Shown here in pieces: positions 1-64,000 of a stretch of 64,000 nucleotides of DNA. This stretch comes from Candidatus Nitronauta litoralis (lineage in GTDB: Bacteria > Nitrospinota > Nitrospinia > Nitrospinales > Nitrospinaceae). The DNA lies in assembly GCA_015698285.1 (NCBI GenBank), contig CP048685.1, positions 1,736,001 through 1,800,000 of the forward strand, in the 5' to 3' direction. Position 1 is the first letter of the stretch. Every line of letters begins with the position of its first letter. Below the pieces are notes generated by a model. The model was not told the DNA's origin. It did not search any database and was given only the letters and a program-made list of their open reading frames with translations. The position numbers and the translations under genes were made by a program.

Positions 1-1905
1 GTCATCCGTGACGTGCATGAACGTCATCCCGATATCAAGGTCGGGTTGACCGGTAGCGATGTGATTTCATCCGATGAAATGTACACCACCCGAAACGATG
101 TCGAGCTGGCCTCCAAGATTGCCCTGGCGGGTGTGGCGCTTCTGTTCATCATCGCTTTTCGAGGAATGGTCAAACCCCTGCTTGCGGTTGTGTCTTTGCT
201 GATCGCGCTGGGCTGGTCGATGGGTTACACCACCCTTTCAGTGGGTCATCTCAATATCATGTCCGTGGTGTTCACCACCATTCTGATTGGTCTTGGAATC
301 GATTTTGGCATCCATATTTTGGAGCGATACCGTGAAGAACGCAGGCAGGGTGCAGATGTCCACGCTTCCATGTTGGCTACCCTTCGAGGGACAGGACGAG
401 GCAACCTGACGGGAGCCATCACCACAGCGATCGCGTTCGGTTCGATGGCGTTCACCAAATTCATCGGCATTGCGGAGCTTGGAGTGATTGCCGCCGGAGG
501 GATTTTATTGTGCTGGCTCAGTATGGTTCTTCTGCTTCCGGCGCTGGTCTGCCTGGAAGAACGGTGGCGTTCTTTGCAATACACCATGCCGCAGGCCCAG
601 CCGCAAAAAGAAAAACTGCTGCTCGGTATTTTTAACCGTTACAAAATGATCATTTTTGTGTCGGTGATCATGATCGCCTGGGCGGTGTGGCGCACGCTTG
701 GTCTCAGTTTTGATTACAACCTGCTCAACCTGCAGGCCAAGGGAACAGAAGCGGTTGAATGGGAACTTAAAATTATCGAGAACGCCAAACGCGCGACCTG
801 GTACGTGGCGGTGGTTTCCGACAGCGAAGACGAATCCCGTAAAAAATACGAAGCCATTCGAAAGCTCCCCTCAGTCGGAAAGATCGACAGCATCTTCACC
901 GCACTTCCCAAAAAACAAGACGAAAAAATAAAAATGATCCGGGAAATTGCTGAGGAGTTACCGGAATTCGCAGTCGCAAAAAATGATGAAGAGTTTTCCC
1001 TGGAAGAGCTGAAGTCCACGATCAAAAACATCCGTTTCAAACTACGCAAAAAAGAAAAGAGCGGCAAACGCGATGACGTATTCGAAGCGTCAAAGTTGGT
1101 TGAGGAAATCCGAAAGGAGCTGGATACGTTGGATCCTGCAACCGCGACTGAGCGAATGGCAGGTTTCTCCAAAACGCTTTTCGAAGATTATCGCAAGGTG
1201 GTGAGCGACCTCAACAAATCGTTAAAACCGGAACGCATTCATCTGGATTCGATGCCGGATCTTCTGCGCAAACGTTTTATCGGGAAAAATGGAAAACATT
1301 TATTGCTGGTATATCCTGGAATCAACATCTGGGAACGACCTCAGATGGAGCAGTTCCTGAAAGAAATGCGGGCCATCGACCCTGAAGTGACCGGCAACGC
1401 AGTCCATATGTTTGAGTCGAGCCGGTTGATGATCAACGGTTATATCCAGGGCGGGATCTACGCCATGATCGCGATCATCATTTATCTGCTGTGGTCCCTG
1501 CGCAGTGTGGCCTCCACCTTGCTGGTGCTCATCCCCACACTGGTTGGCTCTTTCTGGACCGTAGGGTTTATGGAAATTTTTGATGTCCGCTTCAATATGG
1601 CCAATCTGGTGATCCTGCCTTTGATCATTGGCATCGGTGTGGTCAACGGGGTGCACATCCTGCACCGTTACCGCGAAAACCCTGGAGCTGATAACATCGT
1701 GTTGTCAAAAAGTACGGGGCAGGCGGTGGTGTTGAGTTCTTTAACGACGATGATTGGTTTCGGCAGCCTGATGGCCGCAGACCATATGGGCGTGTACAGC
1801 CTGGGGCTCGTGCTGACACTCGGAGTCGGCAGTTGCCTGTTGGCATCGATTACTTTACTGCCGGCGCTATTGAAATTTTGTGCTGAAAAAGGGTGGAACC
1901 TTTAG
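1..1905 (+). CDS. RND/MMPL family exporter, 5' end outside window
   Basis: Inner-membrane RND-superfamily transporter of the MMPL/HpnN type, which moves hydrophobic substrates such as lipids or hopanoids toward the outer membrane. The reading frame is open from base 1 and the first residues already belong to the periplasmic porter domain, so the N-terminus lies upstream of the window. Two hydrophobic blocks are visible: one near the start, with the typical GLGIDFGIHILERYREE stretch, and one near the C-terminus with the matching IGIGVVNGVHILHRYRE stretch. A charged periplasmic/coiled section of about 230 residues lies between them. The repeat of the helix pair is diagnostic of the family. The substrate cannot be told from sequence. 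A second MMPL gene of different layout lies at 56.3 kb. Confidence 0.9.
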   Translation, partial: VIRDVHERHPDIKVGLTGSDVISSDEMYTTRNDVELASKIALAGVALLFIIAFRGMVKPLLAVVSLLIALGWSMGYTTLSVGHLNIMSVVFTTILIGLGIDFGIHILERYREERRQGADVHASMLATLRGTGRGNLTGAITTAIAFGSMAFTKFIGIAELGVIAAGGILLCWLSMVLLLPALVCLEERWRSLQYTMPQAQPQKEKLLLGIFNRYKMIIFVSVIMIAWAVWRTLGLSFDYNLLNLQAKGTEAVEWELKIIENAKRATWYVAVVSDSEDESRKKYEAIRKLPSVGKIDSIFTALPKKQDEKIKMIREIAEELPEFAVAKNDEEFSLEELKSTIKNIRFKLRKKEKSGKRDDVFEASKLVEEIRKELDTLDPATATERMAGFSKTLFEDYRKVVSDLNKSLKPERIHLDSMPDLLRKRFIGKNGKHLLLVYPGINIWERPQMEQFLKEMRAIDPEVTGNAVHMFESSRLMINGYIQGGIYAMIAIIIYLLWSLRSVASTLLVLIPTLVGSFWTVGFMEIFDVRFNMANLVILPLIIGIGVVNGVHILHRYRENPGADNIVLSKSTGQAVVLSSLTTMIGFGSLMAADHMGVYSLGLVLTLGVGSCLLASITLLPALLKFCAEKGWNL

Positions 1906-1925
1906 CTGGAAATATTGCTTTCCAG
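1906..1925. terminator. Hairpin between convergent genes
   Basis: A perfect 7-bp stem, CTGGAAA/TTTCCAG with a 6-nt loop, lies directly after the stop of the MMPL gene and 24 bp from the stop of the convergent aldolase/dehydrogenase. No clear U-run follows on either strand, so it is only a possible bidirectional transcript end. Confidence 0.35.
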
Positions 1926-1948
1926 AAAAATATTGAATGCAGGTAAAG

Positions 1949-4036
1949 CTATCTCGGGCTGGCGGCGATGTTGCCCCCGTCGACGGTGAGAACACTGCCG
2001 GTGGTTTTCTCTGATAACGCCAGATGTAAAAAGGCCAGTGCGACATCGGTATCGAGCACTTCCTGGCCCAGCAGATTGTCGCTGAAGTAGGCATCGGGGG
2101 TGAGTCCGCGCGCCGTAGCACGCTGTTCGATAAAATCCGGGGTGAACATGCTGGTACGAATGCGGTCTGCGTTGATCGCGTTCGAGCGAATTCCATCATT
2201 GCCGTAGTCGAGTGCGTACTGTTTGGTCAGGGCCACCACTGCGGCTTTGGGTAGCGCATAGGGGCCGAAGGCCTTTCCTGGATTGAACGCGGCTTTTGAT
2301 GCGTTGAACAGGAGAACCCCGCCATAATTCTGTTTCAGGAATATGTTGACCGCTTCCTGCGCCGCCGTTTGATGTGCGAAAAAATTCAGGTCAAAACTGG
2401 CGCGCAATGATTTGGAGTCAATGTCTCCCATCCGACCCTGCACTGCATTGCCTGCGTTAGAGATGATGATATCCACCCCGCCCAGTTTTTTAATCATATT
2501 GGCAAAGGAGTTTCTGACAGCGGTTTCGTCCGCAGCATTTACCGCTTCATAACAGACAGGACTTCCCGCGACCTTTTTGATGTGTTCCGCCGCTACTTTC
2601 AATCGCTCTTCATCAATGTCGACCAGATACAGATTGGCTCCCTGCTTCGCAAACGTTTCAGCCGTGGCGCGACCTATTCCGGAACCGGCACCGGTGACAT
2701 AAACAACGCGCCCCTGAAGCGCAGGAGGTTTGGCCTTGCCCAGCTTGGCCTGCTCCAGCGACCAGTATTCCATGTCGAACAGATCATCGTCGCCCAGTGG
2801 CTGGTAGGCGTTAACCGAGAACGAATCGCGCAGAATCTCAATGGTGTGTTCGTAAAGGTCAGCGGAGATGCGAGTTTCCTTCTGGGTCTTGCCAACGGTG
2901 ACCAGTCCTAGCCCCGAAACCAGCAACACTCTTGGCAACGGATCCAGTTCCTTTTTATCCACACCTTTGGCGTCTACGTTTTTCTTAAAGTAACCGTGGT
3001 AATCCTCAATAAAACTTTCCAGCGCGGTTTCAATTTCTTTTCTCAGCGCTTCCACGTCTTCAGTATTTTTCAGGTCCAGCAGCAAAGGCTTCTGTTTGGT
3101 ACGGATGACATGATCCGGTGTGGCCGTTCCGATCTGTGACCAGGTGGCGCATTCTTCACTGGAAGCAAATTCACGGGCCAACTCTGATTCCCTGTGGTGA
3201 ACCAGCCAATGTGCCCCGGTGCGTTCGTGGAATAGTCCGCGGATCAGAGGAGCAATGGCTTCCAGGATTTCGTCCGGTGATCCAACACTGACATTGCTCT
3301 TTGGAGTCAACGATTTTTGGGAATGGCTTTTGATGTAGTTTTCCGCTTTGGTGACCGCTTCAATATGCCGGTCGTAGCTTTCTTTCGCGTTATCCCCAAA
3401 GGTGAACAGCCCGTGATTGATCAGTACCAGCCCTTTGACGTTGGGGTTGGCCTCATAAGCTTCAGCGGCCGCTTTGGCAAGCAGGAAGCCGGGCATGATG
3501 TAGGAAACAATTCCGAGCTCTCCGCCAAAAACTTCCTGGCAGACTTTCTCCGCATCCGGCTGGTTGGCCAGAGTGAGGATTGCATCGGCATGCGAATGAT
3601 CGACGAATTTTTGCGGCAGGAACGCGTGCAACAGCGTTTCCACTGAAGGATTGGGCGATTTGGCATCGAGCAGGTTGGTGCGCTGGTCGTTGACCATCGC
3701 TTCATCCGAAAGCTCATCGAGCGCCCTCAGTTTTTTCAGGTATTCGAGTTTAACTCCTGGAAGCCCTGGGGGTTCCAGCGTGTCGAGATCCCAACCACTG
3801 CCTTTGACGTATAAAACCTCAACCTCGTTACCCAGACGGTCTTTTGTGACCGACTTTACAGAGGTATTGCCGCCGCCATGGAGGACCAGTGCCGGGTCGG
3901 CACCGATCAGTCGGGATGTATACACCCGTAACGCGAGGTCTTCTCCCTCGGCCTTGTATTTTTCAATATTAGCTTGCGCTTCCTGATCATTCCATCGATT
4001 TTGCATGGTTGAAACAATAACAGAACTGGGCTGCAT
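1949..4036 (-). CDS. Bifunctional class II aldolase / short-chain dehydrogenase
   Basis: Two-domain enzyme of the family often annotated as bifunctional rhamnulose-1-phosphate aldolase/short-chain dehydrogenase. Residues about 30-400 are a class II (zinc) aldolase domain with the metal-binding VDHSHAD motif (His147 and His149) and an upstream GGGNTS substrate-binding loop. Residues about 440-695 are a Rossmann short-chain dehydrogenase with VTGAGSGIG and a YALPK catalytic Tyr-Lys pair. About 695 residues is normal for the fusion. Expected role is cleavage of a sugar phosphate to dihydroxyacetone phosphate plus an aldehyde, with oxidation of the product; the actual sugar is unknown. The start is uncertain: neither the first ATG nor the one at 4006 has a good ribosome site. 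It stands alone, convergent with the MMPL gene. Confidence 0.88.
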   Translation of the reverse strand: MQPSSVIVSTMQNRWNDQEAQANIEKYKAEGEDLALRVYTSRLIGADPALVLHGGGNTSVKSVTKDRLGNEVEVLYVKGSGWDLDTLEPPGLPGVKLEYLKKLRALDELSDEAMVNDQRTNLLDAKSPNPSVETLLHAFLPQKFVDHSHADAILTLANQPDAEKVCQEVFGGELGIVSYIMPGFLLAKAAAEAYEANPNVKGLVLINHGLFTFGDNAKESYDRHIEAVTKAENYIKSHSQKSLTPKSNVSVGSPDEILEAIAPLIRGLFHERTGAHWLVHHRESELAREFASSEECATWSQIGTATPDHVIRTKQKPLLLDLKNTEDVEALRKEIETALESFIEDYHGYFKKNVDAKGVDKKELDPLPRVLLVSGLGLVTVGKTQKETRISADLYEHTIEILRDSFSVNAYQPLGDDDLFDMEYWSLEQAKLGKAKPPALQGRVVYVTGAGSGIGRATAETFAKQGANLYLVDIDEERLKVAAEHIKKVAGSPVCYEAVNAADETAVRNSFANMIKKLGGVDIIISNAGNAVQGRMGDIDSKSLRASFDLNFFAHQTAAQEAVNIFLKQNYGGVLLFNASKAAFNPGKAFGPYALPKAAVVALTKQYALDYGNDGIRSNAINADRIRTSMFTPDFIEQRATARGLTPDAYFSDNLLGQEVLDTDVALAFLHLALSEKTTGSVLTVDGGNIAASPR

Positions 4037-4112
4037 AGAAAAGGGTGTCTTTTGTCACAACCCAAAATATTTTTGAGGAAAAAATATGCAGAAACCTTTG
4101 CGGTTTAGTTTG

Positions 4113-4195
4113 TCCCTCCCCTCGCAAGAGAAGGGTGTGAGAGGGGTCAGGAAAACAGCCTCCTCCGTACCCCCCTTTGTTAAGGAGGGGGTGAG
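4113..4195. repeat. C-rich/G-rich dispersed-type repeat with imperfect hairpin
   Basis: The gap upstream of purS contains CCCTCCCCTCGCAAGAGAAG followed by a second unit in which ACCCCCCTTTGTT is mirrored by AAGGAGGGGGT. Such CCCTCC...GGAGGG stretches are common as dispersed intergenic repeats in bacteria. No gene is seen in 4037-4300, and no confident promoter for the pur operon was found. Confidence 0.4.
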
Positions 4196-4300
4196 TCCAG
4201 AAAAAATCTTGGGATTAAATGTCGGATGCATTAACCCCGGTTCTATGCTAAAGTTGCCGAACAATTTCGAAACGTTTCCCCCGTCCCCAGCCCTATCCCC

Positions 4301-4543
4301 ATGCTCGCAAAAATACACGTAACCTTGAAGAACGGTGTTTTAGACCCACAGGGTAAGGCGGTTCACCATGCGTTGGGTGACCTGGGTTTTGGTGAAGTCC
4401 AGGAGGTCAGTGTCGGGAAATACCTCGAGCTGAAACTCGACGGGGTGAGCACAGAAGAAGCAGAAACCCGGGTCCGCGAAATGTGTGACCGGCTTCTGGC
4501 CAACACGGTTATCGAATCCTACCGATTCAATCTGGAACCCTGA
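4301..4543 (+). CDS. purS: Phosphoribosylformylglycinamidine synthase subunit PurS
   Basis: Small 80-residue subunit of the three-part FGAM synthase (PurS-PurQ-PurL), the fourth step of purine synthesis in the cytoplasm. It bridges PurQ and PurL and helps pass ammonia between them. The sequence fits the family throughout: a beta strand start (AKIHVTLKNGVLDPQG), the GVSTEEAETRV middle and the ESYRFNLEP end, at the usual length of 80-85 residues. It is the first gene of a four-gene operon; purQ begins 26 bp after its stop. Presence of PurS means that PurL should be the short form, which it is. The ATG start lacks an obvious Shine-Dalgarno sequence. Confidence 0.95.
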   Translation: MLAKIHVTLKNGVLDPQGKAVHHALGDLGFGEVQEVSVGKYLELKLDGVSTEEAETRVREMCDRLLANTVIESYRFNLEP

Positions 4544-4569
4544 CAACCATAGGAATCTGCGGTGGCGAT

Positions 4570-5256
4570 ATGAAGTGCGGTGTTGTGGTGTTCCCCGGTT
4601 CCAACTGTGACCACGATTGCTATCACATCCTCAAGCACATCATGGGATGGGATACCCGGTGGGTGTGGCACAAGGACAAAAGTCTCGAGGGACTCGACCT
4701 GCTGGTGTTGCCCGGTGGATTTTCCTATGGCGATTACCTGAGAGCCGGTTCCATCGCCTGTTATTCTCCCATCATGAAAGCGATATCTGAATTTGCCGGG
4801 CGGGGTGGCAAGGTGCTGGGTATCTGTAACGGATTCCAGGTGCTGACCGAGTCGGGACTTCTCCCCGGTGCCCTCATGCGTAACCGGTCGCAGCGGTTTA
4901 TCTGCAAATTCCTGAACGTTCGAGTGGAAAACGAAGCGACTCCGTTCACAGCCGCCTGCTCCAAAGGAGACGTCCTGTCTCTCCCGATCGCCCACGCCGA
5001 TGGAAACTATTTCGCCGACGCAGATACGTTAAAACAACTGGAAGACAACGGTCAGGTTGTCCTGCGCTATTGTGATGATTCCGGGCAGGTCAACGATGCG
5101 GGAAACCCCAACGGTTCTGTTGGAAATATTGCCGGTATCGTGAACGAAACAAAAAACGTCATGGGCCTGATGCCTCACCCTGAACGTGCCGCCGATCCCG
5201 CGCTTCCTGGTTCAGACGGACGTAAACTGTTCGACTCCCTGCTCGCAATCGTATGA
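4570..5256 (+). CDS. purQ: FGAM synthase glutaminase subunit PurQ
   Basis: Class I glutamine amidotransferase that hydrolyses glutamine to feed ammonia to PurL. The nucleophile elbow GICNGFQ (Cys86) and the late PHPERA motif carrying the catalytic His and Glu are visible, and the N-terminus [13 protein letters not shown] is typical of PurQ. Length (228 residues) matches the family. Its stop overlaps the purL start (ATGA at 5253-5256), a sign of translational coupling and one-to-one subunit synthesis. Confidence 0.97.
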
Positions 5257-7502
5257 GTCAATCCATGGACCCCACCGCCTGCCCTGAAATCACGGACGCT
5301 CTCCTCGACGAGCACAACCTGAGTCGAGAAGAATACAAACGTATCGTCGAGCTTATCGGACGCGAACCGAACTGGGTGGAACTCGGGGTGTTCTCCGCCA
5401 TGTGGAGCGAGCACTGCAGCTATAAAAGTTCCAAGCCACATCTCAAAACCCTGCCTACCGAGGGTCCGCGTGTCATTCAGGGTCCCGGTGAAAACGCAGG
5501 TGTTGTTGATATCGGGGATGGGCAGGCCGTTGTGTTCAAGATCGAAAGTCACAACCATCCTTCATTCATCGAGCCCTATCAGGGCGCGGCCACGGGAGTC
5601 GGTGGAATCCTGCGCGATATTTTTACGATGGGTGCACGGCCAATCGCCCTCCTCAATTCCCTGCGTTTTGGCGAACCTTCTCATCCGAAAACACGGTACC
5701 TGTTAAACGGAGTGGTCAGTGGTATTGCCGGCTACGGCAATTGCATCGGCGTTCCCACCGTCGGCGGTGAAATCTATTTCGATGCCTGTTACAACGGCAA
5801 CATCCTGGTCAACGCCTTCTGCCTGGGCCTGGCGCAGGCCGACCGGATTTTCCTCGGCAACGCATCTGGTGTGGGCAACGCGGTGGTTTATGTCGGGTCA
5901 AAAACCGGACGCGACGGGATTCACGGCGCTTCCATGGCCTCCGCCGAGTTTGACGACAAGACCGAAGAAAAGCGACCGACCGTTCAGGTTGGCGATCCTT
6001 TCACTGAAAAGCTGCTGCTCGAGGCCTGCCTCGAAAGTATGAAAGAGGACTGGATCATTGGTGTGCAGGACATGGGTGCGGCGGGTCTCACTTCATCGGC
6101 CTTTGAAATGGCAGACCGCGCCGGTCTCGGGCTGGAGATGAGTATTGACGATGTGCCCATGCGCGAAGAAGGGATGAACGCTTACGAAGTGATGTTGTCG
6201 GAATCGCAGGAACGTATGCTGTTTGTGGTCAAGGCGGGGCGTGAAGATGACGCCCTCACCACCTTCCGCAAATGGGACCTGGATGCCGAAGTGATCGGTC
6301 GTGTTGTCGAAGGCGACCGCATGACCATCTCTCATCATGGAAAAACGGTGCTGGACCTCCCAGTCAAGGCGGTCGTGGAAGGTGGATTGGCAGTCAACCG
6401 CCCGACAAAACGACCAGCGGGTCTTGATGACCTTCAGGAGCTCGATATCACGTCTATCGAAATTCCAGAGACGGGAGCCATGCTGAAACGATTACTGGCT
6501 TCGCCGACCATCGCCCACAAGGGGTTTGTTTTTCAACAATACGACCATATGGTGCGCCTCAACACGTGCGTGTTGCCGGGATCGGATGCCGCCGTTCTGC
6601 GCGTTCCAGATACGAAAAAAGGGCTGGCCATCTCGGTCGATTGCAACAGCCGCTACGGGTATCTGGACGCTTTCACCGGTGGACAGATCGCTGCTGCGGA
6701 AGCCTGCCGAAACGTGGTGTGTTCCGGTGCAGAACCTATTGGTGTATCGAATTGCCTTAATTTTGGCAATCCTGAGAATCCTGAGATCATGTGGCAGTTC
6801 GAGCAGGCGGTGCGCGGGCTGGGCGATTGGTGCCGTTTCAACGACATTCCGGTAGTCAGCGGGAATGTCAGTCTCTATAATGAAACCAAGGGCGAAGCCA
6901 TCTATCCGACCCCAACCATTGCAGTGGTGGGGCTGATCGATAACATCGACCGGCACTGTACACAGGGTTTTAAGCGAGCAGGTGACCGGATTGGCTTAAT
7001 CGGGCAGAGTCTGGAAGAGCTGGGTGGCAGTGAATATCTGAAACTGGTCACTTCCGAAGTGAGAGGCAAACCGCCCCAACTGGATCAGGCTATCGAAAAA
7101 AGTGTTCAGAACCTGTGCCTGGACTGGATCAGAAACGGGTTCCTTAAATCAGCACACGATTGTGCTGAAGGCGGCCTGGCGGTAGCACTGGCGGAATCCT
7201 GTATGTCCGCTAACGGCAGTCCTGTTGGTGCTGATGTAGAAATGGAATCCACCTTGCGTCCGGATGCCTTGTGGTTTGGGGAAACGCAGTCTCGTATTGT
7301 GGTGTCGTTTTCCCCGGATGAGGAAGGCCAGTTGAATAAACGGGCAAGTGAAGCCGGAGTGCCCTTCAAAGTGATCGGAACGGTGGGCGGCTCCCAATTA
7401 AAGTTGCAACTGAATGGGGCTGTTGTGGTGGACGAGGCGATTAACGAATTGAACCGTGTGTGGACCTCATCTCTGGAGGAGTACGCGAACCGTGTTGGCT
7501 GA
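5253..7502 (+). CDS. purL: FGAM synthase subunit PurL (short form)
   Basis: ATP-dependent synthetase subunit that converts FGAR to FGAM with ammonia supplied by PurQ. At 749 residues it is the short PurL that needs PurS and PurQ, not the 1300-residue fused enzyme. Characteristic stretches are [11 protein letters not shown] near residue 50, the [14 protein letters not shown] nucleotide/metal region near 95, and the [16 protein letters not shown] loop. Two homologous AIRS-like halves are seen, with [17 protein letters not shown] in the second. It overlaps purQ by 4 bp upstream and the true purF start by 11 bp downstream. Confidence 0.97.
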
Positions 7503-8943
7503 TTCGGACAAATTTCACGACGAGTGCGGTGTGGTCGGTATCTACGGCAACTCCGAGGCGGCCAACCTGGCGTACCTTGGGCTTTATTCCTTACAGCACC
7601 GCGGACAGGAAAGTGCGGGTATTGCTTCTGTCGATAAGGGAAATGTCAATGTTGAAGTGGGGATGGGACTGGTCGCAGACGTTTTCACGCAACAATGTCT
7701 GGAACGGTTGCCGGGCAATATGGCGATCGGCCACAACCGTTACTCCACAGCCGGGGAGAGCCACGTAAAAAACGCACAGCCCTGCGTGATCAAATATTCG
7801 CACGGATCACTGGCCCTGGCCCACAACGGAAACCTGGTCAATGCCGACGGGATTCGCGAACAACTGGTGGAAGAGGGGTCTATTTTCCAGTCGACCAACG
7901 ACAGTGAAGTAGTCCTCCATCTCATTGCCAGGTCTCACGCAGAAGATTTTGTTGAGCGCGTTATCGAAGCGCTCAGTAAGGTGCAGGGTGCGTATTCGCT
8001 GGTGCTGATGTCCGAGAATGAAATCGTTGCCGCGCGCGATCCGCACGGGTTTCGTCCGCTGGTACTGGGAGAAATTGACGGAGCTCCGGTGGTATCGTCA
8101 GAGTCCTGTGTCATGGATCTCATCGGTGCGAAATATATTCGTGAGGTGGAGCCCGGTGAAATGCTGCTGATTAATGATAAGGGGGTCACCTCCTACTTCC
8201 CCTTTCCAAGTGTGGAACCCAAAAAATGTATTTTTGAACATATCTATTTTGCACGACCGGACAGCGTCCTGTTTGGTGAGTACGTCTACAACGTGCGCAA
8301 GCGGATGGGCAAGACGCTCTCGGAACAGGCACCGGTAGACGCGGATATCGTGGTGCCGGTCCCAGACTCCGGCAACCTGTCGGCGCTCGGTTACGCCGAA
8401 GCTTCGGGCATACCGTTCGAGATGGCGTTGATCCGCAACCATTATGTGGGGCGCACGTTCATCGAACCGCAGTCGCAAATCCGCCATTTTGGAGTCCGGG
8501 TCAAACTGAATGCGGTGAGGGAATTGATCGCGGGCAAACGGGTGATCATCATCGATGATTCGATTGTGCGCGGCACCACCAGCCGCAAGATAGTGAAGAT
8601 GATGCGGGAAGCCGGGGCGACCGAAGTGCATGTGCGCATCAGCTCACCGCCCAGCCTGTTCCCCTGTTTTTATGGTATCGACACCCCGACCAGCGAAGAG
8701 CTGATCGCGTCCAGCCACAACCTGGAAGAAACGCGAAAATTCCTCACGGCGGATACGCTGGAGTACCTCGACCTCAACCGTATGCTGGAGGTGATGGAAG
8801 ATGACAACGATCATTTCTGCACTGCGTGTTTCAGCGGCGACTATCCGGTGAAATCGGATCAGGAACCGCAGACCACCCAGTTGCCCTTATTCGGCGGAGA
8901 GACCGTCGTGCCCGAAGAAGAAGTTCCAAAGCCGGTTTCTTGA
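7492..8943 (+). CDS. purF: Amidophosphoribosyltransferase PurF
   Basis: Catalyses the first committed step of purine synthesis, PRPP plus glutamine to phosphoribosylamine. The start is set at GTG 7492: CTGGAGGAG lies about 12 nt upstream, and it gives an 11-residue propeptide before Cys12 ([10 protein letters not shown]), as in the Bacillus-type enzyme whose propeptide is cleaved to expose the Ntn cysteine. The PRPP loop [14 protein letters not shown] is intact. The C-terminal FCTACFSG holds cysteines that ligate a 4Fe-4S cluster in the Bacillus-type enzyme, so an oxygen-sensitive cluster is likely. A 43-bp stretch of this gene (8671-8713) is repeated downstream at 9047-9089. Confidence 0.96.
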
Positions 8944-9034
8944 GCTGTACTCAATCCCTATGCTGAGGCCTGTTTTTATTCTATTTTGTGCAAACGAGTA
9001 TAAACTTTGAATATATAGTCAAATAAAGATTTGA

Positions 9035-9247
9035 CCCCTTTATTTATATGGTATCGACACCCCGACCAGCGAAGAGCTGATCGCGTCCACAAACCGAAAC
9101 GTTGCAAAACGCTTTTCTGGTCGGGATGGGGTGGTACTTGAAAAACGAATTCCTCGTTCTGGGTTAACCACATCACCTGATAAATTTAATGAAGCAGAAG
9201 TATTAATAAGGGGTGGTTTTAGAGGAGCAAAAGTTACAAAACCATGA
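9035..9247 (+). pseudogene. purF fragment fused in frame to a probable toxin C-terminus
   Basis: An open frame without a start codon follows a TGA at 9032. Its first part (9047-9089) is identical to 43 bp of purF and is read in the purF frame ([14 protein letters not shown]). It then switches to foreign sequence, TNRNVAKRFSGRDGVV and so on, ending VLIRGGFRGAKVTKP. The closing KFNEAEVLI contains a Glu-x-Glu followed by hydrophobic residues, as in the C-terminal part of arginine-specific ADP-ribosyltransferase toxins; this is a weak match. The stop TGA overlaps the next gene's ATG (ATGA, 9244-9247), the usual toxin-immunity arrangement. The RHS core and the rest of the toxin are missing, so it is a remnant. 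Bases 8944-9034 hold no gene. Confidence 0.6.
9047..9089 (+). repeat. 43-bp exact direct repeat of purF 8671-8713
   Basis: Bases 9047-9089 equal 8671-8713 without a mismatch, and identity stops sharply at both ends. The copies are 376 bp apart and in the same orientation and reading frame. This marks the left edge of the accessory island. Confidence 0.97.
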
Positions 9248-9561
9248 AATTTCTTGATAAAAAACGATTAATAAAACTACTTTCTGAAACCTCAAGCTTG
9301 CCTAATTTAAACAATTTAAAAGAAATTGAAAATTATGAGGTGACGACTGGGTTATCAGGGAGATATGTGACAGAAATTTACACGAGAAGATTTGAAACGG
9401 CAGGGAATGACTATGATGGCTTTTCGGAATTAATAAATTTACTACCCAAGCTTTCGGATGAAAAAATTAAAATTCATACATTTGATTTAAACTCTAAGCA
9501 TTTATTTTTTTTTACCGACCCCAAAACAAAAACAATTTATGGTTCACTGATCGAACGATAA
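9244..9561 (+). CDS. Putative immunity protein (105 aa)
   Basis: The family is not recognised. The gene starts inside the stop codon of the preceding toxin remnant (ATGA) and is AT-rich compared with purF, both typical of immunity genes of polymorphic toxins. AGAGGAG lies about 16 nt upstream, so translation is probably coupled. The product is a soluble, charged protein with no signal peptide or membrane segment; it has a lysine-rich N-terminus and an aromatic beta-like end (KHLFFFTDPKTKTIYGSL). The role as a cytoplasmic inhibitor of the adjacent toxin is inferred from position alone. Confidence 0.6.
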   Translation: MKFLDKKRLIKLLSETSSLPNLNNLKEIENYEVTTGLSGRYVTEIYTRRFETAGNDYDGFSELINLLPKLSDEKIKIHTFDLNSKHLFFFTDPKTKTIYGSLIER

Positions 9562-9587
9562 CACAGTTTGTATAAGGCAAAGTCCTT

Positions 9588-9638
9588 AATTGCATTTAGG
9601 TTGAAGGTTTGCCGCGAATTCAACCGATAAATGCAATT
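9588..9638. repeat. Long inverted repeat after first immunity gene
   Basis: Left arm AATTGCATTTAGGTTGAA (9588-9605) pairs with right arm TTCAACCGATAAATGCAATT (9619-9638), apart from a 2-nt bulge, around a 13-nt loop. It could end the immunity-gene transcript or mark an old recombination end; no U-run follows. Confidence 0.7.
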
Positions 9639-11131
9639 CCTTTGATAAGCCCATCTATATAAATTCGAACACGACCAATGCCTCTACTTTTGATTATGGA
9701 GCAGACCGGGCCAGGGTTTATCAGAAAGACGGAGCGGGGCGTGAAATCCATTACGCGGGTAGTTTGTACGAGAAAGAGATCGATCCGGGCGTAACGACCT
9801 TCACCCACACGCATTATTTGCCGGGCAGTGGTGGCACCGTTGCCATTTACAAGACGACGGAGGTCATTGGCAATAGCACAACGCCAGTCGGCACGTTCTA
9901 CCTGCACCGGGATCATCTGGGTTCTGTGGTGGTGATCACGGATGATGCGGGCGTCGCTGTGGATGAATTGTCTTACGACGCGCACGGCAGAAGGCGTAAC
10001 AACACGGATTGGGTGGACTACGGTGCATCCGTTACATCCCCCGCGACCACACAGCGCGGTTTCACCGGCCACGAGCATCTCGATCATGTGGGATTGATTC
10101 ACATGAATGGTCGCGTGCAGGATCCGATCCTCGGTCGCTTCCTCTCCGCCGATCCGTTCGTGCAGTTCCCTGAAAACCTGCAATCCTTCAACCGCTACAC
10201 CTACATCAACAACAATCCCCTGTCCTTCACCGACCCGAGCGGGTTTATGTTGGGGACAACTATTTTAGCGATTAATTCCCAGTATACTCAGGGTGCGGCT
10301 TTTGGCTCCCTGTACGATTTTCTGTTTGGAAGTGACTTCTCAGTAGGTGGAATTGATTTTGGAGGATTTGGTTTCGAATTTAATGGTCTTCAAGGAACGA
10401 ACATCACTACAATCCAGCAGGCGCAATTTTCTACAAATGGATTGTTTGCTGTTGGTTCTGCTCAGGAAGTAAATGGAAATAGTGTTTTCATTCCAGGCGG
10501 CCGATTCGGTTCTCTAAGAGGCGGAGGGATTTTTGCAACTGGAAGAGGTATCTATAACGAGCAACCGTTATTTGACATATATGCTGAAGGTGGGGAAGCA
10601 CCAAATCCATTTGACGATGATTTCTTAGGTCTGAAATGTAAGGGTTGCTCAACTTTTGATAAAATAGTATGAGGAGTTGAAATTGGCAGTGAATTCACTC
10701 CACAAGGCATAGAGTTAAAATTCTTAAGGTTTCTGGGTGGGCTGGGCAAAGGTATTCTCCGCTTTGGAAAAGGTGGAGGAATCGGGGATGATACCACTGG
10801 ATTAATAGATGTAAATACCTTGCATCGGACTCATGCTCTTCAAGGGAATAAATCGTCAAAAGATGTAAATGCACTAGCTGAAAGTATGCGTAAAGATGGG
10901 TTTGTGGGTGAAGGTATTGATGTTGTAGAGCACAATGGCCAAAAATTTATTATTGATGGGCACCATCGAGCTGCTGCAGCGCGCAGGACCGGAACTGGTG
11001 TAAAAATAAATGTGATTGATGATATTGCAGGACACAATAGTAGTTTTAATAACATTGACGATGTCCTAGATTCAGCGAAAAACGTGGGCTTTGATAGATT
11101 GAGAGATAGGAAGGGGAGGCTTACAAGGTGA
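9605..11131 (+). pseudogene. RHS core end with ParB-like toxin tip, interrupted by TGA
   Basis: A frame open from 9605 with no proper start encodes the C-terminal end of an RHS core: LHRDHLGSVVVITD, SYDAHGRRR, RGFTGHEHLD, then RVQDPILGRFLSADPFVQ and FNRYTYINNNPLSFTDPSGF, the conserved boundary before variable toxin tips. After this comes a glycine-rich linker. A TGA at 10670-10672 stops the frame, but the same frame stays open to 11131 and continues the protein. The last ~100 residues hold a ParB/sulfiredoxin-like fold with QGNKSSKDVNALAESM and the hallmark DGHHRAAAARR, a known class of nuclease-like polymorphic-toxin tips. The N-terminal core repeats are absent. It is either a displaced, inactive orphan tip or a gene with one nonsense mutation. 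Confidence 0.8.
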
Positions 11132-11562
11132 TTGAAATAAGTTTAAAAACCCTTATTGACGACTATCTAAAGCAAGTAGAAGTAGGGATTGAATTATTCA
11201 AGGATAAAATTGGGGATACTCGCCCCTTAAAAGCTTGGAGAGAAAAAATGATCCCTCATCAGGGAAAGTTATCGAATCAGGTTGAGTATCAATTTCATGG
11301 GATTGGATGTTTTTTAATTTTTCCCGATCATGAAATAAATTTCGACTTCGGACCGGAAGGGCGCTACGATGGATTTGATCTTTGGCGTCTTGGTCAATAT
11401 ATAGAAAGTTGTCCTGAAAAATATCCCGAATATCAAGACAAAGAAAAACTTAAAATAGATTTTGAACATGCTATTGAAGATGGTGCAATAGCGAAACTGG
11501 ACCATCCTCATTGCAATTTATACTATTTCACCAGCGCAATTGATAAAAGGATCATCCACTAG
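11128..11562 (+). CDS. Putative immunity protein for the ParB-like tip (144 aa)
   Basis: Begins with GTG overlapping the toxin stop (GTGA, 11128-11131), with GGGGAGG about 10 nt upstream, so it is translationally coupled to the tip. It is a soluble protein with no signal peptide, beginning IEISLKTLIDDYLKQVEVGIELF and rich in Phe, Asp and Tyr. It resembles small helical immunity-type proteins found beside polymorphic toxins (possibly DUF6896-like; recalled, not checked). The frame is intact although the toxin frame is broken, as expected if the immunity is kept after toxin loss. Confidence 0.65.
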   Translation: MIEISLKTLIDDYLKQVEVGIELFKDKIGDTRPLKAWREKMIPHQGKLSNQVEYQFHGIGCFLIFPDHEINFDFGPEGRYDGFDLWRLGQYIESCPEKYPEYQDKEKLKIDFEHAIEDGAIAKLDHPHCNLYYFTSAIDKRIIH

Positions 11563-11581
11563 TATTACATTCTTCTATTAA

Positions 11582-11674
11582 GAAACAGAGCGTCGTGACC
11601 ACCGTCAACTTGATGGTAACAGCGATCCTCTCACCGAGACGTTTGATTACGATGCGCTGAATGTACAAAGCTAG
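11582..11674 (+). pseudogene. RHS YD-repeat scrap
   Basis: A 30-codon open stretch between stops encodes QLDGNSDPLTETFDYDALN, a clear RHS YD repeat. It lies just left of the IS end and has no start codon. It is the remains of an RHS core cut by insertion or deletion. Confidence 0.6.
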
Positions 11675-11686
11675 TATTTGCCGAAC

Positions 11687-12838
11687 AGTGGCCCTTGTTG
11701 GGTATGTGATTTATGCGGCTATTTTAGCTGTCTTTTTTTGTTTTTGCTCCTGTATTTTATCTGGTTTTGGAAGACCTTCCTTGAAGACTGTTTCCGGTGT
11801 CCTGCCGTTCATATTTCTGCCCTGATGAGGACGCTTGGTGTTGTAGTGGATGAAGTAGGTGTCGAGGTCCTTCTGCATTTCGTCGACAGACTCGTACCAT
11901 TTCTTTCTACCCATGATCCGGAAGTGTTCATCGAGTAGTGTTCGATGGAGACGTTCGACAAAGCCGTTACTTTGGGGGCGACGGACTTTTGTGGTGCGGT
12001 GTTCGATCTGTTCTAACTGCAAAAACAGTTCGTAAGGGTGGCGGTCTTTTCGTCCACAAAACTCTCTGCCGTTGTCACTCAAGATGGTCGCGATCCTGGC
12101 ATCGTGAGATTCAAAGAACGGGAGTACCTCGTTGTTAAGCGTCTGGACTGCGGTGATCGGCAACTTGCTGGTGTAGAGCCTTCCCCAGGCGTATCGGCTG
12201 TAGCAATCGATGACACTTTGCAGGTACACACGGCCTACGCCTTTCAAGGTTCCGACCATGAAGGTGTCCACCGCCACCAGGTCACCGGTGTGCCGGGTTT
12301 CGATATGGCGTTCACGGAACTCCGGACTGAACCTTTCTAACGCGCGTATCTGATCTTCGGTCAGGTCGATCTTCTTGCTCTTGATCGATTGTTCCAGCCT
12401 CAGGAATCGTTGATGTTTCTGCAAGAGGTTGTGACGGCTCCACACACCCCGGACGCCGCCCGAGGAAACGTTGATTCCTGTAAGGACCAGGTCCTGGGCA
12501 ACTCTAAGACATCCATGGGAAGGATGTTTCAGGGAATAATCGAGAACCGCCTGTTCTACTGTTTCAGAAACCCGGTTGGGATGAGGACTTTTGGCACCGG
12601 GCAGACGGTCAATCAACCCATCGGCTCCATAGGTCTGGTAGTTCCTGCGAATCTCGTAGAACTGGGTGCGGGAATACCCCATAATCTTGCAGGCTTTGCT
12701 GACGTTACCCAGTTCACCTGCCAGCTCTAGCATGGACAGTTTTCTTCGTGCTACCTTGTTCCTGGTGGTCATTGGATTCTCCTTGTCGAGTAAGTTTGTA
12801 AGCGTTAGACACTTACAATTTACCCAATCAAGGGCCAA
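11687..12838 (-). mobile_element. IS481-type insertion sequence
   Basis: A single transposase gene is framed by imperfect inverted repeats: TGGCCCTTGTTGGGTA at 11689-11704 and TACCCAATCAAGGGCCA at 12821-12837. The arms differ by one inserted base and one or two changes. Exact outer ends and target duplication could not be fixed by eye. It inserted beside an RHS scrap on the left and a second, truncated transposase on the right. Confidence 0.8.
11711..12772 (-). CDS. IS481 family transposase
   Basis: DDE transposase of about 353 residues. The start is ATG 12772, chosen because AAGGAGAA lies 8 nt upstream; the frame is open further back without support. An N-terminal helix-turn-helix region (NVSKACKIMGYSRTQFYEIR) is followed by the integrase core: first Asp in LVAVDTFMVG, second in ILSDNGREF, Glu in NGFVERLHR, then the HYNTKRPHQGRNMNGRTP tail typical of IS481/IS3-like enzymes. 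All catalytic residues are present and the frame is intact, so it may be active. The C-terminus is lysine/glutamine-rich. Confidence 0.93.
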   Translation of the reverse strand: MTTRNKVARRKLSMLELAGELGNVSKACKIMGYSRTQFYEIRRNYQTYGADGLIDRLPGAKSPHPNRVSETVEQAVLDYSLKHPSHGCLRVAQDLVLTGINVSSGGVRGVWSRHNLLQKHQRFLRLEQSIKSKKIDLTEDQIRALERFSPEFRERHIETRHTGDLVAVDTFMVGTLKGVGRVYLQSVIDCYSRYAWGRLYTSKLPITAVQTLNNEVLPFFESHDARIATILSDNGREFCGRKDRHPYELFLQLEQIEHRTTKVRRPQSNGFVERLHRTLLDEHFRIMGRKKWYESVDEMQKDLDTYFIHYNTKRPHQGRNMNGRTPETVFKEGLPKPDKIQEQKQKKTAKIAA

Positions 12839-12890
12839 TGACCACTTTCTTTTCAAAAATGATCAACTGTTAGTCAATTACTGGCAACCT

Positions 12891-13328
12891 TCAGACCTGA
12901 ACATGATGGCCGGGGACTTGTTTCTCATACCGCTTGGTAACAACCGATCGCTTTCTGGCATTCTGGGGTAGTTTGATTAAACCATGCCGCAGGAGGGTGT
13001 TACGGGCGGCTCCTGAGGAAATCCGGATGTCATGATAGCGTTCCAGATACCAGACGATTCGTTGCGGACCCATGTGATAGGTCTTGCGAAGGTAAAGGAT
13101 TTTTTCATAAACCTCATCCGGGTATAGGTGCGGCGCATTTCCATAGGAAGGTCCTGGGCTTCGATTGATCAGGCCAGGCTCTCCCCTTTCTTCATAGGCT
13201 CGTTTCCACTCATAGAAAGTGGTCCTTGAAATCCCAAAATAGCGGCAGGTTTTAGAAACGTTTTTAGTTTCCCTGGCGTGGGCTAAAACTCTCAGTTTTC
13301 GACTAATATCTCGTTCTTCAGGTGTCAT
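12891..13328 (-). pseudogene. Truncated IS481-like transposase (N-terminal part)
   Basis: Encodes about 145 residues of a second, distantly related IS481-type transposase. A helix-turn-helix region (NVSKTCRYFGISRTTFYEWK) is followed by GPQRIVWYLERYHDIRISS, then the frame ends at VPGHHVQV, exactly where the first catalytic Asp should follow. The catalytic domain is therefore lost. The start is ATG 13328, with CGGAGG five bases upstream; the GTG before it is too close to that site. A TTGACA upstream in the AGGTTGACAGG end fits a transposon-borne promoter. Confidence 0.85.
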
Positions 13329-13440
13329 CACGACCTCCGGTTAAAAAGGTTCAATACGACCAAAACCTGTCAACCTATCTCGTGAGTTTCAAAGCAATGA
13401 CGAAGGGTAGATGCATTCAAAAATGATTGAGGTCAAAATC

Positions 13441-13483
13441 CAAGGCGAGATTCTTCGTCGCCTTGCGGCTTCTCAGAATGACA
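13441..13483 (+). repeat. Dispersed repeat family A, copy 1
   Basis: CAAGGCGAGATTCTTC at one end and TCAGAATGACA at the other, with a variable core (GTCGCCTTGCGGCT). It lies in the 13332-13643 gap, which holds no gene. Confidence 0.8.
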
Positions 13484-13574
13484 TGCATTCGTCGGATCTA
13501 GAGTTTAAAAACCATTGTTGGAAATTTTTCAGAACGGCTCACTGATTCTTAAAATCAGGAGGAACCATCACCAT

Positions 13575-13620
13575 CTTGTCATTCTGAGCGAAACAAAGTG
13601 TAGTGAAGAATCTCGCCTTG
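13575..13620 (-). repeat. Dispersed repeat family A, copy 2 (inverted)
   Basis: Same ends as copy 1 in opposite orientation. Over 46 bp it matches the copy at 55261-55306 with only a few differences, including the core CACTACACTTTGTTTCG. Confidence 0.85.
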
Positions 13621-13643
13621 GATTTTTTTGTTTCGCTGATTTC

Positions 13644-16478
13644 TTACTGAACTTTGGCGGGGGAAGACTCTGTAGCGATTGGTTCTGTCGCTGGAGCAGG
13701 GGGAGTGGGTTTAACGGGTTTGGCGGCACTCAACGCCTGGCCTAACGCGTCGAGGTCTTGCTGGTAACCGCTCACCGCTGCATCGATTTTTTTCTGTGAT
13801 GACACGGCGCGGTCAAAGAACGTTTTGATCTTTTCGTAATCGGCCTGACTCAGCACTACACCGTCAACTCCCACATCAGAAGGCATGGAAGAGGTTCCAG
13901 AATCGGGTGCGATGGTCGGCGATTTTAATTGTATCCCTTCAAATATTTTGGCCAGGGCTTTTTCCAGCGTCTGTTCCATAGCGATCTTGTTTTCATACCC
14001 GACAATGACCCGTTTGAGTTCGGGAATCTTGCCGGTGTCTGCTTTCAGGTAAAGCGGTCTCACAAAGATCAGTGATTCTTCAATCGGGATCACCAGCAGG
14101 TTGCCCTGGATTACCTGCGATCCACGCTGGTCCCACATGCTGATCTGGCGTGAGATTTCGGCTTCCTGGTTGATACGCGCCACAATCTGGCTGGGACCGT
14201 AAATCAGTTTCTGTTTGGGGAATGTGTAGAGCACGAGTTTGCCGTAATCCGCGCCGTCGCTTCGGGCCACCATCCAGGCCGCCATGTTCTGCTTGCCCTT
14301 GGGCGTGAAGGGCAGCATCAGGATGTACTCTTCTTTCTCTTTCCCCGGCAGTTTCATGATGGTGTAATACGGCTGCATTTTCTTGGCGTCGATTTCCGGG
14401 ATATCCCATTCATCTTCCTTGTTGTAAAACACCTGCGGGGTTTTCATGTGGTACTGCGTGTAAACAAGCGTTTGCAGGGAGAACAGGTCCGATGGATAAC
14501 GGATGTGACTTCGTAAATCTGCCGGCATGTCTTTCAGTTCGCGAAACATTTTCGGAAATACCTGCCGGTAGGTCTGGATGATCGGGTCTTTTTCGTCGGC
14601 TACGTAATACGTGATGGTGCCTTCATAGGCATCGACGGTGACCTTGACGGAGTTTCGAATGTAATTGGCGGTGCCGCCGAGCATGTCTGTGTCTCGCACG
14701 CGGACGGAGTAGGGTAACCGGTCACTCACCGTATAGGCATCGACCATCCACACCAGCCGTCCCGCATCGGTGATCACCATATAGGGGTCGCCGTCGTATT
14801 TGAGGAAGGGCGCTATTTTGCTGACACGTTCCTTGATGTTTCGGTAGAACAGGAGTCGACTGTCATTTTTGATGTCCTCAGAGAACAGTATTTTCATTGT
14901 TTTGAAACGCGCCGCCAACAGCAACTTGCGGAACCAGGAGCCGATTTCAACGCCTCCCGACCCTTCGTAATTTTTGTAAACGTTTTTCTCCCCTTCCGGG
15001 TAATCAAATTCCTTGGTGCCCGTATTGACGAACACGTGGTCGTTGGACAGTTCGCCATAATAAATTTCCGGACGAGTCACCTGCAGGTCAACGCTCGATC
15101 TCGGCGGAATGTCCTTGATGTGCAGCACAGGAAGGCCCTGTGGGCTCATCAGATTCACCGGGCTGAGGGAGACACCGTAACCGTGGGTGAAGGTGAGGTG
15201 CTCGTTGATCCAGGTCCGGTTGGGTAGATTGGTCGAAAGCAGTTCACGCGGTGACAAAAGAGTCTGCTGGTAACGTCCGTTAATAGTGTAGCGGTCGTTG
15301 TCCACTGACTGGAACTGGTAATAGGTGCGGATTTCCTGGATCTGTCCGAGCGTGTCGAGCAGGGGTTCCTGATCCCAAAGGCGGATATTTTCTATGGTGA
15401 CATCGTTGCGTTCGATGCTTTCCCGGCTGAGGCTGTTTGAACCGGTGAGCACATTTTCTTCTACCTGATCCAGCCCATACCCGATGCGTGTTCCGGCGAT
15501 GGAATGTTCGATGTAGGGAGTTTCCTTGATGAGTTCGTTTGGATCGACAACGAACTTTTGTAACAAGTTGGAATAACCGTTTCCGCCAACCAAAACCACG
15601 ATGGTACCGATCAGGATGTATATAGGGCGACGCAGGCTGGTACTGTTTCGATTTAGAACACTGACCACGGCCCCGATCAGGCTCATGATGATGGCGAGGC
15701 CCATCGCGGGCAGTCGACCATAATCATTGGCATAACTGACTCCGGTTACGACACTGGTACGTCCATCGACTACCAGTCCAAACCGTCTCATGTACACGTC
15801 CATCGCAAAAAACAGAAAGCCGAAGAAAAACAGCCAGGACAAGGCACGGCGGCCTTCAGGGTAGGTGACGATTCCGTTCGTGGTGAACGTGATGTGTTGC
15901 TTGAAGAAATGTATCAGGGTCATACCAATGGCGATCACAACAAATGCCTGCCAGGCCAGTCCTTTTGCCATCGACCAGAGTGGTAGTGTGAACAGGTAAA
16001 AGGAATAATCCTTTTCAAAGATGGGATCGCTTTTGCCGAACGGGACCTGGTTCAGAAACTTCATGACCACATCCCATTGCTGCGCAAAAATCAGTCCCGT
16101 CATGATGGCGAGTACCAGGGGAATAAACAGCACCAGCGGTTTCAGATTGTCTGCCATGAGCTGTAAAAACGGTGCATCGCGGCGCACACGGTCCGATAAC
16201 ACGACTGGAAGGTGCGCCGATTTTTTATAGGTGGTTTTCAGCGTTCCATAGGTGATGATGAAAAAAGCGCTTCCGGCGAGGAGGCCAAGTCCTGTTTGCG
16301 CCCCCAGCATGGTCCATATGACGGAGAGAAACCCGTATTGTTCGAACCAGAGCAGGTCGAAATAGAATTCGATGATCTGGTCGGCAGAGATCAGCGCGAT
16401 GACAATGATCGCGGCCAGCAGGAACCATATTTTCCCAGGACCTTTGACGCGTGGTGGCGGTGGTGGTTTTATTTCCAT
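13644..16478 (-). CDS. UPF0182 family membrane protein
   Basis: Large (944 aa) multi-pass membrane protein of the COG1615/UPF0182 family, whose biochemical role is unknown. The N-terminal third has about seven hydrophobic segments (for example IWFLLAAIIVIALISAD and AFVVIAIGMTLIHFF). The rest is a large soluble, probably extracytoplasmic domain with the conserved family stretches GYSNLLQKFVVDPNEL, YGLDQVEENVL and DGDPYMVITDAGRLVWMVDAY. The C-terminal 60 residues are proline/alanine-rich and probably disordered. The length is normal for the family. It overlaps the upstream redoxin gene by 10 bp, so both are likely translated from one mRNA. Confidence 0.9.
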   Translation of the reverse strand: MEIKPPPPPRVKGPGKIWFLLAAIIVIALISADQIIEFYFDLLWFEQYGFLSVIWTMLGAQTGLGLLAGSAFFIITYGTLKTTYKKSAHLPVVLSDRVRRDAPFLQLMADNLKPLVLFIPLVLAIMTGLIFAQQWDVVMKFLNQVPFGKSDPIFEKDYSFYLFTLPLWSMAKGLAWQAFVVIAIGMTLIHFFKQHITFTTNGIVTYPEGRRALSWLFFFGFLFFAMDVYMRRFGLVVDGRTSVVTGVSYANDYGRLPAMGLAIIMSLIGAVVSVLNRNSTSLRRPIYILIGTIVVLVGGNGYSNLLQKFVVDPNELIKETPYIEHSIAGTRIGYGLDQVEENVLTGSNSLSRESIERNDVTIENIRLWDQEPLLDTLGQIQEIRTYYQFQSVDNDRYTINGRYQQTLLSPRELLSTNLPNRTWINEHLTFTHGYGVSLSPVNLMSPQGLPVLHIKDIPPRSSVDLQVTRPEIYYGELSNDHVFVNTGTKEFDYPEGEKNVYKNYEGSGGVEIGSWFRKLLLAARFKTMKILFSEDIKNDSRLLFYRNIKERVSKIAPFLKYDGDPYMVITDAGRLVWMVDAYTVSDRLPYSVRVRDTDMLGGTANYIRNSVKVTVDAYEGTITYYVADEKDPIIQTYRQVFPKMFRELKDMPADLRSHIRYPSDLFSLQTLVYTQYHMKTPQVFYNKEDEWDIPEIDAKKMQPYYTIMKLPGKEKEEYILMLPFTPKGKQNMAAWMVARSDGADYGKLVLYTFPKQKLIYGPSQIVARINQEAEISRQISMWDQRGSQVIQGNLLVIPIEESLIFVRPLYLKADTGKIPELKRVIVGYENKIAMEQTLEKALAKIFEGIQLKSPTIAPDSGTSSMPSDVGVDGVVLSQADYEKIKTFFDRAVSSQKKIDAAVSGYQQDLDALGQALSAAKPVKPTPPAPATEPIATESSPAKVQ

Positions 16479-17017
16479 TTGATTGAACAGCCCATGGATG
16501 GTGTTTGTTTTTCCGGAGCGGGACGGCCCGCGACCAGCTCTTTCAATGCAGCTTTCAGTTCTTCACTAGTAACTTTTTCAGGTTCCTGCCAGTTGTCATC
16601 CAGTCGCCCACGGTAGGCCAGCTTGCGATCCTGATCATAGACAAAAAAATCAGGTGTGCAAACTGCATCGTATTGCCGCGCCACTTCCTGTGAGTCATCG
16701 ATCAGGTAGGGGAAGGTCATTCCTTTTTCTTCGGCGAGTTGCTTCATGCACTCGGGCGAATCGTCTGGATATTTTTCGGCATCGTTGGGATTGATCCCGA
16801 CAAACTGAACTCCGGAATTTTCAAAATGACGCGCTAAAGAGACCAGGCGGTCCAGTATTGCTTTGACGTATGGACAATGATTGCACATGAATATCACAAC
16901 AAGGATTTTCGCGTCCTTGAAATCTTCAAGAGTGTAACGTTTGCCATCCGGGTCGGGAAGATTGAAATCGTGTGCTGTGGTTCCAAGAGGAGCCATATTG
17001 GAATGCATCAATGCCAT
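16469..17017 (-). CDS. Thioredoxin-fold (redoxin/AhpC-TSA type) protein
   Basis: Peroxiredoxin/thioredoxin-like protein of about 183 residues. After a short N-terminus (GTTAHDFNLPDPDGKRYTL) comes VVIFMCNHCPYVKA with a Cys45-x-x-Cys48 pair, and later the cis-Pro region DAVCTPDFFVYD; this is the pattern of the CxxC redoxin family close to the alkyl-hydroperoxide-reductase fold. No signal peptide is evident from the chosen ATG at 17017; longer starts exist but have no ribosome site. Role: thiol-disulfide exchange or peroxide handling, substrate unknown. The stop lies inside the start region of the UPF0182 gene. Confidence 0.82.
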   Translation of the reverse strand: MALMHSNMAPLGTTAHDFNLPDPDGKRYTLEDFKDAKILVVIFMCNHCPYVKAILDRLVSLARHFENSGVQFVGINPNDAEKYPDDSPECMKQLAEEKGMTFPYLIDDSQEVARQYDAVCTPDFFVYDQDRKLAYRGRLDDNWQEPEKVTSEELKAALKELVAGRPAPEKQTPSMGCSIKWK

Positions 17018-17129
17018 ATCATGATCTCGTAAATTTAGTTGTGTCTGGGACAGACTGGAGTTGGAATGCGCTGGATATAAAACACATGCTATCACGGGGA
17101 TAACGCTACCGCAATGGAGGGATGTCCGC

Positions 17130-18038
17130 TTAACTTTTACAGGACATGCCGGAAATCCGGCAGGTGTAACACGCGGAATGGCTCAGGGGATAGGGTCGTA
17201 AAGTGTCGCTGATATTGGCTCCCATTCGTGCGGAAGGTTCTTCCACCAGAATCGGACATACATACACGCCATCTTCAGTTGCCATGCGGGAAGACGAACA
17301 TTGGAGGTTGGTAATCGGCCAGTTTTCGAAACAGGCTTCGGTTACCCGTTCATGCGCATGGTATTCACGTGCTGTTTTTTCCAGCTCACCCATCAGGAAC
17401 CCTGGCAGGAATTTTGCCTGGCCGTTGGGGGCACCCAGATCGCTCAAAAACTGCAGCGTTTTCTTTTCCATGATCGGGTCATCGTCTTCATCCCAGCTCC
17501 TCACCAGTGTCAAATGAGTGGGAAATCCGGCCGCCGACAAATTGCGGATACCTTCGGTGGCCTGTCGAAATGAGTTTTCACCACGCACGGAATCGTTTTC
17601 TTTTTCGTCCAGACTGTCCAGGCTGACTCTGAAGTGGAGCGGATGGCGGCTGCGGGCTTGAATCTCTTTAAGTTGTTCTACCCGTTTTTTGTTCAGGGTG
17701 GTGCCGTTGGTGAGTGCGTGGCAGGGTCCGTATTCCAGAATGGCTTCCAGGATTTCCATGATCTGGGGATTCAGGAACACTTCTCCGCCAGTGATGTAAA
17801 TGTCCTGCACACCTTGAGCCTTTGCTTCTTCCAGATGAGCCCGAACCTTGCCGAGAGTCATCATGGGAATGTTGTGGTTTTCAGGATGGCAGCTGATGAA
17901 ACAATGGTTGCACGACAGGTTGCAGAGCGTGCCTCCGACCTGCAGCCACAGGGTCTGGAGTCCTGTGAAAGGAACCTCGGGAATGCGTTCCACCACGGGA
18001 GCGGTTTCTGGAATGGGTTGTCTTGGTACAAAATCCAT
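17130..18038 (-). CDS. Radical SAM protein
   Basis: Radical S-adenosylmethionine enzyme of 302 residues. The cluster motif is CNLSCNHC (Cys39, Cys43, Cys46), followed by the SAM-binding ITGGEVFLNP motif near residue 95 and the SLDSLDE strand of the TIM barrel. C-terminal cysteines (LQCSSSR, YVCPIL, ACYTCRISGMSC) suggest auxiliary Fe-S ligands of SPASM/twitch type. The reaction is unknown. It sits on the same strand between the unknown 370-residue protein (95 bp away) and the redoxin gene. Confidence 0.88.
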   Translation of the reverse strand: MDFVPRQPIPETAPVVERIPEVPFTGLQTLWLQVGGTLCNLSCNHCFISCHPENHNIPMMTLGKVRAHLEEAKAQGVQDIYITGGEVFLNPQIMEILEAILEYGPCHALTNGTTLNKKRVEQLKEIQARSRHPLHFRVSLDSLDEKENDSVRGENSFRQATEGIRNLSAAGFPTHLTLVRSWDEDDDPIMEKKTLQFLSDLGAPNGQAKFLPGFLMGELEKTAREYHAHERVTEACFENWPITNLQCSSSRMATEDGVYVCPILVEEPSARMGANISDTLRPYPLSHSACYTCRISGMSCKS

Positions 18039-18132
18039 GAGTTCAGCCTAGCAAAAAGGGAGCAGGGGTAAAACAGAAACCTTGCACTATATAAGGATCT
18101 GTCGTCTGGCGGAAGAAACCCTTACAGGAGGA

Positions 18133-19245
18133 TCAGAGGCCTGAGGATTCGTAAGAGTCGCTGATGTTTTTGACGCGAAGTGCACGCCGCAGGGCGGCAA
18201 AGCCTTCCGATGCGGTTTTACCCAGGGTCGATTTATAAATTGGCCGAAGGGCCAGTTTTGCTTTTGCCGGAGCGTCCGTATAAAAACTGGCATCCAGAGC
18301 GGAAGCGTGGCGCACGGAAGGAAACAGCCATTTTAAAGGGAGTCGCTGTCGGGCGGCCGATTGTTCCAGTTGATCCACCACATCCCGGAACGACTCGAAA
18401 TCGTCTCCCGTTATTCCATCCGTTGGCAGGATCATCAGAGGCAGAATATTTTTTTGAGTGAGTAAATCGATCTTGTTGTACAGCAGGTCCAGTTTGCTCG
18501 CATCGTAATTTAATTCGGTCATGACAGAGCCCTGGGGGAACACACCCGCCGCATATTCCAGTGCCCGGTGACCGTGTTCGGATGGCATGATTTCTTCCAG
18601 TTGCGCGGATCGGGAAAACCCTTCAAGAGGCAAAATCAGGACATCAACACCGGAAGCGTAGACACGATCCAGACCCGTGAGGTCTTCTGGTGCAAAGCCG
18701 CGGAGGGCAACAAAAGTGCGGAAGTTTTTCTTGATGGCTCGAACCAGAGGTTCCAGAAAGTGGAACCCACGGTCTGCTGATTCGCAGTAGTCCATATTGA
18801 TCTGGATGAAGCAAGCGGAACCTTCATCGAATGCGGATCGTACCCAGGACAACACCTGGCTTTCCGCGCGACTTAGTTTTTTCTCCTGCGGGAGGGCCTT
18901 GATATAAATATTGAGGCAATAGCCGTCTATGCTGATATCTCCCGTTACGGCACCGGAAGGAGTTTGAAGCTGTCGGAAAAACCTGGGACGCGGCAACAGA
19001 CTAACACTGTGCTGTTTGTCGTGCGCGTATAAAACCGGGTGATCGTTTTGCCAACTCAAGGGGAAAGCATCGCCACCGACATTCCCAATGTGGGAGGAAA
19101 CAAAAAGATCTTCGGCTAATACAAAGGAGATTTCTTTTAACTCCGCAGATCCCTCAATACCCTGGACAGCGGCCCGGCGTACTCCTTCGTCGGGAATCAC
19201 ACCACGTGCCATCACTTCCAGTTTGAGTTGGCCGAACGGGGTCAT
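18133..19245 (-). CDS. Unknown protein (370 aa) coupled to mpl
   Basis: Not recognised. It is a soluble protein with alternating hydrophobic strands (LNIYIKALP, CFIQINMDYCES, TFVALRGFAPEDLTG, DVLILPLEGFS, ILPLMILPTDGITG) that resemble a TIM barrel of the radical-SAM kind, but it lacks a CxxxCxxC motif. The start ATG overlaps the mpl stop (ATGA at 19242-19245), so it is translated with mpl, and a radical SAM gene follows downstream. It could be a partner or an inactive paralogue of a radical SAM enzyme; this is inference. Confidence 0.7.
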   Translation of the reverse strand: MTPFGQLKLEVMARGVIPDEGVRRAAVQGIEGSAELKEISFVLAEDLFVSSHIGNVGGDAFPLSWQNDHPVLYAHDKQHSVSLLPRPRFFRQLQTPSGAVTGDISIDGYCLNIYIKALPQEKKLSRAESQVLSWVRSAFDEGSACFIQINMDYCESADRGFHFLEPLVRAIKKNFRTFVALRGFAPEDLTGLDRVYASGVDVLILPLEGFSRSAQLEEIMPSEHGHRALEYAAGVFPQGSVMTELNYDASKLDLLYNKIDLLTQKNILPLMILPTDGITGDDFESFRDVVDQLEQSAARQRLPLKWLFPSVRHASALDASFYTDAPAKAKLALRPIYKSTLGKTASEGFAALRRALRVKNISDSYESSGL

Positions 19246-20663
19246 TGTCCACTCACCTTTTTCAAAAGTTCAAGCAGGCGTCGGTGGATTCCGTCGAATC
19301 CGCCGGACGACATGATCATGACGACATCCCCTGGTCGGCATTCGCGGCCAAGATGATCGACGATGGCTTGAACATCCGGAATGTGCCAGGCTTCCTTGCC
19401 AAGGGACCTGATTGAATTCACCAGGGCCTGGGGATCGAGCCGTTCCTCCTCCGGGACTTTTTCTGAGGCAAACGGGGCGGCGATCACTACCCGGTCGGCA
19501 GGCCCGAAACTTTTAGGGAGAGCCTCCTGAAATACGTTGCGGCGCGAGGTGGCTGAACGAGGCTCGAATACAGCCCAGAGGCGGCCCTCGGGCCAGGCCT
19601 CTTTTATTCCTGCCAGAGTCAGGTCGATAGCAGTGGGGTGATGTGCAAAATCGTCAATGACCGTAATCTCATTTTCTATCCCGACCACTTCCTGCCGGCG
19701 TTTGATGCCTTCAAAATTTTTGAAAGCGGCTGCAATTTCTTCAGCCTTCAGCCCGAGTCGCAGGCACAGTGCAGCGACAGCAGCTGAATTTAACGCGTTC
19801 TGTCGGCCCGTCATGGGCAAAGAAAACTCACCTGCTTTTTCGCCCTTGTGAAGAAGGTTAAAGCTGCCTGTACCGCGGTTCCATTGATAATCTGCTATCG
19901 CCCAGTCAGCATCTTTTGAAAATCCGTAGGTTTCAATATTGCAGGGGGCATTGCCGATCACATCCTGAACGTTCTGGTCGCCGTGGGCCACCAGTAAAAA
20001 TCCGTCAGGATCGATGATGGCGATAAACTTTAAGAAGGCGTCCTTGATCTGGTCCAGGTTGTCAAAAATATCAGCATGGTCAAACTCGATGCCGGTCATT
20101 ATGGCTGCGTGGGGCTGATAGTGCAGGAATTTCGGACCCTTGTCGAAAAAAGCCGTATCGTATTCATCGCCTTCAACGACGAAGTGTTCGCCATTTCCAT
20201 AGCGGTGGTTGCTGTCAAAATTTTTGAGCCAGCCGCCCACCATAAAACCGGGATCGCGTTTAGCGTGATAAAGAGTCCAGGCCAGTAGTGAGGTGGTGGT
20301 CGTTTTGCCATGAGTGCCAGTGACCACCAGGGATTTTTTTCCTTCAAGAAAAAACTGTGACAGGGTTTCAGGAAAAGAGAGGTAACGGATGTTTTGCTGT
20401 TGGACCGCTTGCACTTCTTCGTTGTTTTTTGAGACCGCGTTACCGATGACCGCTATGTCGATGTCGGAAGTGATATTCCCGGCCTTGTAGCCGGGTTTTA
20501 CCGGGATATTCAAATCCTGCAAAAGGGTACTCATGGGCGGGTAGATGTTGGCGTCCGATCCGGCAACATTGTGACCGGCCTGCTTGAGCAGCCCTGCCAG
20601 AGAGGCCATACCAGTGCCGCACACGGCGATCAGGTGGAAGTTTTTGATTTCGTTGGGATTCAT
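19242..20663 (-). CDS. mpl: UDP-MurNAc:L-Ala-gamma-D-Glu-meso-DAP ligase Mpl
   Basis: Cytoplasmic murein-recycling ligase that joins the recycled tripeptide to UDP-MurNAc. Mur-ligase features: N-terminal Rossmann part FHLIAVCGTGMASLAGLL, ATP loop VVTGTHGKTTTTSL, and VEGDEYDTAFFDKGPKFLHY, which is the Mpl signature as opposed to MurC. Length about 473 residues is as expected. The start is taken at ATG 20663; a TTG eight codons earlier is possible, and neither has a clear ribosome site. It overlaps the downstream unknown gene by 4 bp. Its presence implies DAP-type peptidoglycan and turnover. Confidence 0.93.
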   Translation of the reverse strand: MNPNEIKNFHLIAVCGTGMASLAGLLKQAGHNVAGSDANIYPPMSTLLQDLNIPVKPGYKAGNITSDIDIAVIGNAVSKNNEEVQAVQQQNIRYLSFPETLSQFFLEGKKSLVVTGTHGKTTTTSLLAWTLYHAKRDPGFMVGGWLKNFDSNHRYGNGEHFVVEGDEYDTAFFDKGPKFLHYQPHAAIMTGIEFDHADIFDNLDQIKDAFLKFIAIIDPDGFLLVAHGDQNVQDVIGNAPCNIETYGFSKDADWAIADYQWNRGTGSFNLLHKGEKAGEFSLPMTGRQNALNSAAVAALCLRLGLKAEEIAAAFKNFEGIKRRQEVVGIENEITVIDDFAHHPTAIDLTLAGIKEAWPEGRLWAVFEPRSATSRRNVFQEALPKSFGPADRVVIAAPFASEKVPEEERLDPQALVNSIRSLGKEAWHIPDVQAIVDHLGRECRPGDVVMIMSSGGFDGIHRRLLELLKKVSGQ

Positions 20664-20719
20664 TCGATCGGACAATTGTAGGGGCAAGCCTGGGACTTGT
20701 CAATCTTGGGGCGCAGTTT

Positions 20720-21370
20720 TTAAATCACCAGTTGCTTCAGTTCATTTATATTGTGAATAAGAAAATCCGGGCGGGCATTTTCGATCTCGAAACGCGGTCT
20801 TAAGCCCCAGGTCACGCCGCAGGTGGCCACCCCGGCACGACGCCCGGCCTCTATATCCTGAGGACTGTCTCCAATGATGAGCGCGTCTTTCGAAAGTATG
20901 TCGTGCTTTTTGAGGAGATGAACCACCATTTCAGGATCGGGTTTTTTATTTTCAACACTGTCCCCTCCGTAAACACTGATGAAGCTGTCCCGCCGGTTGA
21001 GACCAGCTAGAATCAGTTCAACAAACTCCACCGGTTTGTTGGAGACGATGGCCTGCAGCTTTGAATTGAAATGATCAAGGATGGGTTCGCAATCCGGGTA
21101 AAACTTCGTACGGTCCAACACATGGACACGGTAGTGTTTGCGGAAAACATCAACAGCAAAGTCGATATCACACCGGTTGGATTCCCCGAGTGCCTTTTTC
21201 ATCAGGTTGAACACACCGTGGCCGACGAAGGAATAAATTTCCTCTTGCTCCCGCACCTGGAGACCGAGTTCTTGTAAAGCGAGATTGACCGAAAGTGCAA
21301 TATCTTCCTTGGTGTCAACCAGGGTGCCATCAAAATCGTAAGCCAGCAGGCGAAAGCGGTGTGGTGTCAT
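20720..21370 (-). CDS. gph: Phosphoglycolate phosphatase-type HAD hydrolase
   Basis: HAD-superfamily phosphatase of 216 residues. Motif I is YDFDGTLVDT, motif II lies in LQAIVSNKP, and motif III/IV is KKPDPEMVVHLL followed by IIGDSPQDIEAGRRAGVATCGVTWG. This cap type and these motifs fit phosphoglycolate phosphatase (Gph), which removes 2-phosphoglycolate from DNA repair or oxygenase reactions; pyrophosphatase PpaX is an alternative. It lies between the lipoprotein gene (11 bp) and mpl on the same strand. Confidence 0.82.
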   Translation of the reverse strand: MTPHRFRLLAYDFDGTLVDTKEDIALSVNLALQELGLQVREQEEIYSFVGHGVFNLMKKALGESNRCDIDFAVDVFRKHYRVHVLDRTKFYPDCEPILDHFNSKLQAIVSNKPVEFVELILAGLNRRDSFISVYGGDSVENKKPDPEMVVHLLKKHDILSKDALIIGDSPQDIEAGRRAGVATCGVTWGLRPRFEIENARPDFLIHNINELKQLVI

Positions 21371-21381
21371 TAAAGGCTTTA

Positions 21382-21693
21382 TTATTCCTTGTCAAAACTG
21401 GATGTGAAACGGTAAGCCTTGACCAGGCCGGTTTTATCAAACAAAATAACGAGGTCCTTGGAATTTGATTTTCCCATGGAATATTGATCGTATTGGTAAG
21501 TCCACATTTCCAGTCCGTTTTCATTGCCTTCCTTGAAAGGCACTCCGAACCAGTTGAGGATTTCCGTTTTAGAAGTTTGCCTGTTCTTGATCTCCTTGAC
21601 CATGTCCGAATCAAAGTCTTTCCCAAACGAGCCACAACCTATGCAAACCAATAGCAAAGCGGCGACACAACCAAAACGCCAGAGGTTTTTCAT
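21382..21693 (-). CDS. Small lipoprotein (BamE/SmpA-like)
   Basis: A 103-residue lipoprotein. The signal sequence MKNLWRFGCVAALLLVCIGC ends in a lipobox with Cys20. The mature part (MVKEIKNRQTSKTEILNWFGVPFKEG) resembles the SmpA/OmlA/BamE fold, with a KTEIL..FG.P segment and a final strand region. AGGAGGT sits four bases before the ATG, a very strong ribosome site. The start codon overlaps the start of the divergent lipoprotein gene at 21692. Confidence 0.8.
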   Translation of the reverse strand: MKNLWRFGCVAALLLVCIGCGSFGKDFDSDMVKEIKNRQTSKTEILNWFGVPFKEGNENGLEMWTYQYDQYSMGKSNSKDLVILFDKTGLVKAYRFTSSFDKE

Positions 21694-22798
21694 GAGACCT
21701 CCTGAGCAAAAAGGGTTCTACGCCTATATCGGCGAGAGGGGAACCCAGTGTACCAAATCCATCATCCCCTGTCTTTTGGCAGGTTTACTTCTTTTTTTGA
21801 GCGCCTGTAATACCCCTCCCGGCCAACAACCGGGCACTGGCATCCCTTCTACAACCTCGCCAACTGGTTCGATGAGCGGAACTACTGTGTCTGGTGCCCC
21901 CGTAGTGAGCGATGGGTATGTTGAAATGTTGCCTGCGCTACCTGCTTCAGGTTATTTTTTAAAAAAACTTGCGGATGATGTCTATTTTTTTTCAACTGGA
22001 CATTACAACACTCTGTTTATGGTTACAACGGGTGGTGTGATACTCGCCGACCCGGTGCGGGGGGCAGGTCCGCTCATACAAAAGGCAATTGCTTCCGTGA
22101 CGAAGTTGCCGGTGAAATTCCTGATTTACTCCAGTGCAGGCCTCGACCGGATAGGGGATGCGCACTTGTTTGCAGAGGGCTCCCAGATTATTGCCCATGA
22201 ATCAGCACAGTACCTGTTGAGGCGATATCAGGATACTGCCCGGCCCGTCCCGCTACTGGCATTTCGAAAGAACTACACACTGAATTTTGGTGGTAAAAAA
22301 ATCGATTTGATCTATCCGGGGCGCGGCCATGGCTTTGGCAACACCATCATCCATCTACCAAAGGAAAATGTGATGATGTTTGCAGGTATTGGTGGGGCCC
22401 GGGCTCTTCCGGGTCCTCGCTTTGAGACGGTGGATCTTTATGGTCAGGTCCTGGGTGTGCAGCGGGCATCGAAACTGGAATTTTCCGCCTGGCTTTCGGG
22501 GCGGGGGCCGCGTACGGGAACCAAAGATGAGCTGCGCCAACTGTTGCGATATTATTATGACTCGCGCAAAGCAAATGTCAGCGCCATGAAATCAGTTCGT
22601 TTTCAGGAAGCGGCAGGTTCCACAAAGTCCCGTGACCCGCTGGTCATTGTCGATTCCTATCACCAGGCGGTGGCGCGGGATTGTTATAACCGGTTAAAAC
22701 CGGTATGGAAACCCAGGATGATGGGATTTGAGGCCTATGCACTGAGTCACTGTGCAGCCTGGACAGATTTTCATCTGACCCATAAGCCTCCGAAATAG
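21692..22798 (+). CDS. Metallo-beta-lactamase-fold lipoprotein with degraded metal site
   Basis: 368 residues from ATG 21692 (AGAGG about 8 nt upstream). A hydrophobic segment ends in the lipobox LSAC (Cys39), followed by a Pro/Thr/Ser/Gly-rich tether. The body has the MBL-fold layout of MBL proteins acting on small molecules: DVYFFSTGHYNTLFMVTTGGVILADP, then FLIYSSAGLDRIGDAHLF where the family has a THxHxDH-type motif, then IDLIYPGRGHGFGNTIIHLP. In the metal motif the first histidines are replaced by Ser and Ala, while Asp remains and a His follows four residues later. Probably a binding or structural protein, or an enzyme with altered metal binding, anchored in the envelope. Confidence 0.75.
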   Translation: MRPPEQKGFYAYIGERGTQCTKSIIPCLLAGLLLFLSACNTPPGQQPGTGIPSTTSPTGSMSGTTVSGAPVVSDGYVEMLPALPASGYFLKKLADDVYFFSTGHYNTLFMVTTGGVILADPVRGAGPLIQKAIASVTKLPVKFLIYSSAGLDRIGDAHLFAEGSQIIAHESAQYLLRRYQDTARPVPLLAFRKNYTLNFGGKKIDLIYPGRGHGFGNTIIHLPKENVMMFAGIGGARALPGPRFETVDLYGQVLGVQRASKLEFSAWLSGRGPRTGTKDELRQLLRYYYDSRKANVSAMKSVRFQEAAGSTKSRDPLVIVDSYHQAVARDCYNRLKPVWKPRMMGFEAYALSHCAAWTDFHLTHKPPK

Positions 22799-22870
22799 TT
22801 TTTCGTATGACTTGGCCTGATCCAGGTTGGGATGAAAGTGAATCAGGTATTAACGCCATTGTTTCCCTGT

Positions 22871-23872
22871 TCAGGGGCCGGGGTAACGGTTGAGGATGTG
22901 CTCGACTGAAGCAATGGCGCTGGATGGCAGACGGGCACCCATGTGTCGAACCACCTGGGCTGCACAGTAGGAACCGAGAATTGCCGCATCTTTTAAAGGC
23001 AGGAAACGGGCGAGGCCAAAAAGTGCACCGCCGGCAAACAAATCGCCTGCACCAGTGGTGTCGACCGCGTCGACTGGGAACGAACCAATAACCACTTTTT
23101 CATTTTCCAGATTGGATGCCCAGGCCCCTTCTTTACCCCGCGTGAGAAACAGGGTATCGACCATTCCCCTGAGTTGCTGGAAGGCGTATTCGGTGTCGTC
23201 CGTCTGGAACATGGCGCAGGCTTCCACATCGTTGCAGAACAGGATATCGACTTTCCAACGGATGAAGTCGATTAGAGCGTCGCGGTAACTGTTGGCGATG
23301 AACGCGTCGCTCAGGGTAAAAGAAACCGGAACGCTTGCTTTTTTTGCGATATCGGCCATTTTTTCCGCTGCCTGTTTTGTTTCTTCTCCCGTCCACAAAT
23401 AGCCTTCAATGTAGACCGTGCCGCACTTGTCGATGATAGCCTCATCGACGTTGTCCGGATGCAGTTGGGAAGAAATACCCAGGTGGGTGAACATGGTGCG
23501 TTCTGAGTCGGGGGTGATCAGTACTACACAGGTGCCGGTTCCATCGGGGGCTCCATCGGGACCAGGAAACCCAACGCCACAGGTCCGCATGTCTTCTGTG
23601 TAATGTCGTCCATAATCGTCGTCTGCTACCCGTCCCAGGTAATAGCCTTTGGCTCCCATAGCGCCGATGCCGTGCACCGTGTTCGCAGCCGAGCCGCCGG
23701 AGGAAACTTTTTTGGGTTTGTCGGTCACAGCCTTCAGGATTTTTTTCTGATCGTCCACTGTTGACAGGGTCATGCCACCTTTAACCACTCCCAGTGACTC
23801 GATAAAATCGTCTTCAACGCGGACCTCAATATCGACCAGCGCATTTCCGATTCCCACCACATCGAATTCCAT
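22871..23872 (-). CDS. PfkB-family sugar/adenosine kinase
   Basis: Ribokinase/PfkB superfamily kinase of 333 residues. The N-terminal GIGNALVDIEV, the VSSGGSAANTVHGIGAMG motif 1 and the C-terminal VDTTGAGDLFAGGALFGL motif 2 with catalytic Asp are all present. Overall similarity of type (MTLSTVDDQ, GPDGAPDGTGTCVVLITPDSERTM) is closest to bacterial adenosine kinase-like members, so nucleoside salvage is plausible; other sugars are possible. It is transcribed alone, convergent to the MBL lipoprotein and divergent from dacB. Confidence 0.88.
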   Translation of the reverse strand: MEFDVVGIGNALVDIEVRVEDDFIESLGVVKGGMTLSTVDDQKKILKAVTDKPKKVSSGGSAANTVHGIGAMGAKGYYLGRVADDDYGRHYTEDMRTCGVGFPGPDGAPDGTGTCVVLITPDSERTMFTHLGISSQLHPDNVDEAIIDKCGTVYIEGYLWTGEETKQAAEKMADIAKKASVPVSFTLSDAFIANSYRDALIDFIRWKVDILFCNDVEACAMFQTDDTEYAFQQLRGMVDTLFLTRGKEGAWASNLENEKVVIGSFPVDAVDTTGAGDLFAGGALFGLARFLPLKDAAILGSYCAAQVVRHMGARLPSSAIASVEHILNRYPGP

Positions 23873-24031
23873 TGTCCGCTCCTACTAAGGAAAAGGGGTT
23901 TTAGTATTGAAAGTGACACTATACCAACCGCGTGGAAACCGTCAAGTCAACTGAACCTGATAAGAACCGCAGAGGAATCCTTGTAAAATCAGATTTGAAT
24001 TGGAGGCTGTGAATTTGTACACTCGTAGTTA

Positions 24032-25540
24032 ATGAGACGCCCCGTATTGCATAAGGTGACGGGCCTTCTGGTGTTGATTTTAATGCTGGTACCCGGTCTC
24101 CTCCTCGCGCAGCCACTCGACGACAGCCCTTCCGCCAGTAAATTCAGGAAGAAAATCGATGACCTGTTTTCCCACCGGTGTTCCCGAAGAGCGCGTGCCG
24201 GAGTGAAGATCGTATCCCTCACCTCAAACAAAACCCTCTACGAAAAAAACTCCAGCCAGTTGTTTGTTCCCGCCTCGAATATGAAGATGGTGACAACCGC
24301 GGCGGCTTTGCGCAAACTGGGACCGGACTATTATTTCCCCACCAAAGTGTATGGCACCGCCCCGATTTCCAAAAACACGCTCAAGGGGGATATGTTTCTT
24401 AAAGGATTTGGGGACCCCTTTCTGGTTACAGAACGCATGTGGCTATTGGTCAATGAAATTAAGAACCTGCCGCTGGATAAAATAGAAGGGGACCTCATCA
24501 TGGATGGATCCTATTTTGGAGGAGGTCTCAAGGTGGCCAGTTGGAAAGGTTACAACGGGCCGGAAGCTTATCTCGCTCCGCTCAGCGCCCTGTCCTTCAA
24601 CTTCAATACAATCGCCGTACACATTGCTCCGGGAAAAAGGTCGGGAGATGCTCCTGTTGTGGTGATAGATCCGTCCACTCCCTATACCCGGCTTGAAGTT
24701 TCTGCCGTTACCAAAAAAAAGGCTCGGCGTGGACGACTTATTGTGAACCGTCATCATCAGGGTGGGCAGGATGTGGTCACCGTCTCCGGTTCCATACCTC
24801 TGAACGTTGGACGCAAAACGTATTACCTGAACATCACCCACCCACTTGAATACACAGGCGCCGTTTTTAAAAAAATGCTGGGTCAGGCGGGTGTGGAGGT
24901 AACCGGGAAGGTGAAGGTGGGTACGGTACCTCAAGGGGCTCTGGAGCTGCACGAGCACAAGAGCCTGCCATTTTCAGATATTCTTCAGGGATTGAACAAG
25001 TACAGCAATAACTTTATTGCAGAGCAGATTGTCCGGACCCTTGCTGCACGGGAATTTGGTGCCCCGGGCACAACCAAGAAAGGAGTGCAACTGGTACGGG
25101 ATTATTTGAAGTCGCTGGGATTTGCAGAAAATGCATTTTCCATTTCAGACGGTTCCGGCCTTTCCCGACAGAACCGGTTGTCGCCGGAACAGTTGATTGC
25201 TGTGTTGAAAGATGTCCATGGGGACTGGTCGGTGTTTCCTGAATTTGTATCGGCCATGGCAATCATGGGGCTCGATGGAACCGTAGAAGACCGCATGGTT
25301 CGAAACAGCAGGGCGCAGACAATACGCGCCAAGACCGGGACGCTCAATCACGTCAGCAGTCTGTCAGGGTTTTTCCAATCCCAGGACGGTGAGGCTTTCG
25401 CCTTTTCAATTTTGATGAACGGTTTAAAGTGTTCCAACGGCCGGGCGCACCGGCTGCAAAATTCTATCATGGCAGAAGCGCTCAAGTTTTCCCGAAAGGA
25501 AGACAGTGCTCCCGAAACCAATAAAGGTGATTTGAACTAG
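24032..25540 (+). CDS. dacB: D-Ala-D-Ala carboxypeptidase/endopeptidase (PBP4 type)
   Basis: Class C low-molecular-weight penicillin-binding protein that trims or cleaves peptidoglycan cross-links in the periplasm. Signal peptide LLVLILMLVPGLLLAQ; active-site SxxK in PASNMK (Ser82, Lys85), SxN in YSNNF (Ser325), KTG in RAKTGTLN (Lys434). An insertion domain between the first two motifs, as in PBP4/DacB, explains the 502-residue length. The start is the first ATG after an in-frame TAG; no good ribosome site is seen. Together with mpl it points to peptidoglycan remodelling and recycling in this region. Confidence 0.93.
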   Translation: MRRPVLHKVTGLLVLILMLVPGLLLAQPLDDSPSASKFRKKIDDLFSHRCSRRARAGVKIVSLTSNKTLYEKNSSQLFVPASNMKMVTTAAALRKLGPDYYFPTKVYGTAPISKNTLKGDMFLKGFGDPFLVTERMWLLVNEIKNLPLDKIEGDLIMDGSYFGGGLKVASWKGYNGPEAYLAPLSALSFNFNTIAVHIAPGKRSGDAPVVVIDPSTPYTRLEVSAVTKKKARRGRLIVNRHHQGGQDVVTVSGSIPLNVGRKTYYLNITHPLEYTGAVFKKMLGQAGVEVTGKVKVGTVPQGALELHEHKSLPFSDILQGLNKYSNNFIAEQIVRTLAAREFGAPGTTKKGVQLVRDYLKSLGFAENAFSISDGSGLSRQNRLSPEQLIAVLKDVHGDWSVFPEFVSAMAIMGLDGTVEDRMVRNSRAQTIRAKTGTLNHVSSLSGFFQSQDGEAFAFSILMNGLKCSNGRAHRLQNSIMAEALKFSRKEDSAPETNKGDLN

Positions 25541-25583
25541 TAAGGCTATCTTTTTAAAGCAACCTGACAGTTATATATTTTAT

Positions 25584-26441
25584 TCAGTCCTTGAAAATTT
25601 TCTGATTCTCTTTGCGGTCTTCCTCCAGAATTTTTCCCCAATCCCGTTTGATGACCTCAGACTCAAGAAACTCCTGGTAAATGTTTTTTGCCAGTTCCTT
25701 GCGGTCGACTCCTTCAGGCGCAACCTGGATATCCAGTTGTCCCAGAGCCATGTCAAAATCACGGTCCATGAGAGCCGCAGGATCCATGCTGTACTCCTTG
25801 AGAGCCTGTTTTATTGTGGCGGGGTCCGTGCGAAAACGTCTGGCAACTTCATTAATGTTAGATGGCTTGTAGCCCCGGTCTTGCGTGATGCCCAGATGAT
25901 AAGCACAGAACAGTTCAAAAGGTTCGATGTCTGCTGTGAGCCTTTTGAGTCCTGCTGGACGTGGAATATCGGGAGCCACTTCAGGAAGAGAATTGCTGTG
26001 ACTGGTTTTAGCTGCCGGAGTTTTTTCTGCGGGAGCTGACCCATTTCCGTTTCCATTAGCAGGTGAAGCAGAAGGGGCAGGAGGCGGTGTGTACGGTTTG
26101 CTTTTGAACTGGCGTTCATTCGAAGAATTGCGCGATCCTCCAAACCGGTTCTGTTGTTGTCCCGGACGCGACCGACCGTTGCTTTGTCCCTGACCCGGGC
26201 GGCGGCTGTTCTGGTTCTGGTTGCTGTTTTCGCGTTGTCCCGGTTTACTCCCCATGGGAATATGGGACGTCAATGTGTCTGAAGTGGGTTTCATCCACAT
26301 TTCAGTCGCTTGTTTGTTTTGTGAACCGTTCTGACTCCGGTGCCGGTTTTGCTGTGTGGGTGGATTCGCAGTACGGTTCTGCGGTTTACGGGGTTGGTGA
26401 GACCTGCGGCGGCCATTGTTGGAATGAGATGGCTTTTTCAA
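25584..26441 (-). CDS. Protein with Asn/Gln/Arg-rich disordered N-terminus
   Basis: 285 residues, family not recognised. Residues 1-150 are low-complexity: HSNNGRRRSHQPRKPQNR, NQNQNSRRPGQGQSNGR, then Pro/Ala/Asn/Gly-rich. Residues 165-285 are folded and largely helical, with NINEVARRFRTDPATIKQALKEY, which looks like a short helix-turn-helix. A strongly basic, RG/NQ-rich tail before a small helical domain suggests nucleic-acid binding, possibly RNA; this is inference. It is convergent with dacB and upstream of nothing on its strand. Confidence 0.7.
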   Translation of the reverse strand: MKKPSHSNNGRRRSHQPRKPQNRTANPPTQQNRHRSQNGSQNKQATEMWMKPTSDTLTSHIPMGSKPGQRENSNQNQNSRRPGQGQSNGRSRPGQQQNRFGGSRNSSNERQFKSKPYTPPPAPSASPANGNGNGSAPAEKTPAAKTSHSNSLPEVAPDIPRPAGLKRLTADIEPFELFCAYHLGITQDRGYKPSNINEVARRFRTDPATIKQALKEYSMDPAALMDRDFDMALGQLDIQVAPEGVDRKELAKNIYQEFLESEVIKRDWGKILEEDRKENQKIFKD

Positions 26442-26505
26442 AACGCGATCCTTTATACGTGGGGGTTAAAAAACTCGACGTGGATAATGCATGGTTGGGA
26501 CAGTG

Positions 26506-28314
26506 TCAATTGAGCAGCGTTTCCAACTGATCGACCAGTCCGGTGAATGTGTCCAGCGCCGTTTCGACGGGATCCGGTGTGCTCATATCGACACCGGCGT
26601 CTTTTAAAAGATCGATGGGAAATTTTGACCCACCGCTTTTGAGGAAGTTCAGGTAGGCTTCCTGTTCCGCAGCTCCGCCATCCAGGACCCTTTGGGCCAG
26701 GGCGTAAGCAGCGGAAATTCCCGTCGCGTACTTATAGACATAAAACCCGAAATAAAAATGCGGGATGCGGAAACATTCCAGGTCAAGCTGAGGGTCCAGC
26801 TTCACACCCGGTCCAAAATACCGCTCCAGCAATTGATGGTAAAGCTCCTGAAAGGCATCGGCGGTAAGCGGTTGCCCCGCTTCTGCCGCGGCATAAATTT
26901 GATATTCGAATTCCGCAAACATGGTTTGCCGGATGAGTGTTCCGCGGAAATTATCGATTTCCCGGCAGACAAGATAGATGCGCATATCTTTACTGATGTC
27001 CTGGCTCAGGAGGTGCCGGGTCAACAGGGCCTCATTAAACGTTGAGGCAACTTCTGCTACGAAAACAGTGTAATCCGCATACAGGTAAGTCTGGTGGGTC
27101 CTCGAAAAATGTGAGTGCATCGAGTGACCCGCTTCGTGCGCCAGCGTGTACACGCTGTTGATATTGTCGTCCACATAATTCATCAGGATAAACGGGTTTG
27201 AATCATAACAACCCGAGGAGTAGGCACCACTGCGTTTGCCGGAGTTTTCGTAACGGTCGACCCAGCGGTCATCAAGTAAACCCTGACGAACGATAGCCCC
27301 GTATTCTCCACCCAGCGGATGGAGGGCCGCAGTGATTTCATCGACTGCTTCCTCAAAAGGCATATTCCATTGGCAATCTTTTACCAGCGATACATGGGTG
27401 TCATAGGTATGAAGTTCGTCAAGATCAAGAACGCGTTTTCTCAATTCAAAATATCGATACAAGGGCGATAGTTTGCGGTGAACGGCTTCGATCAGATTAT
27501 CATAAACCGATACCGGAATATCCTCTCCAAACAGGGCTCGCTCACGGGAAGTCTTGAAATTTCGGGCGTGGGTAAAAAAGGTATCCTTTTTGAGGCTTCC
27601 GCCGAGCAGGCTGGCCAGCGTGTGACGATGGGAATCGTACGATTGGTAGAACGTTTCAAAAGCATTTTTGCGAACGGCACGATCCTGCCGTTGGAGCAGG
27701 CTCATGAAATTTCCATGAGTGATGGTGATATCGCTTCCATCCTCATCCTTGATGCTGTCGAAAGTCATGTCGGCATTGTCGAGCATGCTGAAGACATTTC
27801 CAGGGGTACGGCCAATTTCAGAAGCACCTGCCAGAAGCGCTTCTTCTTTTGTCGACAAGGTGTGTTCTCGATATCGTAATTGCCGTTCAAGGTACAAACG
27901 GTAGAATTCAAGCTCTGGATCTTGAAGATAGGATGAGATGGTATCTTCAGGTATGGCCATGATTTCCGACATTATGAAGCTTCGGGCCTGTTGATACCTG
28001 GTGAGAAGCGTCATTGATTTTTCCAGGTTGCCCTGTTGCAACGCATTGGTCTTGTCTTCATCGGACCGTAAATGAGCAAAGGTGTATACCTTGTCCAGGA
28101 TGCGGGAATAGTTCATATCGAATTCAAGGCAAGCCTTGAGGTTGGCTGCGGATTCTCCAAGGGTTCCCTGGTAGGCAGCATAATCCTTAAGCTGTGAGTC
28201 CAGGGAACTCAGGTCTGCTTCCCATGCCTGGGAGGAAGCGTACAACCCATCCAGGTCCCACGTGTTTTGTTCCCGGACCTGATCTCGAGTAAGGGGTTCT
28301 GTTGAAGTGCTCAT
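26506..28314 (-). CDS. pepF: Oligoendopeptidase F (M3B metallopeptidase)
   Basis: Cytoplasmic zinc endopeptidase that degrades short peptides. The zinc motif HEAGHSMHSHF is present around residue 400 with the expected downstream Glu (NEALLTRHLL). The N-terminal half is the helical domain of PepF (DLDGLYASSQAWEADLSSL). Length 602 residues matches the family. It is followed (on its strand) by the disordered-protein gene 64 bp away and preceded by a 335-bp structured gap before valS. Confidence 0.94.
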   Translation of the reverse strand: MSTSTEPLTRDQVREQNTWDLDGLYASSQAWEADLSSLDSQLKDYAAYQGTLGESAANLKACLEFDMNYSRILDKVYTFAHLRSDEDKTNALQQGNLEKSMTLLTRYQQARSFIMSEIMAIPEDTISSYLQDPELEFYRLYLERQLRYREHTLSTKEEALLAGASEIGRTPGNVFSMLDNADMTFDSIKDEDGSDITITHGNFMSLLQRQDRAVRKNAFETFYQSYDSHRHTLASLLGGSLKKDTFFTHARNFKTSRERALFGEDIPVSVYDNLIEAVHRKLSPLYRYFELRKRVLDLDELHTYDTHVSLVKDCQWNMPFEEAVDEITAALHPLGGEYGAIVRQGLLDDRWVDRYENSGKRSGAYSSGCYDSNPFILMNYVDDNINSVYTLAHEAGHSMHSHFSRTHQTYLYADYTVFVAEVASTFNEALLTRHLLSQDISKDMRIYLVCREIDNFRGTLIRQTMFAEFEYQIYAAAEAGQPLTADAFQELYHQLLERYFGPGVKLDPQLDLECFRIPHFYFGFYVYKYATGISAAYALAQRVLDGGAAEQEAYLNFLKSGGSKFPIDLLKDAGVDMSTPDPVETALDTFTGLVDQLETLLN

Positions 28315-28429
28315 TAAATTAAGAAAACCATTTTTAAAAGAGTCTCAGATAATTCAAAACTTTCATTACTGGCAACGCGCTTTCTCCTGAAATCTACAGG
28401 AGAACTCGTTGTCAAAATTAATTTTTTCA

Positions 28430-28640
28430 GGTGCCCTGCAATCTTTTGCTTCTGGGCAATTTGGCCCTTTTCGGGCGGCTTACACGCAAGAGGTGAAAAT
28501 ACGAGCAGGATTTCTGTTCCCTCAGGTTTAGTAAGCTAATTTGATTAGTCGGCTACCTGCCGGCCAAAAGGTCCGTGGGTCATAGCCATCTTTTGGCGCC
28601 CCGGATAATCTGCGGCAATTTCAATTTCGATAGGTTGGAA
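28430..28640. other. Structured intergenic region between pepF and valS
   Basis: The 335-bp gap contains no gene but several stems: GCCAAAAG/CTTTTGGC (8 bp) around 28563-28597; nested GCAGG/CCTGC and AGCTAAT/ATTAG..GCT stems at 28505-28560; mutually exclusive GGGC/GCCC/GGGC elements at 28454-28476; and TCTCCTG/CAGGAGA at 28383-28403. This could be a small RNA or a leader of pepF. It matches no riboswitch consensus I can recall. Confidence 0.35.
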
Positions 28641-28649
28641 TAACGTCAC

Positions 28650-31307
28650 TCAGGACAGTGAGGAAATTGCCTGTTCAATCGTTTCTAAATGTGTTTGGAG
28701 TTTGGCTCGCTTCTCGGACAGTGAATCCTGTCGCTTTCGGTCTTTCTCAATAACTTCGGGAGGTGCCTTTTTAATGAACTCCGGGTTCGATAGTTTCTTA
28801 CTAATATTTATGAAGTCTTTTTCGATTTTTTTCAACTCTTTTTCTAGGCGTTTCTTTTCTTCCTCAAAATCCATCAACCCTTCAAGGTCGACATGCCCTT
28901 GCAGGTTACCATCAACAAAGGTGGCCGCAACCTTTGGTTTTTCCTTGTCGGCACCCAGGTGGAGTTCCTCAACCCTGGCTAACTCCTTGATATAGCGTGC
29001 AGATTTTTCAATCTCCGAAATAGTGTCCGGGTTTTCGCATTGAACAGTTACATTCAGTTTCTGTTTCGGACTCAGATTCATTTCGCCTCGAATATTCCGA
29101 ACTCCATTAATCACAGCCATCAAAATATTCATCCGGGATTCCGCCTCGGCAGAAGTTGCATTCAGGTCAGGCACCGGATATGGGGCGATCATGATGCTGT
29201 CGCCCTCTGCTGGAAGCTTTTGCCAGATCTCTTCAGTGATGAACGGCATGAAGGGATGCAGCAGTTTCAAGCTGGCTTCCAACACATGGATCAGAACATT
29301 TTGTGCAATGCGTTTTTCAGGACCATCGGAGAGCAATCGGGATTTAGAAAGCTCAATGTACCAGTCGCAAAACTCGTTCCAGATAAACTTGTAGATCGCA
29401 TGAGCGGCTTCATTGAATTTGAACTGGGTCAAGGTGCGATCAACTTCATGAACAGTGGCATTGAGACGACTCAGGATCCAGCGATCAGCCAATGTCCAAT
29501 TATCGGATTTTTCCAGGGCGCAGGTCCCGTTGTAGCCTTCCAGATTCATGAATGCGAACCGTGAGGCGTTCCAGAGTTTGTTGCAAAAATTTCGATACCC
29601 ATCAATACGGTCTTCAGCCAGTTTGATATCACGACCCTGTGCAGCAAAGGCAGCCAGTGTGAATCGGAGGGCATCGGTACCGTAGCGCTCCATCATCACC
29701 AAAGGATCAATTACGTTTCCCTTGGTCTTGCTCATCTTGGCACCCTCTGCATCCCGGATCAGTGCGTGGATATAAACATGCTCGAAGGGGATGTCGTCCA
29801 TGAATTTCAAACCCATCATGATCATCCGGGCTACCCAGAAAAACAGGATGTCGAATCCCGTGCACATCACGGTAGTCGGGTAAAACTTTTTGAGGGATTC
29901 CGTCTGGTCGGGCCAGCCAAGGGTGGAAAAGGGCCACAAGGCGGAACTGAACCACGTGTCGAGAACATCTGTTTCACGGGTGATTTCTTTTGAACCACAG
30001 CCGCTGCAAGCAGTCGGGTCTTCACGCGTGACGGTAAATTGGTCGCATTGTTTACAGTGCCATGCTGGAATTTGATGTCCCCACCAGATCTGGCGGGAAA
30101 TACACCAGTCGCGGATGTTTTCCATCCAGTCGAAGTAGGTGTTCTCCCAGAACTGTGGAGTGATGGTGATGCGTTTACTTTTGACAGCTTCAATCGCAGG
30201 CTCTGCAAGGGGTTTGGTTTTCACAAACCACTGTTTGGATAGATAGGGTTCTACGACTGTTCGACATCGGTAGCAATGCCCGACCTTGTGAACATGGTCC
30301 TCAATTGTGACGAGCAGTCCAGCGGTTTCAAGATCTTTAACAATATTGTCCCGTGCTTCCATCCGGTCCTGCCCTTTATAAGGGCCGCCCTCGGCATTGA
30401 TCCGGGCGTCGATGTCCATGACATTGATGGATGGAAGTTCGTGTCGTTTCCCAATTTCAAAATCGTTCGGGTCATGAGCCGGGGTCACCTTCAAAGCACC
30501 GGTTCCAAACTCGGTGTCGACATAATCATCAAGAATGATCGGAATTTCACGGTTGAGCAAAGGAAGAACAACGCTTTTTCCGTGATGAGCCTGATGCCGG
30601 TCATCATCCGGGTTGACTGCAACCGCAGTATCACCGAGCAGAGTCTCCGGACGTGTGGTGGCGACAACCAGTTCGCCTTCTCCTTCTTTAAACTTGTACC
30701 GGATGTGATACAGCTTTCCCGGTTTTTCTTCGTGCTCGACTTCAAGGTCTGATAAGGCCGTGTGGCAGCGCGGACACCAGTTGATGATGTAATCGCCTTT
30801 ATAGATCAGACCCTGTTCATAGAGGGTGACAAAAACTTCACGGACTGCTTTTGATAAACCCTCGTCCATGGTGAAGCGGTCGCGTTCCCAGTCGAGAGTG
30901 CACCCCATTCGCCTGAGTTGTTTGGTTATAGTCCCGCCGGATTCATCGCGCCATTTCCAGACCCGCTCAATAAATTGCTCACGTCCAATATCATGACGGT
31001 TGGTACCCTCTGCTTTTAATTGGCGTTCGACCACGTTTTGCGTGGCGATTCCGGCATGGTCCGTACCCGGTTGCCAAAGAGTGCTGAAACCGGACATTCG
31101 TTTCCAGCGGGCCAGAATATCCTGCAGCGTGTTGTTGAAGGCGTGACCGATATGAAGCGAGCCTGTGATGTTTGGCGGGGGGATCGCCATGGAAAAAGTT
31201 TCGCCAGGCCGGGTTTCATCTCCCTTTGCCAGACCCTTTTCGTCCCAGAACTGTATCCACCGTTCCTCGACGTTTTCCGGATTGTATTGTTTGTCCAACT
31301 GGATCAT
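28650..31307 (-). CDS. valS: Valyl-tRNA synthetase
   Basis: Class I aminoacyl-tRNA synthetase charging tRNA-Val. The HIGH motif is at residues 52-55 (NITGSLHIGHAF), the KMSKS-type loop is AKMSKTKGNVIDP near residue 525, and the editing domain contains TTRPETLLGDTAVAVNP. The C-terminal coiled coil (LEKELKKIEKDFINISKKLS) that clamps the tRNA is complete. 885 residues is normal. It is transcribed alone on the minus strand. No T-box leader is seen. Confidence 0.97.
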   Translation of the reverse strand: MIQLDKQYNPENVEERWIQFWDEKGLAKGDETRPGETFSMAIPPPNITGSLHIGHAFNNTLQDILARWKRMSGFSTLWQPGTDHAGIATQNVVERQLKAEGTNRHDIGREQFIERVWKWRDESGGTITKQLRRMGCTLDWERDRFTMDEGLSKAVREVFVTLYEQGLIYKGDYIINWCPRCHTALSDLEVEHEEKPGKLYHIRYKFKEGEGELVVATTRPETLLGDTAVAVNPDDDRHQAHHGKSVVLPLLNREIPIILDDYVDTEFGTGALKVTPAHDPNDFEIGKRHELPSINVMDIDARINAEGGPYKGQDRMEARDNIVKDLETAGLLVTIEDHVHKVGHCYRCRTVVEPYLSKQWFVKTKPLAEPAIEAVKSKRITITPQFWENTYFDWMENIRDWCISRQIWWGHQIPAWHCKQCDQFTVTREDPTACSGCGSKEITRETDVLDTWFSSALWPFSTLGWPDQTESLKKFYPTTVMCTGFDILFFWVARMIMMGLKFMDDIPFEHVYIHALIRDAEGAKMSKTKGNVIDPLVMMERYGTDALRFTLAAFAAQGRDIKLAEDRIDGYRNFCNKLWNASRFAFMNLEGYNGTCALEKSDNWTLADRWILSRLNATVHEVDRTLTQFKFNEAAHAIYKFIWNEFCDWYIELSKSRLLSDGPEKRIAQNVLIHVLEASLKLLHPFMPFITEEIWQKLPAEGDSIMIAPYPVPDLNATSAEAESRMNILMAVINGVRNIRGEMNLSPKQKLNVTVQCENPDTISEIEKSARYIKELARVEELHLGADKEKPKVAATFVDGNLQGHVDLEGLMDFEEEKKRLEKELKKIEKDFINISKKLSNPEFIKKAPPEVIEKDRKRQDSLSEKRAKLQTHLETIEQAISSLS

Positions 31308-31523
31308 TGATTATTTAGCTTGGAGTCGAAGACTCTTTAAATGCCTGATATTTCTAAAACCGTTAACTGGGTGAATTTAGAAATTGAGAGGCGAATTCTT
31401 ATTTCAATTCGATATTGAGCAGGGGCGCATTGTACAGCGGTCTACCCGGACAGCAAACAAATATTTTTTTCCCTGATCCCTGCTGCGAAGGGGATTCAAC
31501 GTTCCCTTGTCTATAAGCAGTGT

Positions 31524-32960
31524 TCAAGTCTGGTGCGTTTTACGGATTTCCTGGATTTCCTGACGGATGACTTCGCGGATAATGTCCGGAGCCATTTCCT
31601 GAACCACATCCCGCACAACCTTGTTGACCTGTTCGGAAATACCGGAAAGCTCTTTTTTCAGGTTACGGTCGAGGCCGGCCTCTAATACCCGGGCGGCGTG
31701 CTGGACCATGGCCTCCGTCATTTGTTCTTCACCAAAACCCGGCGGAACAGGGGGCGATTTTTTAGTTGTTTTTGCTGCGGGCTCCGTTCCCATTTGTTCA
31801 GCCAGAAAGGCCTGGCTTTCCCTGATAAGGTCAGGTGTTGCGTCGGTGGAGGCGGTTTCCGCTACTGGTGAAGGTGTCTGCTGAATTGATTCACGATTGA
31901 CTTCGCTGACAGATTGAAATGCCTGTTCAAGGTCTTCAACAGGGTCCGGATCTCGACGCGGTTCTCCCAGAATAAACTCAGGTGAAGTCGTGTCGCCTGC
32001 TTCCTGTTCCTCCGGCGGGCTTTCAGCAGGATCTGGATCCTCTGTTTCAGTTGCCATGGGTTCAACGGCCTCGGGCTCGGGGTTCGATGTCGGAACGGTA
32101 TCAGGCGGCATTCTGGATTCGTCAAAATCGGTCATCTGATCGTCAGTTAGTCGATAGGAGTAAACACTTTCCGTTTCTTCTTCTACTACATCTTCTACAG
32201 TTTCCGATGGTGGGGTGTCGGTCTCCTCAGGTTCCGAGAGGTCTTCCTCGGACAAAGCCACGGGTTCGACAATGGGTTCTTCATTTTCAGTGGCGATGTC
32301 TTCAGCACTCAATTCAATAACGGGTTCGGGTTCCGGCTCGGGTTCAGGTACGGTTTCCGTTTCAGTTTCAGGTTCTTTCCGCTCTGGTGTTTCTTCTAAA
32401 AGTTCATCGATAAGGTCATCGGGAGACAATCCGATTGCTTCTTCCTCTGCCTGGCTTTCCATATCATCCGCTGATAAAGCAACCGGCTCCTGGTAACCCT
32501 CCATATCTTCGGCGGAAAGGTTCAATGGGGCAGATTCATTGGCCGAGGTGTTTGATTCTTCTTCAACGACGTCCAAAGTATTTGGGATGCCTTCACCCGA
32601 CAACATCTGCTGGACCTTTGAAACGATGTCTTCAGATTTGAAAGGTTTTGAAAGATGGTCTTCGGCAGCGCAGGCTTCAAACGCCTTTTCATCGAATTCT
32701 TCGAAATCGCTGGAGAGCAGAATAACCCATCGCTTTTGATGGTCCGCAGAGCTTTTGATTTTTCGGCTGAGTTCAAAGCCGGTAATTCCGGGAAGCTCAA
32801 CATCCGCCATCACAATATCGGGATTAAACTGGTCCAGCATTCCCCAGGCTTCCTGTCCATTTGCAGCGCCCTTCACTTCCATGTCCTCGTTTTCAAATGC
32901 CAGGGCAACAATCTTCTGGATGGTGGGGCTGTCGTCAGCGACCAGGATTCTGGATGTCAT
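31524..32960 (-). CDS. Response regulator with long acidic repeat tail
   Basis: An N-terminal receiver domain (residues 1-125) has ILVADDSPT, phosphoacceptor Asp53 in MADVELPG and the conserved Lys in LSKPF. No DNA-binding or enzymatic output domain follows. Instead, residues 130-400 are strongly acidic and repeat a short motif (LSAEDM, LSADDM, LSPDDL, LSAEDI, LSEEDL), with an EPEPEPEPE stretch. The last 70 residues are an amphipathic helix (VQHAARVLEAGLDRNLKKELSG, EVIRQEIQEIRK). The layout suggests a scaffold or a polarity/motility regulator that binds partners through repeated linear motifs. No histidine kinase gene is adjacent. Confidence 0.85.
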   Translation of the reverse strand: MTSRILVADDSPTIQKIVALAFENEDMEVKGAANGQEAWGMLDQFNPDIVMADVELPGITGFELSRKIKSSADHQKRWVILLSSDFEEFDEKAFEACAAEDHLSKPFKSEDIVSKVQQMLSGEGIPNTLDVVEEESNTSANESAPLNLSAEDMEGYQEPVALSADDMESQAEEEAIGLSPDDLIDELLEETPERKEPETETETVPEPEPEPEPVIELSAEDIATENEEPIVEPVALSEEDLSEPEETDTPPSETVEDVVEEETESVYSYRLTDDQMTDFDESRMPPDTVPTSNPEPEAVEPMATETEDPDPAESPPEEQEAGDTTSPEFILGEPRRDPDPVEDLEQAFQSVSEVNRESIQQTPSPVAETASTDATPDLIRESQAFLAEQMGTEPAAKTTKKSPPVPPGFGEEQMTEAMVQHAARVLEAGLDRNLKKELSGISEQVNKVVRDVVQEMAPDIIREVIRQEIQEIRKTHQT

Positions 32961-33168
32961 AAGGGTTTGGGCATTGATGGGAAAGATAGATGCTGCTACT
33001 TAACCATTTGAATTATAACATACGAATTGCCATATCCGAAAAGCGGTGATTTGCAAACCCATACTGCTCTGCCTGAGACTTTTTGTAATGGGATACGGCA
33101 GTTAGTTCGCGAAGGGGTTGGTCTTTACTTACCATCAGATTTGATCCAGATGGGTGGCTAATGCGTTT

Positions 33169-33186
33169 CCTGAAAGGAACGACATC
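33169..33186. other. Small hairpin in gene-free gap 32961-33332
   Basis: CGTTTCCTGAAAGGAACG folds into a stem with a one-base bulge. Nothing else was recognised in this 372-bp gap, which lies upstream of the response regulator and downstream of the XRE gene. Confidence 0.3.
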
Positions 33187-33332
33187 CATCAGAACAAGAA
33201 CCAGAACGCGTAATAAAAAACTCCGGCTTATTTAAAAGAAAACAACTTCAGTAGAATGGTCTGTTGGAAGCTAAGGGACATGCTCATTCCTTGATACGGA
33301 TACTGCTAATGGGTGACCCCATAATATTGAAT

Positions 33333-33626
33333 CTACACCAGTGCTATGTGAAGTTCCCGGCCAACAGCCCGAGCGGCTTTCGCCATGGTGGCAAGTGTCA
33401 CATTAGGCGTTTCCGGGTCCAGTAAACGGTCCAACTGCCGCCGACTGGTTTGCATGCGATCGGCCATGGCCGTTTTGGAAATTCGGTTTTCTTCCATGGC
33501 TTTGCGTACCTGATCGGCCAGAATTTCTTTAATGGCCTGGTGCTCGCATTCTTCAAGAATTCCCTGCTCTCCAAGGAAATCATCGAAAGATGATCCGATT
33601 TGCTTGTTTTTGGGTTTTTTGCTCAT
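33333..33626 (-). CDS. XRE-type helix-turn-helix protein (HigA-like antitoxin)
   Basis: 97 residues. The helix-turn-helix is MEENRISKTAMADRMQTSRRQLDRLLDP, followed by NVTLATMAKAARAVGRELHIAL, the pattern of small antitoxin-type XRE proteins that pair with RelE/HigB-like toxins. No toxin gene is found on either side, so it may be an orphan antitoxin or a stand-alone regulator. It is likely self-regulated through the palindrome at 33691-33706, which lies about 65 bp before the start codon. Confidence 0.75.
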   Translation of the reverse strand: MSKKPKNKQIGSSFDDFLGEQGILEECEHQAIKEILADQVRKAMEENRISKTAMADRMQTSRRQLDRLLDPETPNVTLATMAKAARAVGRELHIALV

Positions 33627-33690
33627 TCGTCTTTAAGTGTTTTTTTAATTCGGCAATGATTTTCTTTTTAGGCCGGACCATATTCGAATG

Positions 33691-33706
33691 TGCCATATAT
33701 GACACA
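33691..33706. promoter_or_regulatory. Palindromic operator candidate for the XRE gene
   Basis: GTGCCATATATGACAC is a palindrome apart from one pair (GTGnCATATATGnCAC). Its position upstream of an XRE gene is where such proteins bind their own promoter. Confidence 0.5.
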
Positions 33707-33787
33707 GCGATTCAATTTTCAAGGCCCAATCCTAATAAAGGCTTTCAAGTTTGAGAGGTTTTGCAAGAACTGCTTGTCACGCCTTCT

Positions 33788-33811
33788 CAAGAACCTCTAT
33801 TCGCGTTCTTG
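33788..33811. repeat. Perfect 7-bp stem in gap before the PHP-like gene
   Basis: CAAGAAC and GTTCTTG are separated by 10 bases, with partial pairing continuing outward (TCTC/GAGA). The gap 33627-33963 otherwise holds no gene that I can support. Confidence 0.4.
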
Positions 33812-33963
33812 AATGAGACAATCAGGGAAGAACTCGCAATAAAGACTTTTTCAGCAACCTGTTAGCCGCAACCTTTAGAAAATGCTAACATAGAGATCTA
33901 TTCCTTGTGGCGCCATTCCGGTGTTGCACGAACGATAAAAAATTCAATCTCCTGCCGCCAAAA

Positions 33964-35889
33964 ATGATCCGTAACAGTCCCAGGTTAAAAATACCGGTTT
34001 CAATTGTCGGGTTACTCGTCGCCGTAATGCTGATCCTGCCTGTTAAAGCACAGGCTATTCCGCTTGATCTGGTGATAGATGTGAAATCCAAGTTCAGCGA
34101 CGGGTGTTTGTCGATCGAGAATCTGGCTGAGTTGGCCCAGCATCGTGGCATCCAGGGGATGGTGATTGCCGATCATGATCAGGTTTCGCTGGAATATGGT
34201 TTCCCACCACTGGAACGAATTCTGAAAAAAAAGGAAAGCGGTCCCTCGATTCTGGAAAGTGGGGCGACCACGTACCTGGCTGAAATTCGGCAGGTCAATG
34301 AAAGTTTTCCAAAAGTTCTCATCATACCGGGGGTGGAAACGGCCCCGTTTTATTACTGGACCGGCAGCCCCCTGGACAACAATCTGGTGGCGCACAACTG
34401 GGACAAGCATCTGCTGGTGGTCGGGCTCAATTCCCCAGATCAATATGAACAATTGCCCGCTCTCAACAGCAACGCCTCCTCAAGGTATGCTTCCAGATTT
34501 TACTGGCCTTTTTTCGCATATGTTGGAGGCACTATTTTCTTCCTGGTGCTGTTCGTCATAAAAAGGAAGCCAAGACTTTCAATGACAGCGGCTGTGTTGA
34601 TGGGAGTTCTGGCATTTAATGCGCATCCTTTCAGGAGCTCTCCTTTCGATGCCTACCATGGCGATGCAGGGGTCGCACCTTATAAAGAAACCATTGATTA
34701 TGCCAATGAGCTTGGAGGTTTGATTTTCTGGAACCATCTGGAATCACCCGCCGCCAATGGTGAACGCAAAGCAGGCAGTATGCAGTTGTCCACTCCTCTT
34801 CATCCCGAAGATCTGCTGTTGACTCACAACTACACCGGTTTTCAGGCGCTGGATGACAAGCCGGTACCGGCCAGCGCCCCTGGGAAGGAATGGGATCAGA
34901 CGTTGACCCAGTATCTGGACGACCAAAGGGCACATCCGGTTTGGGGCTACGGTGCCAACGATTACCATTGCGAGGATCAGGAAGGACATAAGCTGGGCGA
35001 AGTACGGACCGTGGTTCAGGTCGATACCAAGGATACGGCGTCGGTCTTAAAAGCCATGCGCCTCGGCCAGATGTATGCGGTGACGCAACCCAATGAATCG
35101 AGCCGGTTGTCTCTGGATGCGTTCGTTGTCGCCGACGGAACCCGCGGACGACAGGTGGGTGCAGGTGGCACCCTGATCTCGGGCGATTTTCCGGAAATTT
35201 CCATGGCTATCAGCTCCACAGGAGGCAAGGAAACTGCGGCAAAAATCAATATTATTCGAAGTGGGATGCTGGCAAAACAGGAAACGGTTTCGCTGCCCTA
35301 TCAGGGGAAATGGCGGGACCTCGAAGTCGATTTGAATGAACCGGTTTATTATCGTCTGGAAATTGAGGCCGAGGAAGGCGGACGGCTTTTGTCGAATCCG
35401 GTCTTTGTAAAATTTCAATCGGGACCTTTTATAGAAAACCAGGTTGCCGAAATTACAGAGAAGAAAGTAGCGGCGGGAGTGAAAATGCCCGCAGAGCCAG
35501 GTGCCCCGAAGTTGGCCGAGCCGGAAATACCTTCTCCATCGAAACCGGCAGCACCAACGGTGCCGGAGAAAGTGGCAAAGGTTCGGAAACCGAAGGTTGA
35601 AACCCCTGAAGCCAAAGCTCCAGAGAAACCTGTTATGAAGTCCCCGAAACCCGTTGCAGAACCACAGAAGACCTCAACAGGAAAAACCGTGATGACCCGG
35701 CTAAAGATGTTATCGATCCGATCCGGCCCGGGTTCCAAGTTTCCCCTGGTTGCGAAAGCAGAGAGGGATGAACCTCTGCAACTGGTGCGCGAAACCACGA
35801 TTATGCTGAGTGGCAAACCCTGGGTGATCGTGAAAAAGGATGGTAAGGAAGGTTACGTCTGGTCCGGTTTCCTGAAAGACGCGGGATAG
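33964..35889 (+). CDS. Secreted/membrane PHP-like protein with C-terminal SH3 domain
   Basis: 641 residues from ATG 33964, chosen because it begins a clean signal sequence (IPVSIVGLLVAVMLILPVKAQA); a GTG 19 codons earlier is less likely. The first domain resembles PHP phosphoesterases: DVKSKFSDGCLSIENLAELAQHR corresponds to the DLHxHTxxSDG start but lacks both first histidines, while IADHDQ and later HPF and NDYHCED keep other metal-type ligands. Two hydrophobic segments near residues 180-220 (FAYVGGTIFFLVLFVI, AAVLMGVLAFNA) interrupt it. A Pro/Lys/Ala-rich linker leads to a bacterial SH3 domain (LSIRSGPGSKFPLVAKAERDE ... GYVWSGFLKDAG) that probably binds cell wall. Confidence 0.72.
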   Translation: MIRNSPRLKIPVSIVGLLVAVMLILPVKAQAIPLDLVIDVKSKFSDGCLSIENLAELAQHRGIQGMVIADHDQVSLEYGFPPLERILKKKESGPSILESGATTYLAEIRQVNESFPKVLIIPGVETAPFYYWTGSPLDNNLVAHNWDKHLLVVGLNSPDQYEQLPALNSNASSRYASRFYWPFFAYVGGTIFFLVLFVIKRKPRLSMTAAVLMGVLAFNAHPFRSSPFDAYHGDAGVAPYKETIDYANELGGLIFWNHLESPAANGERKAGSMQLSTPLHPEDLLLTHNYTGFQALDDKPVPASAPGKEWDQTLTQYLDDQRAHPVWGYGANDYHCEDQEGHKLGEVRTVVQVDTKDTASVLKAMRLGQMYAVTQPNESSRLSLDAFVVADGTRGRQVGAGGTLISGDFPEISMAISSTGGKETAAKINIIRSGMLAKQETVSLPYQGKWRDLEVDLNEPVYYRLEIEAEEGGRLLSNPVFVKFQSGPFIENQVAEITEKKVAAGVKMPAEPGAPKLAEPEIPSPSKPAAPTVPEKVAKVRKPKVETPEAKAPEKPVMKSPKPVAEPQKTSTGKTVMTRLKMLSIRSGPGSKFPLVAKAERDEPLQLVRETTIMLSGKPWVIVKKDGKEGYVWSGFLKDAG

Positions 35890-35901
35890 AGGGTTTACCT
35901 A

Positions 35902-37848
35902 TCAACTCGTGGCTTCGAGAGGTTCGATTTCAGCGGTCAACTGGTCCCACTCCTGCATTAATTTTTGTTCTTCCTTGGTCAGTTGCCCCTGTTTTTCCAG
36001 CAGGGTGTTGAGGTCTGCTTTTCTTTCATTGTCATAGATATCGGATGCGCCGAGTTTGTTCTCGATATCTTCCTTTTCTTTAAGAACCTTTTCCAGTCGC
36101 GGTTCGATTTCCAGCAGGCGTTTTTTCAGGGGCTTCAGTTTGCGGTGGCGGTTGTTGCGTTCTTCCGCTTCCCGGCGTTTTCTTTGTTTGTCCTGTTTGG
36201 CTTTTGATTTGTTGGCTTCACGGGCCTGTTTATCGATCTTTGATTGTGCTGCCGCCTGTTTGGATTTTTCTCTCTCGTAATCCGTGTAGTTGCCGTGATA
36301 GATACGAACTTTCCCCGCATCCACTTCCCACACTTGATTAATGATGCCATCCAGGAAAAACCGGTCATGTGAGATGGCGACCAGTGTGCCGTCGAAATCG
36401 GCAAGAGCCGCCGCCAACACTTCACAGGACCGGATATCGAGATGATTGGTCGGTTCGTCGACCAGCAGAAGAGGTGCCGGATGAACCAGCAGGCGAGCCA
36501 GTGCCAGTCTGGCTTTCTCACCGCCAGACAGTACGGAAACCTTTTTTTCAACATCGTCGCCGGAGAATAAAAACGCACCGAGGATACTGCGCTTTCTGGT
36601 CAGCATCATGCTGCCCGCCACTTCATCCAATGATTCGATTACCGTACGATCTCCTTTTAGAGTTTCCATATTGTGCTGGGCAAAATAGGCGCGAGTGACA
36701 TTGTGGCCCTCGATCACCTCACCCTTGTTGGGTTGGAGTACGCCAGCCATCAGTTTCATCAAAGTGGATTTACCCGCTCCATTTACACCGACGAGGGCGA
36801 CTTTGCTGCCGCGTTCCAGTTGAATGGAAAAATCCTGATAGACGGTCAGGTCTCCGTATGATTTGGAAACCTTTACGAGGTCCAGTGCAATCCGACCTAT
36901 GCGTGGCGGTTGCGGAAACCGGAACCGGACGGTGCGGGAACTGGAAGTGGTTTCAATTTTTTCCATCTTATCGAGGATTTTCTGCTTGCTCTTGGCTTGC
37001 GCCGCCTTGGTGTTCTTGGCTCGAAAGCGTTCGATAAACCGTTCAAGCTCGGCCACTCGTCTTTGCTGGTTGGCTGCCTGAGATTCCAGTTGTTCGGCGC
37101 GTTCCGCCTTGAGTCGTTCAAAGTCGTCGTAGTTGCCGGTATAGAGGGTCAGGTTGCCCCGGTCGAGTTCTGCGATGCGGGTGACCAGATTGTTCAGGAA
37201 ACGACGGTCATGGGAAATCAAAAGGAGACTGCCTTCATAACTTTTTAAAAAAGATTCAAGCCACACCACCGAGGCAAGGTCGAGGTGGTTGGTCGGTTCG
37301 TCCAGCAGCAACACTTCAGGTTGTTGGAGAAGAAGGCGGGCGAGTTCAACCCGCATCCTCCAGCCTCCGGAAAATTCCCCGAGCGGTTGATTCATCTGGT
37401 CTGTTTTGAAAGCGAGGCCTGCAAGAATGGTTTGGGCTGTCGCTTCCCGGTGGTAGCCGCCCATGCGTTCGAATTCATGCTGCAGGTTGCCGTAACGCTG
37501 AGCCCAGGCTTCTGAATCATGTTCCTGTGCTTTCGTATCGTTCTGTAACTGCTCGAGCCCCTCTTTTACTTTGCGAAAATGGTCGTCGCCCAGAACAACC
37601 CGCTCCAAAACCGTACCGCCCTCATCCTTGAGTTCCTGTTCCAGCATAGCGATACGAGCTCCCTTTCGCAGGGAAACGTTTCCGCCGTCATAGGATTCCT
37701 TATTGGTGAGGATGCGGAACAGGGTGGTCTTGCCCATACCATTTTCGCCGATGAGACCAACCCGATCGCCCGGTCTTAAGTGGAAGTTGACAGACTTCAG
37801 CAGGATTTTTGGGCCGTATCGTTTTTCAAGATTACTCAGTTTTATCAT
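35902..37848 (-). CDS. ABC-F family ATPase (Uup/EttA-like)
   Basis: Cytoplasmic duplicated ATPase without membrane domain that acts at the ribosome or in DNA metabolism. Two nucleotide-binding domains: Walker A GENGMGKTT and GVNGAGKST, signatures FSGGWRMRVELA and LSGGEKARLALA, Walker B LLLDEPTNHLD and LLVDEPTNHLD. The linker (RFRAKNTKAAQAKSKQKILDKME) is the interdomain arm. A lysine/glutamate-rich C-terminal coiled coil of about 110 residues is like that of Uup/YheS. 648 residues. It is convergent with the PHP-like gene. Confidence 0.93.
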   Translation of the reverse strand: MIKLSNLEKRYGPKILLKSVNFHLRPGDRVGLIGENGMGKTTLFRILTNKESYDGGNVSLRKGARIAMLEQELKDEGGTVLERVVLGDDHFRKVKEGLEQLQNDTKAQEHDSEAWAQRYGNLQHEFERMGGYHREATAQTILAGLAFKTDQMNQPLGEFSGGWRMRVELARLLLQQPEVLLLDEPTNHLDLASVVWLESFLKSYEGSLLLISHDRRFLNNLVTRIAELDRGNLTLYTGNYDDFERLKAERAEQLESQAANQQRRVAELERFIERFRAKNTKAAQAKSKQKILDKMEKIETTSSSRTVRFRFPQPPRIGRIALDLVKVSKSYGDLTVYQDFSIQLERGSKVALVGVNGAGKSTLMKLMAGVLQPNKGEVIEGHNVTRAYFAQHNMETLKGDRTVIESLDEVAGSMMLTRKRSILGAFLFSGDDVEKKVSVLSGGEKARLALARLLVHPAPLLLVDEPTNHLDIRSCEVLAAALADFDGTLVAISHDRFFLDGIINQVWEVDAGKVRIYHGNYTDYEREKSKQAAAQSKIDKQAREANKSKAKQDKQRKRREAEERNNRHRKLKPLKKRLLEIEPRLEKVLKEKEDIENKLGASDIYDNERKADLNTLLEKQGQLTKEEQKLMQEWDQLTAEIEPLEATS

Positions 37849-37957
37849 TCAGAATTACCTTGTGCCTTTTTCCAGACCAATGCGAGGCTCTTGTAAAAAA
37901 GAGGCCCACGACCGGCCTGTTATAAAATTAATAGAGAAACAAAAAGTTTAATGAGCG

Positions 37958-38938
37958 CTAACGGGACTCTCTGAGTTTCGGATTGAAGGCTTCGCGTAGT
38001 CCTTCTCCGCACAGATTGAAGGCCAGCACCACCAGCAGGATAGTGAAGCCGGGAATGAATGTCAGCCATGGTGCGTCGAATATCAGAGGCCTCCCATCGG
38101 CAAGAATATTGCCCCAGGTGGCATCGGGTGGCTGGACACCGAATCCCAGATAGCTCAGCGCGGATTCTGTCAGGATCGCTGTGGCAACACCGATAGTGGC
38201 GGAGACCAGAACAGGCGCCATGGCGTTCGGCACACAATGCAGAAAGATGATGCGCCATTCCGGTATGGCTTGCGAACGCGCCGCCAGAACAAAATCCTGA
38301 TCGCGCAGCGCGAGAAAATCCGCCCGCACCAGACGAGTCGTTTGCATCCAGCTTGTCAGGCCGATAACGATCATGATGTTATAAATGCTGGGAGGCAAAA
38401 GGGCAACCACCGTCAGGATTAAAAAAAAGGTGGGAAAGCAGAGCATGATATCAACAAACCGCATGATGATCGTGTCGACCGTGAGGAAGCCGAGTTTTAC
38501 ACGTCCATAAAAACCTGCCAGGCCACCAAGAAAAATACCGACAGTGACCGAAATACCGACGGCGACAAAACCTACAGTGAGCGAAACGAAGGTCCCTTCC
38601 AGCATGCGGGCAAACAGGTCGCGGCCAAAATCATCGGTGCCGAGGAGGTACATGCCGAACAGAGGGGCATCTTCTTCTGAAACGGTTTCAGGGTTATAGG
38701 GTGAAAGCGGAGGCAGCATTTTCTGTGTGAGTCGTACCGTCGAGGAATCAACCACCGGGTCCATTCCTGCCGTCAGGACTTTTCCCAGCAATGCGATGAC
38801 AAACAGGGCAATCAGAAACCAACCACTAAACAGGGCCCAACGATTTCGGCTGAACACGGCCCAGCGCTCTTCTCCTGGAGTCAAGTGTGGTTTGAGTTCA
38901 TCCTGAGACAGGGTTGCATCCATGGTCGGCATCCTCAA
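37958..38938 (-). CDS. ABC transporter permease, OppC/DppC type
   Basis: Inner-membrane permease of a peptide/nickel/opine ABC importer, 326 residues. An N-terminal soluble stretch precedes the first helix (RWALFSGWFLIALFVIALLG). Features include LGTDDFGRDLFARMLEGTFVSL and the EAA loop region ALRDQDFVLAARSQAIPEWRIIFLHCVPNAMAPVLV. It overlaps its partner permease by 4 bp. No ATPase or binding-protein gene is adjacent: the ABC-F gene on the downstream side is not a transport ATPase. Confidence 0.9.
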   Translation of the reverse strand: MRMPTMDATLSQDELKPHLTPGEERWAVFSRNRWALFSGWFLIALFVIALLGKVLTAGMDPVVDSSTVRLTQKMLPPLSPYNPETVSEEDAPLFGMYLLGTDDFGRDLFARMLEGTFVSLTVGFVAVGISVTVGIFLGGLAGFYGRVKLGFLTVDTIIMRFVDIMLCFPTFFLILTVVALLPPSIYNIMIVIGLTSWMQTTRLVRADFLALRDQDFVLAARSQAIPEWRIIFLHCVPNAMAPVLVSATIGVATAILTESALSYLGFGVQPPDATWGNILADGRPLIFDAPWLTFIPGFTILLVVLAFNLCGEGLREAFNPKLRESR

Positions 38939-39894
38939 AACTTGATGCGCGGATCAGCCAGCGCATATAAAAGGTCGGAAACGAGAGTCCCCACCAGTGT
39001 CAGGACGGCAGCGATTAAATTGAGGGTCAGGATGACCGGAAAATCGCGCGACAAAATGGCATCGTAACCAAGCCTGCCCATGCCCGGCCATGCAAATATT
39101 TGTTCGAAAATAACCGAACCGCTGATGAGACCGGGGATCATCAATCCGAACATGGTGATGAACGGAAGCAGGGCATTGCGCAGGGCGTGTTTGTAAATCA
39201 CTGTGTCTTCATCCAGCCCCTTGGCTCGTGCGGTTCGAATGTAATCATGATGAACCACCTCCTGCATCTGCGAACGCACAAAGCGCGACAGCACGGCGAT
39301 CCCCAGAATGGCAGTCATGATGGCGGGCAGTGTCAGGTGCCACAGGCGATCGTTGATCCGGATCCAGGCGCTGGCTTCCTCCAACCCAAAGGTACTCATA
39401 CTGATGACGGGGACATCAAAAGTCTGGACGATATAGATGATCAACAGGGACGACAGGAAGAAACCGGGAAAAGAAATCAGAAAATAGGAGAGAAAGGTGC
39501 CGGTTTTGTCGTAAGTGGATCCGCGTTTCAGGGCAGAGGCTATCCCAAAGGGAAACGCAACGCACCATGTGATGAGTGTTGCCAGTATGAACAAGGGTAA
39601 AGAGTTTAAAAACCGGGACCAGATTTTTTCCAGCACAGGCTGATTGTCCTTGAATGATTTCAGTTCTCCGCTGAGCAGGTCGCGCATCCAGTAATAATAT
39701 TGAACATGCAAAGGGTCATCGAGATGAAACGCGGCGCGGATGCGTTCGATGTCCTCTGCTTTCATCCGGGGGTTGGATGGGTCGACGAGACTCGGTTCAC
39801 CCGGTGCCAGATGTACGATGGTGTGCGCCAGAATGGAAATGATCACCAGCAGGATGAGACGCTGGCCAATATTACGAAGAATGAACGCGAGCAT
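38935..39894 (-). CDS. ABC transporter permease, OppB/DppB type
   Basis: Partner permease of 319 residues. It begins FILRNIGQRLILLVIISILAHTIVHLAPGEP, the typical OppB N-terminus, and contains the EAA loop YIRTARAKGLDEDTVIYKHALRNALLPFITMFG and a late FAWPGMGRLGYDAILSRDFP. It is the first gene of the two-gene unit and is divergent from the Nif3-like gene. Binding protein and ATPases must be encoded elsewhere. Confidence 0.9.
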   Translation of the reverse strand: MLAFILRNIGQRLILLVIISILAHTIVHLAPGEPSLVDPSNPRMKAEDIERIRAAFHLDDPLHVQYYYWMRDLLSGELKSFKDNQPVLEKIWSRFLNSLPLFILATLITWCVAFPFGIASALKRGSTYDKTGTFLSYFLISFPGFFLSSLLIIYIVQTFDVPVISMSTFGLEEASAWIRINDRLWHLTLPAIMTAILGIAVLSRFVRSQMQEVVHHDYIRTARAKGLDEDTVIYKHALRNALLPFITMFGLMIPGLISGSVIFEQIFAWPGMGRLGYDAILSRDFPVILTLNLIAAVLTLVGTLVSDLLYALADPRIKF

Positions 39895-39935
39895 GTGTCT
39901 TGGGTCAGAAGCTGGAGTCCGGTATACTGGCTGGC

Positions 39936-40685
39936 ATGGACATTCACCAGATCAGTCAATACCTGGACGGGTTATTGGAAATCCATTCTATCAAGGATTA
40001 TCCGAAAGCGCTCAACGGGCTGCAAGTAGAAAACAAGGCGACCATCCGCAAGGTCGGGCTTGCCGTCGATGCCTGCCTGGCTACCATCAAAATGGCAAAG
40101 GAAGCCGGATGCCAGATGATGTTTGTGCATCATGGACTGTTCTGGGGTGGACTTCAATCGGTACGTGGCCCGCATTACCAGAAATTAGCAGCGCTGATTA
40201 AAGGTGATATCGCCCTGTACTCAGCCCATCTGCCGCTGGACATGCACCCTTTACTGGGCAATAACCGGGCTCTCGCGGATCAGGTGGGTCTGGAAAAAGT
40301 GGAAGCCTTTGGCGAATGTGAAGGGCAGTTGATCGGGTTGAAAGGCCGGGTTCCAAGGCAGTCCGTCAAGGAGATCGCCAGGAAACTCGAGATGCAGCTT
40401 TCGGGACCGGTGAAAGTGATCGGGCAGGGGGAAGTGGAGACGGTCGGTCTGGTGACTGGCGGGGCGGGTGACATGATTCACCAGGCTGTGGAAGCGGGTC
40501 TTGATTGTTATATCACCGGAGAAGGGGCCAACCACCAGTATCATGAAGCTGAAGAGGCAGGCTGTGCGCTCCTGTTTGCCGGGCACTATGCAACCGAGAC
40601 TGGGGGTGTGAAGGCAGTGGGCCGTCACCTTAAAGAACAATTTGGAGTTGAGACCGTATTCCTCGATTATCCGACCGGTATGTGA
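39936..40685 (+). CDS. Nif3-like dinuclear metal-centre protein (YbgI family)
   Basis: Conserved protein of unknown precise activity, proposed as a GTP cyclohydrolase type 1/metal hydrolase or metallochaperone; family members form toroidal hexamers. 249 residues from ATG 39936. Conserved elements: DYPKALNGLQVEN, metal ligands in MFVHHGLFWGG and YSAHLPLDMHP, and near the end LLFAGHYATETGGVKAVGRHL with His and Glu ligands. Alternative TTG start at 39900 has no support. It is divergent from the permease pair. Confidence 0.9.
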   Translation: MDIHQISQYLDGLLEIHSIKDYPKALNGLQVENKATIRKVGLAVDACLATIKMAKEAGCQMMFVHHGLFWGGLQSVRGPHYQKLAALIKGDIALYSAHLPLDMHPLLGNNRALADQVGLEKVEAFGECEGQLIGLKGRVPRQSVKEIARKLEMQLSGPVKVIGQGEVETVGLVTGGAGDMIHQAVEAGLDCYITGEGANHQYHEAEEAGCALLFAGHYATETGGVKAVGRHLKEQFGVETVFLDYPTGM

Positions 40686-40724
40686 GCAGGAAATTCAAAA
40701 AATGTTTCCTGCGATTAAACCCCT

Positions 40725-41146
40725 TTGATAAAGTTTCTCAAAAATAGTTTTTTAGTCACAATCCCCTCCCTGGTTCTATTCGCCGTTTTCCTTTGGACAA
40801 ACCGGAGCCAACCTCAACAAAACTATTGTTTGTGATGAACACGGCGCGGTTTCCTTCCCAGATTGAAACGCAGGGCGCGATAACATCCATTTCGCGGTTC
40901 AATGATTATTCCCGACAGACAGCGGAGAGGCTTGGTCTGGAGTTTCTGGATTTAACCGAGGTATTTCAGGAATCCTGGAACAGGGAAGGGCAACGGCATA
41001 AATGGACAATAGACAGCCATTGGAACCACAAAGGCCATCAGGTGGTTGCGGAGGAGTTAACCCTGAGGGGGAACAATTTACTGAATCCCTGGCGGTTGGA
41101 AAAGCCAGGGATTGAGACATTCAGCGCCGGTTATGATCCCGTTTGA
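40725..41146 (+). pseudogene. Decayed SGNH/GDSL hydrolase-like gene
   Basis: Two pieces in different frames. The first (from TTG 40725 to TGA 40833-40835) encodes a membrane anchor, KFLKNSFLVTIPSLVLFAVFLW. The second (40793-41146) encodes LLFVMNTARFPSQ, RLGLEFLDLTEVF and WTIDSHWNHKGHQVVAEEL, the Asp-x-His block of SGNH hydrolases of the alginate-acetyltransferase-like kind. The region with the catalytic serine and oxyanion residues is absent, so a deletion joined the two ends out of frame. A short standalone gene is possible but unlikely, as no good start is seen. Confidence 0.65.
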
Positions 41147-41243
41147 TTTTTGCGGGTTGGCGTTTGCTGTTGAAGATCAGCAGGCTGGTGATGGCAAGGA
41201 GTGATGCTCCCAAAATCATGGTCCAATCAAGTTGCAGTGTCAT
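41121..41243 (-). CDS. Small single-pass membrane protein (40 aa)
   Basis: Reading the minus strand from ATG 41243 gives 40 residues: a short N-terminus MTLQLDWT, one hydrophobic helix (MILGASLLAITSLLIF), then a basic tail NSKRQPAKIKRDHNRR. AGGAG lies about 8 nt before the ATG, and the gene starts 13 bp after the stop of the PCP_red-repeat gene on the same strand, so it is probably co-transcribed with it. Positive-inside topology puts the tail in the cytoplasm. It overlaps the decayed SGNH gene tail by 26 bp on the opposite strand. Function unknown. Confidence 0.6.
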   Translation of the reverse strand: MTLQLDWTMILGASLLAITSLLIFNSKRQPAKIKRDHNRR

Positions 41244-41256
41244 GTGTGAACTCCTG

Positions 41257-42099
41257 TTAAAACGTGAATCGATGTTTTTCGAATAATTCCATTGTCACCC
41301 TGTCCGCATTTTCTTTTTTGACTTCAGCTTCAATACGTTTGACGCCCATGTCGCGGATGAAGGCGATCGGGATTTTCATGACCTTGGCTTTTGCGTCGTC
41401 ATCCCACTGCAACTCAAAAGTCGGTTCTTCCTGGGGTGCGTTCTCTTCCTGCGCTTCCCGTTGCTTGTCTTCCTCAGTCACTTCCATGCCCATGGCTTCT
41501 TTTGCAGATGCCGGCATGATGTTGGTGAACACTTCTTCGATAATTCCGGGTGTGACCATTTTGTCACCGCGCTCCCGGGCGCGTCCTTCAATGGTCTGCT
41601 TGGCCATGCCGAGTACAAAGGGGGGGACCTTTTCCATTTTCTCCATGGCTTCCTTGGTCCAGGGCATCCCCATGGTCGGCGCAGATTCCATATAGTTTTT
41701 GAACTTGTCGACGATGTCTTCTTTCTTTTCTGTCCTGAGTGCAAGAAAATCTTCAATCTCTTCGATCACCTCGACCTTGCGTGAACTTTCAGACATTTTT
41801 TGTTTAGCCACATCGAATGCGCCCATCGACAATTCTTCGAAACCGAATTGTTTAACCCGTTTCGAAACCAGCATCATGGACTCGTTGCGGATTTCAGTGA
41901 GGTAGTCCGAGGTGATATATTTGTAGCCGCGTTTTACTGCTCGCTGGACCATGAGCTTCCTGATACCGGGACGCACGAATTCCGGTGCGTGTTTCACTCG
42001 CTCCCAGGCTTCAACCGTCCATTCGACGTTGTTTTCGTCTGCATAGGGGTGATCAATGCGATCCGATTCTTCAATTGCTTTTTCGTCTATTTCTTCCAT
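41257..42099 (-). CDS. Protein with three PCP_red-like repeats
   Basis: 280 soluble residues, acidic. A strong ribosome site (GGAGGAG) precedes the ATG. Three units share the pattern W-x-x-(E/D)-A ... P-x-F-(V/I) ... R-A/E ... (I/V)T ... E: residues 26-72 (WTVEAWERVKHAPEFVR), 145-193 (WTKEAMEKMEKVPPFVL) and 229-280 (WDDDAKAKVMKIPIAFIR). This is the domain found at the C-terminus of the light-independent protochlorophyllide reductase subunit B (PCP_red) and in stand-alone proteins of non-phototrophs. Its role there is not known to me. Here it is probably paired with the downstream 40-residue membrane protein. Confidence 0.75.
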   Translation of the reverse strand: MEEIDEKAIEESDRIDHPYADENNVEWTVEAWERVKHAPEFVRPGIRKLMVQRAVKRGYKYITSDYLTEIRNESMMLVSKRVKQFGFEELSMGAFDVAKQKMSESSRKVEVIEEIEDFLALRTEKKEDIVDKFKNYMESAPTMGMPWTKEAMEKMEKVPPFVLGMAKQTIEGRARERGDKMVTPGIIEEVFTNIMPASAKEAMGMEVTEEDKQREAQEENAPQEEPTFELQWDDDAKAKVMKIPIAFIRDMGVKRIEAEVKKENADRVTMELFEKHRFTF

Positions 42100-42116
42100 A
42101 ATTCATCTCCTCCGAG

Positions 42117-42132
42117 TAGAGGACATCCTCTA
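42117..42132. promoter_or_regulatory. Palindrome upstream of PCP_red-repeat gene
   Basis: TAGAGGACATCCTCTA has two perfect 7-bp arms around CA, just before the ribosome site of the minus-strand gene. It may be an operator or mRNA leader hairpin. Confidence 0.45.
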
Positions 42133-42149
42133 TTTGGAGATAGGGTATA

Positions 42150-42171
42150 ATGTCCCCGGCTCCCGGGACAT
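42150..42171. promoter_or_regulatory. Second palindrome, next to a TATAAT
   Basis: ATGTCCCCGG and CCGGGACAT form a stem with a short loop. TATAAT at 42146-42151 (plus strand) immediately precedes it, but no convincing -35 box is seen. It lies between two divergent genes and could control either. Confidence 0.35.
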
Positions 42172-42279
42172 GTTAATCTTTTAAACAAACAAGCCTATAG
42201 GGGACCTGTTGAGGGTCCTGAACCTCCTGAAAACAGAATACCGAATAGTTGTAGGTCTTCCTAGAAATTACTGAAACCC

Positions 42280-45200
42280 ATGGATAAAGTCAACGAAATT
42301 ACCGGGTCGGAAGCGCTTCCCGGGCAAACCGAAATAGCGCATTCTTCCCGCCTGATGTACCTGTTTTTTTTCCTGTCCGGGATTACGGCCCTGGTTTACG
42401 AAATAATCTGGACGCGGATGTTGACCCTGGTATTCGGGCACACCGTATATTCCGTTTCGGTGGTGCTTTCTGCTTTTATGGCCGGGCTTGGATTTGGAAG
42501 CTACGTATTCGGCCATGCGATGGACCGCTTGATAAATCAACAGGATGCCGGCAAAGAACCTCTGGCGGCTCTCAAGACCTACGCCTTTATTGAACTCAGT
42601 ATCGGAATCATGGCGGCTGGGTTGTCCGTATTGTTTGCAGAGTTTGACTTTATTTATGGTTGGATGCACAACTGGTTGCCGGAGTCTCCTCTGGTGTTGG
42701 ATGGTTTAAAGGCCGTGCTGTCTTTTGGCCTGATCTTTCTGCCCACTGCGTTGATGGGAGCCACCCTCCCGATCATCAGCCGGTATTACGTCACCGATAA
42801 CAGTCGAATGAACACCCAGGTGGGATTGCTCTACTCCCTGAACACACTGGGAGCCGCAGCCGGTTGTTTGCTGACCGGATTTTTCTTCATTGCTTCTTTT
42901 GGTGTTTTAGAGACCGCTCTGGCTGCAGCGGCACTCAACCTTGCCATTGGGGTGGGCACCTGGCGGTTGTATCAGGAAAGAGCTGAGGGTAAAAACGGGA
43001 CCATTCAATTTCCACGGCTCACACTTCCCAAACTGAAATGGACAAAAGACAGTCAACTGTGGCTGTTGGTCAGTTTTGTTTGCGGGTTCACCGCGCTGGC
43101 CTATGAGGTGTTGTGGACCCGGCTTCTGGTGTTCAGTATTTCGAGTACCGTGTATGCATTCAGCCTTATGCTCGCTGTCTTTCTAGTCGGGATCAGTCTC
43201 GGCAGCGGACTGGCAGTTCCAATCATGAACCGAGTGCAGAACCTGCGGACTCCACTACTTATGATTCAGGGGCTTGTCGGGTTTTACAGTTTGTTGACTT
43301 TATTTAACATGCAAAAGATTTTGTCTCCTCCCTGGAACAGTTACAATCTGGAGAAACCATTAAACACATTTTCTACATATTTTTTTGATTCAGCAGCCCT
43401 GATGCTGCCACCAACCTTGTTGCTCGGGATGAGTTTTCCGATCCTGATAAAACTGGCAGCCGGTGATCAAAAAAATATTGGTGTCGGTACCGGGCAGATT
43501 TACGCGGCCAACACTCTTGGCGCAATTCTCGGCTCTCTTGTCGCCGGGTTTTTCCTGTTGCCCGGATTTGGCGTTGAAGCCAGCCTGGTTCTGGTGGCCA
43601 CGCTCAACCTCCTCATGGTGCCGGTTTTGTTCCGCACCGGTAGCTACGCCACACACAAAATGCGCCGCGTGTTAACCATTGGAATGGCAGCCTTGATTCT
43701 TTTAATGAATCTGGCTTTGCCGGATCAAATGTTAACCGGGTTTTTCATGCGCGACAGTACCGGAAACCGTGACGTTAAACATCTCCTTCATTTTTCCGAA
43801 GGCATTACCGATACGGTAGCCGTTTTTCAGGATCCCCTGGGGCAAGTGGAACCGAACGCAAAACGTTTGATCACCAACGGTATTTCAATGTCCGCTTCAA
43901 ACAAAATCGCCTCTCGCTACATGAAATTATTAGCGCATGTTCCTGTGCTTTTGTCGGACAACCCGGATGAAGTGCTGGTGATCTGTTTTGGTACCGGCCA
44001 GACTGCGGGTGCCGCCGGGCTCCATCCGCGTGTGGGGCAGGTCGATGTGGTGGAACTTTCCAAAAGTGTGATCGAGGCGGGTTCTGCGTTCAGGCAGGAA
44101 AACCACAATGTGCTCCAAAACCCGAAAGTCAACATCATCATTCAGGACGGGCGCAATCATCTGTTGACCACGCGAAAGCAATACGATGTGATCACCGGTG
44201 AGCCGCCGCCCCCCAGAACCGCATTCACCGTCAATTTGTACACGCAGGATTACTACGAAATGGCCAGAGCCCGCTTGAAACCTGGCGGACTGATGGTGCA
44301 GTGGGTGCCTCTTCACAGCCAGAGTGCAGCTGAAGTAGATCAAAATTTTGCTACTTTCCTTTCCGTTTTCCCGCACACCATAGCTTTTTTAACTGTTGCC
44401 AACGAGATCATGCTGGTGGGTTCTGATCAACCTATCGAGCTTGATTTTAAAAAACTGCAACAACGGATGAATGATCCGGTAATCAAGCTGGCCCTCGACA
44501 GCCTGTATATCGAAAACGCGCAGGCTCTTCTATCTAATATCTGGTTTTTCGAAGAAGACCTCCATCGCTTGTCTGAAAACCAGAGTCTTATAACGGATAA
44601 CCACCCCTCCCTGGAGTTTTATCTTGATAAAGGCCCGGTCATTGGTGTTGCCAGCCAGGAACGGCTGATTTTTAACCGGACACCAGGCGAGACTATTTTG
44701 TCCCGAATCAGGAACATGGATAGGGAGAACCGCCAGCGATTTAAGGACTATTTCAAGGCAATGGATTTTTATCAACGGGGTGTGATGTATGGCAATCGTA
44801 AAATCCTGCTGGAGGCCATCAATCTGGTGGAAAATGACGAACTGATTCGCTATCACCTTCAGGCCGGGACCGAACAGGTGGCGCGACTGTTAGCTGCCAT
44901 CGAAGAGGATCCAGAAAACCTGGAAGCTATGGTCGAGTTGGGTCATGCCTGGTATCAGTTGGGAGAATATGAAAAGAGCGCGATGATATTAAGGCGTGTA
45001 CGGGAAAGGGTACCGGATAATCCGGCCGCGATGCTGTACCTCGGTTATAACATGATGGAATTGGGCCAATATGAGGGAGCGCAGAAGTTACTGAAGGAGG
45101 CTACGCGCAAAGATCCCCGGCAGATGCGTTCCGTGTTGCAACAAATTGCTTTTATCCAACTTCTCCAGCAACAAAGTAAATCACCGGATGATACGGGACT

Positions 45201-45585
45201 CCTCCTGGCCACAGCGCAGTTTTATAATATGCGGGAAGACTACACCCGGGCTCTTGAATTCTCGAAGAAAGTTCTGGATTCGGACCAGTTGCATGAAAAG
45301 GCCCTGCAAAGCGCAATGTTCAGTTACCGGGGGTTGGGCAGACCTCGCGATGTTCTGGCCCTTGGGGCTCACTACAAGCTGGTCAATCCGGACGATATCA
45401 CTTACCAATACCTGATGGCTGAAATGTTGGCGAAAACACTTCAGTGTGACAAGGCTATCCCCTATTTCGAAAAGGTCATTGAAAAGGACGACACCTATCG
45501 AAAAGCGCTCAAAATGTTGCGGGATTGCAAACGAATTCTGGAGAAATCAGGTGTGTCAGAGGGCAAATCCAGGGAAGCCGCCTAG
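42280..45585 (+). CDS. Fused MFS-type / spermidine synthase-like / TPR protein
   Basis: 1101-residue inner-membrane protein. Residues 1-230 and 260-480 hold about 12-14 hydrophobic helices in two similar halves, each starting SGITALVYEIIWTRML or CGFTALAYEVLWTRLL, the known 'fused MFS/spermidine synthase' family. Residues 500-800 are a Rossmann methyltransferase-like domain related to spermidine synthase (VLVICFGTGQTAGAAGLHP, VDVVELSKSVIEAG, NIIIQDGRNHLLTTRKQYDVITGEPPPP). Residues 880-1090 are TPR repeats (VELGHAWYQLGEYEKSAMIL, LYLGYNMMELGQYEGAQKLL). Actual substrate is unknown; polyamine synthesis is not assured because family members are diverse. Confidence 0.88.
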   Translation: MDKVNEITGSEALPGQTEIAHSSRLMYLFFFLSGITALVYEIIWTRMLTLVFGHTVYSVSVVLSAFMAGLGFGSYVFGHAMDRLINQQDAGKEPLAALKTYAFIELSIGIMAAGLSVLFAEFDFIYGWMHNWLPESPLVLDGLKAVLSFGLIFLPTALMGATLPIISRYYVTDNSRMNTQVGLLYSLNTLGAAAGCLLTGFFFIASFGVLETALAAAALNLAIGVGTWRLYQERAEGKNGTIQFPRLTLPKLKWTKDSQLWLLVSFVCGFTALAYEVLWTRLLVFSISSTVYAFSLMLAVFLVGISLGSGLAVPIMNRVQNLRTPLLMIQGLVGFYSLLTLFNMQKILSPPWNSYNLEKPLNTFSTYFFDSAALMLPPTLLLGMSFPILIKLAAGDQKNIGVGTGQIYAANTLGAILGSLVAGFFLLPGFGVEASLVLVATLNLLMVPVLFRTGSYATHKMRRVLTIGMAALILLMNLALPDQMLTGFFMRDSTGNRDVKHLLHFSEGITDTVAVFQDPLGQVEPNAKRLITNGISMSASNKIASRYMKLLAHVPVLLSDNPDEVLVICFGTGQTAGAAGLHPRVGQVDVVELSKSVIEAGSAFRQENHNVLQNPKVNIIIQDGRNHLLTTRKQYDVITGEPPPPRTAFTVNLYTQDYYEMARARLKPGGLMVQWVPLHSQSAAEVDQNFATFLSVFPHTIAFLTVANEIMLVGSDQPIELDFKKLQQRMNDPVIKLALDSLYIENAQALLSNIWFFEEDLHRLSENQSLITDNHPSLEFYLDKGPVIGVASQERLIFNRTPGETILSRIRNMDRENRQRFKDYFKAMDFYQRGVMYGNRKILLEAINLVENDELIRYHLQAGTEQVARLLAAIEEDPENLEAMVELGHAWYQLGEYEKSAMILRRVRERVPDNPAAMLYLGYNMMELGQYEGAQKLLKEATRKDPRQMRSVLQQIAFIQLLQQQSKSPDDTGLLLATAQFYNMREDYTRALEFSKKVLDSDQLHEKALQSAMFSYRGLGRPRDVLALGAHYKLVNPDDITYQYLMAEMLAKTLQCDKAIPYFEKVIEKDDTYRKALKMLRDCKRILEKSGVSEGKSREAA

Positions 45586-45594
45586 CCCAGCTTC

Positions 45595-46686
45595 TTAAGG
45601 ATAAAACTCGTTTTCATCGGAGTATTGATCGGCAATTTCAGCCAGCTTTGGCAGGCACTTTTTAAATGCCTGGACCAGTTTGGGGTCAAACAGCTTTCCG
45701 CTTTTTGATTCGATTTCTTCCATTGCCTTCTCTGGGGACCATGGCTTTCTGTGGGGGCGTTTACTGGTCAACGCATCAAATACATCGCAGATGGAAACGA
45801 TCCGGGCTTCCAGAGGAATTTCCTCTGCTGAGAGACCATTTGGATAACCATTTCCAGCCCACCGTTCATGATGGTTGAGGGCAATCACTTCAGCTTTCAT
45901 TAACAGATCCGAATTGCTTCCCGAAAGAATTTCCGCCCCGATCCTGCAATGGGTTTTCATGATCTCCCATTCCTCGTGGTTCAGTTTTCCCGGTTTCAGA
46001 AGAATTTCGTCGGGGATGCCAATTTTACCAACATCGTGTAATGGACTTGCCTGCAATAACAGTTCGCATTCCCTGTCGGGTAGCCCTACCTCCCGAGCCA
46101 GGGTTTCTGTAAACAGGCCGATGCGGATGACGTGCATACCGGTTTCATTGTCCCTGTATTCTGAAGCTCTCCCCAGCCGATCCAGAACTTCCTGACGGGT
46201 TTTTTCCAATTCCTGGGCGCGTTCCTGAACCCTTTGTTCCAGAGACTTGTTTTGCTCGCGTATTTCATTATGCAGCATCCGGACTTCCAGCATATTGTTG
46301 ATGCGGGCCAGAATTTCGGCCAGGTCAAATGGTTTTGCGATGAAATCCTTGGCACCACTTTCCAAAGCAGCCAATCGGGTTTCTTCATCTTGTTGTGCTG
46401 TGAGGGCAAGGATGGGGTGGTAGCTGTCTACCGGAGACTTTTTCTTAAGACAACTCATCACTTCAATGCCATTTAAACCCGGCATTTTCAAGTCGAGAAC
46501 CATCAGGTCCGGCTGTTCCTTTGTATAAAGGTCAACGCCTTCCTGCCCACCCTGGGCAGTTAAAATATTCTGGTACCCAACCTTGTTGAGCATGCGTTTC
46601 AGTACTTTTAAATTACCAATTTCGTCATCTACAATGAGAATTTTGGCACTAAAAAATTTTGAAGAGGTTTTGGTGTGCGAGAACAT
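45595..46686 (-). CDS. HD-GYP response regulator
   Basis: Two-component output protein of 363 residues. Residues 12-130 are a receiver domain (ILIVDDE, phosphoacceptor Asp65 in VLDLKMPG, Lys in FIAKPF). A coiled linker (EIREQNKSLEQRVQERAQELEKTRQ) leads to an HD-GYP domain with HDVGKIGIPDE (His217, Asp218), NHHERWAGNGYPNGL (HHE 272-274 and GYP 280-282). All signature residues for a cyclic-di-GMP phosphodiesterase are present. It likely lowers c-di-GMP and affects motility or adhesion. It is convergent with the TPR-fusion gene; a 265-bp AT-rich gap without a gene lies upstream (46687-46951). Confidence 0.93.
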   Translation of the reverse strand: MFSHTKTSSKFFSAKILIVDDEIGNLKVLKRMLNKVGYQNILTAQGGQEGVDLYTKEQPDLMVLDLKMPGLNGIEVMSCLKKKSPVDSYHPILALTAQQDEETRLAALESGAKDFIAKPFDLAEILARINNMLEVRMLHNEIREQNKSLEQRVQERAQELEKTRQEVLDRLGRASEYRDNETGMHVIRIGLFTETLAREVGLPDRECELLLQASPLHDVGKIGIPDEILLKPGKLNHEEWEIMKTHCRIGAEILSGSNSDLLMKAEVIALNHHERWAGNGYPNGLSAEEIPLEARIVSICDVFDALTSKRPHRKPWSPEKAMEEIESKSGKLFDPKLVQAFKKCLPKLAEIADQYSDENEFYP

Positions 46687-46951
46687 TTTTTAATGGATTA
46701 TTTTTTTAAAGTTGTGGCAAAATTTTTTTAAAGAGTCTTTCTGCTGGATGCATAGTTGTTACTTTTAGTAAAAGGGGAAAAAGCCCAACGGTCAATATTT
46801 CAAAGCAGATTTTTATTTAAAATTTTTTGAATTGAAATTTATATTGGAAAAGTAAAATTACATTTCCCGATTGAGGCTATTTATAGGCCTGAAAAGCATA
46901 TTTCCGATAAAAAAATTCGGATGAGGGAGGGTTTTAAATCTGGTTTTTTAA

Positions 46952-48211
46952 TCAGTATTTTTTCAGGATTCGTTTCAATATTTTCCAGATACCGCCGAAC
47001 CAATCGAATAGTTTATTTTTAATCCAAAGCCTGGGATTGAATAGCCTGTGGTGAGTTTCTTTTAAAAGGCGGGGAATATCCAGGTTCTCAGGGCATCGTG
47101 GAAGACAATCTCCACATTGAGTGCAATGGGATGCAAACTCGCCGGGAAACCAGTGTCCTTTTCTTTCGAGCATGTTGTAACGGTACTTTCCAAAAGAGCG
47201 CATGTCATACGCAACCAGCATATTGCGGAAACGGAGTACTTCCGGGATGTTTATGTTCTCCGGGCATGGCAGGCACTCCAGGCAATAAGTGCAGCGCGAA
47301 TTTAATTGCTCAAGAGGTTGATCCAACCGTGCCTTGATTTCTTGATCGGTCTCACTTGAATACTGATGGTTTTCAAGCATCCTGAGGTTGGAATCAAAAT
47401 GTTCCGTAGCATGCATGCCGAGCGTGAGGGTGGTGACTTCGGGATGACTCAGGCAAAACCGTCCGTTAAATTGAGTGGCTGACTGAGGAGAACAAAGTTC
47501 TTCTACTTTTTGCGAGGGATTCCACAACTGCCCCCCTTTGTCATTTGGCGAAATGATGAGAATCCCCATATCTTTTGAACCAGCCAGTTTTACTGCCGGA
47601 AGATTGTGCTGGAAAAAATAATAGAAATGGAGATTGACGAAACTGAACAGGTCGGTTTCGATAGCTTTCATCAAAATATTCAGCGGAGCGTGTGTGGAAA
47701 AACCAATGTGACGTATCAATCCCTGTTCCCGAAGCTTTAAAAGAGCCTCTACCGGGCCACCGGCTTTGCAGGCCGCATTCAGGCGTTCTTCGTTATTAAT
47801 GCCATGCCATCCATAAAAGTCGATATAGTCCAACCGAAGAGTTTGCAGTTGTTCCTCAACCAGCCTGAAGGTATCGTCAGCTGTCATGGGAGCGCCCTTC
47901 GTCATCATTTTGTATTGTTCCCTGGGAACTTTTAATTCGTCCAGCGCGAGACCGAACAGATGCTCACTCTTCATATACCCATGTGCCGTTTCAATGTGGT
48001 TAATGCCAACATCCAAGGCATGACGAACCGTTTGGACAGCGTTGTCAATAGAGGTTTTCGGCAGGTGGCTTCGAGGTGGATCCCATCCGTGAGTGAACCG
48101 CATTCCTCCCAGAGTTAATACGGATATGGACTCACCGGTTTTACCAAAGCGCCGGTATTCCATTTGTGGTGTGCCGGCAGGGGATGTTGGAGTGAAGGGG
48201 TTGGAGTCCAT
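46952..48211 (-). CDS. Aldo/keto reductase with C-terminal 4Fe-4S domain
   Basis: 419 residues. Residues 12-300 form the aldo/keto reductase barrel: MEYRRFGKTGESISVLTLGGMRF, Asp/Tyr region VGINHIETAHGYMKSEHLFG, LDYIDFYGWHG and the HIGFSTHAP strand. Residues 315-400 contain two cysteine clusters, CTYCLECLPCP and CTQCGDCLPRCP, as in ferredoxin-fused predicted oxidoreductases. The usual catalytic Tyr is kept (GYM). A basic, hydrophobic C-terminal tail (LWIKNKLFDWFGGIWKILKRILKKY) may attach it to the membrane. Substrate unknown. Confidence 0.9.
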   Translation of the reverse strand: MDSNPFTPTSPAGTPQMEYRRFGKTGESISVLTLGGMRFTHGWDPPRSHLPKTSIDNAVQTVRHALDVGINHIETAHGYMKSEHLFGLALDELKVPREQYKMMTKGAPMTADDTFRLVEEQLQTLRLDYIDFYGWHGINNEERLNAACKAGGPVEALLKLREQGLIRHIGFSTHAPLNILMKAIETDLFSFVNLHFYYFFQHNLPAVKLAGSKDMGILIISPNDKGGQLWNPSQKVEELCSPQSATQFNGRFCLSHPEVTTLTLGMHATEHFDSNLRMLENHQYSSETDQEIKARLDQPLEQLNSRCTYCLECLPCPENINIPEVLRFRNMLVAYDMRSFGKYRYNMLERKGHWFPGEFASHCTQCGDCLPRCPENLDIPRLLKETHHRLFNPRLWIKNKLFDWFGGIWKILKRILKKY

Positions 48212-48315
48212 AGTCCAACATGCTAGGCAATTTACAGGGGGTGGGTCAATGTAAAAACAAGGTATTTTGCGTCACAGGGTTTGACAGGAGCCATGGCAGA
48301 TTTTACGATGCGACT

Positions 48316-48630
48316 ATGTGGAAGGCACTGAAAAATCTTTTGGGTAGGGAAAGCAGCCCGGACAAGGAAACGGCACACGATTCAAAGGTGGCGTCGACTG
48401 ATATCCCGGTACCTCCAGAAAACCGGGAAGAGGATCTCTCACCCTGTTATGAAGCGCTGGGTGTGGTACATACCGCCAACCTGAATCAGGTGCGCCGGGC
48501 CTGGAAGCAGAAGTTAAAGGAAGTTCATATGGGGCACTATGCGGACGACCCGCAAACAAAGGAACAGGCACGTCTGCGCACCCGGGAGTTAAACGATGCC
48601 TATCACGCAATTCAAAAAAAATTGTTTTAG
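48316..48630 (+). CDS. Small J-domain-like protein lacking HPD
   Basis: About 105 residues. The C-terminal 65 residues follow the J-domain outline: CYEALGVVHTANLNQVRRAWKQKLKEVH, then DDPQTKEQARLRTRELNDAYHAIQKKL. At the loop where a J protein carries His-Pro-Asp, this one has VHMGHYADDP, so it should not stimulate DnaK in the usual way. The start at ATG 48316 is a guess: the frame is open from 48220, no start has a clear ribosome site. It is probably a degenerate DnaJ-like scaffold. Confidence 0.6.
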   Translation: MWKALKNLLGRESSPDKETAHDSKVASTDIPVPPENREEDLSPCYEALGVVHTANLNQVRRAWKQKLKEVHMGHYADDPQTKEQARLRTRELNDAYHAIQKKLF

Positions 48631-48718
48631 TACCATTGGATATTTTTTCCCTCTAATTTAGGGGGAGGCGCAGCCAGGAAGATTAAAAGTTTTAAGGATA
48701 TTTGGAAAGAAATAATTC

Positions 48719-49975
48719 ATGAACGAATTCCGCTTCATACATTGCTCTGACCTGCATATCGACAGCCCGTTCAAAGGGATCATGCAATCAGACTCTGCCC
48801 TTGCAGCTAAATTGAGGGAGGGGACCTCCAAAGCCTGGCTCAATATTGTGAAGCTCGCGCTCAAGGAAAAAGTCGATGCGGTTTTCATCTCCGGTGATAT
48901 TTTTGATGGTGCCGACCGAAGCCTCCGCGCCCAATTCAAATTCCGCGAAGGGTTGAGCCAGTTGTCCCAGGCGGGTATTCCCTCCTTTATTGTCAACGGC
49001 AATCACGACCCGCTCGACTCCTGGTCACGAGCCCTCAGTTTCCCGGAAGGGGTGACCGTTTTTTCCGGAGAGCAGGTTGAATGTTTTCCGGTAATCAAGG
49101 ATGGGCGCGCCCTGGCGCAGATCTATGGCATCAGCTTTCCTCAGCGCGATGTCCAGGAGAACCTGGCGAAACGGTTTAAGGTAACCCCGCGCGATGGTTT
49201 CAACATCGGCCTCCTGCACGCCAACGTCGGCGGTAATACAGACCATGACAGCTATGCTCCCTGCAACCTCGACGATTTGAAATCAGATGGTATGGATTAC
49301 TGGGCTCTGGGTCACATTCATAAACGCGAAGTTTTGTCTGCCGCAAATCCGGCGGTCGTTTATTGCGGAAATTCCCAGGCTCGCCATTTTAAAGAGGCGG
49401 AGCCCAAGGGCTGCTGTCTGGTAACACTGCGGGAGAAGAGCGAGCCCGACATCGAGTTTGTTGCCACTGATGCGGTACGGTTTTCAACGTTGAATCTGGA
49501 TCTCACTGGAATCACCAACCTCGAAAAAATGATGCAGGCGGCGCGTGATGGTCTGCAGACTCTGATGAATGGAGCCGGGGACCGGAGCGTTGTTTTGCGT
49601 CTGTTGCTTACGGGTCGCACCGGGTTACGCATGGAATGGCAACAGGACGGAGCTTTGGCCGATATTGCCTCTGAGTTGGCCGATAGCTTCGGCAATCGTG
49701 AACTTTCAATTGAGCTGGTCGACCATACCCGGGGACTGCACAATCTGGAGGCTCTGCGCGAGGGTAAGGATTTTTTTGCCGATTTGATTTCTCTTTATGA
49801 TGAAACCCTCACAGCACCGGAAGATGAACTCAGGGATGTAGTCGCGGATCTTTTTTCGCAATGGAAAGGCAAAGCTGCGCTGGATTCGCTCAGCGAAGAA
49901 GACTTGAAAGAATTGCTGGAAGAGGCACGGGATTTGACGCTCGACCGCCTCCACCTGACCGATGAGGTGGGCTGA
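48719..49975 (+). CDS. SbcD/YhaO-like metallophosphoesterase (DNA repair exonuclease)
   Basis: 418 residues of the calcineurin-like nuclease family. Metal motifs: RFIHCSDLHIDSPF at the N-terminus, FISGDIFDGADR, IVNGNHDPLDSWSRAL, LLHANVGG, and WALGHIHKREVL. The layout matches YhaO, the partner of YhaN, more than the shorter SbcD. The gene ends 3 bp before the ATPase gene starts, and both overlap functionally as a Mre11-Rad50-like complex that processes DNA ends. Confidence 0.92.
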   Translation: MNEFRFIHCSDLHIDSPFKGIMQSDSALAAKLREGTSKAWLNIVKLALKEKVDAVFISGDIFDGADRSLRAQFKFREGLSQLSQAGIPSFIVNGNHDPLDSWSRALSFPEGVTVFSGEQVECFPVIKDGRALAQIYGISFPQRDVQENLAKRFKVTPRDGFNIGLLHANVGGNTDHDSYAPCNLDDLKSDGMDYWALGHIHKREVLSAANPAVVYCGNSQARHFKEAEPKGCCLVTLREKSEPDIEFVATDAVRFSTLNLDLTGITNLEKMMQAARDGLQTLMNGAGDRSVVLRLLLTGRTGLRMEWQQDGALADIASELADSFGNRELSIELVDHTRGLHNLEALREGKDFFADLISLYDETLTAPEDELRDVVADLFSQWKGKAALDSLSEEDLKELLEEARDLTLDRLHLTDEVG

Positions 49976-49978
49976 CCC

Positions 49979-52672
49979 ATGCAACTGCGCGAAATCCATA
50001 TCGACAGTTTCGGCGCCACCCGGGAATTGAAACTGACTGGACTGGCTCCTGGAATCAATGTCCTGTACGGCCCCAATGAATACGGGAAATCGACCGTCAT
50101 GGAATTTGTCCGCCGGGTGTTGTTCGGGTATAAGGTGTCGACCAAACACAACGCCTATCAGGCTGAAGGGAAAAATTACGGGGGTCGGCTTGCAGTTGAA
50201 ACCTCCGATGGAAAAAACGCGGTCATCGCACGAACCAAAGGCCCGCACGGGGGACCGGTCACGATCACTCTCGGCAATGAATCTTTAGAGGGCGAGCCTG
50301 CTCTGAAACAGTTGCTAGGCCACGCTTCCAAAGACCTGTTCAACAATGTCTACGCTTTTACTCTGGATGAATTGCAGGATCTGGATTCGCTAGGGGCGGA
50401 TGAAGTAAAAAACCGGATTTACGGCGCGGGTATGGGCCTCAATCGGGTATCACTCAGCAAGGTGATGGAGGGGCTGGGAAAAGAAAAAGAGGACTTGTTT
50501 AAAAAACAGGGGAGCATACCTAAAATAAATTCCCTCTATAAAGAATACGAAGGCTTGTCCAAAGACATCCGTGGCTTGAGCGAAAACCTCCCGGCCTATG
50601 ATCGTTGTGTTGAAGAACGGAATACTCTGGAAACACAATGCATCGAGCTGGAAGAAAAACTGGCTGCCGATGAAAAGCTGAAGCGCGATCTGGAACTGCG
50701 TCTCGAACTGTACCCGGTTTATCTGGATCTGGATGAGGCGCACCGGGAACTGGAAACGCTGGGTCCGAGAATTTCGTTTCGGGAAAACACCCGCGAACAT
50801 CATGAAAAACTGGTAGAGGAACTCGCCGGGATTTCGCGTCAGATCTCCGAAGAGAAAGGCCGGCTGAATCAATTGCAGACACAGTTGGGCAGTCTCAAGG
50901 TCCCGCAGGCCTTTCTTGAAAAATCCCATGACGTGGAGTGGATGCGGCAGAAAATCGAGCAGGTAAAATCTGCAAAGGAAGACCTCATCACCTGTCAGCA
51001 CGATCAGGACCGCGCCGAGGATCAGATTCAGGCGGATATCAAAACATTCGACCCGGATTGGGATGAGGAAAGGGTGAAACAGTTCACGCTCACCGGTTCG
51101 GACCTTTCTGAAGCAGAGGCTTTTGCTCAGTCTCTACAAGCATTGGAACAACGTGCGCGCGATGCCACCTCGCGACTGGACTACCACCGTCAGCAAAAAG
51201 CTGCCGCAGAGTCCGGCAAAAGTAAAATCCCCGGATGGCTCAACTCGTTTGTTTATGGATTTGCCGCTGTTGCGGCGGGACTTCTCATTGGCGCCGCCGT
51301 GGTCGGTTCTATCGGTCTGGCGCTGGGTGGGGTGTTGGTTGCGGCGTTGGCCGGGTTGCTCTTATTCAATATTAAAAAACGTTCGGATGATTTTGAAACC
51401 GAAGACTTAACCGAAGCGAATCTTGAAATGGAATGTCGGCAGGCTACGGAAGCCCGTGACATAGAACACGAACGCTGGCGCGACTGGGCTGGAGCAAAAG
51501 GCTTATCCCGACAACTTGCGCCGCACAAGATTGAATTGACCTGGGGCCGAATCCGGGAAATAAAGGGACGGATTTCCGACCGGGAAAACCTCGGACGCAG
51601 GATCGCAGAAATGCAGAAGGTCCTCGACGAAGCCCAGGATAAAGTCGAGGGGATTGCACCGCACATTGATGATTTCCAGGCGGGACCCGACCTGATCGCC
51701 AACCTGTCACTCATCTGCAAGAGTTGGGATCAGGCACGGGGACGGGAAGAAGAGAGTCGTCAATTAATGTCGCGCATCGAAGAGCAGACAGGTCGTATCG
51801 CACGCCTCGAAGAACAGTCAGCCGTGTCCCTTGAGGCGAAGGCGACTCTTGTGAAAGAAGCCGGAGTGGAAAACGATGACGCATTTAAAGAGAGGCTGGA
51901 ATTGTTTTCGAGGCAGACGGCTCTTGAAAATAAACAACAGGACGCCCGGCGCAGGATCCAGGAGCGGGTAGGGGGCGGGGGTGACTATAAGTTATTTGTT
52001 GAATCACTGGGTCGGACCAAACCCAATGAGCTTGAAGCCGAGCTGGAACGCATCGCGCAACGGCTGGAGGAAAACCGGGCGGAGTCCCGCCGATTACGGG
52101 AGTCGATGGGAAAACTGGAGGGCGAGGCCGAGCGGCTGGTTTCTGAAGAGACTCTGCTTGAAAAGCAGACGCAGCAGGAGTCGCTGCGTGCGGAAATCAA
52201 CAGACATGCACGGGAGTGGGCGAAGCGGGCGTTGGCCGAGGCACTTTTAAAGAAAGCCAAAGATCGTTATGAAAAAACGCGCCAGCCGGGAGTGATTGTA
52301 GCGGCGGCGAAGCGGTTCGAACGTATCACCGAAGGAAGGTATCAGAACATTATCAAACGTTTTGAAGAGGACAACCTGGTGATTCAGGACAAGGACCTTC
52401 GCGAAACAGGAGTGGTCGAGATGAGTCGCGGCACACGCGAGCAGTTGTATTTGTCTTTGCGGCTCGGATTGATAGAAGAGTATGAAAGCCGCGCTGAACC
52501 GTTACCGATTATTATGGACGATGTGTTCGTTAATTTTGATGACGACCGCAAACCGCGCGTGCTGGAGTTGCTAAAAGAGTTCACGGCCAAGCGGCAGGTG
52601 TTGTTGATGACCTGCCACCGCGACACCCGGGACCTTTGTCTGGCTCACGGAGCCAAAGCAGTGGAGTGGTAG
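49979..52672 (+). CDS. YhaN-like SMC/Rad50-type ATPase
   Basis: 897 residues. Walker A is NVLYGPNEYGKSTVMEFVRR near residue 30. Long coiled coils occupy residues 170-450 and 520-780, with a hydrophobic segment (FVYGFAAVAAGLLIGAAVVG and following) around residues 425-465, as described for YhaN-like proteins. Signature and Walker B at the C-terminus: SRGTREQLYLSLRLGLIEEYE and PIIMDDVFVNFDDDR, then LLMTCHRD. It partners with the preceding nuclease. A damaged copy of its last ~150 bp lies at 54303-54457. Confidence 0.9.
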   Translation: MQLREIHIDSFGATRELKLTGLAPGINVLYGPNEYGKSTVMEFVRRVLFGYKVSTKHNAYQAEGKNYGGRLAVETSDGKNAVIARTKGPHGGPVTITLGNESLEGEPALKQLLGHASKDLFNNVYAFTLDELQDLDSLGADEVKNRIYGAGMGLNRVSLSKVMEGLGKEKEDLFKKQGSIPKINSLYKEYEGLSKDIRGLSENLPAYDRCVEERNTLETQCIELEEKLAADEKLKRDLELRLELYPVYLDLDEAHRELETLGPRISFRENTREHHEKLVEELAGISRQISEEKGRLNQLQTQLGSLKVPQAFLEKSHDVEWMRQKIEQVKSAKEDLITCQHDQDRAEDQIQADIKTFDPDWDEERVKQFTLTGSDLSEAEAFAQSLQALEQRARDATSRLDYHRQQKAAAESGKSKIPGWLNSFVYGFAAVAAGLLIGAAVVGSIGLALGGVLVAALAGLLLFNIKKRSDDFETEDLTEANLEMECRQATEARDIEHERWRDWAGAKGLSRQLAPHKIELTWGRIREIKGRISDRENLGRRIAEMQKVLDEAQDKVEGIAPHIDDFQAGPDLIANLSLICKSWDQARGREEESRQLMSRIEEQTGRIARLEEQSAVSLEAKATLVKEAGVENDDAFKERLELFSRQTALENKQQDARRRIQERVGGGGDYKLFVESLGRTKPNELEAELERIAQRLEENRAESRRLRESMGKLEGEAERLVSEETLLEKQTQQESLRAEINRHAREWAKRALAEALLKKAKDRYEKTRQPGVIVAAAKRFERITEGRYQNIIKRFEEDNLVIQDKDLRETGVVEMSRGTREQLYLSLRLGLIEEYESRAEPLPIIMDDVFVNFDDDRKPRVLELLKEFTAKRQVLLMTCHRDTRDLCLAHGAKAVEW

Positions 52673-52770
52673 TACTTGCCAGCCAAAGCCAGAGCTTTTG
52701 GTGGTGTGAGTGAAATAACTCGAATATTGTTGCAGTCCCCCTGTCTTCCTGTGATGGGGCTCCTGCCTGA

Positions 52771-53634
52771 TCAACCTTTCTCAAGCCGAACCGAGTCACC
52801 CTGTTTAATTTTGCCGCTTTGAACAACCGTTGCATACACTCCGATATAACCTTGATTGTGCTGAGCCGCCGTTCGCAAAATGCCAGTATCTTTTGGGAGG
52901 TCACCTTGGCCTAAAGTCGTCATCACGCAACGGGGACATGCTTCTGTTACTTTGAGCCGGACCTCATTCCCCAGGACGAGCGTATGTCCAATCCATTCAT
53001 TTTCAACAAAACTATTTTCAGTGCCGATCGTTTCGACAACGATGTTGGGACGAAACCGCTGGATGTTAAATTCGCCCTCAGGATAGATTTCGCTCAACCG
53101 GGAAAGAGTGGAAGTGGTTAAGAGATGCAATTTAGCCGCATCGAAAAACGTCCCTTCGGGTAATTCAAAATCGGTAACTGATTCTTTTTCCACCCGACCA
53201 TCCAGATCCAGATTGTACTCTTCCGAGCTTGCTGTCCAGGAATCGGGAATGGGTGACTGGACACCTGCTATTTTTCCACTTTCCGTCCTCGCGAGAAAGA
53301 CCTCGCGGCCAAAGGCTTGGGATAGTTTCTCGTCAATTCCAGACTGGTCACTGCTGACAAGAGTGCCATCAGGAAATTTAATGGTGACCGGAGATATCGA
53401 GTTATTTGAGGCGAGATCCTTGATTGTGGCCTGGTAGTTCAGAAGACTGGGCCATTTTTTGGGGTTCTTTGCTGTGGCGACTTTCCCATCCGCTTTGTCG
53501 ATAATAGCGTAGCCCCGATCTCCCCATAACCCGTTCTGGCCTATTTCAGAAGTTGACAATATTTCTCCTGTCATCGACTTAACAGGGTATCGCGATAAAT
53601 ATGTAATATGACCCAACGCTATTTGTTCCGTCAC
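52771..53634 (-). CDS. MOSC domain protein
   Basis: Protein of about 287 residues with an N-terminal MOSC beta barrel (ALGHITYLSRYPVKSM, LWGDRGYAIIDKADGKVATAKNPKKW) and a C-terminal MOSC domain (FNIQRFRPNIVVET, LRVTEACPRCVMTT-like region with a conserved cysteine near EACPRC). Such proteins bind molybdenum cofactor or act on N-hydroxylated substrates (YcbX/mARC-like). The start is placed at GTG 53634 because AGGAG lies 8 nt upstream; the frame extends back 27 codons to a GTG inside the 53684-53720 palindrome without a site. Confidence 0.88.
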   Translation of the reverse strand: MTEQIALGHITYLSRYPVKSMTGEILSTSEIGQNGLWGDRGYAIIDKADGKVATAKNPKKWPSLLNYQATIKDLASNNSISPVTIKFPDGTLVSSDQSGIDEKLSQAFGREVFLARTESGKIAGVQSPIPDSWTASSEEYNLDLDGRVEKESVTDFELPEGTFFDAAKLHLLTTSTLSRLSEIYPEGEFNIQRFRPNIVVETIGTENSFVENEWIGHTLVLGNEVRLKVTEACPRCVMTTLGQGDLPKDTGILRTAAQHNQGYIGVYATVVQSGKIKQGDSVRLEKG

Positions 53635-53683
53635 AAAAGTTTCTCCTGTTTCATTAAGTTTGACGATTGGATTTGTTCCTGCC

Positions 53684-53720
53684 GCCTTGTGAAAATCTAC
53701 CGGGTAGTTTTTCACAAGGC
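53684..53720. promoter_or_regulatory. 37-bp near-perfect palindrome upstream of MOSC gene
   Basis: Arms GCCTTGTGAAAATCTACC and GGGTAGTTTTTCACAAGGC pair almost completely. It sits 50 bp upstream of the chosen MOSC start and 35 bp past the stop of the small thioredoxin gene. It may be a terminator-like hairpin for the thioredoxin transcript, an operator or a mobile repeat. Confidence 0.75.
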
Positions 53721-53755
53721 TGACAGAACAGGATTTCTAACAGTTTTTTGTGTTT

Positions 53756-53995
53756 TTAGGAAGCTTTTACATCCGCCATGGAGGCACCAAAGTTGATATG
53801 AAAAACTTCATTGTCCAGTACCAATGCAGGAACCGATTTCACACCTTTTGCTTCAGCCGTTGCAATTTGATCCGGTTTTTCAGCGAAATGAACCACTTCA
53901 AGCGAATATTTTGCAGGATCAATAGCCTGGCTGACCATGTCTTCTGCAGTCACACATACCGGACAACCCGCGTGGTAAAAAACAGCCTTTTTCAT
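53756..53995 (-). CDS. Small thioredoxin/glutaredoxin-like protein
   Basis: 79 residues, cytoplasmic. The N-terminus AVFYHAGCPVCVTAEDMV carries the redox pair Cys11-Pro-Val-Cys14, and GVKSVPALVLDNEVFHINFGA holds the cis-Pro (VPAL) and the end strand, so the whole fold is a mini-thioredoxin. AAAGGAG sits about 7 nt upstream of ATG. It has a textbook promoter with two operator-like palindromes (see 54025-54097) and so is likely redox- or stress-regulated. Confidence 0.85.
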   Translation of the reverse strand: MKKAVFYHAGCPVCVTAEDMVSQAIDPAKYSLEVVHFAEKPDQIATAEAKGVKSVPALVLDNEVFHINFGASMADVKAS

Positions 53996-54024
53996 TTTGA
54001 CGCTCCTTTGTGATGTTTGAATAT

Positions 54025-54043
54025 TAGTTTTGAATCGAAACTA
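54025..54043. promoter_or_regulatory. Operator-like palindrome, proximal copy
   Basis: TAGTTTTGAATCGAAACTA, matching the pattern AGTTTyGAnTCrAAACT. It lies just downstream of the -10 box of the minus-strand promoter, around the expected transcription start. Confidence 0.65.
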
Positions 54044-54048
54044 AAATA

Positions 54049-54077
54049 ATCATAGCGCGGGAACTCTCGTTTGTCAA
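54049..54077 (-). promoter_or_regulatory. Strong sigma-70 type promoter of small thioredoxin gene
   Basis: Read on the minus strand: TTGACA (54077-54072), a 17-base spacer, then TATGAT (54054-54049). Spacing is ideal, and the start codon lies about 55 bp further. Confidence 0.8.
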
Positions 54078-54080
54078 ACA

Positions 54081-54097
54081 AGTTTCGAGTCAATACT
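54081..54097. promoter_or_regulatory. Operator-like palindrome, distal copy
   Basis: AGTTTCGAGTCAATACT, a slightly degenerate version of the proximal palindrome, immediately upstream of the -35 box. The two copies bracket the promoter. Confidence 0.6.
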
Positions 54098-54302
54098 TAA
54101 AAAAATTGGGAGGGTGTTTTGTGGATTGTGTGGAGGATCGGGTATTGTTGGGGTGTGGGACTCTGGGTTGTTAATATATAATCTGAGGAAAGCGGATTCT
54201 CTATAACGGAAGGGGATTGTTTATTCAGAAATAATTAAATACCAGGCCATTGATGGATCTCGTTTTTTAGAGACTGAGTAACCATTTAGCGAAGATTTCG
54301 TG

Positions 54303-54457
54303 CGATGGGTTCGTTAACTTTGAAGACGACCGCAAACTGCAGGTGCTTGAGTTGTTAAAAGAGTTCACCACCAGGCGGCAGGTATTGCTGATGACCTGCC
54401 ACCGCGACACCCTAGAGCTTTGCCATGGCCCAAGGTGCTCTTGCCATTGAATGGTAA
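54303..54457 (+). pseudogene. Degenerate second copy of the yhaN-like 3' end
   Basis: These 155 bases follow 52521-52672 closely by eye (roughly four bases in five): FVNFEDDRK, VLELLKEF, LLMTCHRDT, and after a +1 shift ALAIEW before the stop. The shift and the absence of the rest of the gene make it a remnant. Between the two copies lie the MOSC and thioredoxin genes. Confidence 0.85.
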
Positions 54458-54574
54458 GTCGTTCTTTATTTGAAAATAGAAACGGATTGGGCATTTTTTT
54501 CGGATTGTAATGGTTTGTTTTGTTGTCTGTTTCTGTCAGGTCATTTATTTGCTTTTTTTTGGATTGAGGATTAA

Positions 54575-55150
54575 ATGGGTTTTGCAGTTTCATGGATGGC
54601 GATCAAAGGAAAACCTCAACAGAAAATCCTTGATGCATTGGAGTTAGGTGAGACGGGGGAAAAGGAGAAGGATGTAAATTCTGGGATTAGTGGAGCCCTG
54701 CTGCCAAATAATTGGTATCTGATTTTCTTAGACGAATTTGAATCTAAATATGTTTCAGATAAAATTCTCATACCTCTTTCAGAGGGTTGTGAAATGGTCG
54801 TTTGTAATATTGAAGAGCATGTAATGTATTCCAGTGCCCAATATTGGGGAAATGGTCGAAAACTTTGGCAAGTGTCACATGATTCACAACAGGGAATGTT
54901 AAATTTAGAAGAAGAGGGGATTCTTCCGGAAGATTTTGAAAATATAAAAAGTGTGAAATTTGCAGAGCAAAAAAAAGAGGGTGGAGAAAAAGCTGATGTA
55001 GATTGTGTCTTTGATATTCCCTTGCATTTGGCAGAGGCGTTAACAGGTTTCAGGCATGATATGGAAAATCCTGATTTTGAAAATATTGAGTTTTCTATTC
55101 TGGTTTCAATGAATCCCAATAAACCCAGGCCTTGGTGGAAATTCTGGTAG
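54575..55150 (+). CDS. Conserved hypothetical protein (191 aa)
   Basis: Not assigned to a named family. It starts FAVSWMAIKGKPQQKILDAL and includes LPNNWYLIFLDEFESKYVSDKILIPLSEGCEMVVCNIEEHVMYSSAQYW, a pattern I associate with small uncharacterised proteins found sporadically in Gram-negatives. There is no signal peptide. It is strikingly AT-rich compared with its neighbours and follows a duplicated gene end, so transfer from elsewhere is likely. Confidence 0.6.
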   Translation: MGFAVSWMAIKGKPQQKILDALELGETGEKEKDVNSGISGALLPNNWYLIFLDEFESKYVSDKILIPLSEGCEMVVCNIEEHVMYSSAQYWGNGRKLWQVSHDSQQGMLNLEEEGILPEDFENIKSVKFAEQKKEGGEKADVDCVFDIPLHLAEALTGFRHDMENPDFENIEFSILVSMNPNKPRPWWKFW

Positions 55151-55260
55151 TGAATTCTGTGGCTATTTTTTTCTAGTTTTTGGCTCAATGGTGGAATGAA
55201 GATGAGGTGGCATAGGTGATTTGTTTGGAATAAGTGCGAGGACCGAAAAGGAGAAAAAGC

Positions 55261-55306
55261 AAAGGCGAGATTCTTCACTCCACTTTGTTTCGTTCAGAAT
55301 GACAAA
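55261..55306 (+). repeat. Dispersed repeat family A, copy 3
   Basis: AAAGGCGAGATTCTTC ... TTCAGAATGACAAA; nearly identical to 13575-13620 including the core CACTCCACTTTGTTTCG. It lies in the 55151-55568 gap, which has no gene. Confidence 0.85.
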
Positions 55307-55311
55307 ATGTC

Positions 55312-55370
55312 CGTCATCGCGAGCGACTGGAGGGAGCGTGGCGATCCAGAGGTCTGGATTGCTTCGTCGC
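55312..55370 (+). repeat. Dispersed repeat family B
   Basis: CGTCATCGCGAGCGACTGG ... GGCGATCCAG AGGT CTGGATTGC TTCGTCGC, with a clear stem in the second half. Sequences of the form TCATTGCGAGCGAAG..CAATC..GATTGCTTCG are widespread intergenic repeats in bacteria. Confidence 0.7.
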
Positions 55371-55462
55371 TTTTGCTCCGGAGGCAGTATCCAAGTCTAA
55401 TGGTTAAGAGGGGTAAGAGACTTTTGCCAGCCGTTTGTAATAAAACTACTAAAACCAACTTA

Positions 55463-55498
55463 TTGTCATTCTGAGCCGCAGGCGAAGAATCGCGCTTT
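55463..55498 (-). repeat. Dispersed repeat family A, copy 4 (inverted)
   Basis: ATTGTCATTCTGAGCCGCAG then GCGAAGAATCGCGCTTTT: family A ends in opposite orientation with the short core GCCTGCGG. It forms an inverted pair with 55261-55306. Confidence 0.75.
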
Positions 55499-55568
55499 TG
55501 CTTTTACATAGATAGCCTTTTATCATCGGGCGAAAATCAGCCTTATTGAGCCACTCTCAAAATAATCC

Positions 55569-55597
55569 TTGAGTTAGCCCTGAATAATCCGTAAAAT
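55569..55597 (+). promoter_or_regulatory. Promoter candidate for tetR-mmpl operon
   Basis: TTGAGT (55569-55574), 17-base spacer, TAAAAT (55592-55597); the regulator ATG is 31 bp downstream. Confidence 0.55.
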
Positions 55598-55627
55598 ATT
55601 TACACATAATTTTATGGGTAAAAATAA

Positions 55628-56227
55628 ATGGACGTTGAACATGAAAAATCAGTCGATACACGCTCGCAGATCCAGGACGCGGCTCTGGAGCGGTTCGGCC
55701 GTTACGGATTCGGCAAGACCACCATGGCCGAGATCGCCCGCGACTGCGACATGTCCGCCGGCAACCTGTATCGCTACTTCGAGAACAAGACGGAGATAGG
55801 TGCAGCCTGTGCCAAGCGCTGTATGGGGGAATCCGAGGACGAAGTCCGCAAGGTCCTGAAAGAACCGGGCATGACTGCCGCCCAGCGCCTGGAGGCCTTC
55901 ATCCTAAACAAGTTACGGTACATGCACGGCCACTTTGCGGACTTCCCGACCCTGCTTGAACTGGTCCTCCACATCACTGAAAACCGCTTTGATCTGGTAG
56001 TTGCCCACTGGGGAAAACTGCAGTCGATGGTGGCGGAAATCCTGGCTGAAGGCAATCGCTCCGGCGAATTTGAGGTCGAGGATATCCTGAAAACCGCCGA
56101 GGCTTTCCTGCTCGCCAACTATAAATTCATAGCCCCGCGGAACATGGCGGGTTATGAACTGGAAACCCTGGAGCAGGAAGCGCATGAGGTCCTGTCCCTG
56201 CTGATTAAGGCACTTAAAAAGGGCTGA
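55628..56227 (+). CDS. TetR/AcrR family regulator
   Basis: 199 residues. The N-terminal DNA-binding domain is typical: IQDAALERFGRYGFGKTTMAEIARDCDMSAGNLYRYFENKTEIGAACAKR. The C-terminal domain is an all-helical ligand-binding and dimerisation part (YMHGHFADFPTLLELVLHI). It is followed 51 bp later by an RND/MMPL exporter gene on the same strand, so it probably represses this exporter and responds to its substrate. Its own ATG has only a weak ribosome site. Confidence 0.92.
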   Translation: MDVEHEKSVDTRSQIQDAALERFGRYGFGKTTMAEIARDCDMSAGNLYRYFENKTEIGAACAKRCMGESEDEVRKVLKEPGMTAAQRLEAFILNKLRYMHGHFADFPTLLELVLHITENRFDLVVAHWGKLQSMVAEILAEGNRSGEFEVEDILKTAEAFLLANYKFIAPRNMAGYELETLEQEAHEVLSLLIKALKKG

Positions 56228-56278
56228 TTTTTTTTGCCCTCTAACTGAACATTTTTCAAAATATTTAATATTCAGCCA

Positions 56279-58651
56279 ATGAACAACAACGTCCAGCCAA
56301 CTTCAAAATTTGCCAGCTTCGTCATTTCCTGGCGTTGGATGGTCATCCTCCTGATGCTGGTCCTGATCGGAATTTCGGCAAGTGGCGGACGCTTCCTCGC
56401 CTTTTCGACCGACTACCGGGTGTTCTTCAGCGAGGACAACCCCCAGCTCAACGCATTCGAAACCCTGCAGAACACCTACACGAAAAACGACAACGTCATG
56501 ATCGCCATTGAGCCCAGGCAGGGTGGGGTGTTCACGGCGGAAACCATGAAGATCGTAAAGGAACTGACGGAAGCTTCCTGGCAGATTCCTTACTCCATCC
56601 GCGTCGACTCGGTGACCAACTATCAGCACACCCGCGCAGAGGAAGACGACCTGATTGTCGCGGACCTCGTAAAGAATCCGGGAAAGATGGGGGCCGAAGA
56701 ATTTAAAAGTGTCAAAGACATTGCGCTCACGGAACCGCTTCTGATCGGTCGCCTGGTCAACAAGACCGCTTCCATCACCGGGGTTAACACAACCGTCAAC
56801 CTTCCGGGTAAAGCCAATGAGGAAACGCCCGAGGTAGTGACTTTCGTCCGTGACATGGTGGAAAAATTTCGCGCCAAGTACCCGGACACCAATTTTTACA
56901 TGACCGGCGTTGTGTTCATGAACAATGCGTTTGATGAGGCGGGTCGCGGCGACATGATGACGTTGATCCCCATCATGTATTCGCTGGTCATCATCCTGTT
57001 GTGGTGGATGCTGCGTTCATTTTTCTCGATGCTGACCACCATTCTGGTGGTGGCGTTTTCAGTTATGACCGGTATGGGCCTGGCAGGTTATGTGGGGATA
57101 TTGCTGACACCCATTGCGGCCAATGCGCCGATCATCATCCTGACGCTGGGCGTTGCAGACAGTATCCATATACTCACTACCATGCTGCACGAGATGCGGA
57201 TGGGTAAGAGCAAGCGCGATGCCATCGCCGAGTCGTTGCGCGTCAACCACCAGCCGGTCTTCATCACCAGTGTGACCACCGCTATTGGTTTCCTCAGCTT
57301 GAACTTCAGTGACTCGCCGCCGTTTCAGGATCTCGGTAACATCGTCGCCATCGGTGTGATGGCAGCCTATGCGTATTCAGTCACCCTGTTGCCTGCATTG
57401 ATGACGATCCTGCCGGTTAAAGTCAGGCCATTACCGGAATCGGGTCGACTGCCTGTGGACTGGCTGGCCGACCGTGTAATCGCCAAACGCCGTCAATGGT
57501 TTTTCGGGATGATGGCCTTTGTGCTGGTGCTGGTGGCGATGACGCCGCGTATCGAAATTGACGAACGATTCAATGAATACTTCGACAAGCGTTTTGATTT
57601 TCGCAACGACAACGATTACGTCGTCGCCAACCTGACGGGTTTCGAATCGATTGAATACTCGCTGAAGGCGGCGGACTCCGGCGGAATTGCTGATCCGGAA
57701 TATCTCAAGACAGTGGACAAGTTTGCAGAGTGGTATCGTGCCCAGCCGCATGTGATGTACGTCGGCACATTGACCGATATCATGAAGCGTCTCAACAAGA
57801 ACATGCACGGCGATGATCCGGCCTGGTACAAATTACCGGACCGGCGTGACCTCGCGGCTCAATACCTGCTGCTGTATGAGTTGTCGCTCCCCTTTGGGCT
57901 GGACCTGAACAACCAGATCAATGTGGACAAGTCCGCCATCCGCTTCACTGCTGTGCTGGATAATATTTCCACACGGGAAGGCCTGGAGCTCGAAGAACGG
58001 GCGCAGACCTGGTTGCGCGAAAATGCTCCGGCGAGCATGGAGGGTCCGGGGGCGAGTCCGTTGATCATGTTCTCGCATATCGCCATGCGCAATGTGGAGG
58101 CGATGATGAACGGTGCTGTGCTGGCTCTGATATTGATCTCCGCCATTCTCGTGATGGCACTCAGGAGTATGAAGTTTGGACTGGTGAGTATTGTTCCCAA
58201 CCTGATGCCGATTGCGATGACGTTCGGTATCTGGGCGGTGACGGTGAAGTATGTCGGCCTTTCGGTTTCGGTAGTGGCTCCGGTTGCACTCGGGATCATT
58301 GTCGACGACACCGTGCATTTTCTGAGTAAGTACCTGCGCGCCAGGCGGGAACGTAAGGCCACGCCAGCCGAAGCGGTGCGTTATTCGTTCCACACTGTTG
58401 GCACCGCACTTGGGATCACCTCGCTGGTGCTGGCGATCGGGTTTTCTGTTTTAGGGTATTCGGGTTTTACGATGAATGTTCATCTGGGGGTGATGACGGT
58501 TATTGCCATCGTCTGTGCTTTGGCGGCGGACTTCCTGTTCCTGCCCCCATTACTTATGAAACTGGAGGGAAAAGATCATGAGAAATTTCATTCTGGTTTT
58601 AGCAAGTCTGATGCTGTTAACCCCGGTCTCGCTCCTGGCGGGAAAGGGTGA
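56279..58651 (+). CDS. RND/MMPL family exporter
   Basis: 790-residue inner-membrane exporter of the COG1033 type. After an N-terminal helix (WRWMVILLMLVLIGIS) and a periplasmic domain come six helices with GVADSIHILTTMLHEMR, a second periplasmic domain (residues 410-610) and six more helices with GIIVDDTVHFLSKYLRARRERK. Both halves carry the internal MMPL pattern. Its last 74 bp overlap, in another frame, the start of a small secreted-protein gene. With the TetR regulator before it and a LolA-like gene after it, it resembles lipid/lipoprotein export operons. Confidence 0.93.
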   Translation: MNNNVQPTSKFASFVISWRWMVILLMLVLIGISASGGRFLAFSTDYRVFFSEDNPQLNAFETLQNTYTKNDNVMIAIEPRQGGVFTAETMKIVKELTEASWQIPYSIRVDSVTNYQHTRAEEDDLIVADLVKNPGKMGAEEFKSVKDIALTEPLLIGRLVNKTASITGVNTTVNLPGKANEETPEVVTFVRDMVEKFRAKYPDTNFYMTGVVFMNNAFDEAGRGDMMTLIPIMYSLVIILLWWMLRSFFSMLTTILVVAFSVMTGMGLAGYVGILLTPIAANAPIIILTLGVADSIHILTTMLHEMRMGKSKRDAIAESLRVNHQPVFITSVTTAIGFLSLNFSDSPPFQDLGNIVAIGVMAAYAYSVTLLPALMTILPVKVRPLPESGRLPVDWLADRVIAKRRQWFFGMMAFVLVLVAMTPRIEIDERFNEYFDKRFDFRNDNDYVVANLTGFESIEYSLKAADSGGIADPEYLKTVDKFAEWYRAQPHVMYVGTLTDIMKRLNKNMHGDDPAWYKLPDRRDLAAQYLLLYELSLPFGLDLNNQINVDKSAIRFTAVLDNISTREGLELEERAQTWLRENAPASMEGPGASPLIMFSHIAMRNVEAMMNGAVLALILISAILVMALRSMKFGLVSIVPNLMPIAMTFGIWAVTVKYVGLSVSVVAPVALGIIVDDTVHFLSKYLRARRERKATPAEAVRYSFHTVGTALGITSLVLAIGFSVLGYSGFTMNVHLGVMTVIAIVCALAADFLFLPPLLMKLEGKDHEKFHSGFSKSDAVNPGLAPGGKG

Positions 58652-58820
58652 TGTTGCTGATAAGGAAAAACAGAAGGAAGAAAAAGTCCAGGTAGTGGTG
58701 ACTCAGATTCCTGATGTCGCCGCACAGGATGCAAAAGAACAGGTTAAAGAAGAAACGAATGAGGCCAGTAAGGAAGACCTCATCATTCGTGACCACCTGG
58801 CGGTGGGGCCAAAAAGTTGA
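58578..58820 (+). CDS. Small secreted charged protein (80 aa)
   Basis: Signal peptide MRNFILVLASLMLLTPVSLLA, then a short highly charged, Lys/Glu/Val-rich chain (DVADKEKQKEEKVQVVVTQI) that looks like a coiled coil or disordered. GGAGG lies about 8 nt before the ATG, inside the MMPL gene end. The 74-bp overlap and good ribosome site support a real gene co-translated with the exporter; it may be its periplasmic accessory. No family was recognised. Confidence 0.65.
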   Translation: MRNFILVLASLMLLTPVSLLAGKGDVADKEKQKEEKVQVVVTQIPDVAAQDAKEQVKEETNEASKEDLIIRDHLAVGPKS

Positions 58821-58959
58821 CCATTGGATTACCTCGTAAAATTTGTGGAGTAATTCAATGTTCAACGTTGCAAAGGAACCTTTGTGTAATTGTTTAATCA
58901 GAGGCCAGAAATTTTGGGGACACCCTTATACAGGCTCAAGATGACAGTTAAAATATTGT

Positions 58960-59003
58960 CTTGTCATTCTGAGGACCAACGGGACGAAGAATCTCGCCTT
59001 GGA
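58960..59003 (-). repeat. Dispersed repeat family A, copy 5
   Basis: CTTGTCATTCTGAGGACCAA ... GACGAAGAATCTCGCCTTGG: family A ends around the core GTCCCGTTGGT. It lies in the 308-bp gap 58821-59128 inside the exporter locus; no gene is seen there. Confidence 0.8.
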
Positions 59004-59128
59004 CCTTCGGGCTTGGGTAATGCAAAGCTCCTATTGTTAAAGGGGGACGCGAAACAGGGGGTTTCTAATTCGTTGTCCATGCGCCGAGCGCTTGTTGGCC
59101 TTCACTTAAGTTATTTGGAGGAAAGAGT

Positions 59129-59914
59129 ATGAAATATCTGCTGACCGTGCTGACCCTGGCGGGACTGCTCGTCCCCGCCGGGGTTCTCGCTGAATCTCCC
59201 GAGGAAAAGGGACTGGCGATAGCTGTTGAAGACGATAAACGCGATAACGGGTTCCAGGATTACCAGGCCGACATGGTGATGGTGTTGACCAACCGCTCCG
59301 GAGAAGAAGCGAGGCGCCAGATTCACACCAAGAACATGGAAGTGAAAGACGATGGCGATAAATCACTGGTCATCTTCAACGAACCGCGCGATGTCAAAGG
59401 TACGGCTCTGCTCAATTTCTCCCATAAAACCGAAACCGACGATCAGTGGTTGTACCTGCCCGCACTCAAACGCGTCAAGCGCATCAGCTCCGCCAACAAA
59501 TCCGGCTCATTCATGGGCAGTGAGTTTGCGTATGAAGACATCACCAGCCAGGAAGTGGAGAAGTATACGTACAAGTGGCTGCGTGACGAGGAAATGGACG
59601 GCCTGCCCGTGTTTGTTTTCGAACGTTACCCCGCTTATGAATACTCAGGCTACACCCGGCAGATCGTGTGGCTGGACAAGAAAGAATACCGTCCGCTGAA
59701 AATTGAATATTATGATAAGAAGAAAACGTTGCTCAAGACGCAGACTTTCGGCGGCTACAAGCAGTATCTCGACAAATACTGGTATCCCGATGAGATGCAC
59801 ATGGAGAACCACCAGACCGGCAAAAAGACGACACTATTCTGGTCGAACTACAAATTCCGGGTCGGCTTCAAATCCCGCGACTTCAACAAGAACAGTTTAA
59901 AAAGAGCGAGATAG
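59129..59914 (+). CDS. LolA-like outer-membrane lipoprotein-sorting protein
   Basis: 261 residues with signal peptide LLTVLTLAGLLVPAGVLA. The mature protein has the LolA/LolB-like half-barrel pattern of the COG2834 family: MVMVLTNRSGEEARRQIHTKNMEV, SLVIFNEPRDVKGTALLNFSHKTETDDQWLYLPALKRVKRISSANKSGSFMGSEFAYEDI, then IVWLDKKEYRPLKIEYYDKK. AGGAAAG-type ribosome site precedes ATG. Genes of this family often stand beside MMPL exporters, where they are thought to carry the hydrophobic substrate across the periplasm; that fits the 56.3 kb exporter. Confidence 0.9.
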   Translation: MKYLLTVLTLAGLLVPAGVLAESPEEKGLAIAVEDDKRDNGFQDYQADMVMVLTNRSGEEARRQIHTKNMEVKDDGDKSLVIFNEPRDVKGTALLNFSHKTETDDQWLYLPALKRVKRISSANKSGSFMGSEFAYEDITSQEVEKYTYKWLRDEEMDGLPVFVFERYPAYEYSGYTRQIVWLDKKEYRPLKIEYYDKKKTLLKTQTFGGYKQYLDKYWYPDEMHMENHQTGKKTTLFWSNYKFRVGFKSRDFNKNSLKRAR

Positions 59915-59920
59915 CCTTTT

Positions 59921-61144
59921 TCATGGCGATACAACCCGCCCTAAAAAATAGACCAGGCCGGTGGCGCGGTCGCGGATGCAGAACAGGAAGGGATGATCGG
60001 CGCAGAAAACTTCTGGGGCCGGAGGTTCGCTGTCGTCGATTCCCATTGCGGTCATGACGGCAGTAACAGCGGCGGCTTCGGTTCCTTTTTCATTCACATC
60101 AATCCACACCTTGTGCAGGACCTCGCTCACCCAGACCGGTTCGATTTCTGCAATCCCCGGGATGTCCGCCTTGCCCTGATCAAACACATCTCCTGCGCCC
60201 AGGGCGGTCAGGGTTTCATTTAAACTAAACTGGTTTTCGATTAAAAATTTTGGGAAGATTACTTTGACCGGTTTCCACCGCATTTTTTTGCAAAGTTTTT
60301 CCAGCCGTTCCCCGGTCAGCCATTTTTCGAGTGTGGGCAGTCCATCGTTTTTTCCGGGCAGGATGACCATCATGCTCAGGCTTCCATAAACGTATTTCAT
60401 TTCCAGCGCTTTAAAATCCTTTTCCTCGCTGTGGTAGTAGCCGAATGTTTCCTCCTGCCTCATGAATTCCGCTTCGCCGGTGCTGCCGTCTGCAAGGTTA
60501 AACGGTTCTTTTGCATTGTCGGCTTCATTAAACTGGTGCTCCCAGGATCCTTTGAAGTAAAGGGCATTGGTCAGAATGAGGCGGACGAATCCCCAAGGCA
60601 GGTTTTCATCCATGATTTCCCGGATGCGTCCGTGAGTGTGTTTGCTCACCCACTGGTTGATCATTTCGATGGCGACTTCTGGCGTGGGAAGAAACTGCAT
60701 GTTCTCGACATGGGCCGAGAAGGCTTTCTTTACACGTTCGATGTATTCCGGGCGGAAGGGATATTCCTTTTGTCCCCATATGGCATTGGCCAGCTTCAGT
60801 ACCAGATCGCCGGAGGCCTCATCAACAAGCAACTGGGAGTCAGAATCTACGGATGGGTCGCCCGCGTGGCTCAGGATGTTTGCATAAGCCTGCAGGTTGT
60901 GGAACCAGGTTTCGACCTCCGAAGGGGTTTTTGAAAAACCGAGGACTTCGGCAAGCTGTTGTGCAGTCCGGTCTTCCGCTCCCAGGTACAACATGCCGAG
61001 TGCGCAGGCAATACTGATGGGAGACAGGGCGCAATTGGTATTTTTTTCTTCAATGGATTGAAGAAGTTTCAGCCCAAAGGCGTTGCTTCCAGATGCGAGG
61101 GGTTTCAGTGCCTCGGGTTGGAACGGTGTTTGATCGGAGGCCAT
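59921..61144 (-). CDS. Serpin family protease inhibitor
   Basis: About 407 residues from ATG 61144 (AAAGGAAA just upstream; the open frame extends 36 codons further back without support). Serpin signatures: NCALSPISIACALGMLYLGA, LANAIWGQKEYPF, LILTNALYFKGSWEHQF, MMVILPGKNDGLPTLEKWL, the breach/shutter region, and VWIDVNEKGTEAAAVTAV followed by FCADHPFLFCIRDRATG. The hinge KGTEAAAVT has small residues as required for loop insertion, so it should be inhibitory. No signal peptide is seen with this start, suggesting an intracellular target. Confidence 0.93.
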   Translation of the reverse strand: MASDQTPFQPEALKPLASGSNAFGLKLLQSIEEKNTNCALSPISIACALGMLYLGAEDRTAQQLAEVLGFSKTPSEVETWFHNLQAYANILSHAGDPSVDSDSQLLVDEASGDLVLKLANAIWGQKEYPFRPEYIERVKKAFSAHVENMQFLPTPEVAIEMINQWVSKHTHGRIREIMDENLPWGFVRLILTNALYFKGSWEHQFNEADNAKEPFNLADGSTGEAEFMRQEETFGYYHSEEKDFKALEMKYVYGSLSMMVILPGKNDGLPTLEKWLTGERLEKLCKKMRWKPVKVIFPKFLIENQFSLNETLTALGAGDVFDQGKADIPGIAEIEPVWVSEVLHKVWIDVNEKGTEAAAVTAVMTAMGIDDSEPPAPEVFCADHPFLFCIRDRATGLVYFLGRVVSP

Positions 61145-61307
61145 GGTATTTCCTTTCAATAATATAAAAACAGGATAGGGGCAATCGGATTTTAGCCCAA
61201 ATAAAAGGAACATTTTTTTTTCGCATTTTTTCGGTGAATTATTGATTCTCACGGGCCTTGAGTTTGCGGTATGCTGGTTGGGTTACCTCTAATAGAAGGG
61301 ATGTCCC

Positions 61308-62624
61308 ATGAAATTTTATATTCTCCGGCGGATTGTGCCGGTTCTCGCGATAGTTTTTCTTTGCACTCCACTCTCGGCCACGCAGGCTGCTGAACTTTCC
61401 GATCCGTTCAACCGGTTGATTGTGGTTAAACGCGATATCGAAAAGCGACACGGCAAGGTTTTCCTGCAGTGTTTTCCTTTCCTCAAAAATATTGGCGATA
61501 ATCAAACACAGACTGAATGGGTGAAGCGTTGTGCCCAGGGTGCTCAGACTTTGTCCGATGCCCTGAAAGAAGCACCGGGTTCCGGAGTGAAAGAGTTTGG
61601 GATCAGCACGCGTTTCCTGAGCACGGGCGGTTTCTACAGCCTGCTGGTGAAATGGGATGCTTCTCGCGATCAAATGGTGGAAGCGCTGAAGGCCAGTTCC
61701 AGGGCGGGTGAACGTGAAAAGTTGTTTAAAAAAGTCGATGGGTTCAAGCGCACCATCCTGACCAACTTTGCTTTCAGCGAATTGTATTGCACCAAAACAA
61801 TTTCAAACGAAGAGTGCTTGAAAGGCTACGAAACCCTGGCCTCGGTCACTCCAACGGACAAACTGCAGAAGAAACAATGGGGTTCGGTGGTTATTTCAGA
61901 CACGCTGACTCCGGGTGAGGACCCGACTCTCCTTTTGCTCAGGCACGATCAGGCGGCGGACGCGATGAAAGACCGCCTGCTGAACAACAAGGCGCAAAGT
62001 TTCTGGGACAAGCGTCGCAAGGTGTATGAGGAGATGGATGAAAAGTTTGGCGAGGCGTTCCGACGCAAGTTGCAGGCACCGAATGTGTTTTGTGATCCGG
62101 AGCTGAATCGCGAGGAATGTCTGCAGGGTGCCAGGACCTTGCATACATTGGCGGATAAACTTGCCGACCGGCCCTGGGGTAAAATCTGGATCAATCGCCA
62201 CAACACGATTCTCTACAGTGATTATGAATCGGCGATTCGTTTTGATATTCAGCCTGCCGAGGCACTCAAGTTTTTTTCAAACAAGGTCACGCGGGCAGAG
62301 GTTGAATCCAATGTGACGAAGGCCGAGGACTTTGAGAAAAAGTTGAAGAACAATTCAACCGGCCTGCGTGCGGTGTGTGATTTGCGTGGAATCGAGTCGA
62401 AGTTATGTCTTGAGGGGTTCGAGCAGTTCGTGCAGTTTGTGAAATCCAATCGCGAATTCAAAGTCCCGGCACCCTGGGAAACGATCATGTTTGTCGATGG
62501 CCGGCAACTGGGGCGGGTCAACTTCGCGCTCAACTCAAGCAGCCGCAGCAGCTACCTGTATTTCAATGCACGGTCCGGATTTAACGGACTTTCCGCGTTC
62601 TTGAAACAGACGAAAAACAACTGA
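61308..62624 (+). CDS. Secreted protein of four Cys-pair repeats
   Basis: 438 residues with signal peptide RIVPVLAIVFLCTPLSATQA. The mature chain is four copies of a ~97-residue unit. Each has a cysteine pair followed by Gly (C55...C75-A-Q-G; C161-x8-C170-L-K-G; C262-x8-C271-L-Q-G; C357-x9-C367-L-E-G), a Leu-rich helix, a W-G/W-E strand (QWGSVVISD, PWGKIWINR, PWETIMFVD) and a downstream helix. Cysteines in pairs suggest disulfides in the periplasm. No known family was recognised. Confidence 0.75.
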   Translation: MKFYILRRIVPVLAIVFLCTPLSATQAAELSDPFNRLIVVKRDIEKRHGKVFLQCFPFLKNIGDNQTQTEWVKRCAQGAQTLSDALKEAPGSGVKEFGISTRFLSTGGFYSLLVKWDASRDQMVEALKASSRAGEREKLFKKVDGFKRTILTNFAFSELYCTKTISNEECLKGYETLASVTPTDKLQKKQWGSVVISDTLTPGEDPTLLLLRHDQAADAMKDRLLNNKAQSFWDKRRKVYEEMDEKFGEAFRRKLQAPNVFCDPELNREECLQGARTLHTLADKLADRPWGKIWINRHNTILYSDYESAIRFDIQPAEALKFFSNKVTRAEVESNVTKAEDFEKKLKNNSTGLRAVCDLRGIESKLCLEGFEQFVQFVKSNREFKVPAPWETIMFVDGRQLGRVNFALNSSSRSSYLYFNARSGFNGLSAFLKQTKNN

Positions 62625-62681
62625 ATTATTTTGTGGGAAAGGACACCTGCAATTTTGGCGGGTCCTTCTAAAACGAAAAGT

Positions 62682-62751
62682 CCGAGGCGAGATTCGGAGT
62701 TTATCCGGAGCCTGTCGTAGGGTCACCTTCGGTTCCTCCGAATGACATTTC
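62682..62751 (+). repeat. Dispersed repeat family A, divergent copy 6
   Basis: CCGAGGCGAGATTC ... CTCCGAATGACATT with a longer core that includes GGAGCCTGTCGTAGGGTCAC. The gap 62625-62922 holds only repeats and a run of ten G at 62810-62819. Confidence 0.6.
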
Positions 62752-62885
62752 AACGAAGTTACAATCCTTAAATTTTTAAGCATTCGCTGTCCGCAGAGGA
62801 TAACCTTGCGGGGGGGGGGCTAATGGGCGGACCCTGTGGAGGTGCCAAAACTTTTTGAGCGTATTGAAAGATGCTTCTTGTTCGC

Positions 62886-62910
62886 CCCTTCGACAAGCTC
62901 AGGGCAGGCT
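62886..62910 (+). repeat. Dispersed repeat family C
   Basis: CCCTTCGACAAGCTCAGGGC followed by AGGCT, a sequence type found repeatedly between genes in many bacterial genomes; in spurious translations it gives the tell-tale PELVEG. Confidence 0.7.
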
Positions 62911-62922
62911 CTTGTGGAGGAC

Positions 62923-63387
62923 TTATGCCATCTGGGCGGTCTGGCCTTTGCGGACGTCTTCCGGGAGAAGGAAGTGGGCGGTGTCATAAGCGGGATTGGA
63001 CAACACGCACTGTTTCCCAACCAGGGTGCGCGTGTTGATGACAACCGGGGCAACGAGGTTGGCTGTCATTTTCGTGAAATCCTGCGGAATCCTGACGATC
63101 ACCAGCGTGCACAGGGCGTCTTTTTCGGTAGCACCGATGCAGGCTTTTTCTTCCGGTGACAGTTGGGGACGGTAATCCGGAACGTAGACGAAGGGGTCCG
63201 TGACCACGAAAGCCAGGTCCGGGTTTTTCAGTGATTGCAGCCATTGCAAGGGACATTCGACTTTGGCGTCGAATGGTAGCATGGCAAATTGTTTCTCTCC
63301 CTCGAAGCCATAGAGGCCTTCCGGGAATTTCAGAATTTCTTCGTCTTTTATCTCGAATGTTCCAAGGCGCGAGGATTGATAAGTCAT
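62923..63387 (-). CDS. fliW: Flagellar assembly factor FliW
   Basis: 154 residues. FliW binds CsrA and flagellin and so couples flagellin translation to filament assembly. Family features: LGTFEIKDEEILKFPEGLYGFEGEKQFAML, DLAFVVTDPFVYVPDY, and LVIVRIPQDFTKMTANLVAPVVINTRTLVGKQCVL. Its ATG overlaps the csrA stop (4 bp), so both are translated from one message. The order is csrA then fliW, the reverse of Bacillus. Confidence 0.95.
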   Translation of the reverse strand: MTYQSSRLGTFEIKDEEILKFPEGLYGFEGEKQFAMLPFDAKVECPLQWLQSLKNPDLAFVVTDPFVYVPDYRPQLSPEEKACIGATEKDALCTLVIVRIPQDFTKMTANLVAPVVINTRTLVGKQCVLSNPAYDTAHFLLPEDVRKGQTAQMA

Positions 63388-63623
63388 GGTTTTAATTTAT
63401 TTTTTATCAATTGTGAGACCTGTGACGGGTCAAACTCGGTTGATGATGCGGCCGATACATTTTCATCCTTGATCTTGTTGAAAACCTCTTCCCGGTAGAT
63501 TTTGGTCTCCCGGGGGGCTTCGATGCCGAGACGGATGTTCCGCCCTTTAATATCTATAACGGTTATTTTCACATCTTCATTAATTTTAATGCTCTCGCCT
63601 ATCTTCCGTGTAAGCACAAGCAT
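63384..63623 (-). CDS. csrA: Carbon storage regulator CsrA
   Basis: 79-residue mRNA-binding translational repressor, dimeric. It begins MLVLTRKIGESIKINEDVKI and contains GRNIRLGIEAPRETKIYREEVFNKI, all typical of CsrA with the RNA-contact residues near both ends. The C-terminus is longer than in E. coli (79 versus 61), as in flagellin-linked CsrA of other phyla, where the tail contacts FliW. Flagellin targets are not in the window. Confidence 0.97.
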   Translation of the reverse strand: MLVLTRKIGESIKINEDVKITVIDIKGRNIRLGIEAPRETKIYREEVFNKIKDENVSAASSTEFDPSQVSQLIKNKLKP

Positions 63624-63790
63624 GGTCCGGGCCTTGGAAAGGGTTGATTTTTATTCAATTTAACGGTTTGATTCTATCATACTGCCGAAATTTAGGGGGA
63701 AAAGCGGGATTGAGGGGGATTGTTTGACTCTGGGGCCTCAGATGTGCTAATTTCCCATTTCCTTTGACGCTTTCGCGTTTTTGACATATT

Positions 63791-63863
<73 letters not shown>

Positions 63864-64000
63864 CTCCTTTTTTCTTGGAGGGGAATTCATCTCCCCGGGA
63901 CTGCATTTCCGGATTTGGGTAAAAACTTTTTTGGGCCTCCACGATCGTTATCTTAATTGGAGATTCCCATAACAGGGAAAGCCCGGAAGTGGTAAGATAT
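63864..64000. other. Intergenic end of window
   Basis: No gene, repeat or clear terminator recognised; the window ends here. Confidence 0.5.

Follow-up and report, generated by a model that had tools for sequence, protein, structure and literature searches.

The two-gene locus

The window, i.e. the whole stretch of 64,000 nucleotides that was analysed, is part of the 3.92 Mb genome of a Nitrospinaceae relative. Its minus strand carries the gene for a protein of 280 residues (41257..42099), with an ATG start and, as read from the sequence, a Shine-Dalgarno motif GGAGGAG at 42107..42113 (minus). The PCP_red domain of Pfam (PF08369) is found in three stretches of this protein, with 100.7 bits in all. 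In a unit-by-unit search of the genome each of them alone passes the gathering cut-off of 32.5 bits: unit 1 (41890..42021, minus; genome position G000:C1:1777890-1778021) with 35.7 bits, unit 2 (41533..41661, minus) with 49.6 bits and the divergent unit 3 (41275..41406, minus) with 33.6 bits. The proposal of a preliminary description, that three divergent PCP_red copies form one soluble protein, is thus confirmed, also for units 2 and 3. Units 2 and 3 are separated by an acidic, variable linker (residues 193-229; 41413..41523, minus).

On the same strand, 13 bp past the stop codon of the triple PCP_red gene, starts a second gene with an ATG codon (41121..41243, minus), which encodes a single-pass membrane protein of 40 residues with a short N-terminus and a basic C-terminal tail. 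The good ribosome site that had been described for this 40-codon gene is present as AGGAG at 41251..41255 (minus), and the two genes are co-directional. A promoter and terminator scan, the overall counts of which were at about chance level, gave no terminator-like site between the two genes, which are probably co-transcribed.

At its end the small gene is overlapped, on the opposite strand, by the 3′ end of a gene remnant (40725..41146, plus). The remnant derives from a gene of 384 residues that is intact in contig L017 (8349-9503, minus), and it retains residues 1-22 and 275-364 only, the middle part being deleted. Divergently from the triple PCP_red gene runs a gene for an MFS/spermidine-synthase-like protein fused to TPR repeats (42280..45585, plus), which is conserved across the order; a similar gene is found at L080:12-2753 (plus), approximately 7 kb from one of the other PCP_red genes of the genome, that of a HemQ homolog. 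For this MFS/spermidine-synthase-TPR gene, as for the Nif3, Dpp-like and ABC-F genes, no functional link is evident, and their presence was judged to be synteny. No heme gene adjoins the triple PCP_red gene at this locus, and searches against a defence-system library and for viral folds gave no match.

The triple PCP_red protein and its small membrane partner

Unit 2 matches the NMR structures 2l09 and 2kru of the PCP_red domain of BchB/ChlB, a subunit of light-independent protochlorophyllide reductase, in both sequence and fold. The AlphaFold2 model of the 280-residue protein (pLDDT 79.6) superimposes on 2l09 over 47 aligned columns at 1.2 Å, with a Foldseek probability of 1.00 and an E-value of 0.065; the weak E-values are explained by the shortness of a single PCP_red unit. 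The fold is also close to AAA+ lid domains and to histone-like modules, all of which are small helical modules without cofactor. Although its units are similar to the BchB/ChlB domain in sequence and fold, the triple protein lacks the nitrogenase-like body of BchB and combines three units in one chain. An assignment as complete subunit B of light-independent protochlorophyllide reductase was rejected, as the protein reaches 70.6 of the 509 bits needed for the NCBIfam model and matches its C-terminal domain only. Alignment of the units with each other, evaluated against shuffled sequences, relates units 1 and 2 (z 11.7) and units 2 and 3 (z 7.4), and yields no direct alignment of units 1 and 3 (z 1.7).

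None of the 280 residues is a cysteine, and in the relatives cysteines are absent or not invariant, which leaves no room for an Fe-S or thiol centre. Nor is any known redox-cofactor motif present in the triple PCP_red family. The idea of a redox protein is thereby left without a visible chemical basis.

The triple PCP_red protein is present in 66 of the 77 Nitrospinota genomes, including 30 of the 31 good-quality ones. Within the order it is conserved at 72-95% identity, so that the three units are no local oddity; in other families of the class the protein is shorter and lacks unit 3. Conservation is highest not in the core of a unit but in unit 1's long third helix, TEIRNESMMLVSKRVKQFGFEEL (residues 68-90; 41830..41898, minus), generalised as TEIRNESMMLVSKRVKxFGFEEL, which shows 98% identity in the order and 77% identity to eight distant relatives in other lineages. 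The three-unit proteins of the order are acidic (net charge −1 to −14), in contrast to those with two units, which are basic (+6 to +12). One contig with typical Nitrospinaceae synteny and sequence (L055; JAJFIR010000003.1) carries the label Emcibacteraceae; mis-binning or mislabelling of this MAG contig is the probable cause.

In many relatives the large gene is followed by a frame of 38-42 residues, in each case with a short N-terminus, a single hydrophobic stretch and a basic tail, which in the 40-residue protein has a net charge of +6 over the last 15 residues. When a profile built from 22 of these frames was searched in the 77 whole genomes, all 32 matches with E<1e-4 were located directly behind the triple PCP_red gene, in agreement with the expected conservation of the small gene behind PCP_red genes. 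The gap is 10-35 bp in 30 of them, mostly 13-14 bp, and amounts to 119 and 183 bp in the other two. An occurrence of the small frame beside other PCP_red genes is ruled out by the same search. Pairwise dN/dS ratios, which are rough for such short sequences, are about 0.1-0.4 for most comparisons. Judged from these comparisons, the small frame is a real gene under purifying selection. Its sequence evolves fast and its distribution is patchy: it has been lost repeatedly and does not occur in about half of the genomes in which the three-unit gene is kept, and in the closest relative (L017/G002) only the 3′ part is left. Pfam and NCBIfam contain no match for the 40-residue protein, and searches with the 22 members gave single chance-level matches only and no meaningful match in the PDB; by these searches the protein is a new family.

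Basic segments next to a membrane span are expected on the cytoplasmic side according to the positive-inside rule, and the basic tail of the 40-residue protein is therefore predicted to face the cytoplasm. The pairing of the genes and the opposite charges of the products are consistent with a tethering of the triple PCP_red protein by its small partner. Such tethering must be dispensable, since about half of the genomes with the three-unit gene lack the small one. Families f5 and f9 also have a membrane-protein neighbour, but a different one: a predicted multi-pass gene (four transmembrane segments) without Pfam match lies directly upstream of the two-unit gene. This multi-pass family (L145:9424-9909, minus; L064:4496-4969, plus; L066; L067) contains conserved KYHxA and PxHDF motifs, the histidines of which might bind heme. 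The 40-residue protein is not homologous to the oxidase-assembly proteins of the CtaM/DUF420 type (PMC4958251, PMC8239418), from which it differs in size and topology. The likeness to that system lies in the gene order of relatives: a DUF420 gene precedes a pair of USP-PCP_red and radical SAM-PCP_red genes in L074, and in L181 and L193 it precedes genes of this cluster.

PCP_red proteins elsewhere in the genome and in relatives

Four further PCP_red genes are present in the genome, of the radical SAM, chlorite-dismutase-family, USP and Zn-ribbon types, and well-covered genomes of the order mostly hold 8-9 PCP_red matches. The first of these is a radical SAM/SPASM protein of 448 residues with PCP_red at its C-terminus. 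Its best models are NirJ2 (322.8 bits) and the heme b synthase AhbD (305 bits), both below the NCBIfam equivalog cut-off of 500 bits; the PqqE model gives 119.9 bits. It shares with AhbD and NirJ2 (TIGR04545, TIGR04055) the radical SAM/SPASM body and the relation to the heme pathway, but differs from them in its sub-cut-off scores and in the one to three PCP_red units that proteins of this type carry.

The second is a HemQ/ChdC homolog of 316 residues (L080:9599-10549), which belongs to the chlorite dismutase family (PF06778, 196 bits) and has an N-terminal PCP_red extension. Its best match in the PDB is a coproheme decarboxylase (9mhq, E 7e-26), with which the YPF motif, containing the catalytic tyrosine, and the next histidine are aligned; with 148 bits it stays under the 235 bits required by the NCBIfam HemQ_actino model. 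As both homologs score below the equivalog cut-offs, their reactions remain predicted. Coproheme is converted to heme b, in the last step of the pathway, by AhbD or, alternatively, by HemQ/ChdC (PMC7242693). With BchB counted in, PCP_red is thus carried by three proteins of unrelated type, each of which has relatives that act on cyclic tetrapyrroles.

The remaining two genes encode a double-USP protein with PCP_red copies and a PCP_red protein of 145 residues with a cysteine-rich N-terminus (Zn ribbon), which lies beside Mrp/ApbC-like genes. The USP proteins of these bacteria contain two to five PCP_red copies. The statement in the preliminary description that PCP_red usually occurs once is thus valid for the phototroph enzyme, but not here, where multi-copy proteins are common. 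Two other chains combine PCP_red with rubredoxin-like elements: a protein of 773 residues consists of USP, five PCP_red units and a rubredoxin-like knuckle (L173:4626-6947, minus), and another joins three PCP_red units to a CxxC knuckle of the rubredoxin-like kind and has, at its C-terminus, a stretch that by eye resembles a heme-oxygenase/TenA-like fold (L174:2195-3625, minus).

In another phylum, a radical SAM domain and three PCP_red units occupy a single frame of about 470-670 residues in 19 of 24 genomes, and this fusion usually lies directly behind USP-PCP_red. The last two units of the fusion, together with an invariant TEIRNESMM, correspond to units 1 and 2 of the triple PCP_red protein with 38-44% identity. 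In L073 and L074 of this phylum, the radical SAM domain, its own PCP_red and units 1 and 2 of the triple protein form one chain directly behind USP-PCP_red. The AlphaFold2 model of a fusion of 624 residues has a pLDDT of 61.5 and a pTM of 0.45, values that are too low for the docking to be read from it.

The gene neighbourhoods of the relatives contain several heme-handling and assembly proteins. The heme-binding protein HmuY (E 1e-19) is encoded beside the USP-PCP_red/radical SAM pair in L073, L181 and L193; in L064/L066 its gene lies some 3 kb away from that of the two-unit protein. Mrp and the Zn-ribbon PCP_red protein are found near the pair in L183, L184 and L185, and CcmH, a DsbD-like protein, thioredoxin and a CxxCH protein, not all of them in each case, in L184, L187, L188, L192 and L199. 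In the deltaproteobacterium S146_80, two contigs (L144:1-8000 and L143:1-6395) meet inside the radical SAM-PCP_red gene. Their genes form a run in one direction that includes an AioA-like (arsenite-oxidase-like) Mo enzyme, a HEAT protein, USP-PCP_red, radical SAM-PCP_red, a bd-like oxidase, two cytochromes c, a cytochrome c/EB_dh protein (a heme b subunit) and the three-unit gene.

The distribution of PCP_red across genomes speaks for a link with heme proteins, but also sets limits to its role. PCP_red, EB_dh and HmuY are all absent from Nitrospinota families f7 and f8 (four genomes), and nearly all others have all three; the four genomes may be one clade, so that this joint absence represents few independent events. 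Cytochrome c assembly proteins are present without any PCP_red in f7/f8 and in G087, from which it follows that PCP_red is not general heme machinery and is not needed for heme as such. The candidate explanation that PCP_red serves all cytochrome c assembly was rejected, because Cytochrom_C_asm proteins also occur in genomes that lack PCP_red. Four of the 23 PCP_red genomes of the second phylum are without EB_dh, which weakens a strict link between PCP_red and EB_dh.

A possible role in tetrapyrrole handling

The fusions and gene neighbours suggest that the triple PCP_red protein helps these non-photosynthetic bacteria, which are related to marine nitrite oxidisers, to handle heme or a related pigment. 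In the reading that we prefer, with a probability of about 0.4, the protein would be a cysteine-free helical scaffold for the maturation of a tetrapyrrole, most likely heme or a modified heme, and would be held at the membrane by the 40-residue protein. The all-helical scaffold would cooperate with the AhbD/NirJ2-like radical SAM enzyme and with the HemQ/ChdC-type, USP-type and Mrp-linked Zn-ribbon PCP_red proteins, and the PCP_red units would dock on those enzymes or pass substrate to them. The small protein, produced from the same message, would span the inner membrane, its basic tail being on the cytoplasmic side, and keep the three-unit protein, which is acidic, at the inner membrane face, the presumed site at which b-type heme acceptors are assembled. 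We infer this topology and protein interaction, as well as a tetrapyrrole as ligand and membrane or periplasmic b-type heme enzymes as destination of the product, from the comparisons described above.

The main rival is a generic role. PCP_red could be a domain for protein-protein docking, by which various enzymes (radical SAM, USP, HemQ, Mrp-type carriers) are brought together for the assembly of respiratory metalloenzymes, without specificity for tetrapyrroles, with the three-unit protein as scaffold and the small protein as anchor. The missing cysteines, the lack of a conserved metal-ligand pattern and the proximity of the fold to AAA+ lid and histone-like helical modules all fit this role, and so does the L143/L144 run, with its AioA-like Mo enzyme, bd-like oxidase and EB_dh subunit. 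The partners are also diverse, including USP, Mrp and a Zn ribbon, and it counts against the tetrapyrrole reading that USP and Mrp are not specific to tetrapyrroles. A generic adaptor, however, would not predict that three of the carriers (DPOR, HemQ, AhbD/NirJ) have cyclic tetrapyrroles as substrates or resemble enzymes of this kind. We consider the generic role possible, but on balance unlikely.

A further alternative assigns to the radical SAM partner the synthesis of a peptide- or protein-derived cofactor, like the SPASM enzyme PqqE, with the PCP_red units as recognition elements and the small or the three-unit protein as a possible substrate. The SPASM domain with its PqqE-like solved relatives and the direct fusion of PCP_red units to the enzyme are in line with it, but the NirJ2 and AhbD models score far above that of PqqE, and genomes outside the order have the radical SAM protein but no small protein; we regard this alternative as improbable. 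Quite improbable is also that the small frame encodes an independent membrane protein, e.g. a stress or toxin-like peptide, that shares the operon by chance. Type I toxins are of similar size, and fast evolution and frequent loss would suit such a peptide, but its constant layout with a basic tail and the location of all confident matches behind one gene, and nowhere else in the 77 genomes, argue against it. The earlier reading of a membrane-tethered soluble redox protein is hardly credible in view of the missing cysteines and redox-cofactor motifs, despite respiratory genes near some relatives.

Of the redox or cofactor-binding module that had been proposed, the redox part thus falls with the cysteine-free, helical fold. 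A connection to a cofactor follows from the presence of PCP_red on heme-pathway homologs in the genome and from its clustering with heme-handling genes elsewhere; the cofactor and membrane parts of that proposal are indirectly supported.

In a broader form of the tetrapyrrole reading, PCP_red would mark a new tetrapyrrole pathway in non-phototrophs. The radical SAM protein, the HemQ variant, USP, the Mrp carrier and the membrane-anchored scaffold would then produce or deliver the heme, perhaps a modified one, that EB_dh-type subunits use in respiratory enzymes, for instance nitrite oxidoreductase. This extension is doubtful.

Literature searches on PCP_red outside the chlorophyll enzyme or in non-phototrophs gave nothing relevant, although the structures 2kru and 2l09 have been solved. 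In this locus a known domain appears in an architecture and a pathway context that are new, together with a new small protein family. This family of 40-residue membrane proteins, under purifying selection, is easily overlooked by automatic annotation. In Nitrospinota PCP_red forms a conserved gene set, and the occurrence of HemQ-type and AhbD/NirJ-type carriers in one genome, with the fusion to the latter type, makes a testable hypothesis on tetrapyrroles out of what was a puzzling annotation, 'protochlorophyllide reductase', in bacteria of the dark ocean.
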